Shown here: positions 1-48,962 of the stretch, piece after piece | Position numbering within the stretch: the first letter of the stretch is position 1 | Layout: each line of letters begins with the position of its first letter | IMG/VR virus record: IMGVR_UViG_3300025949_000035 | Coordinates: 1-48,962 of that record | DNA: 48,962 bases | From: a virus | Direction: 5' to 3' (one strand) | The notes under the pieces: generated by a model | Database searches by the model: none | Seen by the model: only the letters and a program-made list of their open reading frames with translations | Told to the model about the DNA's origin: nothing | Made by a program: the position numbers and the translations under genes

Positions 1-8
1 CCTCGACC

Positions 9-623
9 ATGCCGAGCGCAGAGCTGCCGGGCTGGGTGGAGCGGCAACAGTTCAAGGGCGACCACACGCCCGACAGGTCTGCGCTCGGCATGGTCGAGGA
101 GGTAGGGGAGGCGTGCGCCGCGCTGCTCGCTGAGACGAGGTTCGTGCAGAAGTACGACAGCCGCGCGACTGTCCTGCTCGCGATCGCCGGCTACCTCGGT
201 GTACTGGCGCGTGTCGAGCTCAAGGGCCAGCAGGGCATACGGTACGAACAGGGCGAGGGCGTCAAAGCCGAGATAGACGCGACGTGCTCGCTCAGCCAGT
301 TGGTCCACATATTCGTGGCGGGCTACGGCGACAGCAGCCGCCGCGCCATCGAGGACATATGGCGCGGCACCGGCCTGCACGAGGGGCCGGCGTTCCCGCG
401 CCCAGAGGGCGACGTGGCGACCGAGCTGGCGGACGTCCTGACGTTCGCGGCCGAGCTGGCCAACACACGGGGCATCCCGCTCGGGGCCGCTCTCCTGTCC
501 AGGTGGGCCCGCGTGCGGCAGCGCGACTGGGCGCGCGACCCGCGGCACGGCGGCGAGGAGCCGCCGTCGGACGAGCTGCTGCTCGGCGGCCTGCTCGGGG
601 AGGGCGACAGCTATGCCGGCTAG
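9..623 (+). CDS. MazG-like all-alpha NTP pyrophosphohydrolase
   Basis: Probably hydrolyses a (deoxy)nucleoside triphosphate to the monophosphate and pyrophosphate, shaping the phage nucleotide pool. The two metal-binding helix motifs of the MazG/HisE fold are visible: EEVGE at residues 30-34 and ELADV at about 139-143, followed by an amphipathic helix. The roughly 100 residues between them are longer than in minimal MazG domains. It is the first of three such genes in this operon and overlaps the next gene by 11 bases. The ATG lies 8 bases from the window edge, so an earlier start cannot be excluded. Substrate is unknown. Confidence 0.7.
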   Translation: MPSAELPGWVERQQFKGDHTPDRSALGMVEEVGEACAALLAETRFVQKYDSRATVLLAIAGYLGVLARVELKGQQGIRYEQGEGVKAEIDATCSLSQLVHIFVAGYGDSSRRAIEDIWRGTGLHEGPAFPRPEGDVATELADVLTFAAELANTRGIPLGAALLSRWARVRQRDWARDPRHGGEEPPSDELLLGGLLGEGDSYAG

Positions 624-1575
624 GCACCCATCGCAGATGGTCATAAACCCGCAGCAGCTTGGCTGGCACGCGTTCATAGCGTTCATAGCCGAGCGGCAGC
701 GCATATGGCGCGTCAAGTCGTCGGGCGCACAGCCGCCGTGGACCGACGACCCTGTGCTGGCGGGCGGCAAGTTCGGCAACGTGTTCCGGCGGCTGGACCG
801 CGGCACGGTGTGGGAGCTGGCGCAGATAGACGCGCACGGCGGCCCGCACACACCCAACACCAGCCTGCAACAGAGGCAGCTCGAGCTTGTGCTGACGTAC
901 CGGCACAACCTTATACCGCGCACGACCGAGACGCTGATGAGCGGGCTCGGGCCGGTCGCGTTGGTGCGGGACGACCGCCCGCTCATGTCGGACGTCATCA
1001 AGATATGGCCGCTGCTCCCGTGCGACCAGCAGCACGCGACGCACGAGACGTGGGCCGAGTACTGCTACGCGCACTACCAGGACGTACGGCGTTGCGCGCT
1101 CACGCTTTGGAGGCTGTTGCACGGCGAGACAGACATACAGAAGGACGGGCACTTCGCGCCAAAACAGCCGTCCGCACACTGGCTGCACGGTTGGCTGCAG
1201 GCGTCCATGCCGCGGCTAGGGTCGTTCAAGGCGTACGAGGTGCTCACGTCCATGACGTACCTGACGTGGACCTGCATTAGCGAGAATGACTTCCCGCACG
1301 TCGGGCACGGCGCCATGCCGGCCCTGCGGTCCCTGACCGGCGACGACGAGACGCCGGACGACCAGATGTGGCTGTACCTGCCGTACATGGCGGAGCAGCT
1401 CACGCGGCTCATGCCGACTACAAGCGGATGGGAGTGGCCACCGGACATGTCGCACCGCTTCACCTGCCGGTCGGTGGAGGACGCACTGTGCGAGTACCGC
1501 AAGTACTGCGCGGTCAAGGCCGGCACACGGGACAACCGCCCGTACCCCGACAATCTAAGGAGGTGGGAGCAATGA
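613..1575 (+). CDS. DNA base hypermodification enzyme homologue (5-hmdU kinase helical domain / alpha-glutamyl-putrescinyl thymine pyrophosphorylase family)
   Basis: The protein has the pattern of the helical domain found in phage enzymes that build hypermodified pyrimidines: aromatic/Arg helix ERQRIWRVK near residues 27-35, then PPWTDDPVL (41-49) and KFGNVFRRLDRGT (53-65), and near the C-terminus a DVEncLCEf-type motif seen here as VEDALCEYRKY. No P-loop kinase is fused to it, so it resembles stand-alone clades rather than the kinase. Family members act on 5-hydroxymethylated pyrimidines in DNA. Neighbours are nucleotide-pool enzymes and a thymidylate-synthase homologue, which fits. A divergent relative lies at 46692-47702. 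Family assignment is from memory of the motif; the exact reaction is unknown. Confidence 0.65.
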   Translation: MPARHPSQMVINPQQLGWHAFIAFIAERQRIWRVKSSGAQPPWTDDPVLAGGKFGNVFRRLDRGTVWELAQIDAHGGPHTPNTSLQQRQLELVLTYRHNLIPRTTETLMSGLGPVALVRDDRPLMSDVIKIWPLLPCDQQHATHETWAEYCYAHYQDVRRCALTLWRLLHGETDIQKDGHFAPKQPSAHWLHGWLQASMPRLGSFKAYEVLTSMTYLTWTCISENDFPHVGHGAMPALRSLTGDDETPDDQMWLYLPYMAEQLTRLMPTTSGWEWPPDMSHRFTCRSVEDALCEYRKYCAVKAGTRDNRPYPDNLRRWEQ

Positions 1576-2198
1576 CGACATGCACAAAGCCGCCGAGCGG
1601 CTGGACGTGCTCGCGCGAGGAGGGCCACGAAGGCCCATGTGCCGCAAGCCCTGTGGACGAGCAGCGCGCGCCCGACATGCAGGCCATGGTCCGCGACTTC
1701 ATGGAGGCGTGCGACCAGGTGATAGGGCCGCAGCCCGGCCTGCGGGACCAGCTGCTGCGCATACGGCTGATACTGGAGGAGCCCACGGAGACGGCCAAGG
1801 CCATCTACGGCAACGACCTGCTGGAGGCGATCGACGGGCTCTGCGACTCGCTGTATGTTATACTCGGCACGGCCGTGGCGTTCGGCGTGGACATATACCC
1901 GTTCTTCGCCGAGGTGCACAGGTCCAACATGGCCAAACGGCACCCGGACACCGGGAAGGTGCTCAAGGACCTGTTCGGCAAGGTCATCAAGCCGGCTGGC
2001 TGGACGCCGCCAGACATAGAGGGCGTGTTCCGCGACCTGTACGGCGACCCAGCGGGCTTCCTGCCCGAGCGGCAGTCGCACGACGACAAGTGGCACGAGG
2101 TGTTCCGCATGGCTGAGCACAACGGCTGGGGGCCCGACACGATCATGGGCTGGATGGAGGAGCGCTCCTCCAAGGGGAGGGACAAGACGTATGGCTGA
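1572..2198 (+). CDS. HisE/MazG-like NTP pyrophosphohydrolase with N-terminal Cys/His motif
   Basis: All-alpha pyrophosphohydrolase of the phosphoribosyl-ATP pyrophosphatase-like group common in phages. The core runs LLRIRLILEEPTE (61-73), then EAIDGLCDSLYVI (85-97) with the acidic residues expected to bind Mg2+. The first 25 residues form a short Cys/His module (C4, C13, H19, C23) that recurs in actinophage and proteophage proteins. The ATG at 1572 follows a strong TAAGGAGG site and overlaps the previous stop region; a longer upstream frame exists but lacks this signal. Likely substrate is a canonical dNTP that competes with the modified nucleotide; that is inference. Confidence 0.7.
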   Translation: MTTCTKPPSGWTCSREEGHEGPCAASPVDEQRAPDMQAMVRDFMEACDQVIGPQPGLRDQLLRIRLILEEPTETAKAIYGNDLLEAIDGLCDSLYVILGTAVAFGVDIYPFFAEVHRSNMAKRHPDTGKVLKDLFGKVIKPAGWTPPDIEGVFRDLYGDPAGFLPERQSHDDKWHEVFRMAEHNGWGPDTIMGWMEERSSKGRDKTYG

Positions 2199-2535
2199 CC
2201 TGCCGGGCGTAGGCCCAGACGCGCCGAGGAGGGCTGACGGCAAGGCGAGCGAGTCGCCGTACAGGTTCGACCTGCTGCAGCCACACGCGCTGGCCGCGGT
2301 GGCCGCCCTGGCCAAGCGCGGCCACGAGAAGTACGGCATACACTGGACGGAGTACCAGCCGAACGACCACCTGAACCACGCGATGCAGCATATATTCGCG
2401 TACCTAGCCGGCGACAAGCAGGAGGGCACGCCGTCCGAGCACCTCGTGCACGCGGCCTGGCGGATACTGTCGACGCTTGACTGCGTGCTCCTCCTGGAAG
2501 CAGAGGAGGAGGCGCGCCGTGTATCAAGGCGGTGA
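2191..2535 (+). CDS. dATP/dGTP diphosphohydrolase-type (MazZ/DUF5664-like) protein
   Basis: A 114-residue protein matching the N-terminal dATP/dGTP diphosphohydrolase family: PYRFDLLQPHAL (23-34), AKRGHEKYG (41-49), NHAMQHIFAYLAG (62-74), and HLVHAAWRIL (84-93). The family includes MazZ of phages that remodel the purine dNTP pool. It starts with ATG behind AGGGGAGGGA and overlaps the preceding gene by 8 bases. No PurZ-like gene is visible in the window, so diaminopurine synthesis is not supported; here it more likely works with the other pyrophosphohydrolases of the operon. Confidence 0.7.
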   Translation: MADLPGVGPDAPRRADGKASESPYRFDLLQPHALAAVAALAKRGHEKYGIHWTEYQPNDHLNHAMQHIFAYLAGDKQEGTPSEHLVHAAWRILSTLDCVLLLEAEEEARRVSRR

Positions 2536-2905
2536 CCTGGTGCAGGTCACGGCCGGCAGGTGGGCGGGCTGCATCGGGTCCTTCGTCAAGATGTCGAAGG
2601 ACTACCCGCTCACCTGCTTCGTGACGGTGCACAGGCTGGGGACGGTGGCGGCGCAGGTCGACTCCGTCCTGCCGATAACGATGGAGGACGCCGAGGAGGG
2701 CAGGCTGCCAGCCGAGTTCAGGGACGGGCAGGTGGCCCTCGTCGACGCCATGCTTGCTGACAAGCGCGCCGCTTTCGAGAGGCTGGCCGCGCAGATTGTA
2801 GAGCTGGAGGGCATAAGGGATGAGTGCGAAGCTGGAGGGGAGTTCGCGGAGCAGGACAGACTACGACTTGGCGCGTCTCCGTACCGCGCTCCTGTGGGGG
2901 CTTGA
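2519..2905 (+). CDS. Small KOW-like protein
   Basis: Begins at GTG 2519, which sits behind a purine-rich GAGGAGGAGG tract inside the end of the previous gene. The first 50 residues read like a KOW/SH3-type barrel: GDLVQVTAGRWAGCIG followed by short beta strands. The C-terminal half is acidic and helical. The last 86 bases overlap the deaminase gene, a large overlap for this operon. KOW folds commonly bind RNA or protein; no specific role is visible. Confidence 0.5.
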   Translation: MYQGGDLVQVTAGRWAGCIGSFVKMSKDYPLTCFVTVHRLGTVAAQVDSVLPITMEDAEEGRLPAEFRDGQVALVDAMLADKRAAFERLAAQIVELEGIRDECEAGGEFAEQDRLRLGASPYRAPVGA

Positions 2906-3362
2906 GATGAGCCGCGACCCGGTGTGGAAGGTGGGCGCTGTGCTGGTGCACCCGGACCGCCGGCAGTGCAGCATGGGGTACAACGGGCTGGTCAAGGGCA
3001 TGCCCGAGACGCCCGAGAACTGGGGCAAGCCGCGCAAGCTCATGCTCGTGCGGCACGCCGAGAGGAACGCGATCAGCTGGGCGCCGTTCTACAAGCCGGG
3101 GTCCGAGCTGTTCGTGCCCCTGAGGCCGTGCGCCTACTGCCTCGGCGACGCCGTGAACAACGGCATATCGCGCGTGGCATGGTTCCGCGACCCTGCGAAC
3201 GAGGCCAACCCGGACTACTACGGGCCGGAGTGGGACATGTTCGCGTCCATGGTCGAGACCGCCGAGTACGACCTGGACGACAAGACGACCGCCATCCTCG
3301 CCCTGTACGGGCTGGACGGCACGATGAAGTACCCAAAGGAGGCAGAGGGGTGTACAACCTAG
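2820..3362 (+). CDS. dCMP/cytidine deaminase-family zinc deaminase
   Basis: The zinc deaminase signature is complete: RHAERNAI with H79, E81 (zinc ligand plus proton shuttle) and PLRPCAYC with C104 and C107. The family deaminates dCMP to dUMP (ComEB-like) or related nucleotides. At 180 residues it is of usual size. In this operon it could feed the adjacent thymidylate-synthase homologue or act on a hydroxymethylated nucleotide; the sequence does not decide. The start overlaps the preceding gene; GGAGG-like purines lie about 10 bases upstream of ATG 2820. Confidence 0.8.
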   Translation: MSAKLEGSSRSRTDYDLARLRTALLWGLEMSRDPVWKVGAVLVHPDRRQCSMGYNGLVKGMPETPENWGKPRKLMLVRHAERNAISWAPFYKPGSELFVPLRPCAYCLGDAVNNGISRVAWFRDPANEANPDYYGPEWDMFASMVETAEYDLDDKTTAILALYGLDGTMKYPKEAEGCTT

Positions 3363-4309
3363 CGTTCGACGGGATGGACGACGCGTACCACGGCCTGGTG
3401 TCGTTTGTGTCCGCCAAGGGCACGCGGTACCAGCCGCGCGACAGGATGTGCGTGGAGGTCAGGCCGGCCACGTTCGAGCTGGCGCAGCCCGAGTACGGCT
3501 TGTACTCTGGCCGCAGCCGGCGGCTCAACTACAGGTTCATGGCGGTGGAGACGCTGCTGTACCTGGCCGGCCTCGGCGGCGAGCCGCACGCGCGGCTGAT
3601 ACTCGATGCCAACCCGGCCATGGCGTTCGCGACCAACCCGGACACGGGGCACTTCGACGGCGCGTACGGGCCGCAGCTGGTGCAGTCGCTGCCGGCGATA
3701 CAGGACCTGCTGAGGAAAGACCCGCACACGCGGCAGGCGGTCGCGTCCATATGGTCGCCCGACGTGCCGACCAGGCTGGCCGGCAGCAAGGACGTGCCCT
3801 GCACGTGCCTGCTGCACTTCATGACCGAGCACGACAACGACGGCGAGCCTATGCTGTCGCTGCACGTGTACATGCGGTCCAACGACCTGAACTGGGGGAC
3901 GCCGTACGACGTCGCCGCGTTCACGACCGTGCAGCTGGCCATGGCCGGCGGCCTCGGCCTGCGCGCCGGTAGGTACTACCATACGTGCGGCTCCCTGCAC
4001 TACTACGAGGAGCACCCGGCGAATGACCAGGGCGAGAGGCCGCCGACGCTCGCGCCGACCTCGACGGAGAACTGGATACCCAACCTGCCGGCCGCAGCGT
4101 GGGAGGACGGCAGGAACATACGGGTCGTCATCCAGGACGCCGAGACGGCGTGCCAGCAGCTGCTTTCGCACCGCGGTAGCGGCAGGCTGTGGCGGGACTT
4201 CGTGCCGACGTTCGAGCCGTGCGCGGTGGTCGGCTGGCTGTTGCGCGTCATGCAGTTCCGTCACCCGAAGTCGGACGCCAAGTGGAGGGACGAGGAGGCG
4301 GGCGAATGA
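3350..4309 (+). CDS. Thymidylate-synthase-family pyrimidine hydroxymethylase or methylase with Asp at the base-selecting position
   Basis: Starts at GTG 3350, seven bases behind AAAGGAGG, inside the deaminase 3' end; 319 residues. Catalytic Cys is C151 in DVPCTCLLHF. The phosphate/base-binding segment MRSNDLNWGTPYDV (175-188) places Asp187 where canonical dUMP enzymes have Asn (E. coli Asn177). H217 and Y219 of GSLHYYEEH match the conserved His/Tyr. Asp at this site is the hallmark of dCMP hydroxymethylase (T4 gp42 type). A role in making 5-hydroxymethyl-dCMP is therefore likely, although dUMP use cannot be excluded by eye. It sits beside hypermodification and pool-clearing genes. Confidence 0.8.
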   Translation: MYNLAFDGMDDAYHGLVSFVSAKGTRYQPRDRMCVEVRPATFELAQPEYGLYSGRSRRLNYRFMAVETLLYLAGLGGEPHARLILDANPAMAFATNPDTGHFDGAYGPQLVQSLPAIQDLLRKDPHTRQAVASIWSPDVPTRLAGSKDVPCTCLLHFMTEHDNDGEPMLSLHVYMRSNDLNWGTPYDVAAFTTVQLAMAGGLGLRAGRYYHTCGSLHYYEEHPANDQGERPPTLAPTSTENWIPNLPAAAWEDGRNIRVVIQDAETACQQLLSHRGSGRLWRDFVPTFEPCAVVGWLLRVMQFRHPKSDAKWRDEEAGE

Positions 4310-4794
4310 GGGAGGCCGAGCTGTACGCGCCGATGGTGCGCGGGGCCGCCGACGAGGGGTGGGTGCTGTTCCACCCGCAGGAGGGCGCCGCCAAGGCGCC
4401 CTTCGACCTATGCGGCGTCGTCACGGCGTACGTCACGTTCGGGGGCAGGGACGCGGCCATGCGGGCGGTCGGCGTGGCAGTGGCGTGTGAGGTCAAGCTG
4501 GTGGACAGGCAGCCACGGGAGGGCGAGTTCCCGTGGCGCCTGCTTGAGGCCCACCAGAGGACGTGGATAGAGACATACGCCGGGGCAGGGAGCGTGTCCC
4601 TAGTCGCCCTCTGTGGGCCCGCACACGACATGGTCGTGTACGTCGTCGGGCCAGGCCCGGTCGTCGTCGGGTCGGCGCCGCTTGAGTGGCGGCGCCTGCC
4701 GGACCGCTTCACGGGCTGGGGCACCATACTTTCACTGTGGGCAGCCCGGGCCCCTAGTGAGGCCAAGGCCGGCGGTGCCGACAGCCCACAGTAG
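4306..4794 (+). CDS. PD-(D/E)XK nuclease, Holliday-junction-resolvase-like
   Basis: ATG 4306 overlaps the previous TGA in an ATGA junction, so it is probably translationally coupled. The nuclease core is visible: D34 in KAPFDLCGV, E62 and K64 in ACEVKLVD, and Q84 in EAHQRTWIE, followed by a hydrophobic strand. Length (162 residues) and motif order fit RecU/archaeal Hjc-like resolvases used by phages to resolve replicative DNA. The C-terminal 25 residues look disordered. Other PD-(D/E)XK roles remain possible. Confidence 0.6.
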   Translation: MREAELYAPMVRGAADEGWVLFHPQEGAAKAPFDLCGVVTAYVTFGGRDAAMRAVGVAVACEVKLVDRQPREGEFPWRLLEAHQRTWIETYAGAGSVSLVALCGPAHDMVVYVVGPGPVVVGSAPLEWRRLPDRFTGWGTILSLWAARAPSEAKAGGADSPQ

Positions 4795-4799
4795 GGGGT

Positions 4800-4817
4800 G
4801 GCTCGGCCGGCCGGGCC
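4800..4817. terminator. Hairpin between convergent operons
   Basis: GGCTCGG and CCGGGCC can pair around a CCGG loop (7 bp with one G-U). It lies in the 28-base gap between the two convergent stop codons. No T-tract follows on either strand, so Rho-independent termination is uncertain. Confidence 0.35.
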
Positions 4818-4822
4818 CGTGG

Positions 4823-5455
4823 TCAGTAGGTGAAGCCGGCCACTAGCTCCTCCAGCGTCCCCCAGAACAGGTCGACGTCGACGGGCTGCCCCAGACCCGG
4901 CACGTCGACCGTCACGTTCTGGCCGTCAGCGAACTGCACGAACTTGGACGCGATGGTCGGCAGCCGCCCGTAGCGGGCGGCGTTGTAGTTGACCGACCCG
5001 CCTAGGGTCGGTATGACGTTGTCCTCGAGGAACGACTGTGACGCGTAGGCGATCGCCCCGCGCCCGGTCAGCGACCGCATCTGCGCCTCGAAGGCCGCGC
5101 CGCAGGCGCCGACCTGCGACGGGGTGTCGCCGTTCATCGTCTCCAGGTCCATCATGTTTATGAGGTCGCCCTTGCGGTGCCGGCCGCGCCGCGCTAGCAG
5201 CGAGGCCTGGGCGGCCCCCGGCCTGTCGGCGTGCACGAACCAGTACGAGCCGACGATTATGCCGGCTTCGTCGCACCGCTCGCAGAGCTCGTCGTGCATC
5301 TCGTCGAAGACGTTGGTGCTCTCACCGCACTTGATCCAGGCGAACTCGATGCCCGCGGCCTTGGCCGCGTGCAGCGAGCTCACCCTGGACAAGTGGTAGA
5401 GGTCGACGCCGAACACGCACTTGGACGGGTCTATGTACCTTGGCGGTACTAGCAT
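4823..5455 (-). CDS. GH25-family endolysin (muramidase)
   Basis: Glycoside hydrolase family 25 lysozyme that cleaves the glycan strand of peptidoglycan. Key features: D18 in FGVDLYH, the DxE pair D103/E105 in MMDLETMNGD, and the family strands EFAWIKC and GSYWFVHAD. At 210 residues it is a single catalytic domain with no obvious cell-wall binding repeat and no signal peptide, so release probably needs the holin encoded just upstream. It is the last gene of the late operon. ATG follows GGGAGGG. Confidence 0.85.
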   Translation of the reverse strand: MLVPPRYIDPSKCVFGVDLYHLSRVSSLHAAKAAGIEFAWIKCGESTNVFDEMHDELCERCDEAGIIVGSYWFVHADRPGAAQASLLARRGRHRKGDLINMMDLETMNGDTPSQVGACGAAFEAQMRSLTGRGAIAYASQSFLEDNVIPTLGGSVNYNAARYGRLPTIASKFVQFADGQNVTVDVPGLGQPVDVDLFWGTLEELVAGFTY

Positions 5456-5468
5456 CGGCCTGCCCTCC

Positions 5469-5699
5469 CTAGTTGCCGGACGTGTCCACGCCGCCCTCGG
5501 GCGTGTTCGCGTGCGGCGGCGTGCCGTACATGGCAGTCAGCAGGCCGCCGAAGAACAGCACCGTCGACGCTGCGCCGACGACCGACTTTGCCGTGTTGCC
5601 CGGGATGGCGCCGATGGCGTCCTGGTGCGCCACGATGAAGCTGGCGCCCGACAGCAGGCCGCCCAGCACCGTGCTCCACTTTGGAAGCTTCAGTTTCAT
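5469..5699 (-). CDS. Candidate holin
   Basis: A 76-residue protein with two hydrophobic segments (about residues 11-25 and 38-59) separated by a short polar turn, a basic N-terminus and a polar C-terminal tail. It sits directly before the endolysin and has a good AAGGGGA site. Size, topology and place fit a class II-like holin, but there is no family signature. Confidence rests on context. Confidence 0.55.
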   Translation of the reverse strand: MKLKLPKWSTVLGGLLSGASFIVAHQDAIGAIPGNTAKSVVGAASTVLFFGGLLTAMYGTPPHANTPEGGVDTSGN

Positions 5700-5744
5700 G
5701 TATCTGTCCCCTTTCGCCGGCGTTCGCCGGCAGTCTGCCCGTGC

Positions 5745-6161
5745 CTAGTGCACGCGCACCCTTGGCAGCTTGTCGATTAGCTTGGCCGCGTGGTCCAGCA
5801 CCCACACGAGCAGGCCGACAAGCGCGGCCATCTTACCGACGCGCACGTTCTCCCTGTGCCGCAGCTCCTCGACGGCCGACTTGCGCGCGGTGTCGGCCGC
5901 CTTGGCCTCCAGCACGCGCGCGGCCTCTATGACGGCGATGCGCTGGTCGTGCTGCTGCAGCGACAGCGATATGCGCGCCTCGGACTCTATGCGCGCTATC
6001 TCGTTGTCCTGGACAGTATGCGTCAACGTTATGATGTTCGAGTTGAGCTCGCGTATCGAGTCCGTAAGAGTCTGCAGCAGCAGACGACCCTCTGGGCTGA
6101 CGGTGGCCTCGTCCATAGTTGTATCCCCTATAATTGCGTTGTCTAAAGACTTCCCTGCCAT
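5745..6161 (-). CDS. Coiled-coil protein with C-terminal membrane segment, XhlA-like
   Basis: A 138-residue protein with a long heptad-rich helix (about 25-105) and one hydrophobic segment near the end (MAALVGLLVWVL). This arrangement resembles hemolysin XhlA-type lysis accessory proteins. ATG 6161 is preceded by CAGGGGG and overlaps the tail-tip gene by 19 bases; an internal ATG at 6116 with TAGGGGAT is an equally credible start giving 123 residues. Placed before holin and endolysin, it probably belongs to the lysis set. Confidence 0.55.
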   Translation of the reverse strand: MAGKSLDNAIIGDTTMDEATVSPEGRLLLQTLTDSIRELNSNIITLTHTVQDNEIARIESEARISLSLQQHDQRIAVIEAARVLEAKAADTARKSAVEELRHRENVRVGKMAALVGLLVWVLDHAAKLIDKLPRVRVH

Positions 6162-8824
6162 ACGTACCCCCTGCCTACATATGAGTTCTTCTGGTAGATG
6201 CGTAGGTAGACGGTCGACTGCGCAGAGCCGAAGTCGGTCGTCTGGTCTGTCGCAAGGTATGTCGTCGACGTCGCGCCCGACACGGTTATGGTGCGCACCA
6301 GTGTCGTGTACGACGCGGAGTCCCAGACCTCGACGTCGAAGTTGTTCGGGTCCGACGGCGTGGACCCGGCCCACCGCGAGCGCGGCGTCCACCCGATGGA
6401 CAGGTCGCCCGCCATGTTGCGGCTGCCGTTGACCGACGTCACCGAGTACGGCTCCCACTCCATGCCGTTGTACGTTATCGTCAGCGGCGACACCGAGCCG
6501 AGTGTCTGGCCGATCGGCACGAACTTCACGTACAGCACCGTGCCCAGGGCCGGGCCGCCTCCCCACGGCGACGGCGTCACGCCCCACGCCCCGAGTGAGG
6601 AGTCGACGTGGACGGCGAACTCGGAGGACCCGTGCGTCGACATGAAGTTGTCCGTGCCGCGCTGGCCGCGCAGCAGGTTGGTAAGCCGCCACGTCTGCCC
6701 CGACAGCAGCGTCGCCGTCTGGAACTGTATTATCTCGTCGTTGACCCATAGGGCGTTCACGCCGTTGGCCAGGTCCGCGGATGAGCACGACGACGGCTGC
6801 CCGCGCAGGAACGTCACGTCCAGGTGGTTGGTCGTGTCCATGACGCCGTAGTTCGTCCACGAGCCGAGCGTGTTGATGCACGGGCCCATGAGCGTGTACA
6901 CGTTCTTGGTCACGACGCCGGTGTAGGACGTGCCGCCGTCGAGCGACACGTATATGCCGACGCCCGAGGCGCCCGGCTGCCACACGGCGCCGAAGTACAG
7001 GTTCACGTGGCCGGACTGCGCGATCGCGTCGTTCGGGGCGTTCATCTGGAACACTATGTTGTTCACGGACCCTGCCCCGTAGAACGGCACGCCGATGCCG
7101 CCGGTCGGGCTGCCGGCCACGAACTGCGAGTTGACGCCCAGGCTGTCGGCGACCAGCTGCAGCTGGCTGATGCCCATGATCGCCTCGTCCTTCTGCACCA
7201 CGCGCACGCGCTTGTTCTGGCCCCCGTGCGGTATCATGAGGACGTCTGACGGGATGACGTCGGCGTTGCGCGGCCCGACCGCGCATGTGAACGAGTCGGC
7301 CTCAACCCAGGCTGTGTACAACAGCCGCTCGCAGAGCTGGCGCGCGAACGAGTCGTCCATGACCGCCGGGAACGTCATCGACTGGACGTTCTGCGACGTG
7401 TTCTGTGTGGACCGTATCGCGACCTGCGTGGCCTGCAGGTAGTTCCTCGCGGCCTCCGTGGCGTTCCACTGGAAGTAGTTGCACTCGACACGTGTGGGCA
7501 GCTCCCAGGACTGCTGCCGTTTGTAGTGCATCAGCACCGTGTCGTCCTGCATGCCGCCGCCGTCGGCGCCCCACTCGAGTGCGCCTAGGTCGTCGGTGGT
7601 CAGTGTCCGTGACGGGGCGCCGCCGCGCGGCACCCATATTATCTGGCCGTCGGCCTCGACGACGTCGGCGTTCATTATCAGGGCCAGCGGGTCCAGCGCG
7701 GCCTTGCCTATCTGCCGTATCGGGTTGCAGTAGCCGTAGACGCCCGGCCCTGTTATGGACGAGTCGACGGCCTGCGTGAAGTCGAAGTCCGCGGGCGTGG
7801 CCACTGCGGACGACGGCGCCGGGTTGGTGCCGCCGGACGTCGTCCATGCGCCGAGCGTCGGAAAGGCCCGCACGCCGGCTATCGTGTACAGGACCGAGCC
7901 GGCGCCGTGGGACGCTATGATGCGCCAGTGCGACGTGGCCGGGTCCCACTTCATGGCGCACGAACCGTTGTCGTACACCAGGCTGTTGTCGGCTGTGCTG
8001 CGGCCGGACATGGAGTACGTGCCGTTGGCCGTGCCGGAGCCGGCCCCGGACACGGTGTACGTGGCGGGCTGCAGGCCGCACTGTAGCGATATGTCCGTGA
8101 GGACGTCGGCCGCCGTGTCGCCGTATGCCGTGTACTCTATCTGGATGTTGGGCAGGCGGTTGCCGTAGTTCGTGAGCAGCACGTCCTGGAACACCATGTA
8201 GGCCCAGCCGCGGTACGCGGGGCAGGGCTCGCCGGACACAGATAGCACCGAGGACATCAGGGGGTCGGCCGTCTGCGACTCGGTCCCGGTGTACATGCCC
8301 TCTATGTTTAGGCCGCTCTGTGTCGTTGGCGACTGCAGGCTGTCGTACACTATCTGGTCGTTGAACCATACGCGGTCGATCGACTTGAGCGGGCCGGGGG
8401 CCACGAGCACGGCGAACGACGACGTGTACGAGTACACAGTCGTGCCGCCGCCCCCGCCGCCGCCCTTGCCGCCGCCGCCGACGTTCGACTGGTGCTCGAC
8501 CAGGTCGGTCGCCCATATGACCTGCCCGGCGCCGCGGAACTGGCCCCACGTCTGCGGTATGAACGTGCCGTACGTCGATGATGTGACGCGCAGGTCGTCC
8601 AGCTTGCCGAGCGTCGTGGCGGGCATGTGTGGCGGGAACAGGAGGCCGCCGACGACCGTGCCGATGGCCCAGCCCCACTGTGCGCCCTGCACCGGGTTGG
8701 CTGGGTCGACCATGGCGCCGATGGCGGCCCCGACGACGCCGAACACGACCGTCGCGCCCCTCTGCTTCCGTCGGTCGCGCACGAGCCGCGACCGCAACCA
8801 CCTTCGCCTAGACTCCCTGTTCAA
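6143..8824 (-). CDS. Tail tip/host-specificity protein (lambda J or GTA megatron-like)
   Basis: Large (893-residue) tail-end protein following DUF2460, DUF2163 and NlpC/P60 genes, the gene order in which GTA-like phages encode their baseplate hub. The N-terminus has a basic stretch and a small hydrophobic region (29-42), then a Gly-rich linker (about 115-127). The body is beta-rich with a recognisable hub segment around FAVLVAPGPLKSIDRVW. The C-terminal 150 residues look fibronectin-like (TYLATDQTTDF region). It likely contacts the receptor. Isoleucine is largely ATA here. Confidence 0.75.
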   Translation of the reverse strand: MNRESRRRWLRSRLVRDRRKQRGATVVFGVVGAAIGAMVDPANPVQGAQWGWAIGTVVGGLLFPPHMPATTLGKLDDLRVTSSTYGTFIPQTWGQFRGAGQVIWATDLVEHQSNVGGGGKGGGGGGGTTVYSYTSSFAVLVAPGPLKSIDRVWFNDQIVYDSLQSPTTQSGLNIEGMYTGTESQTADPLMSSVLSVSGEPCPAYRGWAYMVFQDVLLTNYGNRLPNIQIEYTAYGDTAADVLTDISLQCGLQPATYTVSGAGSGTANGTYSMSGRSTADNSLVYDNGSCAMKWDPATSHWRIIASHGAGSVLYTIAGVRAFPTLGAWTTSGGTNPAPSSAVATPADFDFTQAVDSSITGPGVYGYCNPIRQIGKAALDPLALIMNADVVEADGQIIWVPRGGAPSRTLTTDDLGALEWGADGGGMQDDTVLMHYKRQQSWELPTRVECNYFQWNATEAARNYLQATQVAIRSTQNTSQNVQSMTFPAVMDDSFARQLCERLLYTAWVEADSFTCAVGPRNADVIPSDVLMIPHGGQNKRVRVVQKDEAIMGISQLQLVADSLGVNSQFVAGSPTGGIGVPFYGAGSVNNIVFQMNAPNDAIAQSGHVNLYFGAVWQPGASGVGIYVSLDGGTSYTGVVTKNVYTLMGPCINTLGSWTNYGVMDTTNHLDVTFLRGQPSSCSSADLANGVNALWVNDEIIQFQTATLLSGQTWRLTNLLRGQRGTDNFMSTHGSSEFAVHVDSSLGAWGVTPSPWGGGPALGTVLYVKFVPIGQTLGSVSPLTITYNGMEWEPYSVTSVNGSRNMAGDLSIGWTPRSRWAGSTPSDPNNFDVEVWDSASYTTLVRTITVSGATSTTYLATDQTTDFGSAQSTVYLRIYQKNSYVGRGYVWQGSL

Positions 8825-9218
8825 AGCCCCTCCACCTGAACACCGCGACCACGCGGCGCCGCCACGAGTCGTTGATCGCGTGCTCAGCTACAACGCCTGC
8901 CGACTGGTACGCGTGCAGCATCTGACCGTCGCCGGTGTAGAAGCCGACGTGCTGCTCTTGGCCCATCAGGTCGAACAGGAGCACGTCGCCCGACTCCCAC
9001 TCGCCGAGCACCTGGTCGCACCATCTGGCCAGCTCTGACCGCATGACGCCGTTCGGCATGACGTGCGAGTAGTTGCGGTTGTCGTAGTGCATGCCGTACA
9101 CGGAGTTGAACACGCATATGACCAGGCCGCAGCAATCCACGCCGACGCCGAGCTCCCGCCCGGTGTGCACGAACGGAGTGCCCAGCCACCTCCTGGCCTC
9201 GTTGACTACGTTGCTCAT
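8808..9218 (-). CDS. NlpC/P60-family tail assembly peptidase
   Basis: Cysteine peptidase of the NlpC/P60 fold: catalytic Cys in GVDCCGLV (C29; a second Cys follows at C30), His in QEQHVGFY (H90), and a third polar site at H102. In GTA-like and lambda-like phages this protein sits in the tail tip and degrades peptidoglycan during DNA entry. ATG 9218 overlaps the previous TGA in an ATGA junction; a longer upstream frame lacks a start signal. The final 17 bases overlap the tail-tip gene. Confidence 0.8.
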   Translation of the reverse strand: MSNVVNEARRWLGTPFVHTGRELGVGVDCCGLVICVFNSVYGMHYDNRNYSHVMPNGVMRSELARWCDQVLGEWESGDVLLFDLMGQEQHVGFYTGDGQMLHAYQSAGVVAEHAINDSWRRRVVAVFRWRGFEQGV

Positions 9219-10534
9219 GAGTGCCCCGACTTCAGTATAAGGTCCGTGCCCGGCAGGTACGGGAAGCCACGGAAGTTGACGACGTTGTTCCACTTATTGT
9301 TGCACGTGGTGACCAGCCGGTCGCAGCCGGCCGTCACGACCGCGTGGTCGCCGGGTGCGACCGGGTACGGGAACGGCAGGCCGATCTGCAGCAGGTCTGA
9401 CGTCGTCGCCGGCGTGCCCTCAAGTGTCAGTATGAGCGCGGTCACCGAGATGTCGTGCAGGTGCTGGCCGACGTCGTTGTGGAACTGCAGGCACCCGTTG
9501 ATGCTGTTGCCCGGCGAGCCGGCCGCGGTGTTGATGGCCGTGAGCGTTGCCTGTCCGAGCTGCAGGTTGTGCTGGTACTCGCCGCTCCAGCCCTCGTTGG
9601 CGACGAGGTACTGGTCGCCGACGGGCAGCTGCACGTATAGGCCCGTCGTGCCCTGCTGGGCCTGCGACACAAGACTCCACACCTCGACCAGCGACAGCCA
9701 CGCGTTGGTCCACACTCCTTGCGGTATCGGTATGCTGAAGTTGGTGCCGCAGGATGTGACCCAGCCGGACGACGTGTTGCTGTTGAACGGCACCGAGCCC
9801 GGCGACGCCGGTGACGACGCGGAGTTGGCGGTGACGATGGACCCGCCGTTGCCGTGCACCTTGACCTCGCGCTCGATGTTGGCGTTCTGGCCGGTCGTGA
9901 ACTTCATGGTGCCGTACGAGTAGTAGCCGCCCGTCAGGACGATGCCGCTCATGTGTATGTTAAGGTCGTCGTCCACTGACGTGACCGTGCCGGTCGAGGA
10001 CACCGGGTTGCCCGACATGTCGGTCGTCCCGGCGAACTTGCACCGGGAGTCCATGAAGCGCGCGACCTGGCACGTCGGCACTACCGAGTCCCCGACCTGC
10101 TGGCTCATTAGCTGCGTCAGCGACCTGAGCTCGACGACGAATGTGCCGTCGGACGTCTTGAAGTCGCCGAGCACGCCGTTAATGACCACCATGCCCAGCA
10201 TGGTCAGGTCCGCCGGGTTGACGACGAACATCTGCAGGCGGGCCTTGTCGTACACGCCGGCGTAGATGTCCGCGTCCGTGATGGACACCGAGACTAGCAG
10301 GCCGGTCACCTCCATGTTGTCGACGCCGGACCCCGCCGAGGACGACGCGGCAGACCCGAGTATGGCGTTCCCGTGCTCGTACGTGACGCCGTCCACGGTC
10401 AGGTCCGAGTCCCACGTCGTGAAGCCGAGCACGCGGTTCCAGGGGGCCTGCGTGGTCACCTTGACGCATATCGCCATCTGCATTGTCTCGCCGCGCATCC
10501 ATCCTTTGAGCGCGGGCGTAACGTCCCTTGGCAT
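9215..10534 (-). CDS. DUF2163/BR0599-type tail hub protein with inserted domain
   Basis: N-terminal half (about 1-240) and the C-terminal tail (GCDRLVTTCNNKWNNVVNF, about 401-419) match the two-part DUF2163/BR0599 family found between DUF2460 and NlpC/P60 genes; the Cys residues of the C-terminal motif are present. Between them, residues about 240-385 form an extra beta-rich domain not needed by the family, possibly a carbohydrate-binding decoration. Usual relatives are near 290 residues, so this one (439) is enlarged. Role: distal tail/baseplate hub. Confidence 0.75.
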   Translation of the reverse strand: MPRDVTPALKGWMRGETMQMAICVKVTTQAPWNRVLGFTTWDSDLTVDGVTYEHGNAILGSAASSSAGSGVDNMEVTGLLVSVSITDADIYAGVYDKARLQMFVVNPADLTMLGMVVINGVLGDFKTSDGTFVVELRSLTQLMSQQVGDSVVPTCQVARFMDSRCKFAGTTDMSGNPVSSTGTVTSVDDDLNIHMSGIVLTGGYYSYGTMKFTTGQNANIEREVKVHGNGGSIVTANSASSPASPGSVPFNSNTSSGWVTSCGTNFSIPIPQGVWTNAWLSLVEVWSLVSQAQQGTTGLYVQLPVGDQYLVANEGWSGEYQHNLQLGQATLTAINTAAGSPGNSINGCLQFHNDVGQHLHDISVTALILTLEGTPATTSDLLQIGLPFPYPVAPGDHAVVTAGCDRLVTTCNNKWNNVVNFRGFPYLPGTDLILKSGHS

Positions 10535-11172
10535 TAGTCCCTGATCTCCACTACGTTTATCTCGCCCCAGGAGTGCACCGTCGACGCCTCCTGCGTGAAC
10601 TTCATCTCGTCGACGTCGAACCTAGCGTGCACGTCGAACTGCCCGCGCCACGTCATTACATGCCCGGTCTGCGACGTCAGTATCGTCAGCACGCCCGACG
10701 TGTAGTCCAGCGTGTAGTCCGTGCCGGACGTCAGCAGCGTGCCGTTGGCGTACACAGTTATGGTGCCGGTCACCGGCTTCGTGATCTTGCGGCTGGACGT
10801 CGTGACGCCGTTGGTGTACCGCTTGAACATCTGCATCGTGCCGGAGCCGGAGTACGTGTTGGACCCGGACGCGTCCAGGAAGAAGCCTATGTGCGCGCCC
10901 GTGCTGATGTCCGTGTCGTTGTAGTCGGCCCAGTCCTTGTACCTGAAGCTGTTCAGCCGCCCCTGCACGTTGATGAAGAACGACTGCAGCTGGAACATCT
11001 GTTTGGGCGTCTTCAGGTTGTGCGCAACGTTCCACTTGTACCGCGGCAGCGTCCACTGCCCTATGCGCTGCTCGATGCCGGACCCCGTCACTATGACGAG
11101 CGTGTTGAACGACGGGCCGCCCTGGGCGCCCTGGCTGATGGCCGTCGGGAACTGCACGTCTATGAAGGCCAT
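10534..11172 (-). CDS. DUF2460 distal tail protein
   Basis: A 212-residue protein with the DUF2460 pattern: early VQFPTAISQGAQGGP, then SGIEQRIGQW and NSFRYKDWADY. It corresponds to the distal tail protein of GTA-like tails that caps the tube and joins it to the hub. Starts four bases after the tape-measure stop and overlaps the next gene by one base, so the tail genes are translated in close sequence. Confidence 0.8.
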   Translation of the reverse strand: MAFIDVQFPTAISQGAQGGPSFNTLVIVTGSGIEQRIGQWTLPRYKWNVAHNLKTPKQMFQLQSFFINVQGRLNSFRYKDWADYNDTDISTGAHIGFFLDASGSNTYSGSGTMQMFKRYTNGVTTSSRKITKPVTGTITVYANGTLLTSGTDYTLDYTSGVLTILTSQTGHVMTWRGQFDVHARFDVDEMKFTQEASTVHSWGEINVVEIRD

Positions 11173-11176
11173 GTCG

Positions 11177-14100
11177 TCACCTGTTCCTGTTCAGGGCCAT
11201 GCGGGCCGCAGCCGCCGACCGCTCCTGTATCTGGCTCTGCGTCCTCTGGCCGGAGAACGACCTTGCGTCCGTCGCCATTACTGTGATGTGCTGGTGCAAG
11301 TGGACGTCGCCTCCGCCGCCAGAGCCGCCGCCCGGCCCGCCCGTGCGGCCCGGGTGGGCGGTGTCCGGCCGTATCCACATGTTGCCCGCGCCGTCGACCG
11401 TGAGGTACTCGCGTCTGTTCTCACCGACGAGGTAGGAGCGGCCCTTCTCAACGGGCGCGCCCACAGCGGCCTGTGTCGAGCCTGTTGTCGTGCCGGCTAT
11501 GTCGCCGCCTCCAGCGCCTATGCCGCCGCCGGTCGAGTCGCCGCCGCCGCCGCCTGCCGCGCCGAACGCCATGCCCATCAGCTTGGGTATCTGGTTGATG
11601 AGCATGTTGTAGAATTGCGACGCCAACCACTTAGCGGCTAGCTCGTACAGCATCTGGTCGAAGTCCTGCACAATCTCGGAGAATATGCCCTTGAACCCGT
11701 GCTCGCGAATGCGCATCAGAGAGTTGTAAACTATCTGCTCCATACCGTCCATTATGTCCGTGAGCAGCTTCTTGACCTCCGCCATCTTCTTCAGCTTGTT
11801 GAAGGCGTTCTGCTGGTCCTTGGACATCTTGTTCCACTGCGCGTCCGTTATGACGATGCCGTCGACGGTGTGGGACATGGTCGAGTTTATGTCCTTGAGC
11901 CCCTCGTTGACGCGCTTGTTTATGTCGTTGAGCTCGCGCGCCGCCTTGGCCGCCTGCTGGTTGGCCCAGACCAGCTCGAACAGGGCGCGCGCCTCCGCCT
12001 CCATGGCCGACCTCTGCTGCGGCGACGCGGCGTCCCAGCGGTCCTTCTGCTTGTCCTCGTACCCGGCCAGGAACTCGGACCACGCGCCCTCCTTAGCGTC
12101 GTCCCCGCCCTTGGCCTTAAGTAGGTCGTCCTTGGACTTGCGCAACGAGTCGTTCAGGAAGTCGGCGGCGTCCTTGGCCTGCTGTGCCTCCTTGGCCGTC
12201 TCCTCCTTGTGCTTCGTCGCGGCCTCTGCGTTCTTGACGCGCTCGGCGTACAGGTCTGCCAGGGCGTGCGCCGCGTCCTCGCCGGTGTTGACAAGCCGCT
12301 GCAGCTCCTTGAGCTCGTTTGCGTTGAACGTGCCGACCTTGCCGCCCTTGAATATGTCCATGGCAGCATCGCCCGGCGCCTTGAGGAGCTCGGCGGCCTG
12401 CTTGTTCTGTGCGATGAGTGCTAGCAGGCGCTGCTGTGGCGTCTCCTCCTTCTTGGCCGGCTCGCCGACTGCGTCGGCGATGGACTTCATCTGGTCGTCC
12501 GCGCTCTTGTCGAAGTCTGTGTTGTCGGCGTGCGCGTTGGTCACGAACAGCTGGTGCAGCATGCTCATCCAGTCGAACTTGCCGCTGGGCTTGCCGCGCG
12601 ACACGCCGGTGCCTGGCTGCAGCGTGTACTGGCCGTTGACGAGGCCGACAGGCATGGGCGCTATGGCGTCCTGCGGCAGCGGCCCCATGTAGGACCTGAT
12701 GGCGTCCATTGATGGGTTGCCGGCCATGTTCCAGGCGTGGGCGTACTTGCCCTTCGGGTCGAACAGCTCAAGCTGCAGCTGCCGGACGTTCTTGTTCGGA
12801 CCGGCGTCGCCGGCGATGGCCTGCCGCTTCTGGTCGAGCTGCGCCGCGTCGATGTCGGACTGTATGGCGAGGTACTTGCGCGTCTCGTCGTTGAGCTTGG
12901 CCTGCGCCAGTACCTGCGCGTACATCGCGTTCGTGACCAGCTTGAGCTGGCCGTGCTGCCGGTCCCACATGACGTCGGCCGCGTCGCCCTCGGTGTACAT
13001 CCCGTTGTACGCCTGGCGGAGCTGGTCCAGCTTCTCGCGTGCGGCGTCCATGGCCTGCTGGAACGGGCTCTCCTTCTCCTTCTTGTGCTTGCCGCCGGGG
13101 TCGTCGTGTCCGGGCGGCGCGATCGTCGGGTCGACGCCCTTGTACGCCGAGTCGCTGTTGCCCAGGTCGGGCACTATGGTCGACGGGTCCGTGGCTAGCG
13201 CCAGCGCGGCGTCCGCCTTGGCCAGGCGCGCGCGCGCCTTGGCCGTGTCCTTGCCTGCCTTGATGGCGCGGTTGAGGTCGGCCTGTGCCTGCGTCTGGGC
13301 CTTGTAGGCCGCGACCACCTCGCGCCTGTGCTTGGCCTCCTGCTGCAGCGTCGCGTTGACCTGGTCCTGGTCCGCCTTGTTGCGGCGCTGGAGGCCCAGC
13401 AGCCTGTTGAGGTACGCCTCGTAGTCTGCCCTGTCCTTCGCGGTCATGCGCCGCATGTACGGCTCGGTTGTCTGGCTGCCGGTTACGTTGTTGAAGAACG
13501 TGTTCGTGGTCTGCCGGACGTACGGGTTGCCGGACGCGATGTCGGCCGGGTCGGCCCCGCCGGCCTTCCACTTCCACATGCCGTCGCCGCCGCGCCGGGG
13601 CACGAGGCCGTGCGTCAGCGACCACTTGACGCGCGCGATGTCGGTGGCGTACTGGTCCGCGCCCTTGACTGTGACGTTGCCGTTTGCGTCCGTGTCGCCG
13701 CCCGCCAGCGTGACCTTGTCCTTGATGTTCTTCGACTCGTTGACGGCGATCTGCGCGAGGGTCAGGTCGCGGAGCTGGGCGGCGGACTTCTCCGCGGCGT
13801 CGCCCATGAGCGATATGGCCTCGCCCTCCTTGTTGTACCCCGACACCAGCTCGGGCGCGATCTGCGCCAGCCTCTGCAGTATGTCGTGCATCTCCAGGTG
13901 GCGCTTGTGCGCGTTGCCCGACTCCGAGGCGAGCTCCTTGTACCGCACGACCAGCTTGCGCACCTCGACCGCGTTGTCGTAGTGGGCCTTGGTCAGCGCG
14001 TCGGACTTCTCCGTGAGCTTGTCAAGCTCGGCGCGCGTGATGACGTGCTCCCTCTGCAGGTCGCCGTACTTGCCGACGAGCAGGCCGACGGCGGTCACTA

Positions 14101-15970
14101 TGGCCGCAATGACGATGCCCCACGGACCGAAGCGCGCCAGCAGGGCCTTGCTGGCCAGCGCCTCCTCCGCCACGCCGAGCTCCACCATGGCCGTCTTGAG
14201 CTGGCTGACGCCGACGATGAGCTTGCCGACTGTGCCGAACAGTATCAGCGATATGCCGGCGAGCGCGACGAACTTGACCGTCGCCTCCTGTGTAGCGTTG
14301 GGTAGCTCCGTGAACGACTGGATGGCGTTGTCCGCCGCGCCCATCGCCTTGGTGAGCGACGGCGTGAGCGCGTTCGCGACGGTCGCGGCCAGCATGGTGC
14401 CGGCGTTCTGCAGCCTGCCGAGCTGCTGGTTGAGGTTCTTCAGCGACTCGGCGTACATCTTGTCTATCTCGCCGCCCTTGCCGAGCGACGAGTTGAGCGC
14501 GTCTATATTCTTGTGCAGGTCCTGGTAGCCGGTGCCCTCAAGGATGGACGCGCCGACTGTGCCGCGCAGGTTGGGGAACAGCTTGACGGCCAGGTCGGCC
14601 GGCTTCTCGACGTTGAGCGCCTTCTTCTGCTTGTCTGTGAGCCTGTCGAACGCCTTCATGACGTCGTCGACGATGCCCTCGATGTGGCGCGCGCGTAGGC
14701 CGACAGAGTTGAAGTCGCCGAACAGGTTGCTGCCCGTGTACTTGTCGAGCTCCTTGAGCAGATCGCGCACGGTCTTGGACGGGTTGATGATCTTGTTGAT
14801 GTCGTTGCGAAGCTGGGTGGCCGCCTGCGCGCCGTCGAGGCCGTGCTGTGTGAACGTGACGAACGCCGCGTTGGCCTCCGTGAAGGACACGCCGAGGTTG
14901 GCGGCAGTGGCGTAGAGCGGCCCAGCCGCGTGGACCAGGTCTCCCATCGTCAGCGACGTGCGGCGCGCCGTGGCCACCATGGCGGCCATTGTCTTGTTCG
15001 ACTCGTTCGCCGGTAGGTTGAACTCCTTGGTCGCCTTCGCGAGCAGCAGCGTCGTGTCCGCCAGGTCCGAGCCGGTTGCGACCGCGCCCTTCATGGCCGC
15101 ACGCAGCATCTGCTGCGACTGCGTCGCCGTGAAGCCGTAATCGGTCAGCATGCGGAAGCCGTGCGCGAGCTCCTCGAGCGACGCGCCTGACTCGAGCCCG
15201 AGCTGCTTGACCGTAGCGTTCATGACCTGCACGCCCTCGGTCGTGAGCTGGGTGTTGTGCGCGGCCTGCAGCATCATCTGGTTGAAGTCTGCGCCTACCT
15301 TGGAGGCATAGCCGAGCGCGCCCTCGACGACTAGGCCCCCGGTTGCCGCCGTGCCGGCGATGTTGTTGAAGGCGCGCGTGCGGTGCTCGGCAGCGTCCTG
15401 CTGCCGCCGCATGGCTATGGCGGCCGCCACGCCGTTGGCAGCGGACGTGGCGTCCTCGAACGCGTTTGCCCTGGTGTTGAGGGCCTCGGCCTTCTGTGTG
15501 GCGTATATGCCCCGGCGGCCGAGGGACCTGGCCTGCGACTGCAGCGTGCGGTACTCCGCCTCGGTCGCCGACAGCTGGCCGCGGATGTCCGCGAGGTCGC
15601 GCGCTGCTGCCTGGGCGGTCGCCTTGGACGACGCGATCAGCGTCTTGTTGCCTGTGGACGCGGCAGCCACGCGCGCGGCCTCGGCCGACTCCCATATGCG
15701 CTGGTAGTCGGCCGCTATATCTCGTTGCGCGCGCAGCATGCGGCGCGCGTCTGCCAGCTGCGGGTTGACGGCCGCGCGCTGCGCGAGCAGGTTGTCCGCG
15801 ATGCGGCCCTGCCGCGCCGACTCGAGGCGCATGGCCTCCACGGTGCGGCGCGCCTGGTCGCCGCGCACCTTGACCTGGTTCAGGCGTGCGTCGACCTCGT
15901 TCATGCCCAGCTTGAACTGCGTTAGGTCCGCCCCGACCTGCGCTATTAGGTTGGCTACCGTGATTGCCAT
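11177..15970 (-). CDS. Tail tape measure protein
   Basis: The longest gene (1597 residues), as expected for the ruler that sets tail length. The first 150 residues are a charged coiled coil; a hydrophobic zone with two membrane-like helices (LAGISLILFGTVGKL and GIVIAAIVTAVGLLVG) lies around residues 565-640; helical Ala/Lys/Glu-rich stretches follow. The C-terminus has the lambda-family feature GRSYLVGENRREYLTVDG. It directly follows the two assembly chaperone genes. A tail of roughly 240 nm would follow from the usual 1.5 angstrom per residue; this is estimate only. Confidence 0.9.
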   Translation of the reverse strand: MAITVANLIAQVGADLTQFKLGMNEVDARLNQVKVRGDQARRTVEAMRLESARQGRIADNLLAQRAAVNPQLADARRMLRAQRDIAADYQRIWESAEAARVAAASTGNKTLIASSKATAQAAARDLADIRGQLSATEAEYRTLQSQARSLGRRGIYATQKAEALNTRANAFEDATSAANGVAAAIAMRRQQDAAEHRTRAFNNIAGTAATGGLVVEGALGYASKVGADFNQMMLQAAHNTQLTTEGVQVMNATVKQLGLESGASLEELAHGFRMLTDYGFTATQSQQMLRAAMKGAVATGSDLADTTLLLAKATKEFNLPANESNKTMAAMVATARRTSLTMGDLVHAAGPLYATAANLGVSFTEANAAFVTFTQHGLDGAQAATQLRNDINKIINPSKTVRDLLKELDKYTGSNLFGDFNSVGLRARHIEGIVDDVMKAFDRLTDKQKKALNVEKPADLAVKLFPNLRGTVGASILEGTGYQDLHKNIDALNSSLGKGGEIDKMYAESLKNLNQQLGRLQNAGTMLAATVANALTPSLTKAMGAADNAIQSFTELPNATQEATVKFVALAGISLILFGTVGKLIVGVSQLKTAMVELGVAEEALASKALLARFGPWGIVIAAIVTAVGLLVGKYGDLQREHVITRAELDKLTEKSDALTKAHYDNAVEVRKLVVRYKELASESGNAHKRHLEMHDILQRLAQIAPELVSGYNKEGEAISLMGDAAEKSAAQLRDLTLAQIAVNESKNIKDKVTLAGGDTDANGNVTVKGADQYATDIARVKWSLTHGLVPRRGGDGMWKWKAGGADPADIASGNPYVRQTTNTFFNNVTGSQTTEPYMRRMTAKDRADYEAYLNRLLGLQRRNKADQDQVNATLQQEAKHRREVVAAYKAQTQAQADLNRAIKAGKDTAKARARLAKADAALALATDPSTIVPDLGNSDSAYKGVDPTIAPPGHDDPGGKHKKEKESPFQQAMDAAREKLDQLRQAYNGMYTEGDAADVMWDRQHGQLKLVTNAMYAQVLAQAKLNDETRKYLAIQSDIDAAQLDQKRQAIAGDAGPNKNVRQLQLELFDPKGKYAHAWNMAGNPSMDAIRSYMGPLPQDAIAPMPVGLVNGQYTLQPGTGVSRGKPSGKFDWMSMLHQLFVTNAHADNTDFDKSADDQMKSIADAVGEPAKKEETPQQRLLALIAQNKQAAELLKAPGDAAMDIFKGGKVGTFNANELKELQRLVNTGEDAAHALADLYAERVKNAEAATKHKEETAKEAQQAKDAADFLNDSLRKSKDDLLKAKGGDDAKEGAWSEFLAGYEDKQKDRWDAASPQQRSAMEAEARALFELVWANQQAAKAARELNDINKRVNEGLKDINSTMSHTVDGIVITDAQWNKMSKDQQNAFNKLKKMAEVKKLLTDIMDGMEQIVYNSLMRIREHGFKGIFSEIVQDFDQMLYELAAKWLASQFYNMLINQIPKLMGMAFGAAGGGGGDSTGGGIGAGGGDIAGTTTGSTQAAVGAPVEKGRSYLVGENRREYLTVDGAGNMWIRPDTAHPGRTGGPGGGSGGGGDVHLHQHITVMATDARSFSGQRTQSQIQERSAAAARMALNRNR

Positions 15971-15976
15971 GCTTGC

Positions 15977-16168
15977 CTACCGCCTGCGTCGCGCCCTTTC
16001 GGCCTCTGCCCACGCCTCGGCCGACTCCGCCATCAGTGCCCTCTGCCGCCAGAGTATGCTTACGTCCTCGAGCCCCACCCTCGCGTCCCCCCATGGGACA
16101 GTGCCCAGGTACCTGGCCGCCCGCATGGTCAGGTACCATCGCGGGCAGTACCCGGCACGCCCGTTCAT
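15977..16168 (-). CDS. Second tail assembly chaperone (T-like, DUF1799-like)
   Basis: A 63-residue protein between the first chaperone and the tape measure. Its ATG overlaps the previous TGA (ATGA at 16165-16168), so here G and T seem to be coupled by re-initiation rather than joined by a programmed frameshift. I see no classical slippery heptamer at the junction. Content (RWYLTMRAARYLGT, then a W and Ala/Glu-rich helix) fits small DUF1799-like chaperones. Confidence 0.6.
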   Translation of the reverse strand: MNGRAGYCPRWYLTMRAARYLGTVPWGDARVGLEDVSILWRQRALMAESAEAWAEAERARRRR

Positions 16169-16725
16169 GTAAAGGAACTTTCGGAGTTGGAGCTCTTCGC
16201 TTCCCCCGGGCTGAGCGCCTCCCCGACCGCCTTGATGATGTCAGTCATGACGTTGAGCGGGACGTCGAGAAGGCCCTGCATGGTGACAGGCACTACCTTC
16301 TCCTCGGTGAGCTGCTCGCCGTTGCGGAACACGCCCTCGAGCTCGTACCGGAAGCGCTTGCGCTCCCCGTCGGCGTGCTCGTCCTCGAACTTCTCCGGGT
16401 CCCACTCCCCGATGCGGCCGCCCTCGCCGTTCACAACGAACAGCCGTTTGCCCGGTTCGGTCGCGGGCGCCCAGTCCGGTTCGACCTCGTCCTTCTTGTT
16501 GTACTGGAAAACTGGGTACTCGCACATGAGGTCCCACTGCGCGATGAGCGGGATTATCATGCGGATGAGCGTCTTGCCGGCGCCGTCGGACGGCTGGTCT
16601 GCCTCCTCCTCCAGGCGCGGCGTGTACGCGTTGACGAAGTACGAGACGTGTAGCTCCTCGTCCCCGTACTTGAGCGGGTCCAGCGTCTTAACCTGCTGGC
16701 GCACTTTGCTGAGCTTAACTGCCAA
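16165..16725 (-). CDS. Tail assembly chaperone (G-like)
   Basis: Begins at TTG 16725, five bases behind AAGGGGGC; the frame is open further upstream but no other start has a ribosome site. The 186-residue protein contains a mixed alpha/beta body (KYGDEELHVSYFVN onward) and an acidic Ser-rich tail. Its place between tail tube and tape-measure genes defines it as the tape-measure chaperone. No firm family match can be made by eye. Confidence 0.6.
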   Translation of the reverse strand: MAVKLSKVRQQVKTLDPLKYGDEELHVSYFVNAYTPRLEEEADQPSDGAGKTLIRMIIPLIAQWDLMCEYPVFQYNKKDEVEPDWAPATEPGKRLFVVNGEGGRIGEWDPEKFEDEHADGERKRFRYELEGVFRNGEQLTEEKVVPVTMQGLLDVPLNVMTDIIKAVGEALSPGEAKSSNSESSFT

Positions 16726-16755
16726 GGTCTGCCCCCTTGTCCGTAGTGTGTTGAG

Positions 16756-16779
16756 GCGGGCCGGCCACGGCCGGCCCGC
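16756..16779 (-). terminator. GC hairpin after the tail tube gene
   Basis: GCGGGCCGGCC pairs perfectly with GGCCGGCCCGC around a 2-base loop (11 bp), nine bases past the tail tube stop codon. No T-tract follows on the minus strand, so it may protect the 3' end of processed mRNA or attenuate rather than stop transcription fully. Similar hairpins follow the capsid and decoration genes. Confidence 0.5.
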
Positions 16780-16787
16780 TGTGCCCC

Positions 16788-18077
16788 CTAGAGGGCGGTC
16801 ATGTTGACGTCCACCTCGACCTTGACGGCCGCGCCGAGGCTGACCGGGTCGTACCGGAGCGTGGACTCGTAGTCGCCGACGTACAGGCCGTCGACGTCCT
16901 TCTTGGGCCCGTTGATCCAGTTCACGCACTCTGTGATCTTAAACCGGTGTGGGAAGCCCGTCTCGATGAGCAGGCCCTTGTTCTCGACGACGCGGTAGTA
17001 CGGCGTCCCTGCCCTGAGGCCGGCGAGCGTGGCCTGCCCGACCGAGTCCTGAGACAACGCCATGCGCTGCGTCCACTCCACGCCGGCCGCCTCGACCGTG
17101 TTGGAGAACGACGACACGCTGTCGTCCAGCGTGATGACCGGCGTCGCGCGGTTGGTGCAGCCCCACTCGTACTCCATGCAGCGCGCCATCCGCACCAGGC
17201 CGTTCGCGCCGAGCAGCGCGGTCCCGACGAACACGCCAGTGTCCTTGGAGTTGATCGGCTTGGACGTGACCTGCGTGATGGACGACTGCGTGGTCATGGT
17301 GAACGGGTCGACCGCCGTCATGCCGATGAAGTCGCCCTGCTTGGTCGCCTCCTTGCCCGTGATGCGGAGCGTGAGCGCCGTGACGGTGACCTGGCTGATC
17401 TGCTGCGCCAGGTTGGCCGTGTTCGGGATGCCCTTTTCGAGCGTGTACGTCTGGATGGCCGACTCGGGCCCGTACGGGTTCATGGAGAACGTCCACCGCC
17501 GCGTGTTGGTGGCCGTGGCCGCGCGGGCCAGCGTCGGGGTCGGCGTGCCGGTCGGGTTCTGCAGCGTGGCGGTGCCCGTTGACAGGTACCCCGAGAACGC
17601 AACCTGGTACGACGGCGCAGCGCCGGTGACGGTCACCTGGCCGGCGCCGACGTTGGACAGGGAGCCGATCGCGGTCTGCAGAGCGGCCGCGTTGGCGTAC
17701 GAGGCCGCCGCAAGCGTCTGCGTCTGGGTGCCGGCCGCCGTGGCGGTCACGACGTCGAAGCCGATGGTGCCGGAGGCGCCCGTGATGTTCCACGTGTTGA
17801 GTAGTGGCGTGGACACGGTAGCCGAGCACATCAGGCTCGAGAGCAGGTAGACGACGTCGTAGAACGCCAGGTACCCGCCGATCTTGCCGGTCGTGTACTC
17901 CTTGCCGAACGCAACGTCGGTGTCGAACTTCTCGCCCTGCGCGCGCACCTTCCGGATGTCCGGGACGATGTCCGGCTGGAAGTCCGTGCAGAGCAGCCTC
18001 TTGGTCGCGGCGCCCGCGGTGCCCGGAGTAACCTCCGGGAAAAGCGAGCACCCCTCGTATACTACAGCCCTTTCCAA
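16788..18077 (-). CDS. Major tail tube protein (short isoform, internal TTG start)
   Basis: Within the 952-residue frame, TTG 18077 follows AAGGAGG (18085-18091) at seven bases, stronger than most sites in the window. The product (429 residues, opening ERAVVYEGCSLFPEV) has the normal size and content of a tube protein and would be the main form. All isoleucine codons I read here (about 19) are ATC, against mostly ATA upstream, as expected for a highly expressed segment. Position before the chaperones and tape measure fixes its role. Confidence 0.75.
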   Translation of the reverse strand: MERAVVYEGCSLFPEVTPGTAGAATKRLLCTDFQPDIVPDIRKVRAQGEKFDTDVAFGKEYTTGKIGGYLAFYDVVYLLSSLMCSATVSTPLLNTWNITGASGTIGFDVVTATAAGTQTQTLAAASYANAAALQTAIGSLSNVGAGQVTVTGAAPSYQVAFSGYLSTGTATLQNPTGTPTPTLARAATATNTRRWTFSMNPYGPESAIQTYTLEKGIPNTANLAQQISQVTVTALTLRITGKEATKQGDFIGMTAVDPFTMTTQSSITQVTSKPINSKDTGVFVGTALLGANGLVRMARCMEYEWGCTNRATPVITLDDSVSSFSNTVEAAGVEWTQRMALSQDSVGQATLAGLRAGTPYYRVVENKGLLIETGFPHRFKITECVNWINGPKKDVDGLYVGDYESTLRYDPVSLGAAVKVEVDVNMTAL

Positions 18078-19646
18078 TGTAAAGCCTCCTTGTCCCTGGG
18101 TTACCGCTGCAGGACCGCTCGGCGACGCCAGGACGCTTTCTTCACCGAGGGAGTTGATTGACGTAAGAATGTACCAGTAGTTCTGGCCTATCTGCACGTA
18201 CTTGTCTATGAACGACGAGCCCTGTACGTTGGAGCCGCCGATTATCTGCGTGTAACTTCCGTTCGACGCCGTCGAGCGGTAGACGTTGACGCCCGATGCC
18301 CCGGCGGCCGGCGTGAATGTGCCGGTTATCTGCGGCGGCCCCGAGGACGACGGCGTTAGTGCCAGACCGGACGGCGGTGACGGCGCGGTCAGGACGTTGG
18401 ACGTGGCGGCCCCGTTGGTCACGCCTCCGCCCGAGTTGTTCGTGGCCTGCGCTCGGTACAGGTAGTTCGTATTGCCGGCCGTCGTGCTGTCCGTGACCAC
18501 TGAGCCAGCCCCGACGCCGGACGCCACTGTCGACCACGTGGAGCCGGCGTTAGCCGACCTCTGCAGGTTGAACGAGTCTATCGACGACGTGGTCGTCGGC
18601 ATGGTGACCTTGACCTGTGTGTCGTTGACCGTGCCGACCGTCGGGGTGCCTGGGACTGGCGGGCCACCGAACGTCGACGAGGCCGTGCCTGTTGTGCTGC
18701 CGACGCCGTTGACCGCTATGAGGCGGTAGTACAGCTGTGTGTCGTCCTGGCCTGTGGACGTGTCCGTGTAAGTGGCCCCTGTCTGGCCGGTGCCGCCGGG
18801 CGCGTTGTTAAACGTTACATTGTCCGTCGACTTCTGGACAGTGTACGACGTGGCGCCTGTCGACGCCAGGGATGGCAGGTTGACCACAACCGAATTGTGC
18901 GAGTTGGTCCCATAGGTCGGTGCACCCGGCGCCGTCGGTGCGCTCTGCTGCATCAGGGCGACCGTTATCATCGGGCTGGCAGTCGGCGCACCGCCCTCAC
19001 CGGTCCACCCAGGCGTGACCACTGTGCCAGATGTCGCCGTGACGGCGTTAGCGTACTCTACCCTGAACACAGTGTAGATGTTCAAGGCCGGCTGTGCGGA
19101 CGCGGCCGCATCAAGCGTGTAGCCGGCGCCCGCTGACGGGCCGGCCGTCGGACCGCCCGAGTACGATATGCCGGACACGACGAGGTCGTTGTTGTTGCCT
19201 GTTGTGACGGACGGACTGCTGGCGTTCTGCGTGCTGTAGGTCGCACCGGACGGCGTTTCGTTGCCCGTCGCCGACGAGTAGCCCTCGACCGTCATCGCCC
19301 AGGAGCCGGTGTTCGCCGGCATGGACGATATGGTTATGGTCGCGTTCGTCAGCGCGCCGCCAGTCCAGGTGTTGGCCCACAGGTCCAGCGTGATGAAGCC
19401 GGACGCGCCGCCGTTAGTCTGCGACTTTATCTTGGTCCACGTGCCGTTTAGCGAGCCGGCGCCGGAGTTGCCGGTCATGGCCGGCGCGGTCGAGCCAGAC
19501 GCGTTGGCCGTGGTGTTCGAGTTGAGCACCCACACGAGCAGTATGCCGGACGTGCCCGTCATGGACACGCCCGACACGGCGCCTGAGCCCGTGCCGCTTA
19601 TGGCGGCGCCTATAGCGTACCCGTGGTCGAAGGCTATGTTTGGCAT
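16788..19646 (-). CDS. Long tail tube isoform with N-terminal Ig/fibronectin-like decoration
   Basis: A 952-residue frame starting at ATG 19646 behind AAGGAAG. Residues 1-230 form a beta-rich Thr/Ser/Gly domain; about 235-510 hold three fibronectin-III-like repeats (PTAPGAPTYGTNSHN, PPVPGTPTVGTVND and PSPPSGLALTPSS openings). Residues 524-952 are the tail tube protein itself. Tube proteins often carry Ig domains, but usually at the C-terminus and often through a frameshift; here the decoration is upstream and in frame. Isoleucine in the extension is mostly ATA, unlike the tube part, suggesting low-level production of the long form. Confidence 0.7.
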   Translation of the reverse strand: MPNIAFDHGYAIGAAISGTGSGAVSGVSMTGTSGILLVWVLNSNTTANASGSTAPAMTGNSGAGSLNGTWTKIKSQTNGGASGFITLDLWANTWTGGALTNATITISSMPANTGSWAMTVEGYSSATGNETPSGATYSTQNASSPSVTTGNNNDLVVSGISYSGGPTAGPSAGAGYTLDAAASAQPALNIYTVFRVEYANAVTATSGTVVTPGWTGEGGAPTASPMITVALMQQSAPTAPGAPTYGTNSHNSVVVNLPSLASTGATSYTVQKSTDNVTFNNAPGGTGQTGATYTDTSTGQDDTQLYYRLIAVNGVGSTTGTASSTFGGPPVPGTPTVGTVNDTQVKVTMPTTTSSIDSFNLQRSANAGSTWSTVASGVGAGSVVTDSTTAGNTNYLYRAQATNNSGGGVTNGAATSNVLTAPSPPSGLALTPSSSGPPQITGTFTPAAGASGVNVYRSTASNGSYTQIIGGSNVQGSSFIDKYVQIGQNYWYILTSINSLGEESVLASPSGPAAVTQGQGGFTLERAVVYEGCSLFPEVTPGTAGAATKRLLCTDFQPDIVPDIRKVRAQGEKFDTDVAFGKEYTTGKIGGYLAFYDVVYLLSSLMCSATVSTPLLNTWNITGASGTIGFDVVTATAAGTQTQTLAAASYANAAALQTAIGSLSNVGAGQVTVTGAAPSYQVAFSGYLSTGTATLQNPTGTPTPTLARAATATNTRRWTFSMNPYGPESAIQTYTLEKGIPNTANLAQQISQVTVTALTLRITGKEATKQGDFIGMTAVDPFTMTTQSSITQVTSKPINSKDTGVFVGTALLGANGLVRMARCMEYEWGCTNRATPVITLDDSVSSFSNTVEAAGVEWTQRMALSQDSVGQATLAGLRAGTPYYRVVENKGLLIETGFPHRFKITECVNWINGPKKDVDGLYVGDYESTLRYDPVSLGAAVKVEVDVNMTAL
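18085..18091 (-). promoter_or_regulatory. Internal ribosome binding site deciding the tail tube start
   Basis: AAGGAGG on the minus strand, seven bases before in-frame TTG 18077. It reads as Gln-Gly-Gly codons of the long isoform but is a near-perfect anti-Shine-Dalgarno match. Confidence 0.75.
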
Positions 19647-19655
19647 TGTGCTTCC

Positions 19656-20144
19656 TTATTCGGACGTCATCGAGCTGTAGACCCCGCCAAGGTAGAACCA
19701 TGTGACGTTGTTCTGGTTCTGGCTCATTCGTATCGTCGTGTCCCTGACGAACTTGTACACGGTCACACCTGACGTCGGCTCCACGACCGGGCCGTAGTTC
19801 TGCAGGCACGCGTCTATCGCGTCGGACACCGGCTTGAGGCCGCCGTACCCTATGTTTGAAGCGCAGGCCTTAACCGAGTACGCTGATGGCTCCATGGCCC
19901 TGAAGCCGCCGATCGCGTTGACGTCGACGTTGTACTCCATCGTGAACAGTATGAACGGCTCGACCGCGCCCTGTGGCGCGACGTCCGAGCAGACCGCCCT
20001 CGACACGTCGGTGTCCGAGGCGGCCCATCGTGGGTTGTTCCGGACGTCGCCCTGGCCGAAGAAGCCAAGCGATTGCTGCACGCCGGGGTCGGCGGACAGC
20101 AGCCCGAGCAGCACCTTGTCCACGGCCAGTATCTCTGTTGCCAA
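19656..20144 (-). CDS. Tail terminator-like protein
   Basis: A 162-residue protein located between the HK97-gp10-like gene and the tail tube gene, where siphoviruses encode the tail terminator. Starts at TTG 20144. Contents are mixed alpha/beta with a central strand AVEPFILFTMEY and a helical ISDAIDACLQN-type segment, in keeping with DUF3168-like terminators. Family assignment is by position and general pattern. Confidence 0.55.
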   Translation of the reverse strand: MATEILAVDKVLLGLLSADPGVQQSLGFFGQGDVRNNPRWAASDTDVSRAVCSDVAPQGAVEPFILFTMEYNVDVNAIGGFRAMEPSAYSVKACASNIGYGGLKPVSDAIDACLQNYGPVVEPTSGVTVYKFVRDTTIRMSQNQNNVTWFYLGGVYSSMTSE

Positions 20145-20145
20145 T

Positions 20146-20877
20146 TCAGCCTCTCGTCACGACGCGCGCGTTCTGTGCGCCTATTGCCCTTGTCAGCCTA
20201 CCGGCCAGCTGGCCGCGCGCCCAGTTAACTGCGGGCGTCATGAACGGCTGTGCGGCCATCTTCACCGTGCCGTACTCCACGAAGCCGGCGTAGTACGCCG
20301 AGGCTCCGATGGTGACCAGGAACGTGCCGCGCGTCACGTCTGCCATCGGCATGATCGACCGCCAGTCCTCCTCGAAGCCAGCGTACTCTTGTGTCCCTAG
20401 GTGCGCGAACGACTGCTGGTGCCAGGTCGTCTCGCCACTGCTATTGCGCCCGAACCTCTCGCCTGTGTGTGTCCGCGTCAGCCTGACGCGTTTCAGGTGG
20501 TTCCAGTCGCCTGACGGGCTCAGGTCGCGCTGTGTCCGCTTGCTTATCAGCGGGTCGTCTGTTACGAACTCCAGCCGCCCCGGGTTCAGCCTGGCCGCCG
20601 CGTTCGCCGCGGCGAAGTAGCCGGCCGACGCGCGGCCCCTGGCGAACTTGCCGGCCGCCTGGTTCTCGGCCGACCCGGGCCTCGTCACGTAGATCGACGC
20701 GCGGAGCGCGCCCGTCTTGACGGGCACCAGCCTGCGGGCCATGTCACGCGTCTCACGGCCGAGCTGGTACACAGCCTCCTGCGCGCGCAACTCGACCTCG
20801 CGGCTCCAGCCAGACAGGTCGACCTTGTTCTTGACGATAGTCTGCGCCAGCACAAGGCTGGACGCGCCTTCTGCCAT
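20146..20877 (-). CDS. HK97 gp10-like tail completion protein
   Basis: Clear gp10-family features: helix AQEAVYQLGRETRDMARRLVP followed by VKTGALRASIYV (about 53-64), and the C-terminal YYAGFVEYGT plus AAQPFMTPAV motif. These proteins join the tail to the connector. It is longer (243) than typical members because of a 90-residue central insertion that includes the ISKRTQRDLSPSGDW region. Confidence 0.8.
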   Translation of the reverse strand: MAEGASSLVLAQTIVKNKVDLSGWSREVELRAQEAVYQLGRETRDMARRLVPVKTGALRASIYVTRPGSAENQAAGKFARGRASAGYFAAANAAARLNPGRLEFVTDDPLISKRTQRDLSPSGDWNHLKRVRLTRTHTGERFGRNSSGETTWHQQSFAHLGTQEYAGFEEDWRSIMPMADVTRGTFLVTIGASAYYAGFVEYGTVKMAAQPFMTPAVNWARGQLAGRLTRAIGAQNARVVTRG

Positions 20878-20879
20878 GG

Positions 20880-21260
20880 TCAGCTCTTCTTGTAGCAGTA
20901 GTACGACGACGTGCCGCCGTCGGCCGCGTCGTTATACGGCGAGTCAACCTCGAACGTCGAAGTGCCGCCATGGTCGTTGGTGACCGTTATGACGTCGCCG
21001 GCCTGTATGTCCGTGCCCCATGGCACCTTTATCATGTGGTTGGCGCGCTCCTGCTTGACACCGACGGACGCGTCCACCCACGGTGTGCGCGGTATCTCCT
21101 GCACGCGGCACATGACGCCGGACCCGACCTGCTGCTGTGTGCCGGTCTTCGTGCCGAAGCCGTCATCGGCCAGTGTGGCGCGCGTCACGACGCACGGCGT
21201 CGACATGGTGTTGTCCGCGGTTATGCGCATGGCCGCGACCATGGCAGGGTTCACCATCAT
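20880..21260 (-). CDS. Head-tail joining protein (stopper-like)
   Basis: A 126-residue beta-rich protein. The segment CVVTRATLADDGFGTKTGT, then AGDVITVTND and a Tyr-rich end, matches the small barrel of phage head-closure/stopper proteins. Order (adaptor, stopper, gp10-like, terminator) supports this. ATG-ATG at the start leaves two adjacent possible initiators. Confidence 0.55.
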   Translation of the reverse strand: MMVNPAMVAAMRITADNTMSTPCVVTRATLADDGFGTKTGTQQQVGSGVMCRVQEIPRTPWVDASVGVKQERANHMIKVPWGTDIQAGDVITVTNDHGGTSTFEVDSPYNDAADGGTSSYYCYKKS

Positions 21261-21266
21261 TGCACG

Positions 21267-22115
21267 TTACCCCCAGGTCAGCTGCGCGCCGCGCTCCCAG
21301 GCCCACTGGGCCTGTATGTCGCCCCACAGCTGGTACCACGGCGTAGTAGCCTCGGACCCTACGCCAGGGTGGCCCATCTGGCCGATCTGCTGGCGCGCGT
21401 ACCGCCTGCTCCCGTTTATCTGGAACAGTGGGAACTGCGTCAGCGCGGCGTCGTCGACGGCCACGAACGAGCACGACATGAACAGCTCGCCGGCCTGGTC
21501 CAGCCACTGCTGCTCGACCGGGTCCAGCGGCTTCTCGGCGCGCGCAGCCAGCTCGGCGAACTGCCACTTGTCCGTGCCGATCTGTATGGTCGTCAGCTCG
21601 CCGGACGCAACCGTCTTTGGCGTCAGCGGCCGCAGGTAGGCCGCGGCCACCAGGGCGAGCGCCTGGTCGAACGTGTTGACGTCCGCGGCCGGCACGGCCT
21701 GGTAGGACGGCAGCACGTCGGACAGCCGCCGCAGCACAAGCCGCGACACGAAGCACAGCGCCGAGTCTAGTGGCGCGTCGGGCAGCACTGCCCGGGCCGG
21801 GTCGTTGGCGTTCAGCCTCTCCCGCACGAACCTGTGCACTGCCGTGTTCGGCGCGAAGTAGTCGTCCTGCTCCACTATCGTCTGGCCGTCGTTGGTCGCC
21901 AGGCCCCAGTACAGCGAGTACGGGCCCGGCACGGGGAACGAGACCAGCTGCGTCGCAGTCGGGTTCGGGCCGGCCGCCGGCGTCGCCGGCGTCAAAGGTT
22001 GTGTCGTGCCGTCGGGCAGCCTGACGCTGAGGGTCGCGCCCGTGGGCGTGACCGAGACGTCCGTCGTGAACTGGTGTTGCAGCTTCACGGTGCTGCCCGA
22101 TAGCACGTTTGTCAC
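21267..22115 (-). CDS. Head-tail adaptor candidate with N-terminal beta domain
   Basis: Unrecognised as a family. The N-terminal 90 residues form an Ig-like beta domain (VKLQHQFTTDVSVTPTGAT onward); the C-terminal two thirds are helical (VHRFVRERLNAN and FDQALALVAAAYLRPL). Its place next to the capsid genes and before the stopper suggests the connector adaptor. Overlaps the next upstream gene by four bases. Confidence 0.45.
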   Translation of the reverse strand: MTNVLSGSTVKLQHQFTTDVSVTPTGATLSVRLPDGTTQPLTPATPAAGPNPTATQLVSFPVPGPYSLYWGLATNDGQTIVEQDDYFAPNTAVHRFVRERLNANDPARAVLPDAPLDSALCFVSRLVLRRLSDVLPSYQAVPAADVNTFDQALALVAAAYLRPLTPKTVASGELTTIQIGTDKWQFAELAARAEKPLDPVEQQWLDQAGELFMSCSFVAVDDAALTQFPLFQINGSRRYARQQIGQMGHPGVGSEATTPWYQLWGDIQAQWAWERGAQLTWG

Positions 22116-22663
22116 TTGGTTGCCTTACCTGCGGGCGGCTGTGGTGCCTGCCCGCCCTTGTCCGGGTCGTCGTCGGCCGCGCCGGAGCCAGCGCCCTGGC
22201 CCTGGCCCTGGCCGCCGTCCGGCGGCGCCTCGCCGCCCTGGGCCGCCGCCTTGGAGCGCAGCTCCTCGAGCTCCGCGTCCTTGGCGCGCGCCTCGAGCTG
22301 CATAGCCTCGATGATGCGTGCGTAGCGCTCGTTCTGGTTCGTGGCCGCGTCCGCCTCCGCATGGGCCTGCTCGGCCCTGCGGCGGTGGAACTCGGGGTCC
22401 TGCTCGGCCAGCTGCTCGGGCGTTAGCCCGTCGCAGTTGACGTACCGCCCGCCGACGATGAACCAGCCTGCTGGGTCCTCTCCGTCCGGTAGCTTGTTAG
22501 ATGGCTTAGCCAGGCCTGGCAGCGCCGCGTTGCGAAGCCGCGCCTGCCCGATGCCCTGCCCTGCCCCGATCGACGAGAACGCCCTCTCCGCCGGCGTCTG
22601 GACCTCCTGCTCGGCGCCGTCGACGAGGTCGCTCATGTCGACCGTGTTTCGTCCGTTTCCCAT
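22112..22663 (-). CDS. Low-complexity structural-region protein
   Basis: ATG 22663 is preceded by GGGAGGGA; a longer frame upstream passes through the capsid-downstream hairpin and is unlikely. The 183-residue product has a coiled coil (about 95-145) and a disordered Gly/Gln/Asp C-terminus. It lies between the capsid and the adaptor gene. No function can be assigned. Confidence 0.55.
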   Translation of the reverse strand: MGNGRNTVDMSDLVDGAEQEVQTPAERAFSSIGAGQGIGQARLRNAALPGLAKPSNKLPDGEDPAGWFIVGGRYVNCDGLTPEQLAEQDPEFHRRRAEQAHAEADAATNQNERYARIIEAMQLEARAKDAELEELRSKAAAQGGEAPPDGGQGQGQGAGSGAADDDPDKGGQAPQPPAGKATK

Positions 22664-22700
22664 GGCAAAACTTCCCTCCCTGCCCGAGGATGTGTGTCGG

Positions 22701-22726
22701 GCGCCGGCCCCGTCGGGGGCCGGCGC
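22701..22726 (-). terminator. GC hairpin after the major capsid gene
   Basis: GCGCCGGCCCC and GGGGCCGGCGC form an 11-bp stem with a 4-base loop, 14 bases past the capsid stop codon and before the next gene. No T-tract follows, so it is a partial terminator or an mRNA-stabilising 3' end. Confidence 0.5.
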
Positions 22727-22739
22727 GTGCCCCTTGGGG

Positions 22740-23903
22740 CTAGATGATGTACGGCGGCGTGTAGCTGCCGTTGTTGGTGATCTGCAGCACCGCAGCGCCG
22801 ATGCGGTTCTGGACCGCGACGTCGAACTCGCGGACGTAGCCGCGGGCGCGGAGCGGGTACTCGTCGTACTCGTACATGAGCCGGAGGTCGCCGTTGCCGA
22901 CGCCAACCGAGCCGCCCATGATGGAGTTGGACGAGCCGCCCACGCCCTCCGGGCCGGTGCCGCGCACGCGGAGCGCGAGCGGCTTGCGCTGCCCGAGCTG
23001 GTAGCACAGCAGGTAGTTGACCGGCGCCCACGGCTTGACCCAGACCTCGCAGCCGTTGAAGTAGCCGATGCACCTGTCGTACGGGTTGGAGACGTCCAGG
23101 CTCATGCCGGCCGCCTGGTTGATCAGCGTGGACCCGATGATCTGCGCGGGCAGCAGCGGGACGAACACCGTGTTCGGCATGCCGCGGAACGCGCCCTCCT
23201 GGGCCTGGTTGATGATGATGTAGGTGTCGCCAGTGTTGTGGTGCTCGATTACCTCGAGCCGCAGCACCTCGACGGCGGTCTGGTCGCACACGGAGGCCAC
23301 GTGGTAGTGGTTCATGTTCGACGGGAACACCTCGCCGTTCGGGCCGACCGGGATCGGGAACGACGTGTCGTTGTTCTGCAGCGCCTTGACGGGCAGCACC
23401 GCGTTGTCCAGGATGCGGTCGTAGAACGTGTAGTTCACGCCGCCGTAGAACGCGCGGGTGATCTGCCGGCGGATGCGGCGGACGTCGGCGGTCAGGAGCA
23501 TGGTGACCTGCGCCGCGAACTCCTGCACTGTGCAGTTCTCGAAGAAGTCCCGGTTCCACTGCAGGCCCGCGCCGAACTTGCGGAGCGGGAACCCGATGTT
23601 GGCCCCGTTCGGCTCCTTCTGCGGCTGCACGTCGCCCCAGGCGTCGATCTCCTCCATCTCCATCTGGCCGTTGCCGCCGGTGCGTCGCAGGCGGTTGGTG
23701 GTCACCTCGCAGAACGCCGAGAGCAGCTCGGCGAGGATGCGGTTGTGCGCGGTGAACGCGTTGTTGATTACCTCGAAGACGTTGTCCTCTCCAAAGGACG
23801 CGACGGTTCCCTGTGCGACGCGCAGAGACTGGAGCGTGTCCTGTGTCTGCAGCGTTCCGAACGCGGGGACGCCGGGCGTATATGCTGTCGGGCTGTAACC
23901 CAT
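22740..23903 (-). CDS. Major capsid protein
   Basis: A 387-residue protein of the HK97 fold as judged by order and pattern: N-terminal arm, a helical spine segment (EFAAQVTMLLTADVRRIRRQI, about 131-151), then beta-rich P and A domains ending TPPYII. No long N-terminal delta domain is present, consistent with a separate scaffold (nested in the protease gene). Isoleucine is essentially all ATC, indicating high expression. A strong GC hairpin follows on each side of the gene. Confidence 0.8.
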   Translation of the reverse strand: MGYSPTAYTPGVPAFGTLQTQDTLQSLRVAQGTVASFGEDNVFEVINNAFTAHNRILAELLSAFCEVTTNRLRRTGGNGQMEMEEIDAWGDVQPQKEPNGANIGFPLRKFGAGLQWNRDFFENCTVQEFAAQVTMLLTADVRRIRRQITRAFYGGVNYTFYDRILDNAVLPVKALQNNDTSFPIPVGPNGEVFPSNMNHYHVASVCDQTAVEVLRLEVIEHHNTGDTYIIINQAQEGAFRGMPNTVFVPLLPAQIIGSTLINQAAGMSLDVSNPYDRCIGYFNGCEVWVKPWAPVNYLLCYQLGQRKPLALRVRGTGPEGVGGSSNSIMGGSVGVGNGDLRLMYEYDEYPLRARGYVREFDVAVQNRIGAAVLQITNNGSYTPPYII

Positions 23904-23918
23904 CTATTTCCTCCCTCC

Positions 23919-23935
23919 GCCCGGCCGGGCCGGGC
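23919..23935 (-). terminator. GC hairpin between decoration and capsid genes
   Basis: GCCCGGC, CGG loop, GCCGGGC: a 7-bp stem about 20 bases past the decoration stop and just before the capsid ribosome binding site. May separate or stabilise the two mRNAs. Confidence 0.45.
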
Positions 23936-23956
23936 GTGGCGTTTGATCCTCGCGCC

Positions 23957-24802
23957 CTAGTTGGCGACGATGTTGAACCTCAGGTAGAGGTTGCCCACGA
24001 GGCCCGCGCCGGCGGACAGCGTGCCCGTCACCCACCCGTTGGCCGCCACCTTGACGGCCGCCGTGTTGGAGAACAGGCCCGCGGCCGTGTGGACGTCCTG
24101 GGCGTTGAGAAGGTTGGTGCCGGCGGACGTGCCGTTGGCGGCCGTGCCGACCGACAGGGTGCACGCGCTGGTCGCGACTGTCTTGATGTCCGCGATGCAG
24201 TCGCCGGCCGGTATGATGAGCGGGGTGGCGAACGGGCTCTGCCACGCGAACGCGCCGCCATTGCCGCCGGTCACCGCGAGGGCGAAGCCGTCGTTGCGGA
24301 CGCCTGTGACGAGGCCGTATGTGTCCCCCATGTTGAGGTACCCCTCGGTGCCCCACAGCCGGATGCGGTTGTCGTCGAGGATGACGCCGCACGGCTGCTG
24401 GCCGAACCAGGCCGGCGCCGTGTCGAGGCCGCCCTTGACGGAGCCCGACAGGTACACCGGGACCGGGCCGCCGGCCGCGCTGAGGAACGAGTTGATGAGG
24501 CCCTGCCCGTACGCCCAGTCGCAGTCGCGGATGAGCGTGAGGGCGTCGGCCTGGGCGACCTTGGCCGCCTGCGGCGCGAAGCCGTGGACGAACGCCTTGG
24601 CGGCGTCGCCGCCGGTCGCGTCGGCCCGCATAATCATCATGGTCGGCACGCCGGCAGAGATGGCCGTCGTGTTAGGGACGAGCGTGCACGCGTCGCCGGC
24701 TGCGATGTCCTCGCCGACGATGTACCCGGAGCCTACCCGGTTGTGCCCGTCCGGCAGCTTGCTGATCGGGGACGGAGTCCCGTACTTTGCAACAGCACCC
24801 AT
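23957..24802 (-). CDS. Capsid decoration protein candidate
   Basis: A 281-residue beta-rich protein between protease/scaffold and capsid genes. The N-terminal part has a DUF2190-like pattern (GEDIAAGDACTLV, then HGFAPQAAKVAQADALTLI). The C-terminal 100 residues are Ala/Gly/Thr-rich strands. Position and very high ATC use for isoleucine (about 14 of 16) suggest an abundant head protein such as a decoration or trimer-stabilising protein. Confidence 0.6.
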   Translation of the reverse strand: MGAVAKYGTPSPISKLPDGHNRVGSGYIVGEDIAAGDACTLVPNTTAISAGVPTMMIMRADATGGDAAKAFVHGFAPQAAKVAQADALTLIRDCDWAYGQGLINSFLSAAGGPVPVYLSGSVKGGLDTAPAWFGQQPCGVILDDNRIRLWGTEGYLNMGDTYGLVTGVRNDGFALAVTGGNGGAFAWQSPFATPLIIPAGDCIADIKTVATSACTLSVGTAANGTSAGTNLLNAQDVHTAAGLFSNTAAVKVAANGWVTGTLSAGAGLVGNLYLRFNIVAN

Positions 24803-24838
24803 TTTGTGCTGCCTCCTTTACGTTTTGTGTAAGTCGGC

Positions 24839-25534
24839 CTACATGCCGTAGATGCCGGACGCGCGCCGCTCACGGATGTTTGCGGCTGCGAGCTGCTCGG
24901 GCGTCTGTGTTAGTGTGCCTGTGTTGTCGGCCGACGCCATGTTAGGCGTCGTGGCTGCTCCTGCGTGCCCTACCTGCGGGTGGGCACCGGGCGCCGTGTT
25001 GCGCTGCATAGGCGCGCCGCCAGGCGGGGGCAGCAGCCCCTTGGTGACGGCGATCTGCTCGTACTGCTGCGCTAGGCCCCTCAGGGCCGTCATGTTGTCG
25101 ACCCCGTGCGAGTCGACTAGCTGCGCCGCATTGGCGCCGGCCTCCGGGCCGAGCGCTATAACGGCCAGCTGCTTGGTCTGCGTCTTGAGTCGGCCGAAGT
25201 AGTCGTCTCCGACCGTCGCGCGCGCCACAAGCGAGTTGAAGGCGGCCACATCGTGCACGCCGGCAGCATTGAGCGCCGTCGCGAGCGCCGGGTCGGGTGA
25301 CCAGGCGGTGGCCGCCGCGGCCGGCGTTTCCACTGCCGCGGCTGCCGCCCCCACGGCCTCCGCGGCGGGCTGCCCGTCGCCATCTGCCGCGGCCTGGGCC
25401 GCGTCGGCGGCCGTGGCCGCCTGGTTCGTGTCGTCGTTTGCCGCCGCGTCGGTGGCCGCCTCCTGGGCTGCCGCCGCTGTGTCGTCCTCCGCCAGCCAGC
25501 CGCGCACGACGGAAAGGTCTACGTCCTGTGCCAT
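24839..25534 (-). CDS. Nested scaffolding protein
   Basis: In-frame ATG 25534 is preceded by AAAGGAAA at eight bases and yields a 231-residue Ala-rich, acidic, helical product opening MAQDVDLSVVRGWL. It matches the C-terminal part of the protease gene, as Nu3 matches lambda gpC. The C-terminal 60 residues (PPPGGAPMQRN onward) could bind capsid. The capsid lacks an obvious internal scaffold domain, which supports this. Confidence 0.6.
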   Translation of the reverse strand: MAQDVDLSVVRGWLAEDDTAAAAQEAATDAAANDDTNQAATAADAAQAAADGDGQPAAEAVGAAAAAVETPAAAATAWSPDPALATALNAAGVHDVAAFNSLVARATVGDDYFGRLKTQTKQLAVIALGPEAGANAAQLVDSHGVDNMTALRGLAQQYEQIAVTKGLLPPPGGAPMQRNTAPGAHPQVGHAGAATTPNMASADNTGTLTQTPEQLAAANIRERRASGIYGM

Positions 25535-26425
25535 CGCTGATGTTTCCTTTCGCTTCTTGCCGCCCGGCTTGCGGGTCGACAGGACGTCGGCGTGCGCCGA
25601 GTCCATGCTCATAATCGCGTCGACGAGGCCGACGCGCTTGGCCTCCGCCCCGACGAACATGCCTCCGTTGGCCACTCTGGCCAGCTGCTTCTCGTCCATG
25701 CCACGGCCCTTGGCCACGGAGCGCGCGAACAGCCCCATGAGGCTGTCCATGCGCTTCTGCACGACGCCGAGGTGCTCGTCCTCGACCGGCCTGCGGCCGA
25801 TTGCCTTCTGCTCGCCCGCGTACACCACGTACCGCTTGATGCCCTGCATCTCCTCGCGCCGCGTGGTGTCGACCAGCTCCGTGTAGACGCCTATGGAGCC
25901 GACGATGGCGTTGACGTTCGCATACGCGTTCCTGCACTGTGCCAGGATCAGGTAGCCCGCCGAGCAGCAGTTGTCCTGGGCGTACCCGTCGATCGGCTTG
26001 ATCTTGCCCGCGCGCCGCACGGTGTCTGCCAGGTCGAACGAGCCGTCGACGGTGCCGCCGGGCGTGTCGAACACCAGCATTATGGACTGCACGGCGTCGT
26101 CGGCCACTGCCTTGCGGATGGCCTCCTGCACGGACACAGTCGCCGTGCCGCCGAACATCTCCTGCATGCTGTTGGCCTGCTTGGTCATCGGGCCGCCGAT
26201 GCCGATGTAGGCCACGCCGTCCTCGGCGCGGTACGACGGCGGCGACGTGTTGCCGGGGCCGGCGGCCGCCCTGTTGGCGGCGTGCGCCCTGGCGACGTCC
26301 GCCAGCGTCATGCCCTCAAGCGCGAGTATGATAGTGCCGGCGTAGCCCTCGTCTATCATCCAATGGCGCCCTATGGACGCCAGCAGGCCCAGCGCGTTGA
26401 CCGGCGCCTCCCTATCTATTTGCAC
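24839..26425 (-). CDS. S49-family prohead protease with C-terminal scaffold region
   Basis: SppA-like serine protease that matures the prohead. Core strands and helices: VAYIGIGGPM (71-80), SIMLVFDTPGG (114-124), and the Ser motif DNCCSAGY with S155; Lys207 in GEQKAIG is the likely general base. The family Ala before Ser is replaced by Cys. From residue 298 on the protein is Ala-rich and helical, a scaffold-like extension of 231 residues that also has its own start (see 24839-25534), the same layout as lambda C/Nu3. Confidence 0.8.
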   Translation of the reverse strand: MQIDREAPVNALGLLASIGRHWMIDEGYAGTIILALEGMTLADVARAHAANRAAAGPGNTSPPSYRAEDGVAYIGIGGPMTKQANSMQEMFGGTATVSVQEAIRKAVADDAVQSIMLVFDTPGGTVDGSFDLADTVRRAGKIKPIDGYAQDNCCSAGYLILAQCRNAYANVNAIVGSIGVYTELVDTTRREEMQGIKRYVVYAGEQKAIGRRPVEDEHLGVVQKRMDSLMGLFARSVAKGRGMDEKQLARVANGGMFVGAEAKRVGLVDAIMSMDSAHADVLSTRKPGGKKRKETSAMAQDVDLSVVRGWLAEDDTAAAAQEAATDAAANDDTNQAATAADAAQAAADGDGQPAAEAVGAAAAAVETPAAAATAWSPDPALATALNAAGVHDVAAFNSLVARATVGDDYFGRLKTQTKQLAVIALGPEAGANAAQLVDSHGVDNMTALRGLAQQYEQIAVTKGLLPPPGGAPMQRNTAPGAHPQVGHAGAATTPNMASADNTGTLTQTPEQLAAANIRERRASGIYGM

Positions 26426-28319
26426 GCGTACTCTCCCTGGCCGCTGCGGCCACTAGGTCCCTTGCGTACTGGAACGTGTCCAGCCCGTCCGCGTATACAT
26501 ACTGCGACAGGCCCTCGGCCTTCGGCGTCGACTTCTTGGCACCGCGCTCCTCCTTGGTCGTGCCCTCGGAGTTCGGGTTCTGCGGAACGGCGCGCTTGCC
26601 GCTGTTGTCCTGCTTCCTCGGCCCCCTGACGGCGCCGCCGGCGCCGCCCTTGCGGGAGTCGGACCCGGCCGTCGGGCTGTTGGTCGCGGCCTCGGCGTCC
26701 GGCAGCGGCTCTATCACGCCGGGCTGGGCCTCTGCGACGGCCGAGTGGCCCGTCACCTCGACCGAGCCCTCGTCGTGCGTCACGTAGCCGAGCTTCTCCT
26801 TGTTGGTCGCGTTCAGGATGCGCACGGCCTCGGTGTTCGCCTCGACCAGCGCGTCGTTCGTCTTGATGCGGTCGTACTCGGCGACTGCGTACGACGTGGA
26901 CCCGAGGAGCCGCAGGTGCAGGTTGACAGCCCACACGACCAGCTCGGACACCAGCCCGCGCAGGTTCTCCAGGCCCTCGACGTAGATCGTCCACTCGACG
27001 GACGTGAACTGCGTGACGCTCTCGGACACGCCGAGCAGTGTCGGCAGCGTCTTGAGCGCCTGGACGATGCGCATCCGCAGGAACGACAGTATCTCGGACA
27101 GCCCCTGCCAGGAGCCCGGCTGCAGGTTGTCGACCTGGCCGGACGACTGGTGCACGATGTTGTCGGAGCTCTGCAGCTGCCCGACGTAGTTGACGACCTC
27201 CATGAACCGGGCGTTCACCCAGTCGGCCGCCTTCTTCGGGTCCGATATGCGGTACACCTCGACGGCCACCTTGTGTAGGGCCATCAGGTCGACGCCGACC
27301 CTGAGCCGCGGCCACGCCGCGTTGTGCACGGCGTCGCGCAGGTCCTGCATGAGCGCCAGGTCGGCGATCGCCTCGGACAGGGCCGTCGCGTACGGCGCGC
27401 GGCCGTACGGGTCGTCAATGATCGGGTCTATCGCCCGCCACGTGAACGTCTCAGGGTTCAGCGGTATGAACGCGCCCCCGAGTACCGACGGCATGCCTGC
27501 CGGCCCCATCGGGGCGTTCGGCGGAGGCGGCGGCGTGGCGTATGGGCCCTGGGCGAATGCTCCCAGCCCGATCGGGAACCGCTGCCGCTGGTACGGCCAG
27601 AGGTCGTCGTTCCTGTTCCAGCGCGCGAAGTACACCGAGAGGCTGTCGACCGGCCACAGCCTGTGCAGGCCGCGGATCGCCCCGGACGGGACGCCCTCGA
27701 CGCATATCAGGCCGGTGAACAGGCCCATCATGGTCAGCTGCGTGAGCAGCCCGTTCAGGCCGCCTATCTCGGGCGGGAGGCCGGCGAAGAACGCGTCCGC
27801 CTGCGCTTGCGCCGCCTCGTCCTTCTCCTTGGGCGCGCCGGGCGCGGCCCGCTTGTACACAGTTATGTTGTACCCGTCGCGCGGGCACGTCAGCCGCAGC
27901 GCGTTCCACAGGGCAAGCCCGACCGACGGGTGCACGTCCGGCAGCAGGGACAGGAGCCGCATCGGGTACGTCGTCGCGTACTCCTGTATCTGCTCCGACG
28001 TCTGGCCGAACAGCGGGTCGACCGGCGCGCGCCGCGCCAGGACGCCCATGCCGCCCGACGCGAACGGCGTCCAGTTGCGCGGCTCCGACAGGCGCTCGCC
28101 GCGGCCGGGCGCGCCCGTCGCCTGCATCAGCTCCTGCTCGGCCCTCTGGCCGGGCGGCTGCACGTAGTTGCCTGGCGCCCGCGGCGCGGCGGCCCGCTGG
28201 CCCGCGCCGGACCCTGCCTGGCCCTGGCGGGTGTCGCCGGCGCCGCTAGTGCCAGTCGGCCGGCCACCCCGTCCCCGCGACCCTCGCCGCCTGCGCTTGC
28301 GCCCTTCCTCTTCTGCCAA
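26412..28319 (-). CDS. Portal protein
   Basis: A 635-residue protein between TerL and protease genes, the portal slot. Starts at TTG 28319, six bases behind GGAGGA. The first 90 residues are basic and disordered; the core contains DVHPSVGLALWNAL and a long stem-like helix around AIADLALMQDLRDAV (about 331-345). The C-terminal 110 residues are a Lys/Glu/Ser-rich tail. The N-terminal 74 bases overlap TerL. Portals form the dodecameric DNA channel at one capsid vertex. Confidence 0.75.
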   Translation of the reverse strand: MAEEEGRKRRRRGSRGRGGRPTGTSGAGDTRQGQAGSGAGQRAAAPRAPGNYVQPPGQRAEQELMQATGAPGRGERLSEPRNWTPFASGGMGVLARRAPVDPLFGQTSEQIQEYATTYPMRLLSLLPDVHPSVGLALWNALRLTCPRDGYNITVYKRAAPGAPKEKDEAAQAQADAFFAGLPPEIGGLNGLLTQLTMMGLFTGLICVEGVPSGAIRGLHRLWPVDSLSVYFARWNRNDDLWPYQRQRFPIGLGAFAQGPYATPPPPPNAPMGPAGMPSVLGGAFIPLNPETFTWRAIDPIIDDPYGRAPYATALSEAIADLALMQDLRDAVHNAAWPRLRVGVDLMALHKVAVEVYRISDPKKAADWVNARFMEVVNYVGQLQSSDNIVHQSSGQVDNLQPGSWQGLSEILSFLRMRIVQALKTLPTLLGVSESVTQFTSVEWTIYVEGLENLRGLVSELVVWAVNLHLRLLGSTSYAVAEYDRIKTNDALVEANTEAVRILNATNKEKLGYVTHDEGSVEVTGHSAVAEAQPGVIEPLPDAEAATNSPTAGSDSRKGGAGGAVRGPRKQDNSGKRAVPQNPNSEGTTKEERGAKKSTPKAEGLSQYVYADGLDTFQYARDLVAAAARESTRANR

Positions 28320-29898
28320 GCCCGCTCCTCCTCGTCCCCGACCCGCGGTGCGCCGGCACGCCGACGACCCCGAGGTGGCTCGCCTCCGCGGCCGCCATCG
28401 CCACGTCGCCCGCCTTCGGGTCCTTGTCGCGTATGCCGTCCTCGGCGGCCACCAGGTACCTCGTCGGGTCCATGCCGTGGTTCCACTTGTCTATCGGCTT
28501 GTCAAGCGTCCTGTCGCCGTCCCTGGCGGTGTGGCGCTTGCCCCAGACGTAGGCCCCGAACTCCTCGATGTCCGAGGTCGGCTGCATGTCCTCCTTCAGG
28601 GCCTCGTCGACGCCGCCGATCGGCTCGCAGCGCCTGAACATCAGCAGCGGCCTCTCCACGCCGCCGCTCCACTCCCTCTCGCGCGCCCTGAGGCGCGCCT
28701 GCACGGCCTGTATGCCCTCGATCACGTTCTTGACGGCCGCCCGCGTCCGCAGGCCGGTGTGCTTCTCCAGCGTGGCCCGCCCCTCGGCGTCCCAGTCGCA
28801 GATGACCTCCGACGGCAGCGGCTCGGGGAACGCCGCCGCCGGCACGTGCTCCGCGGCGCCGTCCGGGTCGTAGGACCAGCCCGAGTCCGCCAGCAGCATG
28901 CGCGCGGCGTCCTCGACGAGGGTCTCGGTCCGGTAGAGCAGCGCGTACCGCCACCAGCGGCGCGTGCCCGGCTGCCTGGCCCACTTCTGCACGCACATCG
29001 GGTCGTTCCACCCGAAGTCGACCGTCCACTTCCTGTCCCAGTCGTCCGGGGGGCGCGCGGTCGGCCCCCAGGGCGCCTTGCCGTCGCCGTCGCACCAGAC
29101 GTGCGCCTCGGCCGTGAACTCCTCGTAGACCGCGCCCTCCGCGCCAGCCCACAGCCCGAGCCGGAGCCGCTTGTAGCGCGGGCCGGTCAGGTTGTCGAGG
29201 CGCGCCAGGTACTTGAGCCCGAACTCCGTGAAGCGCCCCGGCCGCCCGAGGGCTGGGTGCGCGTCCGGCCACGCCGGGTCCCCGGGGGTCGTCCCCTCGT
29301 GGGCCAGCTGGAACAGCGTCGGGTTGTCCTCGTGCAGCGACGCTATCAGCCGCCACCGGCCCTGCAGCGACCGCTGCCGTATCCAGTGCTCCGGCGCGTC
29401 CGGGTTGCAGTCGAACAGCAGCTGCTGGAACGGCAGCACGCCGTTCCTGAGGCGGGACGAGAGCGACTCGAAGTCGGCCTCCTCGCACTCCGTCGCCTCC
29501 TGCACGTAGACCAGGTCGAACTCCGTCGACATTATCTTGCCGGGCTTGTCCAGCCCGACCACGGCTATCTCGGACCCGTTCGGGTACGTGTACTTCGTCC
29601 TGTGCGACCGCCGGATGGCGGTGACGTTCATCGGGTGGCCGTCGGGGACGACCTTCTCCTCGAACGTGAACAGCGCGGCCTCCGTCAGGGACTCGCGCGT
29701 TTTCCTCGCTATCAGGCACCGGACGTTCGGGTACTTCTCGCAGAGCAGGTGCAGCTTCTCAAGGCACGCCCGGCTCTTGCCGGTGCCCGCCGGGCCGCAG
29801 ACGCCGACGGTGTCGGACCTGTCGTACAGTATGTCGTACGCCGACCCCTGTGGCCTGAACGCCTTGCTGGTCCTGTCCTCGCCCGCCTTAGTCGCCAC
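28246..29898 (-). CDS. terL: Terminase large subunit
   Basis: DNA-packaging ATPase and nuclease. Walker A is GPAGTGKS (35-42), Walker B with catalytic Glu is LVYVQEATE (129-137), and the RNase-H-like nuclease opens with VDFGWNDP (D294). A second acidic site, EVICDWDAEG, lies near residue 376. GTG 29898 follows AGGAGAGG. The C-terminus is basic and overlaps the portal start. Packaging mode cannot be read from the sequence alone. Confidence 0.9.
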   Translation of the reverse strand: MATKAGEDRTSKAFRPQGSAYDILYDRSDTVGVCGPAGTGKSRACLEKLHLLCEKYPNVRCLIARKTRESLTEAALFTFEEKVVPDGHPMNVTAIRRSHRTKYTYPNGSEIAVVGLDKPGKIMSTEFDLVYVQEATECEEADFESLSSRLRNGVLPFQQLLFDCNPDAPEHWIRQRSLQGRWRLIASLHEDNPTLFQLAHEGTTPGDPAWPDAHPALGRPGRFTEFGLKYLARLDNLTGPRYKRLRLGLWAGAEGAVYEEFTAEAHVWCDGDGKAPWGPTARPPDDWDRKWTVDFGWNDPMCVQKWARQPGTRRWWRYALLYRTETLVEDAARMLLADSGWSYDPDGAAEHVPAAAFPEPLPSEVICDWDAEGRATLEKHTGLRTRAAVKNVIEGIQAVQARLRAREREWSGGVERPLLMFRRCEPIGGVDEALKEDMQPTSDIEEFGAYVWGKRHTARDGDRTLDKPIDKWNHGMDPTRYLVAAEDGIRDKDPKAGDVAMAAAEASHLGVVGVPAHRGSGTRRSGLGRRGRAQAQAARVAGTGWPADWH

Positions 29899-30103
29899 CG
29901 CCCGCGCCCCTCTCCTGCGCCACCCTCAGCGCGACAGCCGCCCGCGACGCCGGGTCCAGCAGCAGCGCGACGGTCGCGACGTAGACCTGGGCGAAGTCCG
30001 ACGGGTTGCCGCCGGACTCCGCGACGCGGCGCGCGGCCGAGCCCCACACGACCCCGACCACGGCCTGCGCCTCCGCCGGCAGCCTGTCGATGCCCGTGAG
30101 CAC
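29888..30103 (-). CDS. Small helical protein between terminase genes
   Basis: GTG 30103 follows AGGAGGGA. The 71-residue product is helical and Ala/Val-rich (AQAVVGVVWGSAARRVA), ending in Gly-Gly-Gly-Asp, and overlaps TerL by 11 bases. Function unknown; position suggests a packaging accessory role. Confidence 0.5.
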   Translation of the reverse strand: MLTGIDRLPAEAQAVVGVVWGSAARRVAESGGNPSDFAQVYVATVALLLDPASRAAVALRVAQERGAGGGD

Positions 30104-30117
30104 GGCGCGCCTCCCTC

Positions 30118-30522
30118 CTAGAACGGCTCCTTGCCGGGCAGGAGCACGTAGTTGACGAAGCCGGCGACCGCGCCGCCGGCGGCCGCGATCTGCAGCTTCT
30201 GGCCGGGCAGCGTCTGGAACAGCGGGTCCGGCTGCTGGGGCACGGTCTTGTCGGCGTACTGCCCGCACTTGATCGCGCCGGTTAGGTCCGCCGGCGTGGT
30301 CCCGTCGGTTGTGATGAACTTGAACGACGCGCCCGCAGTGTCGACCGTCAGGCTGTACCCGACGACGGCGATGGCCTGCGCGCCGTACGACAGCGAGCCG
30401 GCCCCGGGCGCCGGCGCGTTGGCCGCGATCGCGGCGACGATGTCGCCCGTCACGCCTGAGCCGACCGACACGGGGGCGGACAGCACCGTGTGCTGCCTTG
30501 AGTTGAACCTCGAGTTGTCCAA
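30118..30522 (-). CDS. Beta-rich protein between terminase genes
   Basis: A 134-residue product from TTG 30522 behind GAGGGA. It has the Gly/Ala/Thr-rich strands of small head-decoration or fibre-tip barrels (SLSYGAQAIAVVGYSLTV, LQIAAAGGAVAGFVNYVL). It is odd for such a protein to lie between the terminase subunits. No family recognised. Confidence 0.5.
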   Translation of the reverse strand: MDNSRFNSRQHTVLSAPVSVGSGVTGDIVAAIAANAPAPGAGSLSYGAQAIAVVGYSLTVDTAGASFKFITTDGTTPADLTGAIKCGQYADKTVPQQPDPLFQTLPGQKLQIAAAGGAVAGFVNYVLLPGKEPF

Positions 30523-30537
30523 TTTGCGTCTCCCTCT

Positions 30538-31212
30538 TTACATGCGCTCCAGGTCGATGCCGATGTACAGCTTCCGCACCTGGGTTGTCTCAGTCTTCTC
30601 CGTCCACTGCCCCAGCTCGGTGGCCAGCTGCCTCGACAGCTCCGCCTCCGCGCGCAGCAGCCCGGCGTCCACCTCGAACTCGTCCACGACCTCCGCCTTG
30701 GGCCCCGAGCCGATCACGCGCTGTCTGTGCACCACGAGGCCGGACGACCCCCCCGGCGCCGAGGCCAGCAGCGCGTCGAACTCGACGCCGGCGGCCTCCG
30801 CGGCCCTCGCGGAGGTCCCGGCCGCCGCGCGCTCCTCGACCACCTGCTGTATGCGCTCGAGCCTGTCCTGGTGGCGCGCCACGCGCGCCTCCTTGACCGC
30901 GAGGCCGTTCAGGGCGCAGCGCTCCAGCATCCTGGCCCGCAGGGCGGTGACCGCCGCGGCGAAGTCTGGGTCGCGCGTCCACTCGCGCACGGCCCCGGCC
31001 GACACGCCGACCGCTAGGCCGACGTCTACAGCCGTGAAGCGGCCGTCGGCGAGCATAGGCAGCGCGGCGATCCGCGGCTGCGTCCACTCGAACGAGCCGA
31101 GGGCCAGCTCCAGCCGCCCGCCGGGCAGCTCGAGCGCAACGATGTTGTTGGCCGGCGCTTGGCTGCCGGCCTGGGGCGAAAGCGTCTCCACGCCTACATT
31201 GTACCGCGCCAA
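30538..31212 (-). CDS. Terminase small subunit candidate
   Basis: A 224-residue protein at the promoter-proximal end of the late operon. Residues about 60-80 (FTAVDVGLAVGVSAGAVREW) form a helix-turn-helix, followed by a long charged helix (about 85-130) and an acidic C-terminal part, as in small terminases that recognise packaging sites. The listed start is TTG 31212 without a clear ribosome site; GTG 31191 is an alternative. Confidence 0.6.
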   Translation of the reverse strand: MARYNVGVETLSPQAGSQAPANNIVALELPGGRLELALGSFEWTQPRIAALPMLADGRFTAVDVGLAVGVSAGAVREWTRDPDFAAAVTALRARMLERCALNGLAVKEARVARHQDRLERIQQVVEERAAAGTSARAAEAAGVEFDALLASAPGGSSGLVVHRQRVIGSGPKAEVVDEFEVDAGLLRAEAELSRQLATELGQWTEKTETTQVRKLYIGIDLERM

Positions 31213-31344
31213 GGCCGGCCGGTCCAGGCCCGGCCGAAAATACCGGCCGAGGGGCCGAGCGAGACCAAGTACGTACCAACTTTACCGTTCTGGCGGAAAA
31301 CTCCGTGCGGGTGGCGCGGGACTAACTCCGGGCATCGGGCATGG

Positions 31345-31350
31345 TATAAT
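31345..31350 (+). promoter_or_regulatory. Extended -10 promoter element
   Basis: TGGTATAAT ends at 31350, an extended -10 (TGnTATAAT), followed by ATATATG as at 32921 and 36906. No good -35 is seen at normal distance. It lies 75 bases before the stronger promoter at 31420. Confidence 0.5.
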
Positions 31351-31419
31351 ATATATGTTGGTGACGAGGTCGACCGATCGACATCGAAATCAATCAATCA
31401 AAAAATATGTCGAAATCTA

Positions 31420-31448
31420 TTGACATATGAGAGATGATATGATATAAT
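31420..31448 (+). promoter_or_regulatory. Consensus sigma-70-type promoter
   Basis: TTGACA (31420-31425), a 17-base spacer and TATAAT (31443-31448): both hexamers match consensus exactly. It drives the rightward operon beginning at 31503. Surrounding DNA is unusually AT-rich for this genome. Confidence 0.85.
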
Positions 31449-31454
31449 AAAGAT

Positions 31455-31470
31455 GTCGATAATGATCGAC
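31455..31470. promoter_or_regulatory. Candidate operator palindrome at the transcription start
   Basis: GTCGAT and ATCGAC form a perfect inverted repeat around AATG, lying at the expected start point of the 31420 promoter. Further GTCGA half-sites occur upstream at about 31369, 31378 and 31409. A repressor, perhaps the ribbon-helix-helix-like product of the next gene, could bind here; that is inference. Confidence 0.5.
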
Positions 31471-31502
31471 GAAACCAACAACTAAACAACAGGAGACAGA
31501 TT

Positions 31503-31934
31503 ATGTCAACAACAGCCACTTCGTCCATCGTGGACGCCGTCAAGGCGATGGTCGCCGCCACCCAGGTCGCGAAGGACCAGCGCAAGAAGACGACCGACGT
31601 CAACCAGGCGACGGGCAAGAACTTCACGTCGAAGGACAAGGCGGTTCTCGGCATCGACGACGACCGCTCCATCACCTGGGCGTACCCGAACTTCGAGGCG
31701 ACCGACTCCGAGAAGTTCAAGCTGCTCGCGAAGGCCTGCGACACGACGGCCAGCGAGCTCGCGAGCCGCATCGTCATGGACTGGTTCGACAAGAACCGCG
31801 AGGCGATCGAGCCGGTCGTCGCCGACCAGCTGAGAGGCGAGCAGACCGAAGAGGACCTGCAGAAGAAGCTCGAGGCGATACAGCGACAGCAGGCCGCGAC
31901 GCTGGCCAAACTCGAGGCGCTCCGCAAGAAGTAG
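31503..31934 (+). CDS. Ribbon-helix-helix-like protein, paralogue 1
   Basis: A 143-residue protein behind AGGAGACAGATT and the perfect promoter. The centre (RSITWAYPNFEATDSE, then helices KFKLLAKACD and ASELASRIVMDWF) has the strand-helix-helix order of ribbon-helix-helix DNA-binding proteins and resembles those at 38507 and 45149. The C-terminus is a charged coiled coil. Codons are GC-ended and isoleucine is mostly ATC, so it is probably abundant. A hammerhead ribozyme begins three bases after its stop. Confidence 0.6.
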   Translation: MSTTATSSIVDAVKAMVAATQVAKDQRKKTTDVNQATGKNFTSKDKAVLGIDDDRSITWAYPNFEATDSEKFKLLAKACDTTASELASRIVMDWFDKNREAIEPVVADQLRGEQTEEDLQKKLEAIQRQQAATLAKLEALRKK

Positions 31935-31936
31935 CA

Positions 31937-32005
31937 GGACGAAACCTAGCCACCGCCGAGAGGCGGTGGCGACGGTCCCGCGGTGACGCCGCGGCTGACG
32001 AGTCC
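31937..32005 (+). ncRNA. Type II hammerhead ribozyme 1
   Basis: Order of elements fits a type II hammerhead. Stem II is GGAC (31937-31940) with GTCC (32002-32005). The core is GAAA (31941-31944) and CTGACGA (31995-32001). Stem III is ACC/GGT plus a 9-bp helix, GCCACCGCC with GGCGGTGGC, capped by GAGA. The GTC cleavage triplet is 31975-31977, and stem I is CCGCGG (31978-31983) with CCGCGG (31989-31994). All invariant core bases are present. Predicted cut is after 31977. Confidence 0.9.
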
Positions 32006-32025
32006 ACGACGAAAGGGGACGGACC

Positions 32026-32106
32026 ATGGCATACGCTATCGCATCGCTTGTCGTCGCATTCGCGACGTCGGTGTTCGGCGCCTACGTCTGGGCGCTCGTA
32101 CACTAA
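32026..32106 (+). CDS. 26-residue membrane micropeptide
   Basis: ATG 32026 follows AAAGGGGA at a normal distance, 21 bases past ribozyme 1. The peptide is almost wholly hydrophobic (AIASLVVAFATSVFGAYVWAL), a single membrane span with no charged residue inside. Good ribosome site and placement argue that it is real. Function unknown. Confidence 0.5.
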   Translation: MAYAIASLVVAFATSVFGAYVWALVH

Positions 32107-32121
32107 CACATGGAGGTCATC

Positions 32122-32289
32122 ATGACCCGACAACAGCTTGGCTTCGCCAAGCGCTACTACAAGGCGCTGCCGCGCGACCTGGCGCGGCGGCTGGCCAGGG
32201 CCTGGGCGCAGTCCAGGCAGGCGCACACCGAGACCGAAGGGGAGCGCAAGCTCAACGACGTCCGCCGTCGCGGCGTGGAGGTGCTATGA
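32122..32289 (+). CDS. Small basic helical protein
   Basis: A 55-residue frame starting at ATG 32122 behind GGAGG. Rich in Arg/Ala/Lys (LARRLARAWAQSRQ), without recognisable motif; it could bind nucleic acid. Overlaps the next gene by four bases (ATGA). Confidence 0.5.
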   Translation: MTRQQLGFAKRYYKALPRDLARRLARAWAQSRQAHTETEGERKLNDVRRRGVEVL

Positions 32290-32426
32290 TGGACGAGGCG
32301 CAGATAGAGGCCCTGCGCGCCAGGGCCGCGGACATCGCCGCGCGGGGGTGGCTGCGGCGCAGCTGCCTGACCGCCACCGCCTGGGCGCTGGCCCTGGTCG
32401 CTGCCCTGGCCCTGGTCGCCAGGTAA
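32286..32426 (+). CDS. Small membrane protein
   Basis: A 46-residue frame from ATG 32286 (or 32289) with a helical N-terminus and a C-terminal membrane segment (TATAWALALVAALALVA). Its stop lies inside a perfect 16-base palindrome, GGTAAGCC-GGCTTACC (32422-32437), that can form a hairpin. Confidence 0.45.
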   Translation: MMDEAQIEALRARAADIAARGWLRRSCLTATAWALALVAALALVAR

Positions 32427-32524
32427 GCCGGCTTACCTTCCACTGTCGGCGACTTTGGGGCCCCGGCCCCAGGGTCGCCGGCGCCGCCGCCGTGGGCCGC
32501 CGTGGCGAGGCCGTGGCCGGCCGA

Positions 32525-32551
32525 CAGAGCGCCTGCTCTAACTGGTAGGCA
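32525..32551 (+). repeat. Inverted repeat arm 1
   Basis: CAGAGCGCCTGCTCTA followed by ACTGGTAGGCA. Its near copy is on the opposite strand at 32698-32726 (two mismatches and a 2-base insertion). Each arm also contains a local AGAGC/GCTCT hairpin. Confidence 0.55.
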
Positions 32552-32697
32552 AAGGTCCCGTGCGCGACCCCCAGCCCGATCGCTCCAAACGAAACTTAAT
32601 CATCATCTCTGAGTTGCCAGCTAATAACAGGCGACGACAACAATCCGTTTTTGACGGGGCGTATCCCTTTGAGGCCTTGGGCGCGCGTATGGGCATG

Positions 32698-32726
32698 TGT
32701 CTACCGTTAATAGAGCAGGTGCTCTG
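32698..32726 (-). repeat. Inverted repeat arm 2
   Basis: Read on the minus strand: CAGAGCACCTGCTCTA then TTAACGGTAGACA, matching arm 1. Confidence 0.55.
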
Positions 32727-32920
32727 AAATCAGTGCGTTCGATCGGCAGGGCGGAAGGCGCCGGGCGCAAGACAGGGTTCCACGCCCTCTCTGCTGCGCC
32801 GCTTCTTGACCAAAACGCCGGGCCCGAAGGCGAGACTGTGCGTCGTCGCTGCGGCTGTGGCGCGCAACCGGCCCGAAAAATAGGTTGGCGCCCGTCTGGT
32901 CGTCTTTGGCGGCGCTGGGG

Positions 32921-32926
32921 TATAAT
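32921..32926 (+). promoter_or_regulatory. Promoter -10 of the GGTATAAT type
   Basis: GGGGTATAATATATG, nearly the same as at 31345, 36906 and 45056. An A-tract (CGAAAAATA, about 32874-32882) lies 40-45 bases upstream where an UP element would sit. No clear -35. Confidence 0.6.
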
Positions 32927-32961
32927 ATATGTGTCAAGTCAGGAAGACACAGGGGGTATGT

Positions 32962-33150
32962 ATGAAGATCACGGTCGCTATTGAGTTGGACGCCGAGGAG
33001 GCCGCCGCCGTGCACGAGGCGGCGCTGGAGAGGGGCATGAGCGTCGCCAACTTTGTCGCAGGGTCGATCGAGGTCGGGTCGGACGCCATCGCGGCCGACG
33101 ACTGCAGGGTCGTCGTCGAGGAGGCCGACGAGGTGACGAGCAGGCACTAG
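32962..33150 (+). CDS. Small ribbon-helix-helix-like protein
   Basis: A 62-residue protein behind AGGGGG: strand KITVAIELDA, helix EEAAAVHEAALERG, helix SVANFVAGSIEVG, the typical CopG/HicB-antitoxin fold size. Likely a DNA-binding dimer regulating nearby promoters. Its TAG is immediately followed by hammerhead ribozyme 2. No toxin partner is visible nearby. Confidence 0.6.
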   Translation: MKITVAIELDAEEAAAVHEAALERGMSVANFVAGSIEVGSDAIAADDCRVVVEEADEVTSRH

Positions 33151-33220
33151 GTGGCGAAACGCGTCGGGGGCCTGGTGTCCCCGATGTGTACGCGGAGTGA
33201 CAGCCGCTCTGACGAGCCAT
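33151..33220 (+). ncRNA. Type II hammerhead ribozyme 2
   Basis: Stem II is GTGGC (33151-33155) with GCCAT (33216-33220). The core is GAAA (33156-33159) and CTGACGA (33209-33215). Stem III is an 11-bp helix with three G-U pairs, starting at ACGCGTCGGGG. The cleavage triplet is GTA (33188-33190), and stem I is GCGG/CCGC with a C-U mismatch beside the cleavage site. The core is intact; the weak stem I may slow cleavage. Confidence 0.8.
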
Positions 33221-33259
33221 TCGCCAGAAGAACAACACAAGACGTCGTGGAGGTCCGAT

Positions 33260-33703
33260 ATGTCGGAGACTCAAACACCCTTCCCCCGTGACGCCGAGGG
33301 GATCATCAAGATGCAGCCGCGCCTCAGGCGCGGGAGGAGGACGGGCGACTGGGAGACCGTGGGCGCCTGCGGCATGAGGGCGCACGCGATAGTCGCGTGC
33401 GACACGGACGGGCGCAGGATCGTGTACGCGCACACGGTGGAGGGCGACCCGAGCCCTCCGCTGGTCGAGGTGGCGCGCGGCCCGGTGTCGCCGAAGGAGG
33501 CCAGGCAGTGGCTCACCTCGGCGTGGCCGCAGGTCGAGGCGTGCGTGTGCGACGGCGGCCCGAACCCGGCCGCGCGGCTCCAGCCCGAGCGCGGGTTCGC
33601 CAGGCGCAAGAAGGTTGAGAGCGAGGACGAGCTGCTGGCGCAGGCCCGGGAGCTGCAGTCGCAGGTAGACGCGATCAACGCGATACTCGCAGGCAGGAGG
33701 TGA
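33260..33703 (+). CDS. Unrecognised 147-residue protein
   Basis: ATG 33260 follows GGAGG. A longer frame from 33197 would run through ribozyme 2 and is rejected. The first half is beta-rich and basic; the C-terminal 40 residues form a charged coiled coil (DELLAQARELQSQVDAINAIL). Function unknown. Confidence 0.6.
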   Translation: MSETQTPFPRDAEGIIKMQPRLRRGRRTGDWETVGACGMRAHAIVACDTDGRRIVYAHTVEGDPSPPLVEVARGPVSPKEARQWLTSAWPQVEACVCDGGPNPAARLQPERGFARRKKVESEDELLAQARELQSQVDAINAILAGRR

Positions 33704-33707
33704 TGCA

Positions 33708-33902
33708 GTGCAGATAAAGCGGACGATAGTCATACGCGAGTGGTACGACGTGCCGGAGGGCACGGGCGTGGACGAGGCGCAGCGCATGATCGACGACGGC
33801 GAGGCCGAGGGCCTGCCGCTGGTCGACACCGACGAGGACGAGGACTGGAGCGTGGACATGGCGCGCGCCAGGGAGGGCAAAGCAGATGAGAATGTGCAAT
33901 AG
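33708..33902 (+). CDS. Small acidic protein
   Basis: GTG 33708 behind AGGAGG; 64 residues. N-terminal strand IKRTIVIREWYDVPEGT, then a helix and an acidic end (DTDEDEDW). A nearby ATG at 33704 is out of frame. Acidic small phage proteins can act as inhibitors or DNA mimics, but nothing specific is seen. Confidence 0.5.
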   Translation: MQIKRTIVIREWYDVPEGTGVDEAQRMIDDGEAEGLPLVDTDEDEDWSVDMARAREGKADENVQ

Positions 33903-34146
33903 ATGCGGCGCGCCTGACGACGGCCGCGACCACTCGAACTGCGAGGCAGACATCGAGGCGGCAGGCGGGGACAAGCAGCAGCTGTTCGAGGTGGTGACGA
34001 CGTGGGTGGAGACCGACGCCAAGAAGCTTGACGACCTGCAGGAGAAGCACCAGCTGACGGCAGAGGAGGTGGCCAGGGCGCAGGGCATTATCGACGCGAT
34101 ACGGCTTCTGCGCTCGGACATTCAAAAGCGCATATTCAAGGACTGA
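33886..34146 (+). CDS. Small zinc-binding helical protein
   Basis: An 86-residue protein opening with a Cys/His cluster (CNRCG, then H16 and C19) that could bind one zinc, then two long helices forming a coiled coil. Overlaps the previous gene by 17 bases. Ribozyme 3 begins two bases after its stop. Confidence 0.55.
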   Translation: MRMCNRCGAPDDGRDHSNCEADIEAAGGDKQQLFEVVTTWVETDAKKLDDLQEKHQLTAEEVARAQGIIDAIRLLRSDIQKRIFKD

Positions 34147-34147
34147 A

Positions 34148-34204
34148 GGGCGAAACGCGGACTTCACATCCGCGTCCAGGCGTTGGGCGCCTGCCGACGA
34201 GCCC
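34148..34204 (+). ncRNA. Type II hammerhead ribozyme 3 (core variant)
   Basis: Stem II is GGGC (34148-34151) with GCCC (34201-34204); GAAA is 34152-34155. Stem III is ACGCGGA with TCCGCGT, perfect. The GTC cleavage triplet is 34174-34176. Stem I is CAGGCG with CGCCTG, perfect. The second core strand reads CCGACGA (34194-34200) instead of CTGANGA, a U-to-C change at core position 4, which usually weakens activity. Confidence 0.8.
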
Positions 34205-34243
34205 GCTCGCGGAACAACAGTACACAAGGAGCATCGTGCACCA

Positions 34244-34786
34244 ATGGCAAAGATGGAAGACAGGGACGCCGTGCGCGTCACGGCGTGGATCAAGCCCGGG
34301 TCAGGGCGTGACATCAAGGCCGCTTACAAGGACGACAACGACCCGACCTGCTCGTTCGCGGCGTTCGTGGGGGCGACGATCATGATCGGCGCCTGCGAGG
34401 CCGTGTGCGAGGAGGTGCACACGCTGGCAAACTTCCACGAGTTCCCCGGCGCAGAGGCCGGGTTCGTGGAGGACGAGTGGAAGGACGGCGAGCGGATGCC
34501 GAACGTCCTGCCGCTCGGCGTGCACACGCTCGGCGACGCGGCGCACTACACAGTGTCGAACCAGAGGTACGAGGCGTCCGAGGTGCTGCGCGCGGTGGAG
34601 CTGGTCTACCACGGCAGGCGCGACGCCGAGATGGACGGCGCGGTGGACTTCATGCGCAAGCAGTTCGACTCGATCGCGATGGAGGTGCAGGACGCTACCG
34701 GCGACATGGACCTGTACACCCGGCTGCAGAACGTCGTGGAGCTGCTGTGCCGCGCGGAGCGGCGGCGCGTGAGGACAGACATATGA
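34244..34786 (+). CDS. Unrecognised 180-residue protein
   Basis: ATG 34244 with AAGGAG about 12 bases upstream. Mixed alpha/beta with hydrophobic FAAFVGATIMIGACEAV and a helical C-terminus. Isoleucine is mainly ATC. No family recognised. First gene after ribozyme 3. Confidence 0.6.
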   Translation: MAKMEDRDAVRVTAWIKPGSGRDIKAAYKDDNDPTCSFAAFVGATIMIGACEAVCEEVHTLANFHEFPGAEAGFVEDEWKDGERMPNVLPLGVHTLGDAAHYTVSNQRYEASEVLRAVELVYHGRRDAEMDGAVDFMRKQFDSIAMEVQDATGDMDLYTRLQNVVELLCRAERRRVRTDI

Positions 34787-34923
34787 GCTTCTGCGTCGCT
34801 ATAGAGGCGGTGTGCAACGCGCTATGTGTGCTACTAGTGAGGATACACAATGGACGCAAAGGGAGAGGTGCTGACCGTATGCCCGTTCTGCGGCAACGGC
34901 ATGCGGCTGAAGATCGACAATGA
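34783..34923 (+). CDS. Possible small protein overlapping two genes
   Basis: A 46-codon frame from an ATGA junction at 34783. The first half is hydrophobic with three Cys, the rest basic. It overlaps the zinc-ribbon gene by 74 bases and has no independent support. Confidence 0.25.
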   Translation: MSFCVAIEAVCNALCVLLVRIHNGRKGRGADRMPVLRQRHAAEDRQ

Positions 34924-35047
34924 GCGCGCACAAGGAACAGTGGAGGGCAAACCGTGCCCGCACTTCATAGTGCAGTCCGTCAACAGGGAGGCGCGAAAGG
35001 TCAAGACGAAGTACGGCAAGAGCGTCACGGACGAGCAGCAGTACTAA
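34850..35047 (+). CDS. Small zinc-ribbon protein
   Basis: A 65-residue protein with CPFCGNGM and a later CPH pair (C11, C14, C36, H38), a compact one-zinc ribbon, followed by a basic tail. AGTGAGGA lies upstream of ATG 34850. Ribozyme 4 starts immediately after its TAA. Confidence 0.55.
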   Translation: MDAKGEVLTVCPFCGNGMRLKIDNERAQGTVEGKPCPHFIVQSVNREARKVKTKYGKSVTDEQQY

Positions 35048-35105
35048 GGGCGAAACGCGGCCACGGACGGCCGCGTCGGCGCGTTACGCGCGCCCTGACG
35101 AGCCC
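35048..35105 (+). ncRNA. Type II hammerhead ribozyme 4
   Basis: The most regular copy. Stem II is GGGC (35048-35051) with GCCC (35102-35105); GAAA is 35052-35055. Stem III is ACGCGGCC with GGCCGCGT around ACGGAC. The cleavage triplet is GTC (35075-35077). Stem I is GGCGCG with CGCGCC around TTACG, and the second core strand is CTGACGA (35095-35101). Every invariant position is present; predicted cut after 35077. Confidence 0.92.
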
Positions 35106-35134
35106 GTCAGAACAAACAACGGAGGTGTAAGACT

Positions 35135-35659
35135 ATGTCTTGGCGCAGAGAGCACCCTGACGCGGGGGTACCCGAGGACGTCCAAGCGCTCCTCGAGCGG
35201 CTCGGGTTTGCCGACTCTTCGTGGCACAATGACGTCTGCCCGCACTGGGCGATGCAGCTGGGCCACGAGGACCTGGAGTGCACGCTAGACGTGTGGGTTG
35301 ACTATGCAGACATGGATAGGCGCGAGTTCGAGAATGAGCGCTACAGCGTGAGCGTCGGCATCGGCCACAGCGAGCAGACGTTCGTCGTGCTGGCAACCGA
35401 GGACAAGGGCAGGCTGGTCGCCTGGCTGAACGACGACCTTGTGGAGCCGTTCGACAAAGTGCAGGTCATGCCGCTGGCGAACATCAAGTCGGTGCCGCCG
35501 CCGCTGCTCGTGGCGATGGCGTCAATATCGCGTAAGGATGTGACGACGGCCGGCGAGCTGTACTCGGTCAGCGAGTGGCTCGACGGCAACCCGTGTGCGG
35601 CGTCCGAGCTCATATCGCTGTGCTGGTCCATGGCCGGCGACGGCGCGAAGGGGTGGTAG
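35135..35659 (+). CDS. Unrecognised 174-residue protein
   Basis: ATG 35135 follows GGAGG. Alternating strands and helices (FENERYSVSVGIGHSE, RLVAWLNDDLVEPFD); one Cys/His cluster near residues 30-45. No family recognised. First gene after ribozyme 4. Confidence 0.6.
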   Translation: MSWRREHPDAGVPEDVQALLERLGFADSSWHNDVCPHWAMQLGHEDLECTLDVWVDYADMDRREFENERYSVSVGIGHSEQTFVVLATEDKGRLVAWLNDDLVEPFDKVQVMPLANIKSVPPPLLVAMASISRKDVTTAGELYSVSEWLDGNPCAASELISLCWSMAGDGAKGW

Positions 35660-35663
35660 GCAA

Positions 35664-36026
35664 ATGGAGATAAGGCACGAGAGCACGTTCGACGGGCGCG
35701 TGAGGGTCGGGTACTACGACAGCGCGCCGCAGAAGATGGTGCGCGAGCTTGGCCAGACGCTGGCCTCGCTGCACCACGACGCCAGGTTCGAGGTGTCCAT
35801 ACAGTCGTCGGCGCGGTTCGACGGCTACGACGTCACCGTGCACCTGCCCGAGCAGGAGTTCAGGGACGACGCGGAGAAGTCGCTGTCCGGGTTCGTGTTC
35901 GGCCTGGACATCGCCGGCTGGCAGAACTGCGGCCCGGCCGACGCGGTCAACCAGCCGTACACGTACGAGTTTGTCGCGCCGGAGTCCGTGGAGAACCTGC
36001 AGGGCTTCGGCGACAGGGGGTGGTGA
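35664..36026 (+). CDS. Unrecognised 120-residue protein
   Basis: Start ATG 35664, four bases after the previous stop, so probably coupled. Beta-rich, with SSARFDGYDVTVHLPEQEF. No recognised motif. Confidence 0.5.
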   Translation: MEIRHESTFDGRVRVGYYDSAPQKMVRELGQTLASLHHDARFEVSIQSSARFDGYDVTVHLPEQEFRDDAEKSLSGFVFGLDIAGWQNCGPADAVNQPYTYEFVAPESVENLQGFGDRGW

Positions 36027-36027
36027 C

Positions 36028-36303
36028 ATGGACAAGAACAGCAAGGGCAAGGTAAGCAGGGACAACCTGCCGCGCGACGAGGACGGCGAGATTATACCGT
36101 TCGAGGAGTGGTCGCGCGACATGGACAACACGTTCGGCCGCATCGGCCCGACGCGCGCCGAGGTGAGCGAGTGGCTGATAGTCGCAGCGATCGTGCTGAT
36201 CGGCGCGCTGGCGACCTGGATAGTGCTGCAGGTGCACATCAGGGCGGCCGCGCCGCACGTCAGGCAGATCAGGGAGGACATGCGCAATGTACGCACAGAC
36301 TAG
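36028..36303 (+). CDS. Single-span membrane protein
   Basis: A 91-residue protein with a charged N-terminus (50 residues), one membrane span (WLIVAAIVLIGALATWIVL, about 50-68) and a basic tail. Topology is probably N-in. Function unknown. Confidence 0.55.
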   Translation: MDKNSKGKVSRDNLPRDEDGEIIPFEEWSRDMDNTFGRIGPTRAEVSEWLIVAAIVLIGALATWIVLQVHIRAAAPHVRQIREDMRNVRTD

Positions 36304-36685
36304 CCCGGCCGAGGCGCGCTTCCGCGAGGAGCGGCGGCGCGCACGGACGGAGGCGACCGCCGAGCTGCGGCGGCGCGTGAACGAGTTCGTCAAGCGGCCG
36401 TCGGCGTCGGCCTACAACTCGCTGCAGGCGCAGATGCTGCGCCTGCAGGACGTGGCGACGTCCGAGGGCTTCAACGAGCTTGAGGCCGCGCTGGCCAAGG
36501 ACTGGGAGGAGGGCGCGGACGCGCCGTCCGAGTCGTTCTGGGTGACGCGCGAGGAGCTGCCGGTGCTGTCCGAGGGCCTTAGGCACCTGGACAAGAACGT
36601 GCCCTGCGACGCGTGGTCGCAGGACCCGTTCGCGTACGACAAGCTGTCTGGCATGCGCAAGAGGCTCAGGGGGCTCGCCAGGTGA
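36287..36685 (+). CDS. Unrecognised helical protein
   Basis: A 132-residue, Arg/Glu-rich, mostly helical protein; overlaps the membrane protein gene by 17 bases. No motif recognised. Confidence 0.5.
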   Translation: MYAQTSPAEARFREERRRARTEATAELRRRVNEFVKRPSASAYNSLQAQMLRLQDVATSEGFNELEAALAKDWEEGADAPSESFWVTREELPVLSEGLRHLDKNVPCDAWSQDPFAYDKLSGMRKRLRGLAR

Positions 36686-36873
36686 CATACACCAACATGG
36701 TGCTGTACTACAAGCGCAAGAGGTACAGGCGCGACGCCTACCTCCTGCGCTTCAGGAGCCACGACGACGAGCGAGTGAAGGTGGCCGTGGAGGTGGACAA
36801 CCGCACGGCCGCCAGGTACTTCGTCGGGAGCGTCTACACGGTTGACGTCGGGAGGTTCGAAAAAAATTCCTGA
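36682..36873 (+). CDS. Small basic beta protein
   Basis: GTG 36682 overlaps the previous stop (GTGA). 63 residues with a basic N-terminal half (YYKRKRYRRDAYLLRFRS) and strands KVAVEVDN and YFVGSVYTVDVG. Possibly nucleic-acid binding. Confidence 0.5.
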   Translation: MTYTNMVLYYKRKRYRRDAYLLRFRSHDDERVKVAVEVDNRTAARYFVGSVYTVDVGRFEKNS

Positions 36874-36905
36874 CGCCTGTTTAGCCACAGTTGAGTACGC
36901 TCGGG

Positions 36906-36911
36906 TATAAT
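36906..36911 (+). promoter_or_regulatory. Promoter -10 of the GGTATAAT type
   Basis: CGGGTATAATATAGGTG, with an A-tract (36860-36866) about 40 bases upstream. A GCAGG/CCTGC hairpin follows in the leader. Confidence 0.6.
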
Positions 36912-36968
36912 ATAGGTGCAGGCAGGGTCCTGCGAAAAATCAACGTCAAAAACAAGGAGAACGAAAGC

Positions 36969-37295
36969 ATGAAGGTAAACGGCATCAAGGTCATGACGAC
37001 CAGCGGGGAGCATTTCATCGTGTGCGCTCATTGGAGCGAGCAGTTTGGGCACATGCTCATCGACAACGTGGAGCGGGAGACGAACAACGTACAGTACGCG
37101 TCGCCCTACATCATGATGTACGAAATCCAGGAGGCGCTCAACCTGATCGTGGCGCCGGTCGAAGTGAACGACGAGGTGGGCGCGCGCATGGTTGTGCGCG
37201 AGCCGCTCGGGACGATGCCGCTTGAGCTCGGGGCGAAGAAGACCGTCATGCACGCCGACGTGTCGACGACGCCGCCGAACTACCTTTGGAGCTGA
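36969..37295 (+). CDS. Unrecognised 108-residue protein
   Basis: ATG 36969 behind AAGGAGA, first gene after the promoter at 36906. Alpha/beta content with Met-rich centre (SPYIMMYEIQEALNLIV). Isoleucine is all or nearly all ATC, so probably well expressed. Followed by a structured RNA element. Confidence 0.6.
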   Translation: MKVNGIKVMTTSGEHFIVCAHWSEQFGHMLIDNVERETNNVQYASPYIMMYEIQEALNLIVAPVEVNDEVGARMVVREPLGTMPLELGAKKTVMHADVSTTPPNYLWS

Positions 37296-37307
37296 CGTTC
37301 AAGGCTT

Positions 37308-37426
37308 GCGGCGCATATAGCCCGTATTGCGATAGCCCGGGTGGAACGTGGTCGGTGAGCGTTCGCAGCGCGACAGACCGGCAACCATGCGCCGCGAGGG
37401 CGGGGGCGGTGCACACGCCCCCGCCT
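37308..37426 (+). ncRNA. Structured leader RNA B
   Basis: GCGGCGCAT (37308-37316) pairs perfectly with ATGCGCCGC (37387-37395), enclosing 70 bases. Inside, CCCG and CGGG can close a loop containing GCGATAGCC, and ACCGGCAACC precedes the 3' strand. A second, very stable hairpin (GAGG..CGGGGGCG with CGCCCCCGCCTC, 37396-37426) follows at once. The same layout and the GCGATAGCC motif occur at 46256-46366. Lies between a stop codon and the next gene's ribosome site. Confidence 0.55.
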
Positions 37427-37454
37427 CAACAACATGTGCACGGAGGATTGGCGA

Positions 37455-37922
37455 TTGTACATAGAGACAGAGTTCGAGCCTGGCGACGGCACCAGGTACA
37501 CTGTCGGCATCGAGCCGGTCGAGCGCGTTTCGTCGCGAGCGATGGGTTGGGGCGAGCGGCCGTGTGCGCTGTTCATATTCGGGCCTGCGTCGCGGCCTGA
37601 GACGGCCGTGCTGCCGACCGACAGCTACCAGTTCGCGGTCGACACCATCACGCGCATGCAGGAGGGCCGCGAGTACAAGGACTCCTACGCCGGGGCGGCC
37701 GCGGCGGCAGTGCTGGCCCACCTGTGCGGCCACGAGGTCCACGAGCGCGACGAGCGCGCGGCCAACGTGGTCGCCAGGTGGGACGAGCAGGTGCCGCCGC
37801 GCGGCCCGTGGCGCGAGCAGCTCGCGGCGATCAGGGTCGCGTTCTACCACGAGACGGCGCCGGCCCAGTCCGGGTCGGCGGTAGAGATGGCGTCGATCGA
37901 GTCGGCGCAGCGGAACGCGTAG
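37455..37922 (+). CDS. Unrecognised 155-residue protein
   Basis: TTG 37455 is chosen because GGAGG (37442-37446) lies eight bases before it; ATG 37434 is in frame but has no ribosome site and would sit before that GGAGG. The protein is alpha/beta with a Val/Ala-rich C-terminal half (AAAAAVLAHLCGHEVHERDE). No family recognised. Confidence 0.55.
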   Translation: MYIETEFEPGDGTRYTVGIEPVERVSSRAMGWGERPCALFIFGPASRPETAVLPTDSYQFAVDTITRMQEGREYKDSYAGAAAAAVLAHLCGHEVHERDERAANVVARWDEQVPPRGPWREQLAAIRVAFYHETAPAQSGSAVEMASIESAQRNA

Positions 37923-37935
37923 CGCGTCTGCGGTC

Positions 37936-37979
37936 GCGGCCGTCGCCCGAGGGCGGCCGCCTCCGGAGCCGCGTGCTCC
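37936..37979 (+). other. Pair of intergenic hairpins
   Basis: GCGGCC with GGCCGC enclosing GCCC/GGGC (37936-37960), then GGAG/CTCC (37965-37979). No T-tract. Another structured spacer between genes of this operon. Confidence 0.4.
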
Positions 37980-38002
37980 ACACAACGACATAGGAGGCGC
38001 AA

Positions 38003-38470
38003 ATGGCGCAGATGAACAGGAAGGAAGCGCTCGAGCTCAAGTTCGCCGCCGGCGACCCGGTGCTGGTGCAGAAGCGCGACAGGTGGGGCACGCCCTCGCC
38101 CGTGGAACACGACCGGGCCACCGGCGTCGCGTACTGCGACACCGCGAACGGTTACAAGTGGGGCGTGCCGACGGAGCGCAACGGGCACGCCGAGCTGGAC
38201 TGGGTCGCGATCGACATGGACAACGCGAGCCAGGAGCAGCTGCTGCGGCACTTCACGGCGCTGTGCCACCTGCACGACATCACGTTCGACTACTCCGACG
38301 ACGGCCGTGCGTGGAACGCCGGCCGCGCCGAGCAGCTGCAGATCGTGGCCGTCGGCCGCAGGATAGCGGACAGGGCCGCCGTCGTGGCGGCCTACAACAA
38401 GGCAGTGGACGACTTCCTCGTCCCGGACGCGCGGGAGCGGTTCCACCGCGACGAGTCCTTCTGGAACTGA
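38003..38470 (+). CDS. Unrecognised 155-residue protein
   Basis: ATG 38003 behind AGGAGG. N-terminal beta barrel-like half (GDPVLVQKRDRWGTPS, then GVAYCDTANGYKWG) followed by helices. No family recognised. Confidence 0.55.
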   Translation: MAQMNRKEALELKFAAGDPVLVQKRDRWGTPSPVEHDRATGVAYCDTANGYKWGVPTERNGHAELDWVAIDMDNASQEQLLRHFTALCHLHDITFDYSDDGRAWNAGRAEQLQIVAVGRRIADRAAVVAAYNKAVDDFLVPDARERFHRDESFWN

Positions 38471-38506
38471 GCACACAGGGCATCGTGCCCGGAAAGCGAA
38501 GCACAA

Positions 38507-38965
38507 ATGGCAGACACAGTAGGCAAGGCGCGCGCCGCGACGGCCGCGCTCAAGCAGGCCGCGCAGGCGGCCGCGGCGCCGCCGCTCGGCGAGACGCCGA
38601 CGAAGAAGGGCCGCACGGCCAAGTCCAAGGAGGCGCGCGGCGTGCCGCCCGGCATGATCACGTCGTGGGTCGACTTCAACGTTAAGCCCGAGGACCACGA
38701 GGTGCTCGTGCGCGCGTCCAAGACCAGGGGCAAGACGCTGGCGGCCATGCTCGGGCAGATGCTGTCGGCAGGCCTCACCCAGGAGTGGGACGCCATACAG
38801 GCCGACGCGGCGCTGTACACGCCGGGCATCAGGCGCGCGGCCAAGCCGCTCGACGAGATGACGGCTGACGAGCTGATGGCCGAGGCCCAGCGCCTTGAGC
38901 GCGAGGCGGCCAGGGTGCAGGCGCAGGTCGACGCGGCCCGCCGGAGGGCGGCCAATGCCGGGTAG
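38507..38965 (+). CDS. Ribbon-helix-helix-like protein, paralogue 2
   Basis: A 152-residue protein clearly related to that at 45149: shared WVDFN.KPED strand and turn, two helices (VLVRASKTRG, LAAMLGQMLSAG), then EWDAIQ.DA..Y.P and a DEMT motif. N-terminal 45 residues are Ala/Lys-rich and probably disordered; the C-terminus is a coiled coil. Likely DNA-binding. Confidence 0.6.
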   Translation: MADTVGKARAATAALKQAAQAAAAPPLGETPTKKGRTAKSKEARGVPPGMITSWVDFNVKPEDHEVLVRASKTRGKTLAAMLGQMLSAGLTQEWDAIQADAALYTPGIRRAAKPLDEMTADELMAEAQRLEREAARVQAQVDAARRRAANAG

Positions 38966-39428
38966 CAAGGACGCTGGCCTGGTGGCCGCGATGGCAGACG
39001 ACGTCCCCTCGTACGCCGAGGTGGAGGTCGAGATAAGGACGCGCGACCTGACTGTCAGCGTGCCGCTCGACGACGTGCGCGTCTCGGGCGGCAAGCTGGT
39101 CATGTACGCGACGGCCAAGGGGCTTGAATTGGCGCACCCGTCCAGGCGGCTCGACAAGCGCGAGCGCGCATACGTGATACCGCCGCGGCGTGTGACCACG
39201 CCGTGGCGCAACGGCCAGGTGCAGCAGGTCATAGACGCATTCGTCAGGTACGGCCGAACCACGCACTCGGCGATGCGCGAGTCTACGCAGTACGTCATCG
39301 ACTTCTGCGAGGACAACGGCATACCGTACGCGGTGCGGTGCGTGCCGGGCTCGGGCGCCGAGGTCGTGCGGCTCGGCGATGACGGGGCATGGCCCAAGGA
39401 GGGCGCCGATGCCGGAAGCACAGACTAG
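38955..39428 (+). CDS. Unrecognised 157-residue protein
   Basis: ATG 38955 overlaps the previous gene by 11 bases. Strands VEVEIRTRDLTVSVPL lead a mixed fold with a basic middle (RLDKRERAYVIPPRRV). No motif recognised. Confidence 0.5.
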   Translation: MPGSKDAGLVAAMADDVPSYAEVEVEIRTRDLTVSVPLDDVRVSGGKLVMYATAKGLELAHPSRRLDKRERAYVIPPRRVTTPWRNGQVQQVIDAFVRYGRTTHSAMRESTQYVIDFCEDNGIPYAVRCVPGSGAEVVRLGDDGAWPKEGADAGSTD

Positions 39429-39669
39429 GTCGCGCGTAGACGGCGAGCTGCCGGCGCGCGGCGAGGAGTCGTTCGCGTTCGAGCAGTGGCCGTTCAGGCA
39501 CGCCGCGACCGGGTGGTCGACCGCGCCCGGCCCGCTGAGGGTCGTGCGCAGCATGGAGGGCGAGGTCGAGCTCAGCTTCGGCGGCACGGTCGCGCTATCA
39601 ATGGACGCGGACACGTTCGCGGCGGTGTGCCGCCGCTTCCTGTCCGCCGAGGAGGGGACACCGAGATGA
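39409..39669 (+). CDS. Unrecognised 86-residue protein
   Basis: ATG 39409 behind AAGGAGGG, overlapping the previous gene by 20 bases. Beta-rich middle (GEVELSFGGTVALSM) and a short helix at the end. Confidence 0.5.
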   Translation: MPEAQTRSRVDGELPARGEESFAFEQWPFRHAATGWSTAPGPLRVVRSMEGEVELSFGGTVALSMDADTFAAVCRRFLSAEEGTPR

Positions 39670-40124
39670 CAGTATCGTGGGACACGCTGGACAAGGTCCA
39701 CAAGGTCCAGACCAACGGCAACCCGCAGTTCCTGACGGTCACGTTCGAGGACAAGAGCACACACATCTGCGACCTGGGCGCGTTCCTTCACGCCCAGAAC
39801 CAGCGGATCAACCGCGTGGTGCTCGCACTGACCAACGCGGGCTTCGACATACGCTCGCCCTACGAGATGGGGCTGGGCGCCTTCCCGATGCGCGAGCAGG
39901 CCGACATCCTGCGGACAGCCGCCGGCATGCTGCCCGAGCCCGAGAAGGCCGGCGCGGTGTACGGCCGCGACTTCGTGGCCCTCGGGCCGCACAACACGAG
40001 GGCCCTCGCCTGCACGTGCTCGCAGGAGACGTTCCAGCGGATGGCCGCAGGCAACACGGCCCACATGATCGGGGACCAGCACGACGATACGTGCCCGATG
40101 TACAGGGGAGGCCGCGATGGGTGA
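39666..40124 (+). CDS. Unrecognised 152-residue protein
   Basis: ATGA junction with the previous gene. Strand-rich N-terminus (FLTVTFEDKSTHICDL) and a C-terminal Cys/His cluster (CTCSQ, H, C) that may bind metal. Overlaps the Vsr gene by eight bases. Confidence 0.5.
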   Translation: MTVSWDTLDKVHKVQTNGNPQFLTVTFEDKSTHICDLGAFLHAQNQRINRVVLALTNAGFDIRSPYEMGLGAFPMREQADILRTAAGMLPEPEKAGAVYGRDFVALGPHNTRALACTCSQETFQRMAAGNTAHMIGDQHDDTCPMYRGGRDG

Positions 40125-40665
40125 TTGGGCCGACAACGCACTTAGAGGCACGTACGGCAAGGAGGTGGAGCGAGTAGCCAACAGCAGAGATAAGTGGGTG
40201 CCCGCGTCGACCGAGGGGTCGCGCAGGTCGATGGCCTCCAATCGGTCGACAGGCACGGGGCCGGAGCTCGTGCTGGCGGAGGTGCTCCGCCAGTCCGGGC
40301 TGCCGGCGTTCGAGATGAACGTGCGCGGCCTGCCCGGCACGCCGGACTTCGTATGGCGCGCGGAGAGGGTGGCAGTGTTCCTCAACGGGTGCTACTGGCA
40401 CCGCTGCGAGGAGTGCGCACTGCCGCCGCCCGGCGGGCCGAACGCCGAGAGGTGGCGGCTCAAGTTCGAGTCGAACGTGCGCCGCCACGCCGCGGCCGTG
40501 GCGGCCCTTGAGGCCGACGGCTGGCTAGTGTACACAGTGTGGGAGCACGAGGTGGCGGCCGAGTTCGTCGGCCTCGTTGTGGGCACCGTGGAGGCCATGG
40601 TTCAGGCCGGTGCCGAGGCGGCCCACAGTGGAAACGGAGGTGGAGACGTTGGCGACAGACCTTGA
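40117..40665 (+). CDS. vsr: Very-short-patch (Vsr) mismatch endonuclease
   Basis: Vsr-family nuclease that nicks next to T:G mismatches. Aligned motifs: MASNRSTGTGPEL (E50, equivalent to the N-terminal acidic site), GTPDFVW with catalytic D77, FLNGCYWHRCEEC (structural zinc Cys/His; H95), and the W.LKFESNVRR helix. A 38-residue extension precedes the usual start. No cytosine-5 methyltransferase is visible in the window, which is unusual because Vsr normally accompanies one; a link to modified pyrimidines in phage DNA is possible. Confidence 0.85.
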   Translation: MGDWADNALRGTYGKEVERVANSRDKWVPASTEGSRRSMASNRSTGTGPELVLAEVLRQSGLPAFEMNVRGLPGTPDFVWRAERVAVFLNGCYWHRCEECALPPPGGPNAERWRLKFESNVRRHAAAVAALEADGWLVYTVWEHEVAAEFVGLVVGTVEAMVQAGAEAAHSGNGGGDVGDRP

Positions 40666-41092
40666 CATGGAGACGCGCGGCTGGCAGACACGAGACGACA
40701 AGCTGCCGAACAGGTCCGAGTACCTGGGCGACGCCGGCCAGAACGTGTCAGTCACATGCGACGGCTGCGGCGAGAGGTGCAGCGAGTACATGGCCAGCGA
40801 CGGCCACTGGCACGAGTGCTGGCACCTGGACGGCGACGGCCTGCCGTGCGAGCGCATAACGGGCCCGTCGCGCGGTGCCAAGCGCGGCGACCGTGTGTAC
40901 ACAACTGTGAGCATGTGGGCAACTGTGCGCAGGCCGGACGCCCACAAGGCCAACCTGGTGCCGCCTGGCACCATGGGCGACGTCCAACATGTGGACGAGC
41001 TGGCAGGCACGCTGCTGGTCGGCTTCGGACCGCTGGGCTCGCTCGACGTGGCGCAGCAGGTGGATAACTTCCGCTTCATGGCGGACATGTGA
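40649..41092 (+). CDS. Zinc-finger-like protein
   Basis: TTG 40649 lies eight bases behind GGAGG within the end of vsr. The 147-residue protein has a Cys/His module (CDGCGERCSEYM, then HWHECWH) in the first half and beta strands after. Function unknown. Confidence 0.5.
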   Translation: MATDLDMETRGWQTRDDKLPNRSEYLGDAGQNVSVTCDGCGERCSEYMASDGHWHECWHLDGDGLPCERITGPSRGAKRGDRVYTTVSMWATVRRPDAHKANLVPPGTMGDVQHVDELAGTLLVGFGPLGSLDVAQQVDNFRFMADM

Positions 41093-41107
41093 GCGCGCAC
41101 TTGGGCC

Positions 41108-41137
41108 TTGACTTTTGGCCGGCTAGTGTGCTACAAT
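41108..41137 (+). promoter_or_regulatory. Sigma-70-type promoter
   Basis: TTGACT (41108-41113), an 18-base spacer and TACAAT (41132-41137), upstream of the gene at 41165. Confidence 0.65.
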
Positions 41138-41164
41138 TAACAAAATGGCCAAGGGGGTTTACAC

Positions 41165-41746
41165 ATGGCAGAGGACAGGCCGGTATGCGCGTCCTGCGGG
41201 GCGTGGGACGGCATGGTCGACGGGGACGCGGTGCGCAGGCTGAAGCCGGTCCGCATTATGGGCGTCAGGGAGACGCCTAAGGGCGCGCCCGAGGGGTACG
41301 GCAGGGTGCTGCTGTGCCAGGACTGCACGGGGCGCATGCCGTTCGACCTCGGGGCGTTCATCGACGAGGTGGACGTCTGCTCGGTCGGCGGCGCGGCGTG
41401 GGACACCACGTTCTACCACTTCCTGGTGCAGTTCGTGACCGTCGTGTGGGGCGCGTACGCACCGCCGACGTACCAGGACCTGTGCAACGTCTGCAACGCG
41501 GCGAACATCACGACCCAGACTGGCGGTCGCTGGGACTACCACAACATGAGGCAGAAGTGCATGCGGCTCGGGGTCGACCCGAAGGCGCTGTACGCCACGA
41601 GGGCGCCGGTCGGCCCGCCGCCCGAGTCCGCCGAGATGCTGGCCCAGGCCGTCGGCGCCGTCTCGGCCCACCCGCAGATGGGCGACCACCTGCTACAGCC
41701 GGAGTGGCGGTCCGGCGCGCTGCCCGTGGACATGCCGGGGCAATGA
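41165..41746 (+). CDS. Zinc-binding protein of unknown role
   Basis: A 193-residue protein after its own promoter and GGGGG. Two CxxC pairs (CASCG and CQDC) frame a short domain at the N-terminus; a third CxxC (CNVC) lies near residue 105. The C-terminal 60 residues are Pro/Ala-rich. Might be a transcription or DNA-metabolism factor. Confidence 0.55.
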   Translation: MAEDRPVCASCGAWDGMVDGDAVRRLKPVRIMGVRETPKGAPEGYGRVLLCQDCTGRMPFDLGAFIDEVDVCSVGGAAWDTTFYHFLVQFVTVVWGAYAPPTYQDLCNVCNAANITTQTGGRWDYHNMRQKCMRLGVDPKALYATRAPVGPPPESAEMLAQAVGAVSAHPQMGDHLLQPEWRSGALPVDMPGQ

Positions 41747-41979
41747 CGGAGCTGCTGTGGGTGGCCGCCGCGTGCGGCCTGGGCGCACTCGGGGCGCTGG
41801 CGGCCTGGCAGCGGATGAACTCGATCGGCCCGTCGGAGGCCGAGATGCGCAGGAGGATGAGGGATGCTATCGGAGAGGGACATACCGGCGATGGCCGCGC
41901 TGTTCAGCGTGGCGCCGAGGAGCAACGAGCCGCAGTGGGCAGCGGCCGCCGTGGCCGCGATGCACGACGTGTACAATAG
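41743..41979 (+). CDS. Small membrane-anchored protein
   Basis: ATGA junction at 41743; 78 residues with an N-terminal membrane span (LLWVAAACGLGALGALAAW) and a charged tail that overlaps the next gene by 116 bases. The large overlap lowers confidence in its full length. Confidence 0.4.
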   Translation: MTELLWVAAACGLGALGALAAWQRMNSIGPSEAEMRRRMRDAIGEGHTGDGRAVQRGAEEQRAAVGSGRRGRDARRVQ

Positions 41980-42739
41980 CTGCCTGTGGGAGCTGCAGGC
42001 GTTCGCCCACGACGAGGCGGCCATGGCCGCCGTCGCGGCCAGGTCGTTCGTGCACTCGAACGGCTTCGCCAAGGTGACGCTCGCCAGGGACGGCGACCCG
42101 TGGCTGCCGGGGTCCGCGCCGGCCAGGGGGTGGCAGCTCAGGCTGCACGTGTGGCCGGCGTCCGGGGAGATGCGCGACCCGGGCAACCCGCACGCGCACA
42201 GGTGGCCGTTCGTGTCGGTGCCGATAGCCGGCGCGCTGACCGAGCTGCGCCTGGCGGTCGTCCCGCCAGGCCTGGGGACGTGGCCGGCGCCCGGGGCCGA
42301 CTGGCTGGTGTACCGCCACTTCTCGGCGCACGGCACGCCGCTGACCAACAGGGAGTCGGCTGGGGAGTCGGCCGGGCTCGCCGTGCGGCACCTGCTTGAG
42401 AGGCGGCCGGGCATGCCGTACGGCTGCAGGCAGGACGAGGTGCACGTGCTCGGGCCGGCCGAGTTCACAGACCACCCCGACGGCCGGGGGTCCGTGTTCC
42501 CGCCCAGGCTGCAGGCTGCCGGCGGCGAGTTCCCGCTCTGCGCGACGCTCGTGCTGACCGGCACGCCCGAGGGCGACAACGCGCCGATCTACCGGCGGAC
42601 GCCGATGGCCGAGGGCGAGATGGTGCTCGAGACGCCGCCGCTGTCGCCGCAGGCGGCAGTGGCGCTGGTAGACGCGGCGCGCGCCGGCGCTGCGGAAGGG
42701 GGCGGGAGGTGGCAGACGAGCTCGACGTCTCCGCTGTGA
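41864..42739 (+). CDS. Cupin-like protein with HxH metal motif
   Basis: A 291-residue protein whose central part resembles a cupin of the cysteine-dioxygenase type: RLHVWPAS, then NPHAHRWPFVSVPIAGAL with H110 and H112, and a later His (HFSAHG). Such folds bind Fe or other metals and catalyse oxidations, but non-enzymatic relatives exist. A role in base or small-molecule modification would be speculation. Confidence 0.45.
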   Translation: MLSERDIPAMAALFSVAPRSNEPQWAAAAVAAMHDVYNSCLWELQAFAHDEAAMAAVAARSFVHSNGFAKVTLARDGDPWLPGSAPARGWQLRLHVWPASGEMRDPGNPHAHRWPFVSVPIAGALTELRLAVVPPGLGTWPAPGADWLVYRHFSAHGTPLTNRESAGESAGLAVRHLLERRPGMPYGCRQDEVHVLGPAEFTDHPDGRGSVFPPRLQAAGGEFPLCATLVLTGTPEGDNAPIYRRTPMAEGEMVLETPPLSPQAAVALVDAARAGAAEGGGRWQTSSTSPL

Positions 42740-43176
42740 TGCGGCGGATGGACTACAGGTCGTCGTGCCTCGGCAAGGCGCGGTACACGCGCCAGGAGGC
42801 GAGGCGCGAGGCCTCGGCCAGGAGCCGCGGCCACGAGCGGTACAACGCGTACAGGTGCAAGTGGTGCCCGGCGTGGCACGTCGGGCACGTCCAGGGCACG
42901 CCGCGCCCGAAGAAGCCGGTCAAGCTGCTGGTCGCCGCCGAGGCGGGCAGGCTGTCGGTGGCAGGTTTCCAGGGCGACAGGGTGGCGGGTGCGGCCGTGT
43001 ACGGCGGCGCGCCGCTGAGGGCGCCGTTCCCGGACGGCGCGGACGGCTTCTTTGTGGTGACCGGGCATGTCATATTCTCGTCGCGGGGCAGGACATGCGT
43101 GGTCAGCAACAACGTTAGGCAGGCGACGGCGGAAGACGCCGCCGCGGAGTGGAAGACTGGGGGCGACTGTGCTTGA
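42709..43176 (+). CDS. Small phage zinc protein (YRCxxCxxWHVGH type)
   Basis: GTG 42709 follows a purine-rich GGGGGCGGGAG tract. The first 55 residues match a widespread phage module: K.RYTRQEA...A, then AYRCKWCPAWHVGH, predicted to bind zinc. The C-terminal 100 residues are beta-rich. Function of the module is unknown. Confidence 0.6.
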   Translation: MADELDVSAVMRRMDYRSSCLGKARYTRQEARREASARSRGHERYNAYRCKWCPAWHVGHVQGTPRPKKPVKLLVAAEAGRLSVAGFQGDRVAGAAVYGGAPLRAPFPDGADGFFVVTGHVIFSSRGRTCVVSNNVRQATAEDAAAEWKTGGDCA

Positions 43177-43750
43177 CGACGACGAGCGCGGCCTTTGGGT
43201 CGCGGGCAGGTGGGCGTCGGAACTGTCCGACGTGGACCTTGAGACGGAGCTTAAGGCGCAGGGCGAGAGGCTCGCCCGCTCCTACTCGAACGTGTCGATG
43301 TACATCAACGCGCTCGGCACCTGGATGGAGCCGCGCGGCGAGATGGCGGCCGAGGCGTTCGAGCGCGAGATGCTGGGCGCGCTGCTCGGCGACGAGTTCC
43401 GCGAGGGGCACGCCGAGATACTGGAGCACTACCGCGCCCTGCATCGTGCGGTCGTGCGGCGCAAGTGCGCGGCCGCCGGCCTGGACTACGGGGACGTCGA
43501 GGCCAGACTGCAGTTCTGGACGACGGCCAGGTTCGACGTGGTCCGCATAGCGGAGCTGTCGGACCAGCACCTGCACAACTGCATACAGATGCTGAGGCGG
43601 TGGTACGGCAACATAGTGCGGGACACGATCGAGTCGGCGACGCCGTCCGGCGGGTGCTCGTGGGCCGAGGCGCAGGCCGTCATAATCCCTGGTGCCCGAC
43701 ATATACGACGTGTTCCCCAGGCTGCGGGTCATGGAGGCCGAGAGCTCTGA
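43169..43750 (+). CDS. Unrecognised helical protein
   Basis: GTG 43169 overlaps the previous stop by eight bases. The 193-residue product is largely helical (AEAFEREMLGALLGDEF, HYRALHRAVVRRKCA). Its last 59 bases overlap the next small gene. No family recognised. Confidence 0.5.
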   Translation: MLDDDERGLWVAGRWASELSDVDLETELKAQGERLARSYSNVSMYINALGTWMEPRGEMAAEAFEREMLGALLGDEFREGHAEILEHYRALHRAVVRRKCAAAGLDYGDVEARLQFWTTARFDVVRIAELSDQHLHNCIQMLRRWYGNIVRDTIESATPSGGCSWAEAQAVIIPGARHIRRVPQAAGHGGREL

Positions 43751-43886
43751 CAGGTTCAGGCGCGCGACGGCCGGGTTCGGCATCCCGGACGTCGACGCAG
43801 AGGCGGTGGTCGGCGGCCTCGACCGCGCGGGCAGAAGGTACCACGAGCTGGAGCACAGCGACATAGACGACATGGCGACGAGGTGA
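43692..43886 (+). CDS. Unrecognised 64-residue protein
   Basis: Starts at GTG 43692 within the previous gene without a clear ribosome site. Acidic, helical (VVGGLDRAGRRYHELEH). Confidence 0.4.
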   Translation: MPDIYDVFPRLRVMEAESSDRFRRATAGFGIPDVDAEAVVGGLDRAGRRYHELEHSDIDDMATR

Positions 43887-43907
43887 CCGCAGGCCTCGGC
43901 GTCGGGG

Positions 43908-43913
43908 TACAAT
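43908..43913 (+). promoter_or_regulatory. Promoter -10 element close to a start codon
   Basis: GGGGTACAATAATT ends directly at ATG 43918. The start point would fall within a base or two of the ATG, suggesting a leaderless transcript. No good -35. Confidence 0.4.
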
Positions 43914-43917
43914 AATT

Positions 43918-44334
43918 ATGCCTAGGAAACCTGGCTGGTTCATACGCATACAGCTGTACGCCCACGAGCCCGAGGCGGGCATGGACGAGCAGCTGGTCAA
44001 GACCGAGGAGGTGGACGTGCTCGCCAACATGGAGCAGTCGTACCCCGAGGTGCTCAACATGGTCGTGGCGGCGGCGACGCTGCTGCAGCGGCCGGTGCGC
44101 GGCGACGCGCCGTTCGAGCCGGCGGACCCGTCCAGCCCGGCCAGCGTCTGGGCGGCGGGCGTGCTGGAGGCGTCGCGCGTGTTCAAGAACTTCGCGCTGC
44201 TGTGGCGGCGCGACTACGAGAGGCACATATTCGCAGAGGAGGCGAGCAGACATGCAGACGTTCCTGCCCCACCCGGGGTTCAGGGAGTCGGCGAGGGCGC
44301 TGGACCCCCGCCGGCTGATGAAGCAGCGGCTTGA
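43918..44334 (+). CDS. Unrecognised 138-residue protein, possibly leaderless
   Basis: ATG 43918 has no Shine-Dalgarno match but lies four bases past a TACAAT element. The protein begins with a basic strand (RKPGWFIRIQLYAHEPE) and is helical later. Its last 83 bases overlap the glycosylase gene; the Pro-rich C-terminus there looks like read-through of the other frame. Confidence 0.5.
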   Translation: MPRKPGWFIRIQLYAHEPEAGMDEQLVKTEEVDVLANMEQSYPEVLNMVVAAATLLQRPVRGDAPFEPADPSSPASVWAAGVLEASRVFKNFALLWRRDYERHIFAEEASRHADVPAPPGVQGVGEGAGPPPADEAAA

Positions 44335-44983
44335 GGCGCTGCACATACTTAGGACGCTGGACAGGCGCGACGACGGCCCGTGGGCGTCGCACCCGGCCGT
44401 GCTCATGTGGCGCGGCCACGAGCAGGCGCTGCTGGACTACGCGCTGGCCATGTGCTGCGAGTGGAACGTGCGGCAGGGGGCCGGCCCGGACGGCACGCAC
44501 CGCGAGCTGCTGGGGCTGGTGTCCAGGTACGGCCCGTCGACGTCGTACCGGCCGCCGCCGTGGCTGGGGCTGGACGCGCTGCACTCCAACCACCGCAGCC
44601 GTCTGAAGCAGAAGAAGGCGGCGTACTACCCGGACGCGTGGGCGTCGGGCGAGCCGGAGGCGCCGGGCAACCTGTGGCCGACTACCAGGGCGCACGGCGA
44701 CTGGGTGTACATGATCGACGGGAAGGTGGTGGCCACGATGGGCATCGTGCCCGAGCGCCGGCTCAGGTTCGGCGAGGCGCGCCAGTGCGCCTACTGCAAC
44801 TACTGGCACAACCCGGAGGAGCTGACCGACGGGCAGTGCGCGACGTGCACCGACCTAGCCGACCAGGTGCTAATGGTCGCGGAGCTGCGAGCGGCCGGCG
44901 ACGCGGAGTCGCTGGAGGTCGCGGCGGAGCTGGAGGCGTCGGTGCACGACATGATAAGGCTGACGCGCCTGGGCCTCGTCTAG
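44252..44983 (+). CDS. Pyrimidine-dimer DNA glycosylase-like protein (MSMEG_6728 type)
   Basis: The N-terminal 140 residues follow the T4 endonuclease V-like MSMEG_6728 family: MQTFLPHPGFRESARALD (1-18), RLMKQRLEALHIL (21-33), HPAVLMWRGHEQALLDYAL (47-65), and HSNHRSRLKQKKAAYYPDAW. The family excises UV-damaged pyrimidines with AP lyase activity. An unusual C-terminal extension of about 90 residues carries a possible zinc ribbon (CAYC and CATC) and a helical tail. Confidence 0.75.
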   Translation: MQTFLPHPGFRESARALDPRRLMKQRLEALHILRTLDRRDDGPWASHPAVLMWRGHEQALLDYALAMCCEWNVRQGAGPDGTHRELLGLVSRYGPSTSYRPPPWLGLDALHSNHRSRLKQKKAAYYPDAWASGEPEAPGNLWPTTRAHGDWVYMIDGKVVATMGIVPERRLRFGEARQCAYCNYWHNPEELTDGQCATCTDLADQVLMVAELRAAGDAESLEVAAELEASVHDMIRLTRLGLV

Positions 44984-45031
44984 GACGCACAAGCGGCCGA
45001 AAAAATATCGGCCAGCGGCCGGCCGAAGGGG

Positions 45032-45061
45032 TTTACAAGAGGGCCCCGGCCTGGGTATAAT
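45032..45061 (+). promoter_or_regulatory. Sigma-70-type promoter for the 45149 gene
   Basis: TTTACA (45032-45037), 18-base spacer, TATAAT (45056-45061) in a CTGGGTATAATG context. An A-tract hairpin GGCCG-A-rich-CGGCC (about 44993-45013) lies upstream. Confidence 0.7.
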
Positions 45062-45148
45062 GTACATGAAGCCGGCCCCGATGGGCCAGGCAGCAAGTCA
45101 AGAGACAAACCAAAAACCAACTCAACAAAAGGGGCGAGGACAACGAAC

Positions 45149-45643
45149 ATGAGCGACGAGAAGAAGCAGCACGGGCAGGGCGGCGCGGCCGCAGCGGCGC
45201 ATGCCGCGACCAACGGGGCGGCCCCCGCGGCGGCGACGGAGAAGAAGCTGTCGCCGAAGAACAAGATCACCCGCGGCATCCCCGCGGACTGGAAGACCAC
45301 GTACGTCGACTTCAACCAGAAGCCGGAGGACAACGAGACCATCAACCGCGCGGCCAAGCAGCGCGGCGTGAAGGTCGGCGACCTGCTCCGCGGCATCCTC
45401 GACAAGGCGGTCGCCGCCGAGTGGGCCGCTATCCAGGAGGACGCCTCCAAGTACGTCCCGACCACGTCGGGCAAGCCGCGCTCGAAGGTGAACGTCGACG
45501 AGATGACGCCCGAGGCCGCGGAGAAGTACGCCAAGCAGCAGGAGGCGGTCGCGAACGCAGCGATGGCCCGCGCCAAGGAGGCGGCCGCGAAGGCGAAGGC
45601 GATGCTCGAGAAGTCGCGCGAGAAGGCCACGGCCACCGCGTAG
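45149..45643 (+). CDS. Ribbon-helix-helix-like protein, paralogue 3
   Basis: A 164-residue protein with its own promoter, leader and terminator, so a single-gene unit. Core: TTYVDFNQKPED strand and turn, helices NETINRAAKQRG and VGDLLRGILDKAV, then EWAAIQEDA and DEMT as in 38507. N-terminal 40 residues are Ala/Lys-rich; C-terminal 45 residues are Ala/Lys/Glu coiled coil. Isoleucine is only ATC. Likely an abundant DNA-binding protein. Confidence 0.65.
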   Translation: MSDEKKQHGQGGAAAAAHAATNGAAPAAATEKKLSPKNKITRGIPADWKTTYVDFNQKPEDNETINRAAKQRGVKVGDLLRGILDKAVAAEWAAIQEDASKYVPTTSGKPRSKVNVDEMTPEAAEKYAKQQEAVANAAMARAKEAAAKAKAMLEKSREKATATA

Positions 45644-45664
45644 CCCAACGGGCCTACACCCGAA

Positions 45665-45709
45665 GGCCGGCGCACAGCGAACAAGCTGCGCGCCGGCCGC
45701 TTCGTTTTT
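45665..45709 (+). terminator. Rho-independent terminator
   Basis: GGCCGGCGC/GCGCCGGCC (9 bp), an A-C mismatch, CAGC/GCTG, loop GAACAA, followed by GCTTCGTTTTT. Ends the 45149 unit. Confidence 0.85.
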
Positions 45710-45736
45710 ACCATGCCCACCAAGGAGGGCGCACAG

Positions 45737-46198
45737 ATGATTAGACGCAGTTGCTATGCGGCCGCGGCCGCGATCGCCATTGTGGGGGGCCTGCTCGCCG
45801 GCTGCGGCGGGGGCGGAGGTGGTTCCTCGCCGGGCGGCGGCACGACCGGCTCTACCACGGGCTCGACTACGGGCTCCACCACCGGGGGCGGCGGCCCGTC
45901 TGCCTGGACCGGCCACTACTCGGGCACGTTCTCCGGCGACCTGGCCGGGACCATGACGGCCGACGTCACGCAGGACGGTGGCCTGTCCGCCACGCTCGCC
46001 GTCAACAACGCGGGCTACCGCTACATCGCCGGCTCGATCGACGCCTCGGGCGCCATCACGGGCACGTACACCTACCTGGGCAACACCTTCTCGGTGTCGG
46101 GCAAGGTGTCCGCGACGGGGACGCACGTCGGCGGTACGCTCGACGTCGGCGGGCCGGGCACGACCTACCACACGACCGTCGCCCTCACCAAGGGCTGA
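45737..46198 (+). CDS. Phage-encoded lipoprotein
   Basis: ATG 45737 lies behind AAGGAGGG; the in-frame ATG 45713 is in the terminator loop-out and rejected. Residues 1-22 form a lipoprotein signal peptide ending in lipobox LLAGC, then a Gly run and TTGS repeats as a flexible linker (23-55), then a beta-rich domain of about 95 residues (HYSGTFSGDLAGTM onward). Exported and lipid-anchored; small phage lipoproteins often block superinfection. Possibly acquired from the host. Confidence 0.75.
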   Translation: MIRRSCYAAAAAIAIVGGLLAGCGGGGGGSSPGGGTTGSTTGSTTGSTTGGGGPSAWTGHYSGTFSGDLAGTMTADVTQDGGLSATLAVNNAGYRYIAGSIDASGAITGTYTYLGNTFSVSGKVSATGTHVGGTLDVGGPGTTYHTTVALTKG

Positions 46199-46255
46199 CT
46201 GGGCGGCGCAAATGCCGGGCGCGCGCCGATCTGGGCGGCGTGAGCGCGTGGTATG

Positions 46256-46366
46256 TGCGGACCGGCCGGCGCCCGCGATAGCCGGGGCGCCCCACCGGGG
46301 CAACACGCCGAACGGCGGTCCGCAATGTGGCCACTGCCGGCCGCGGTCGACGCGGCCGGCACACAT
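46256..46366 (+). ncRNA. Structured leader RNA A
   Basis: TGCGGACCG (46256-46264) pairs perfectly with CGGTCCGCA (46316-46324). Inside, GGCGCCC and GGGCGCC close a loop holding GCGATAGCC, followed by ACCGGGGCAACAC and GCCG/CGGC. Directly after comes ATGTG...CACAT enclosing the 10-bp stem GCCGGCCGCG/CGCGGCCGGC (46336-46360). Same design and loop motif as at 37308. Part of the 305-base leader 46199-46503, which contains no protein gene. Confidence 0.55.
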
Positions 46367-46393
46367 GTCGCATCGTGCGACAAAAGAACCGAG

Positions 46394-46478
46394 TGCGTGG
46401 CAAGGCCGAGCAACCGTAGGCCCACGCAGCGGGAACCTGCACCGGAACAACACCGAGCAACCGTAGGTGCCGGTGCAG
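46394..46478 (+). ncRNA. Tandem hairpin motif with identical 11-nt loops
   Basis: Two consecutive hairpins. First: TGCGTG/CACGCA base, 5' bulge GCAA, GGCC/GGCC, loop GAGCAACCGTA (46408-46418). Second: CTGCACCGG/CCGGTGCAG base, 5' bulge AACAA, CACC/GGTG, the same loop (46455-46465). The stems differ but pairing is kept, including covarying apical pairs, so structure seems selected. It lies about 10 bases before the GGGGG ribosome site of the gene at 46504. Confidence 0.65.
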
Positions 46479-46503
46479 CACACAACATATGGGGGTAGCC
46501 GGT

Positions 46504-46695
46504 ATGGCAGACATGACTTTGGGCGAGCTTGTGCAGGTGGTCGAGTCGTTCACGCTCAGCGGCGTGCCGCTCTCGACGCCGGTCCGGCTGACAGACGGGC
46601 TCGGCGGCAAGTACGAGATGGAGCGGCCGCCGCAGGACCCGGCGCGGTTCACCGGCACAGAGATAACGTTCGGCGAGGGGGAGGAGCTACCGTGA
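46504..46695 (+). CDS. Small protein downstream of structured leader
   Basis: ATG 46504 with GGGGG upstream; 63 residues: helix LGELVQVVESFTLSG then a short beta segment (VRLTDGLGGKYEM). First gene behind the leader RNAs and coupled to the next by GTGA. Not recognised. Confidence 0.55.
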   Translation: MADMTLGELVQVVESFTLSGVPLSTPVRLTDGLGGKYEMERPPQDPARFTGTEITFGEGEELP

Positions 46696-47702
46696 CCCCA
46701 TGGGTGACGCCGGACAGGGACGTTGAGCGGAGGTTCTGGCGGTTCGTGCACGCGCGGCAGACGGCGTGGCAGAGGCGCCGCGACGGCATGCCGCAGGCCG
46801 AGTGGTGGCCGCCGGCCGCGGATGCAGCGGAGGCCGACTGGCCGGGCCTGCACACGGCCTGCCCGTACAGGGAGTGCAGCCCGCGGGCTGTGGCGATAAA
46901 CAGCAGGCTGTCTGACCACGTCAACATGGTGGACCCGTGGCTGCGGCCGCTGGCCCGGCTGATGGTGTGGCGCACGTACGGCGGCTTCGTGTACAAGGTG
47001 CTGACCGACCCGATCGGCGTGCGGCTGCTGGACGGCGACCCGCGCGAGGGCATGGCTAACGACCTGTCCGAGCACTGGGCCGCGCTCGTGGAGCTCGCGC
47101 TGCGCGAGGAGGAGTGCATAGGCGGGGCGGAGCTGCCGCGCGCCAAGGAGCCCGGCGACGACAACACGGAGGCGCTGGCGGCCGAGATAGTCGCAATGGT
47201 GCGCGCGTCCCGGGAGGCGACCAAGGCCTTCTGCAAGGCGCCGACCATACGCGGGCAGTACGAGGTGCTGGCGGCCATGCCCGGCGCGCGGCCGGCGGCG
47301 GCCTGGGAGGTCGCGTGCGACCTGGCAGAGCCGCTGGCCGACGGCAGGACGTGGTCGCGCGGCAGCCTGGACCAGTGGGCGCCGGTCTCCAGCCAGGCGG
47401 CCAAGGCCCTGAACGCTATGGGCGTCAAGGGGCCGCAGGCCACGCTGCTGCACGCGGTGCGGGACATGGCGGCCAGGCAGTCGCTGGCGTTCGAGGCGCT
47501 GTGCCTCGACTTCCCGTGGCTGCACGACAGGTCCGGCGCAGAGGTGCAGCTGTCGCTGGTCAACGTCGAGCGCTGCCTCGGCGAGTTCGCGAAGACTCTG
47601 AACACGAAAGGGCGCAAGCGCTACTCGCCGTCGGGCCGCGGCGAGCTGGTGCGCCCTATCGGCTGGTACGACAGCCCGTCCTGGGAGGGGCACAACGCGT
47701 GA
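46692..47702 (+). CDS. Second hypermodification-enzyme-like helical protein
   Basis: GTG 46692 overlaps the previous TGA. The 336-residue protein has the same outline as 613-1575: N-terminal FWRFVHARQTAWQRRRDG helix, a central helical body, and a C-terminal VERCLGEFAKTLNTKGRKRY motif that parallels VEDALCEYRKY plus basic RPYP end. The central PWTDDP and FGNVFR motifs are not obvious. It may be a divergent clade of the alpha-glutamyl/putrescinyl thymine pyrophosphorylase group. Assignment is tentative. Confidence 0.5.
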   Translation: MTPWVTPDRDVERRFWRFVHARQTAWQRRRDGMPQAEWWPPAADAAEADWPGLHTACPYRECSPRAVAINSRLSDHVNMVDPWLRPLARLMVWRTYGGFVYKVLTDPIGVRLLDGDPREGMANDLSEHWAALVELALREEECIGGAELPRAKEPGDDNTEALAAEIVAMVRASREATKAFCKAPTIRGQYEVLAAMPGARPAAAWEVACDLAEPLADGRTWSRGSLDQWAPVSSQAAKALNAMGVKGPQATLLHAVRDMAARQSLAFEALCLDFPWLHDRSGAEVQLSLVNVERCLGEFAKTLNTKGRKRYSPSGRGELVRPIGWYDSPSWEGHNA

Positions 47703-47983
47703 GCATCATAGACGACGCGCTAGAGGTGGCGCAGGCGGTGCACAGGGCCGTCGGGCCCGGCACGACAAAGACACAGGAGATACCGCCCGAGACGGTGGCG
47801 CTCTCGATGAGCCGCCGCACAGCGGCCGGGCTCAAGGCGCTCTGCGCCGACGTGACGCAGACGGCTACCGAGAACCACGTCGAGTTCCAGGGCCTGCGCA
47901 TATACGCGAACGACCACGTCCTCGACGGGTGGGCGTTCCTGCTCGACGCCGACGGCAAGGTCATCGGCCAGATACAGCTTTAG
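47699..47983 (+). CDS. Unrecognised 94-residue protein
   Basis: GTG 47699 overlaps the previous stop (GTGA). Helical first half and a beta hairpin at the end (WAFLLDADGKVIGQI). No family recognised; lies directly before the helicase. Confidence 0.5.
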   Translation: MSIIDDALEVAQAVHRAVGPGTTKTQEIPPETVALSMSRRTAAGLKALCADVTQTATENHVEFQGLRIYANDHVLDGWAFLLDADGKVIGQIQL

Positions 47984-48014
47984 ACTACAACCAACCACAG
48001 AAAGGAGCCGACGT

Positions 48015-48962
48015 ATGGCAGGTGGCGCGTCCCCGGCAATGGTACCGTACAGGCTCTCAGCACTCACAGAAGGCAGAAACAGGCTAATATGCGCGTCCGG
48101 GCCGCCGAAGGTGCTCAAGCACCTGCTGCGGGTCCAGGGCGCCGAGAGGCGGCGGGCGGGCGACAAGACGTTCGTCGCGCTGCCGGCCTCGCGCACCAAC
48201 ATCATGGTAGCCGAGGCGTGCGGCGTGGCCGCGTCCGCGCACGAGGTGTACCTCGCGATGCGAAACGAGCTCATGCGCCCCGACGACAGGGTCATGGCAG
48301 AGTGGGCCCGGGCCGAGCCGGCCCTCGCCCCGGCGTTCCTCGAGGAGGCGCGCGCGAACGGCTGGACCGTGCCGACAGCGGCGCAGCGGCAGTTCTGCGC
48401 GCTCGCCTACAAGGAGCGCGGGTTCCTCAACGCCTCGGAGCAAGGCACGGGCAAGACGCTGACGGCGGCCATGCTCATAAAGGCGTGGGGCTCGCGGCGC
48501 GCGCTGGTCGTGGTGCCCACACGGGACCTGACGCTACAGTGGCAAAAGGAGGTGTACCGCTACCTGGCGGACCCACCGCTGTTCGTGCCGCTGCTCGACG
48601 GCAACGCCAAGGAGCGGTCCGCTATGATGCGGCACATGGAGGAGTCCGCCGGCGGCGGCCAGCTCGTGGTGGCGGTCAACTACGACATGCTGCGCCACAT
48701 GGAGAGGGCGCTCGTCGCGTGGCGGCCGGACGCGGTCGTGCTCGACGAGGCGTGGATGATAAAGAACCACAAGTCCGCGAGGTCGCGCGCGGCCATCGCG
48801 ATCGCCGACGAGGCGGTGCACGTGCTAGCGCTGAACGGCACGCCGTGGGGGCAGGACCCGACGGACATGTGGCCGCAGATGCGCGCCGTCGACCCGGGCC
48901 GTGGCGACATGATGGAGACGCCCGACGAGTGGCGCGACGCCTACGCGACCGTCATACAGATG
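48015..48962 (+). CDS. SNF2-family helicase, N-terminal part (cut by window end)
   Basis: ATG 48015 behind AAAGGAG; open to the last base (316 codons). After a 110-residue N-terminal domain come PTAAQRQFC (Q-like motif), Walker A EQGTGKT (about 142-148), VVVPTRDLTLQWQKE (motif Ia), VVLDEAWMIKN (motif II, DEAW), and LALNGTPWGQ (motif III). SNF2-like phage helicases act in replication, recombination or annealing. The C-terminal RecA lobe lies outside the window. Confidence 0.85.
   Translation, partial: MAGGASPAMVPYRLSALTEGRNRLICASGPPKVLKHLLRVQGAERRRAGDKTFVALPASRTNIMVAEACGVAASAHEVYLAMRNELMRPDDRVMAEWARAEPALAPAFLEEARANGWTVPTAAQRQFCALAYKERGFLNASEQGTGKTLTAAMLIKAWGSRRALVVVPTRDLTLQWQKEVYRYLADPPLFVPLLDGNAKERSAMMRHMEESAGGGQLVVAVNYDMLRHMERALVAWRPDAVVLDEAWMIKNHKSARSRAAIAIADEAVHVLALNGTPWGQDPTDMWPQMRAVDPGRGDMMETPDEWRDAYATVIQM

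Follow-up and report, generated by a model that had tools for sequence, protein, structure and literature searches.

ANTAR target RNAs (those of EutV, NasR and AmiR) are adjacent hairpins in the 5' leader that are recognised through their loops. Recognition involves the residues of the loop and the top pairs, while the stems are structural and can vary as long as they pair, and the length of the linker between the two hairpins (5–12 nt) matters (PMC3369931). The loops are hexanucleotides with A at position 1 and G at position 4, and the hairpins frequently, though not strictly, overlap an intrinsic terminator (PMC3369931). The guanidine-II (mini-ykkC) riboswitch has two similar stem-loops with a linker of 7–40 nt, carries tetraloops that kiss when guanidinium is bound, and controls translation (PMC7544219). 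Phages have such elements too: the put RNA of HK022 is about 70 nt long with two stem-loops, lies downstream of an early promoter, and binds the zinc-binding domain of the RNA polymerase beta' subunit for anti-termination (PMC9378689).

The locus that we describe here shares something with each of these. It lies in a stretch of DNA, which we call the window, that is the whole of one IMG/VR virus record (48,962 bases, 68% GC). In the 5' leader of an operon of this phage we find two adjacent hairpins, H1 and H2, with the same 11-nt loop, the same CAA at the end of a 5' bulge, and different stems. We tentatively read them as a duplicated RNA recognition element that is bound by a protein which changes expression of the operon; this is our preferred explanation, although we would put it somewhat short of an even chance.

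As in ANTAR target RNAs, the hairpins are adjacent, have variable paired stems and sit in a 5' leader, and their linker of 8 nt falls within the ANTAR range. However, the loop GAGCAACCGUA has 11 nt and is not a hexanucleotide, and there is no intrinsic terminator on the + strand near the pair, so we rejected membership in that family. No ANTAR-domain protein was found among the window proteins scanned with Pfam, which covered part of the ORFs. We also rejected guanidine-II, which the pair resembles in having two similar stem-loops and a short linker, because 11-nt loops are not kissing tetraloops and there is no mini-ykkC match. The likeness to HK022 put is that of a phage element with two stem-loops, of similar size and at the head of an operon; but the two stems of put are not said to be copies, whereas these are, and there is no sequence or family match. 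The element may work like ANTAR target RNAs, guanidine-II or put, and membership in none of them is established.

Architecture of the hairpin pair

An earlier note on this DNA, made by reading the letters, had described twin hairpins with identical 11-nt loops at 46394-46478, with 5' bulges ending in CAA and with stems that differ while their pairing is preserved. Direct reading bears out the coordinates and the loops, and the bulges and both sets of stems are as claimed (Table 1).

Table 1. Features of the leader and the operon that follows it.
Feature	Position	Strand	Description	Basis
GC-rich hairpin	46335-46361	+	11 bp, without a T-run; same leader, upstream of the pair	folding
Dyad	46366-46382	.	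7 bp, TGTCGCA-TCG-TGCGACA; third small hairpin or DNA operator	
Hairpin 1 (H1)	46394-46428	+	basal helix UGCGUG/CACGCA, 5' bulge GCAA, apical helix GGCC/GGCC, loop GAGCAACCGUA	sequence and folding
Loop 1	46408-46418	+	GAGCAACCGUA	repeat search
Linker	46429-46436	+	8 nt, GCGGGAAC	sequence reading
Hairpin 2 (H2)	46437-46478	+	basal helix CUGCACCGG/CCGGUGCAG, 5' bulge AACAA, apical helix CACC/GGUG, loop GAGCAACCGUA	sequence and folding
Loop 2	46455-46465	+	GAGCAACCGUA, identical to loop 1	repeat search
Start-codon hairpin	46486-46506	+	small hairpin with Shine-Dalgarno-like GGGGG (46491-46495) and the AUG at 46504	folding
Gene 1	46504-46695	+	63-aa orphan	
Gene 2	46692-47702	+	336 aa; HMUDK_hel (PF18723, helical domain of 5-hmdU DNA kinase) matched weakly	overlaps the gene 1 stop codon
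Gene 3	47699-47983	+	94-aa orphan	
Gene 4	48015-48962	+	SNF2-type helicase, cut by the contig end	

Both hairpins follow one plan, which is a basal helix, a bulge on the 5' side only that ends in CAA, an apical helix of 4 bp and the 11-nt loop, and the whole element is 85 nt long. Inside the loops, folding adds an inner GC/GU extension that leaves an AACC tetraloop. In the apical helices the two outer pairs are swapped on both sides between H1 and H2 (GG/CC to CA/UG) with pairing kept. The basal helices have only the terminal UGC/GCA in common; the rest differs in sequence and in length (6 versus 9 bp) and is still paired. The loop and the CAA of the bulge are unchanged. That the loops and bulges stay identical while the stems diverge suggests that something recognises the loop and does so at two sites. 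With two copies in the same leader, the part that is probably read (loop and bulge) can already be told from the scaffold (stems).

H1 and H2 share the 15-mer CCGAGCAACCGTAGG, which occurs exactly twice in the window, with no further match at two or fewer mismatches. Only one other local 15-nt repeat is present in the window, a short-period repeat. Their spacing of 47 nt puts the two copies in different reading frames, which excludes a protein repeat.

A recent duplication could leave the loops identical without selection, and this counts against a recognition element, though the stems have diverged. In that case the pair might be a structural part of the leader that serves for mRNA stabilisation, as a ribosome standby site or for nuclease processing, with loops that are alike because they were copied locally not long ago. 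It would fit with a leader much of which folds as a series of stable hairpins, and with the lack of homologues that we report below. Neutral duplication, however, does not explain stems that diverged with compensation and a change in length while the loop and CAA stayed identical, and we consider a purely structural role unlikely.

Folding and chance tests

We folded the pair in a 342-nt context, where nearly all pairs of H1 and H2 have a probability of at least 0.9. The exception is the H1 junction pair at about 0.5, for which there are two competing registers. The fold z-score is -3.9 for H2 and only -1.5 for H1 alone. When 86 nt holding H1 and H2 are folded in isolation, the minimum-energy fold rearranges H1 while the centroid retains it, which makes H1 the weaker of the two hairpins.

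By itself, the 15-nt local repeat is only moderately rare in GC-rich DNA, as 3 of 60 randomised windows had one. The stems are much harder to obtain by chance. With random flanks of the leader's composition placed around copies of the 15-mer, the chance that one copy gains two extra apical pairs and, behind a 5' bulge, a basal helix that reaches 5 bp is 0.008; if the basal helix has to reach 9 bp, the chance is 0.0002, and the joint chance for both stem sets is about 4e-6. A screen of the whole window for adjacent hairpins with identical loops returned only the H1/H2 pair (plus its complement), and none of 25 randomised windows had any. The twin hairpin is real and well-formed, and it is probably functional.

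The leader and the start codon

The leader (46199-46503) is intergenic, has about 306 nt and follows an ORF at 45713-46198. The product of this ORF has a LAGC lipobox-like N-terminus and Gly/Ser/Thr repeats, and is possibly a superinfection-exclusion lipoprotein.

The pair ends 25 nt upstream of the AUG and does not overlap the Shine-Dalgarno region. It is at the edge of the initiation region, beside the hairpin that contains GGGGG and the AUG, so an effect on translation is plausible. We found no + strand intrinsic terminator downstream of the pair or near it, which makes classical attenuation less likely than translational or processivity control. Pairing between the loop and the start codon (CCGUA with UAUGG) is feasible but is expected by chance in a stretch like this, and we dropped it.

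The claim of the earlier note that this is a duplicated binding motif holds up as the best reading, given the identical loops, the CAA bulge, the divergent paired stems, the short linker and the site in a 5' leader; either of the two forms that it had offered, a cooperative riboswitch or a twin protein site, would fit. We think the twin protein site most likely, with action once transcription has begun. If ANTAR target RNAs are a guide, the simplest candidate reader would be a protein in the form of a dimer or a pair. Such a protein, as a dimer or as two copies and encoded by the phage or by its host, would read the loop and the CAA bulge as a unit. Bound to both hairpins, it could alter translation of the operon that begins at 46504 by way of the neighbouring start-codon hairpin; alternatively, binding might alter elongation or stability of the operon transcript. 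Against a recognition element of this kind, neither H1 nor H2 overlaps the Shine-Dalgarno sequence and the leader has no consensus promoter. No RNA-binding regulator was recognised among the proteins scanned, and AlphaFold models made without an alignment were too poor for use.

Neither a consensus promoter nor a terminator was found in the leader. Consensus promoters do occur elsewhere in the window, at 31420 (12/12) and 45032 (11/12), and the latter is the strong promoter nearest to the leader. The region at 31378-31463 has a perfect sigma-70 promoter (TTGACA-17-TATAAT), placed within AT-rich sequence at the boundary between divergent genes.

The pair could also be a put-like RNA. The operon would then begin with two stem-loops to which the host's RNA polymerase binds, and the bound polymerase would resist pausing and termination. 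The element, which measures 85 nt and heads an operon with its two stem-loops, is comparable to the put RNA of HK022, which has its stem-loops near early promoters (PMC9378689). In HK022, however, it is putL and putR that are alike, not the two stems of one put (PMC9378689), whereas the stem-loops here are copies. We found no promoter close upstream and no sequence match among phage records, and we regard a put-like RNA as very unlikely.

The leader is rich in inverted repeats, including the 7-bp dyad just upstream of H1 and H2, which has no second copy in the window, and downstream there is a helicase gene. Both would suit an element that works as DNA, such as an operator cluster or a site for replication or recombination, where the hairpins form as cruciforms or in single-stranded DNA. 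But 11-nt loops with one-sided bulges are more typical of RNA, the genome has no further copies, unlike iterons, the GC skew has no break at the element, and no REP transposase gene was recognised. A DNA-level role is the least probable of the explanations that we weighed.

The downstream operon

The four genes after the leader are co-oriented and the first three overlap by 4 nt. The earlier note had placed the pair just upstream of an operon for a second hypermodification-type protein and an SNF2 helicase, which is roughly right. The helicase is present, but as the fourth gene and truncated, and the first gene encodes an orphan. The hypermodification-type protein is gene 2, which matches HMUDK_hel weakly, at 26.6 bits with a cut-off of 25. 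BLASTP finds no meaningful pairwise similarity between this 336-aa protein and the second HMUDK-like protein of the phage (613-1575), and we therefore give the 336-aa protein its label only tentatively.

The 613-1575 gene is a strong HMUDK_hel match and is part of a cluster at the left end (613-4309) with MazG, dCMP deaminase and thymidylate synthase, which suggests thymidine hypermodification. The 5-hmdU DNA kinase phosphorylates 5hmdU in phage DNA en route to hypermodified thymidines (PMC6449724). The same phage has a Vsr-like mismatch endonuclease and a pyrimidine-dimer glycosylase domain (40117-40665 and 44252-44983).

This gene content could hint at a cooperative riboswitch, where each hairpin with its loop and 5' bulge is a small aptamer and the ligand a metabolite such as a plain or modified nucleotide tied to the thymidine pathway. 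The phage encodes 5-hmdU-kinase-like protein, thymidylate synthase, dCMP deaminase and MazG, and guanidine-II is a precedent for twin aptamers near a start codon (PMC7544219). However, Rfam 15 gives no match in the window at the gathering score, and a relaxed search gives unrelated sub-threshold matches with E of 1.1 or worse. We saw no switching partner either, as the full leader keeps both hairpins stable with the Shine-Dalgarno region outside them, no terminator follows, and the orphan status of gene 1 leaves no direct hint of a ligand. We find a riboswitch quite unlikely.

Should the pair prove to be a true regulator, we have an unclassified RNA of twin hairpins in control of a phage operon, maybe one linked to base hypermodification. 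More broadly, the GAGCAACCGUA loop and the CAA-ended bulge might define a class of twin-hairpin regulatory RNAs that is new. With it, a hypermodifying phage would time its operon for a DNA-modification-type gene and a helicase, and the mediator would be either a nucleotide ligand or an RNA-binding protein dedicated to this task. We consider this doubtful.

Search for relatives

With exact and relaxed patterns, we found no credible homologue of the hairpin or of the pair in IMG/VR, GTDB species genomes, phages or plasmids. The exact tandem 15-mer pair had no match in viral contigs or GTDB genomes, and the single 15-mer occurred in 27 stretches of viral contigs, none with a CAA bulge. The candidates that did come up were all rejected, as coding repeats, REP-like repeats or chance matches. 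Two tandem 11-mer matches in viral contigs were both coding repeats of the APTVAPT kind. In genomes the tandem 11-mer gave 18 stretches, mostly in-frame repeats and none with a 4-bp apical stem, one of them REP-like in an Acidobacteria MAG. A search for CAANNNN followed by the loop returned 109 stretches, and the one with an apical stem lies within a terminase-like gene. For the relaxed tandem core, just two pairs among the matches listed had stems in both copies; these stems were weak, and the pairs lie in repeat-like stretches of unrelated contigs.

Attempts to find close relatives of the phage by the downstream DNA and proteins were likewise negative. In IMG/VR neither the helicase nor the 336-aa protein has a close relative, and phage records contain none for the 63-aa or the 336-aa protein. 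In 33 records with a distant tail protein, a search for the HMUDK-like gene produced one marginal partial match with stop codons. A covariance model of the hairpin had no match in 50 records that share only the distant tail protein; this search had no positive control, so the null result says little.

The earlier note had taken an absence of homologues with conserved loops, together with no effect of loop changes on expression, as evidence against a duplicated motif. The exact and relaxed pattern searches did come back empty, which goes half of the way, but the phage is itself an orphan and its downstream genes are also without close relatives, so the absence of hairpin homologues is weak evidence. 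Conservation is therefore seen only between the two copies within one genome, and the twin hairpin remains a single case from one orphan phage.

The REP-like match in the Acidobacteria MAG (L352, 5829-5991) is a 40-bp tandem array with the same 11-mer between palindromes. We apply the label to this array for what we take to be the mark of such repeats, a GTAGG plus a palindrome. In the phage the 11-mer is instead the loop of a bulged hairpin. Its GTAG lies across the 3' end of the loop, without a comparable palindrome after it, and we rejected the phage element as a REP-like repeat.

Two unrelated viral contigs (L016, minus strand, about 4290-4258, and L004) have a single 8-bp hairpin with the loop GAGCAACCGUA in apparently non-coding DNA. 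This hairpin has no bulge and no twin, and an after-the-fact estimate puts its chance at a few per cent; we did not count it as a homologue. Contig L016 also carries a Pistol ribozyme (69.9 bits) between small ORFs at 3769-3833 on the minus strand.
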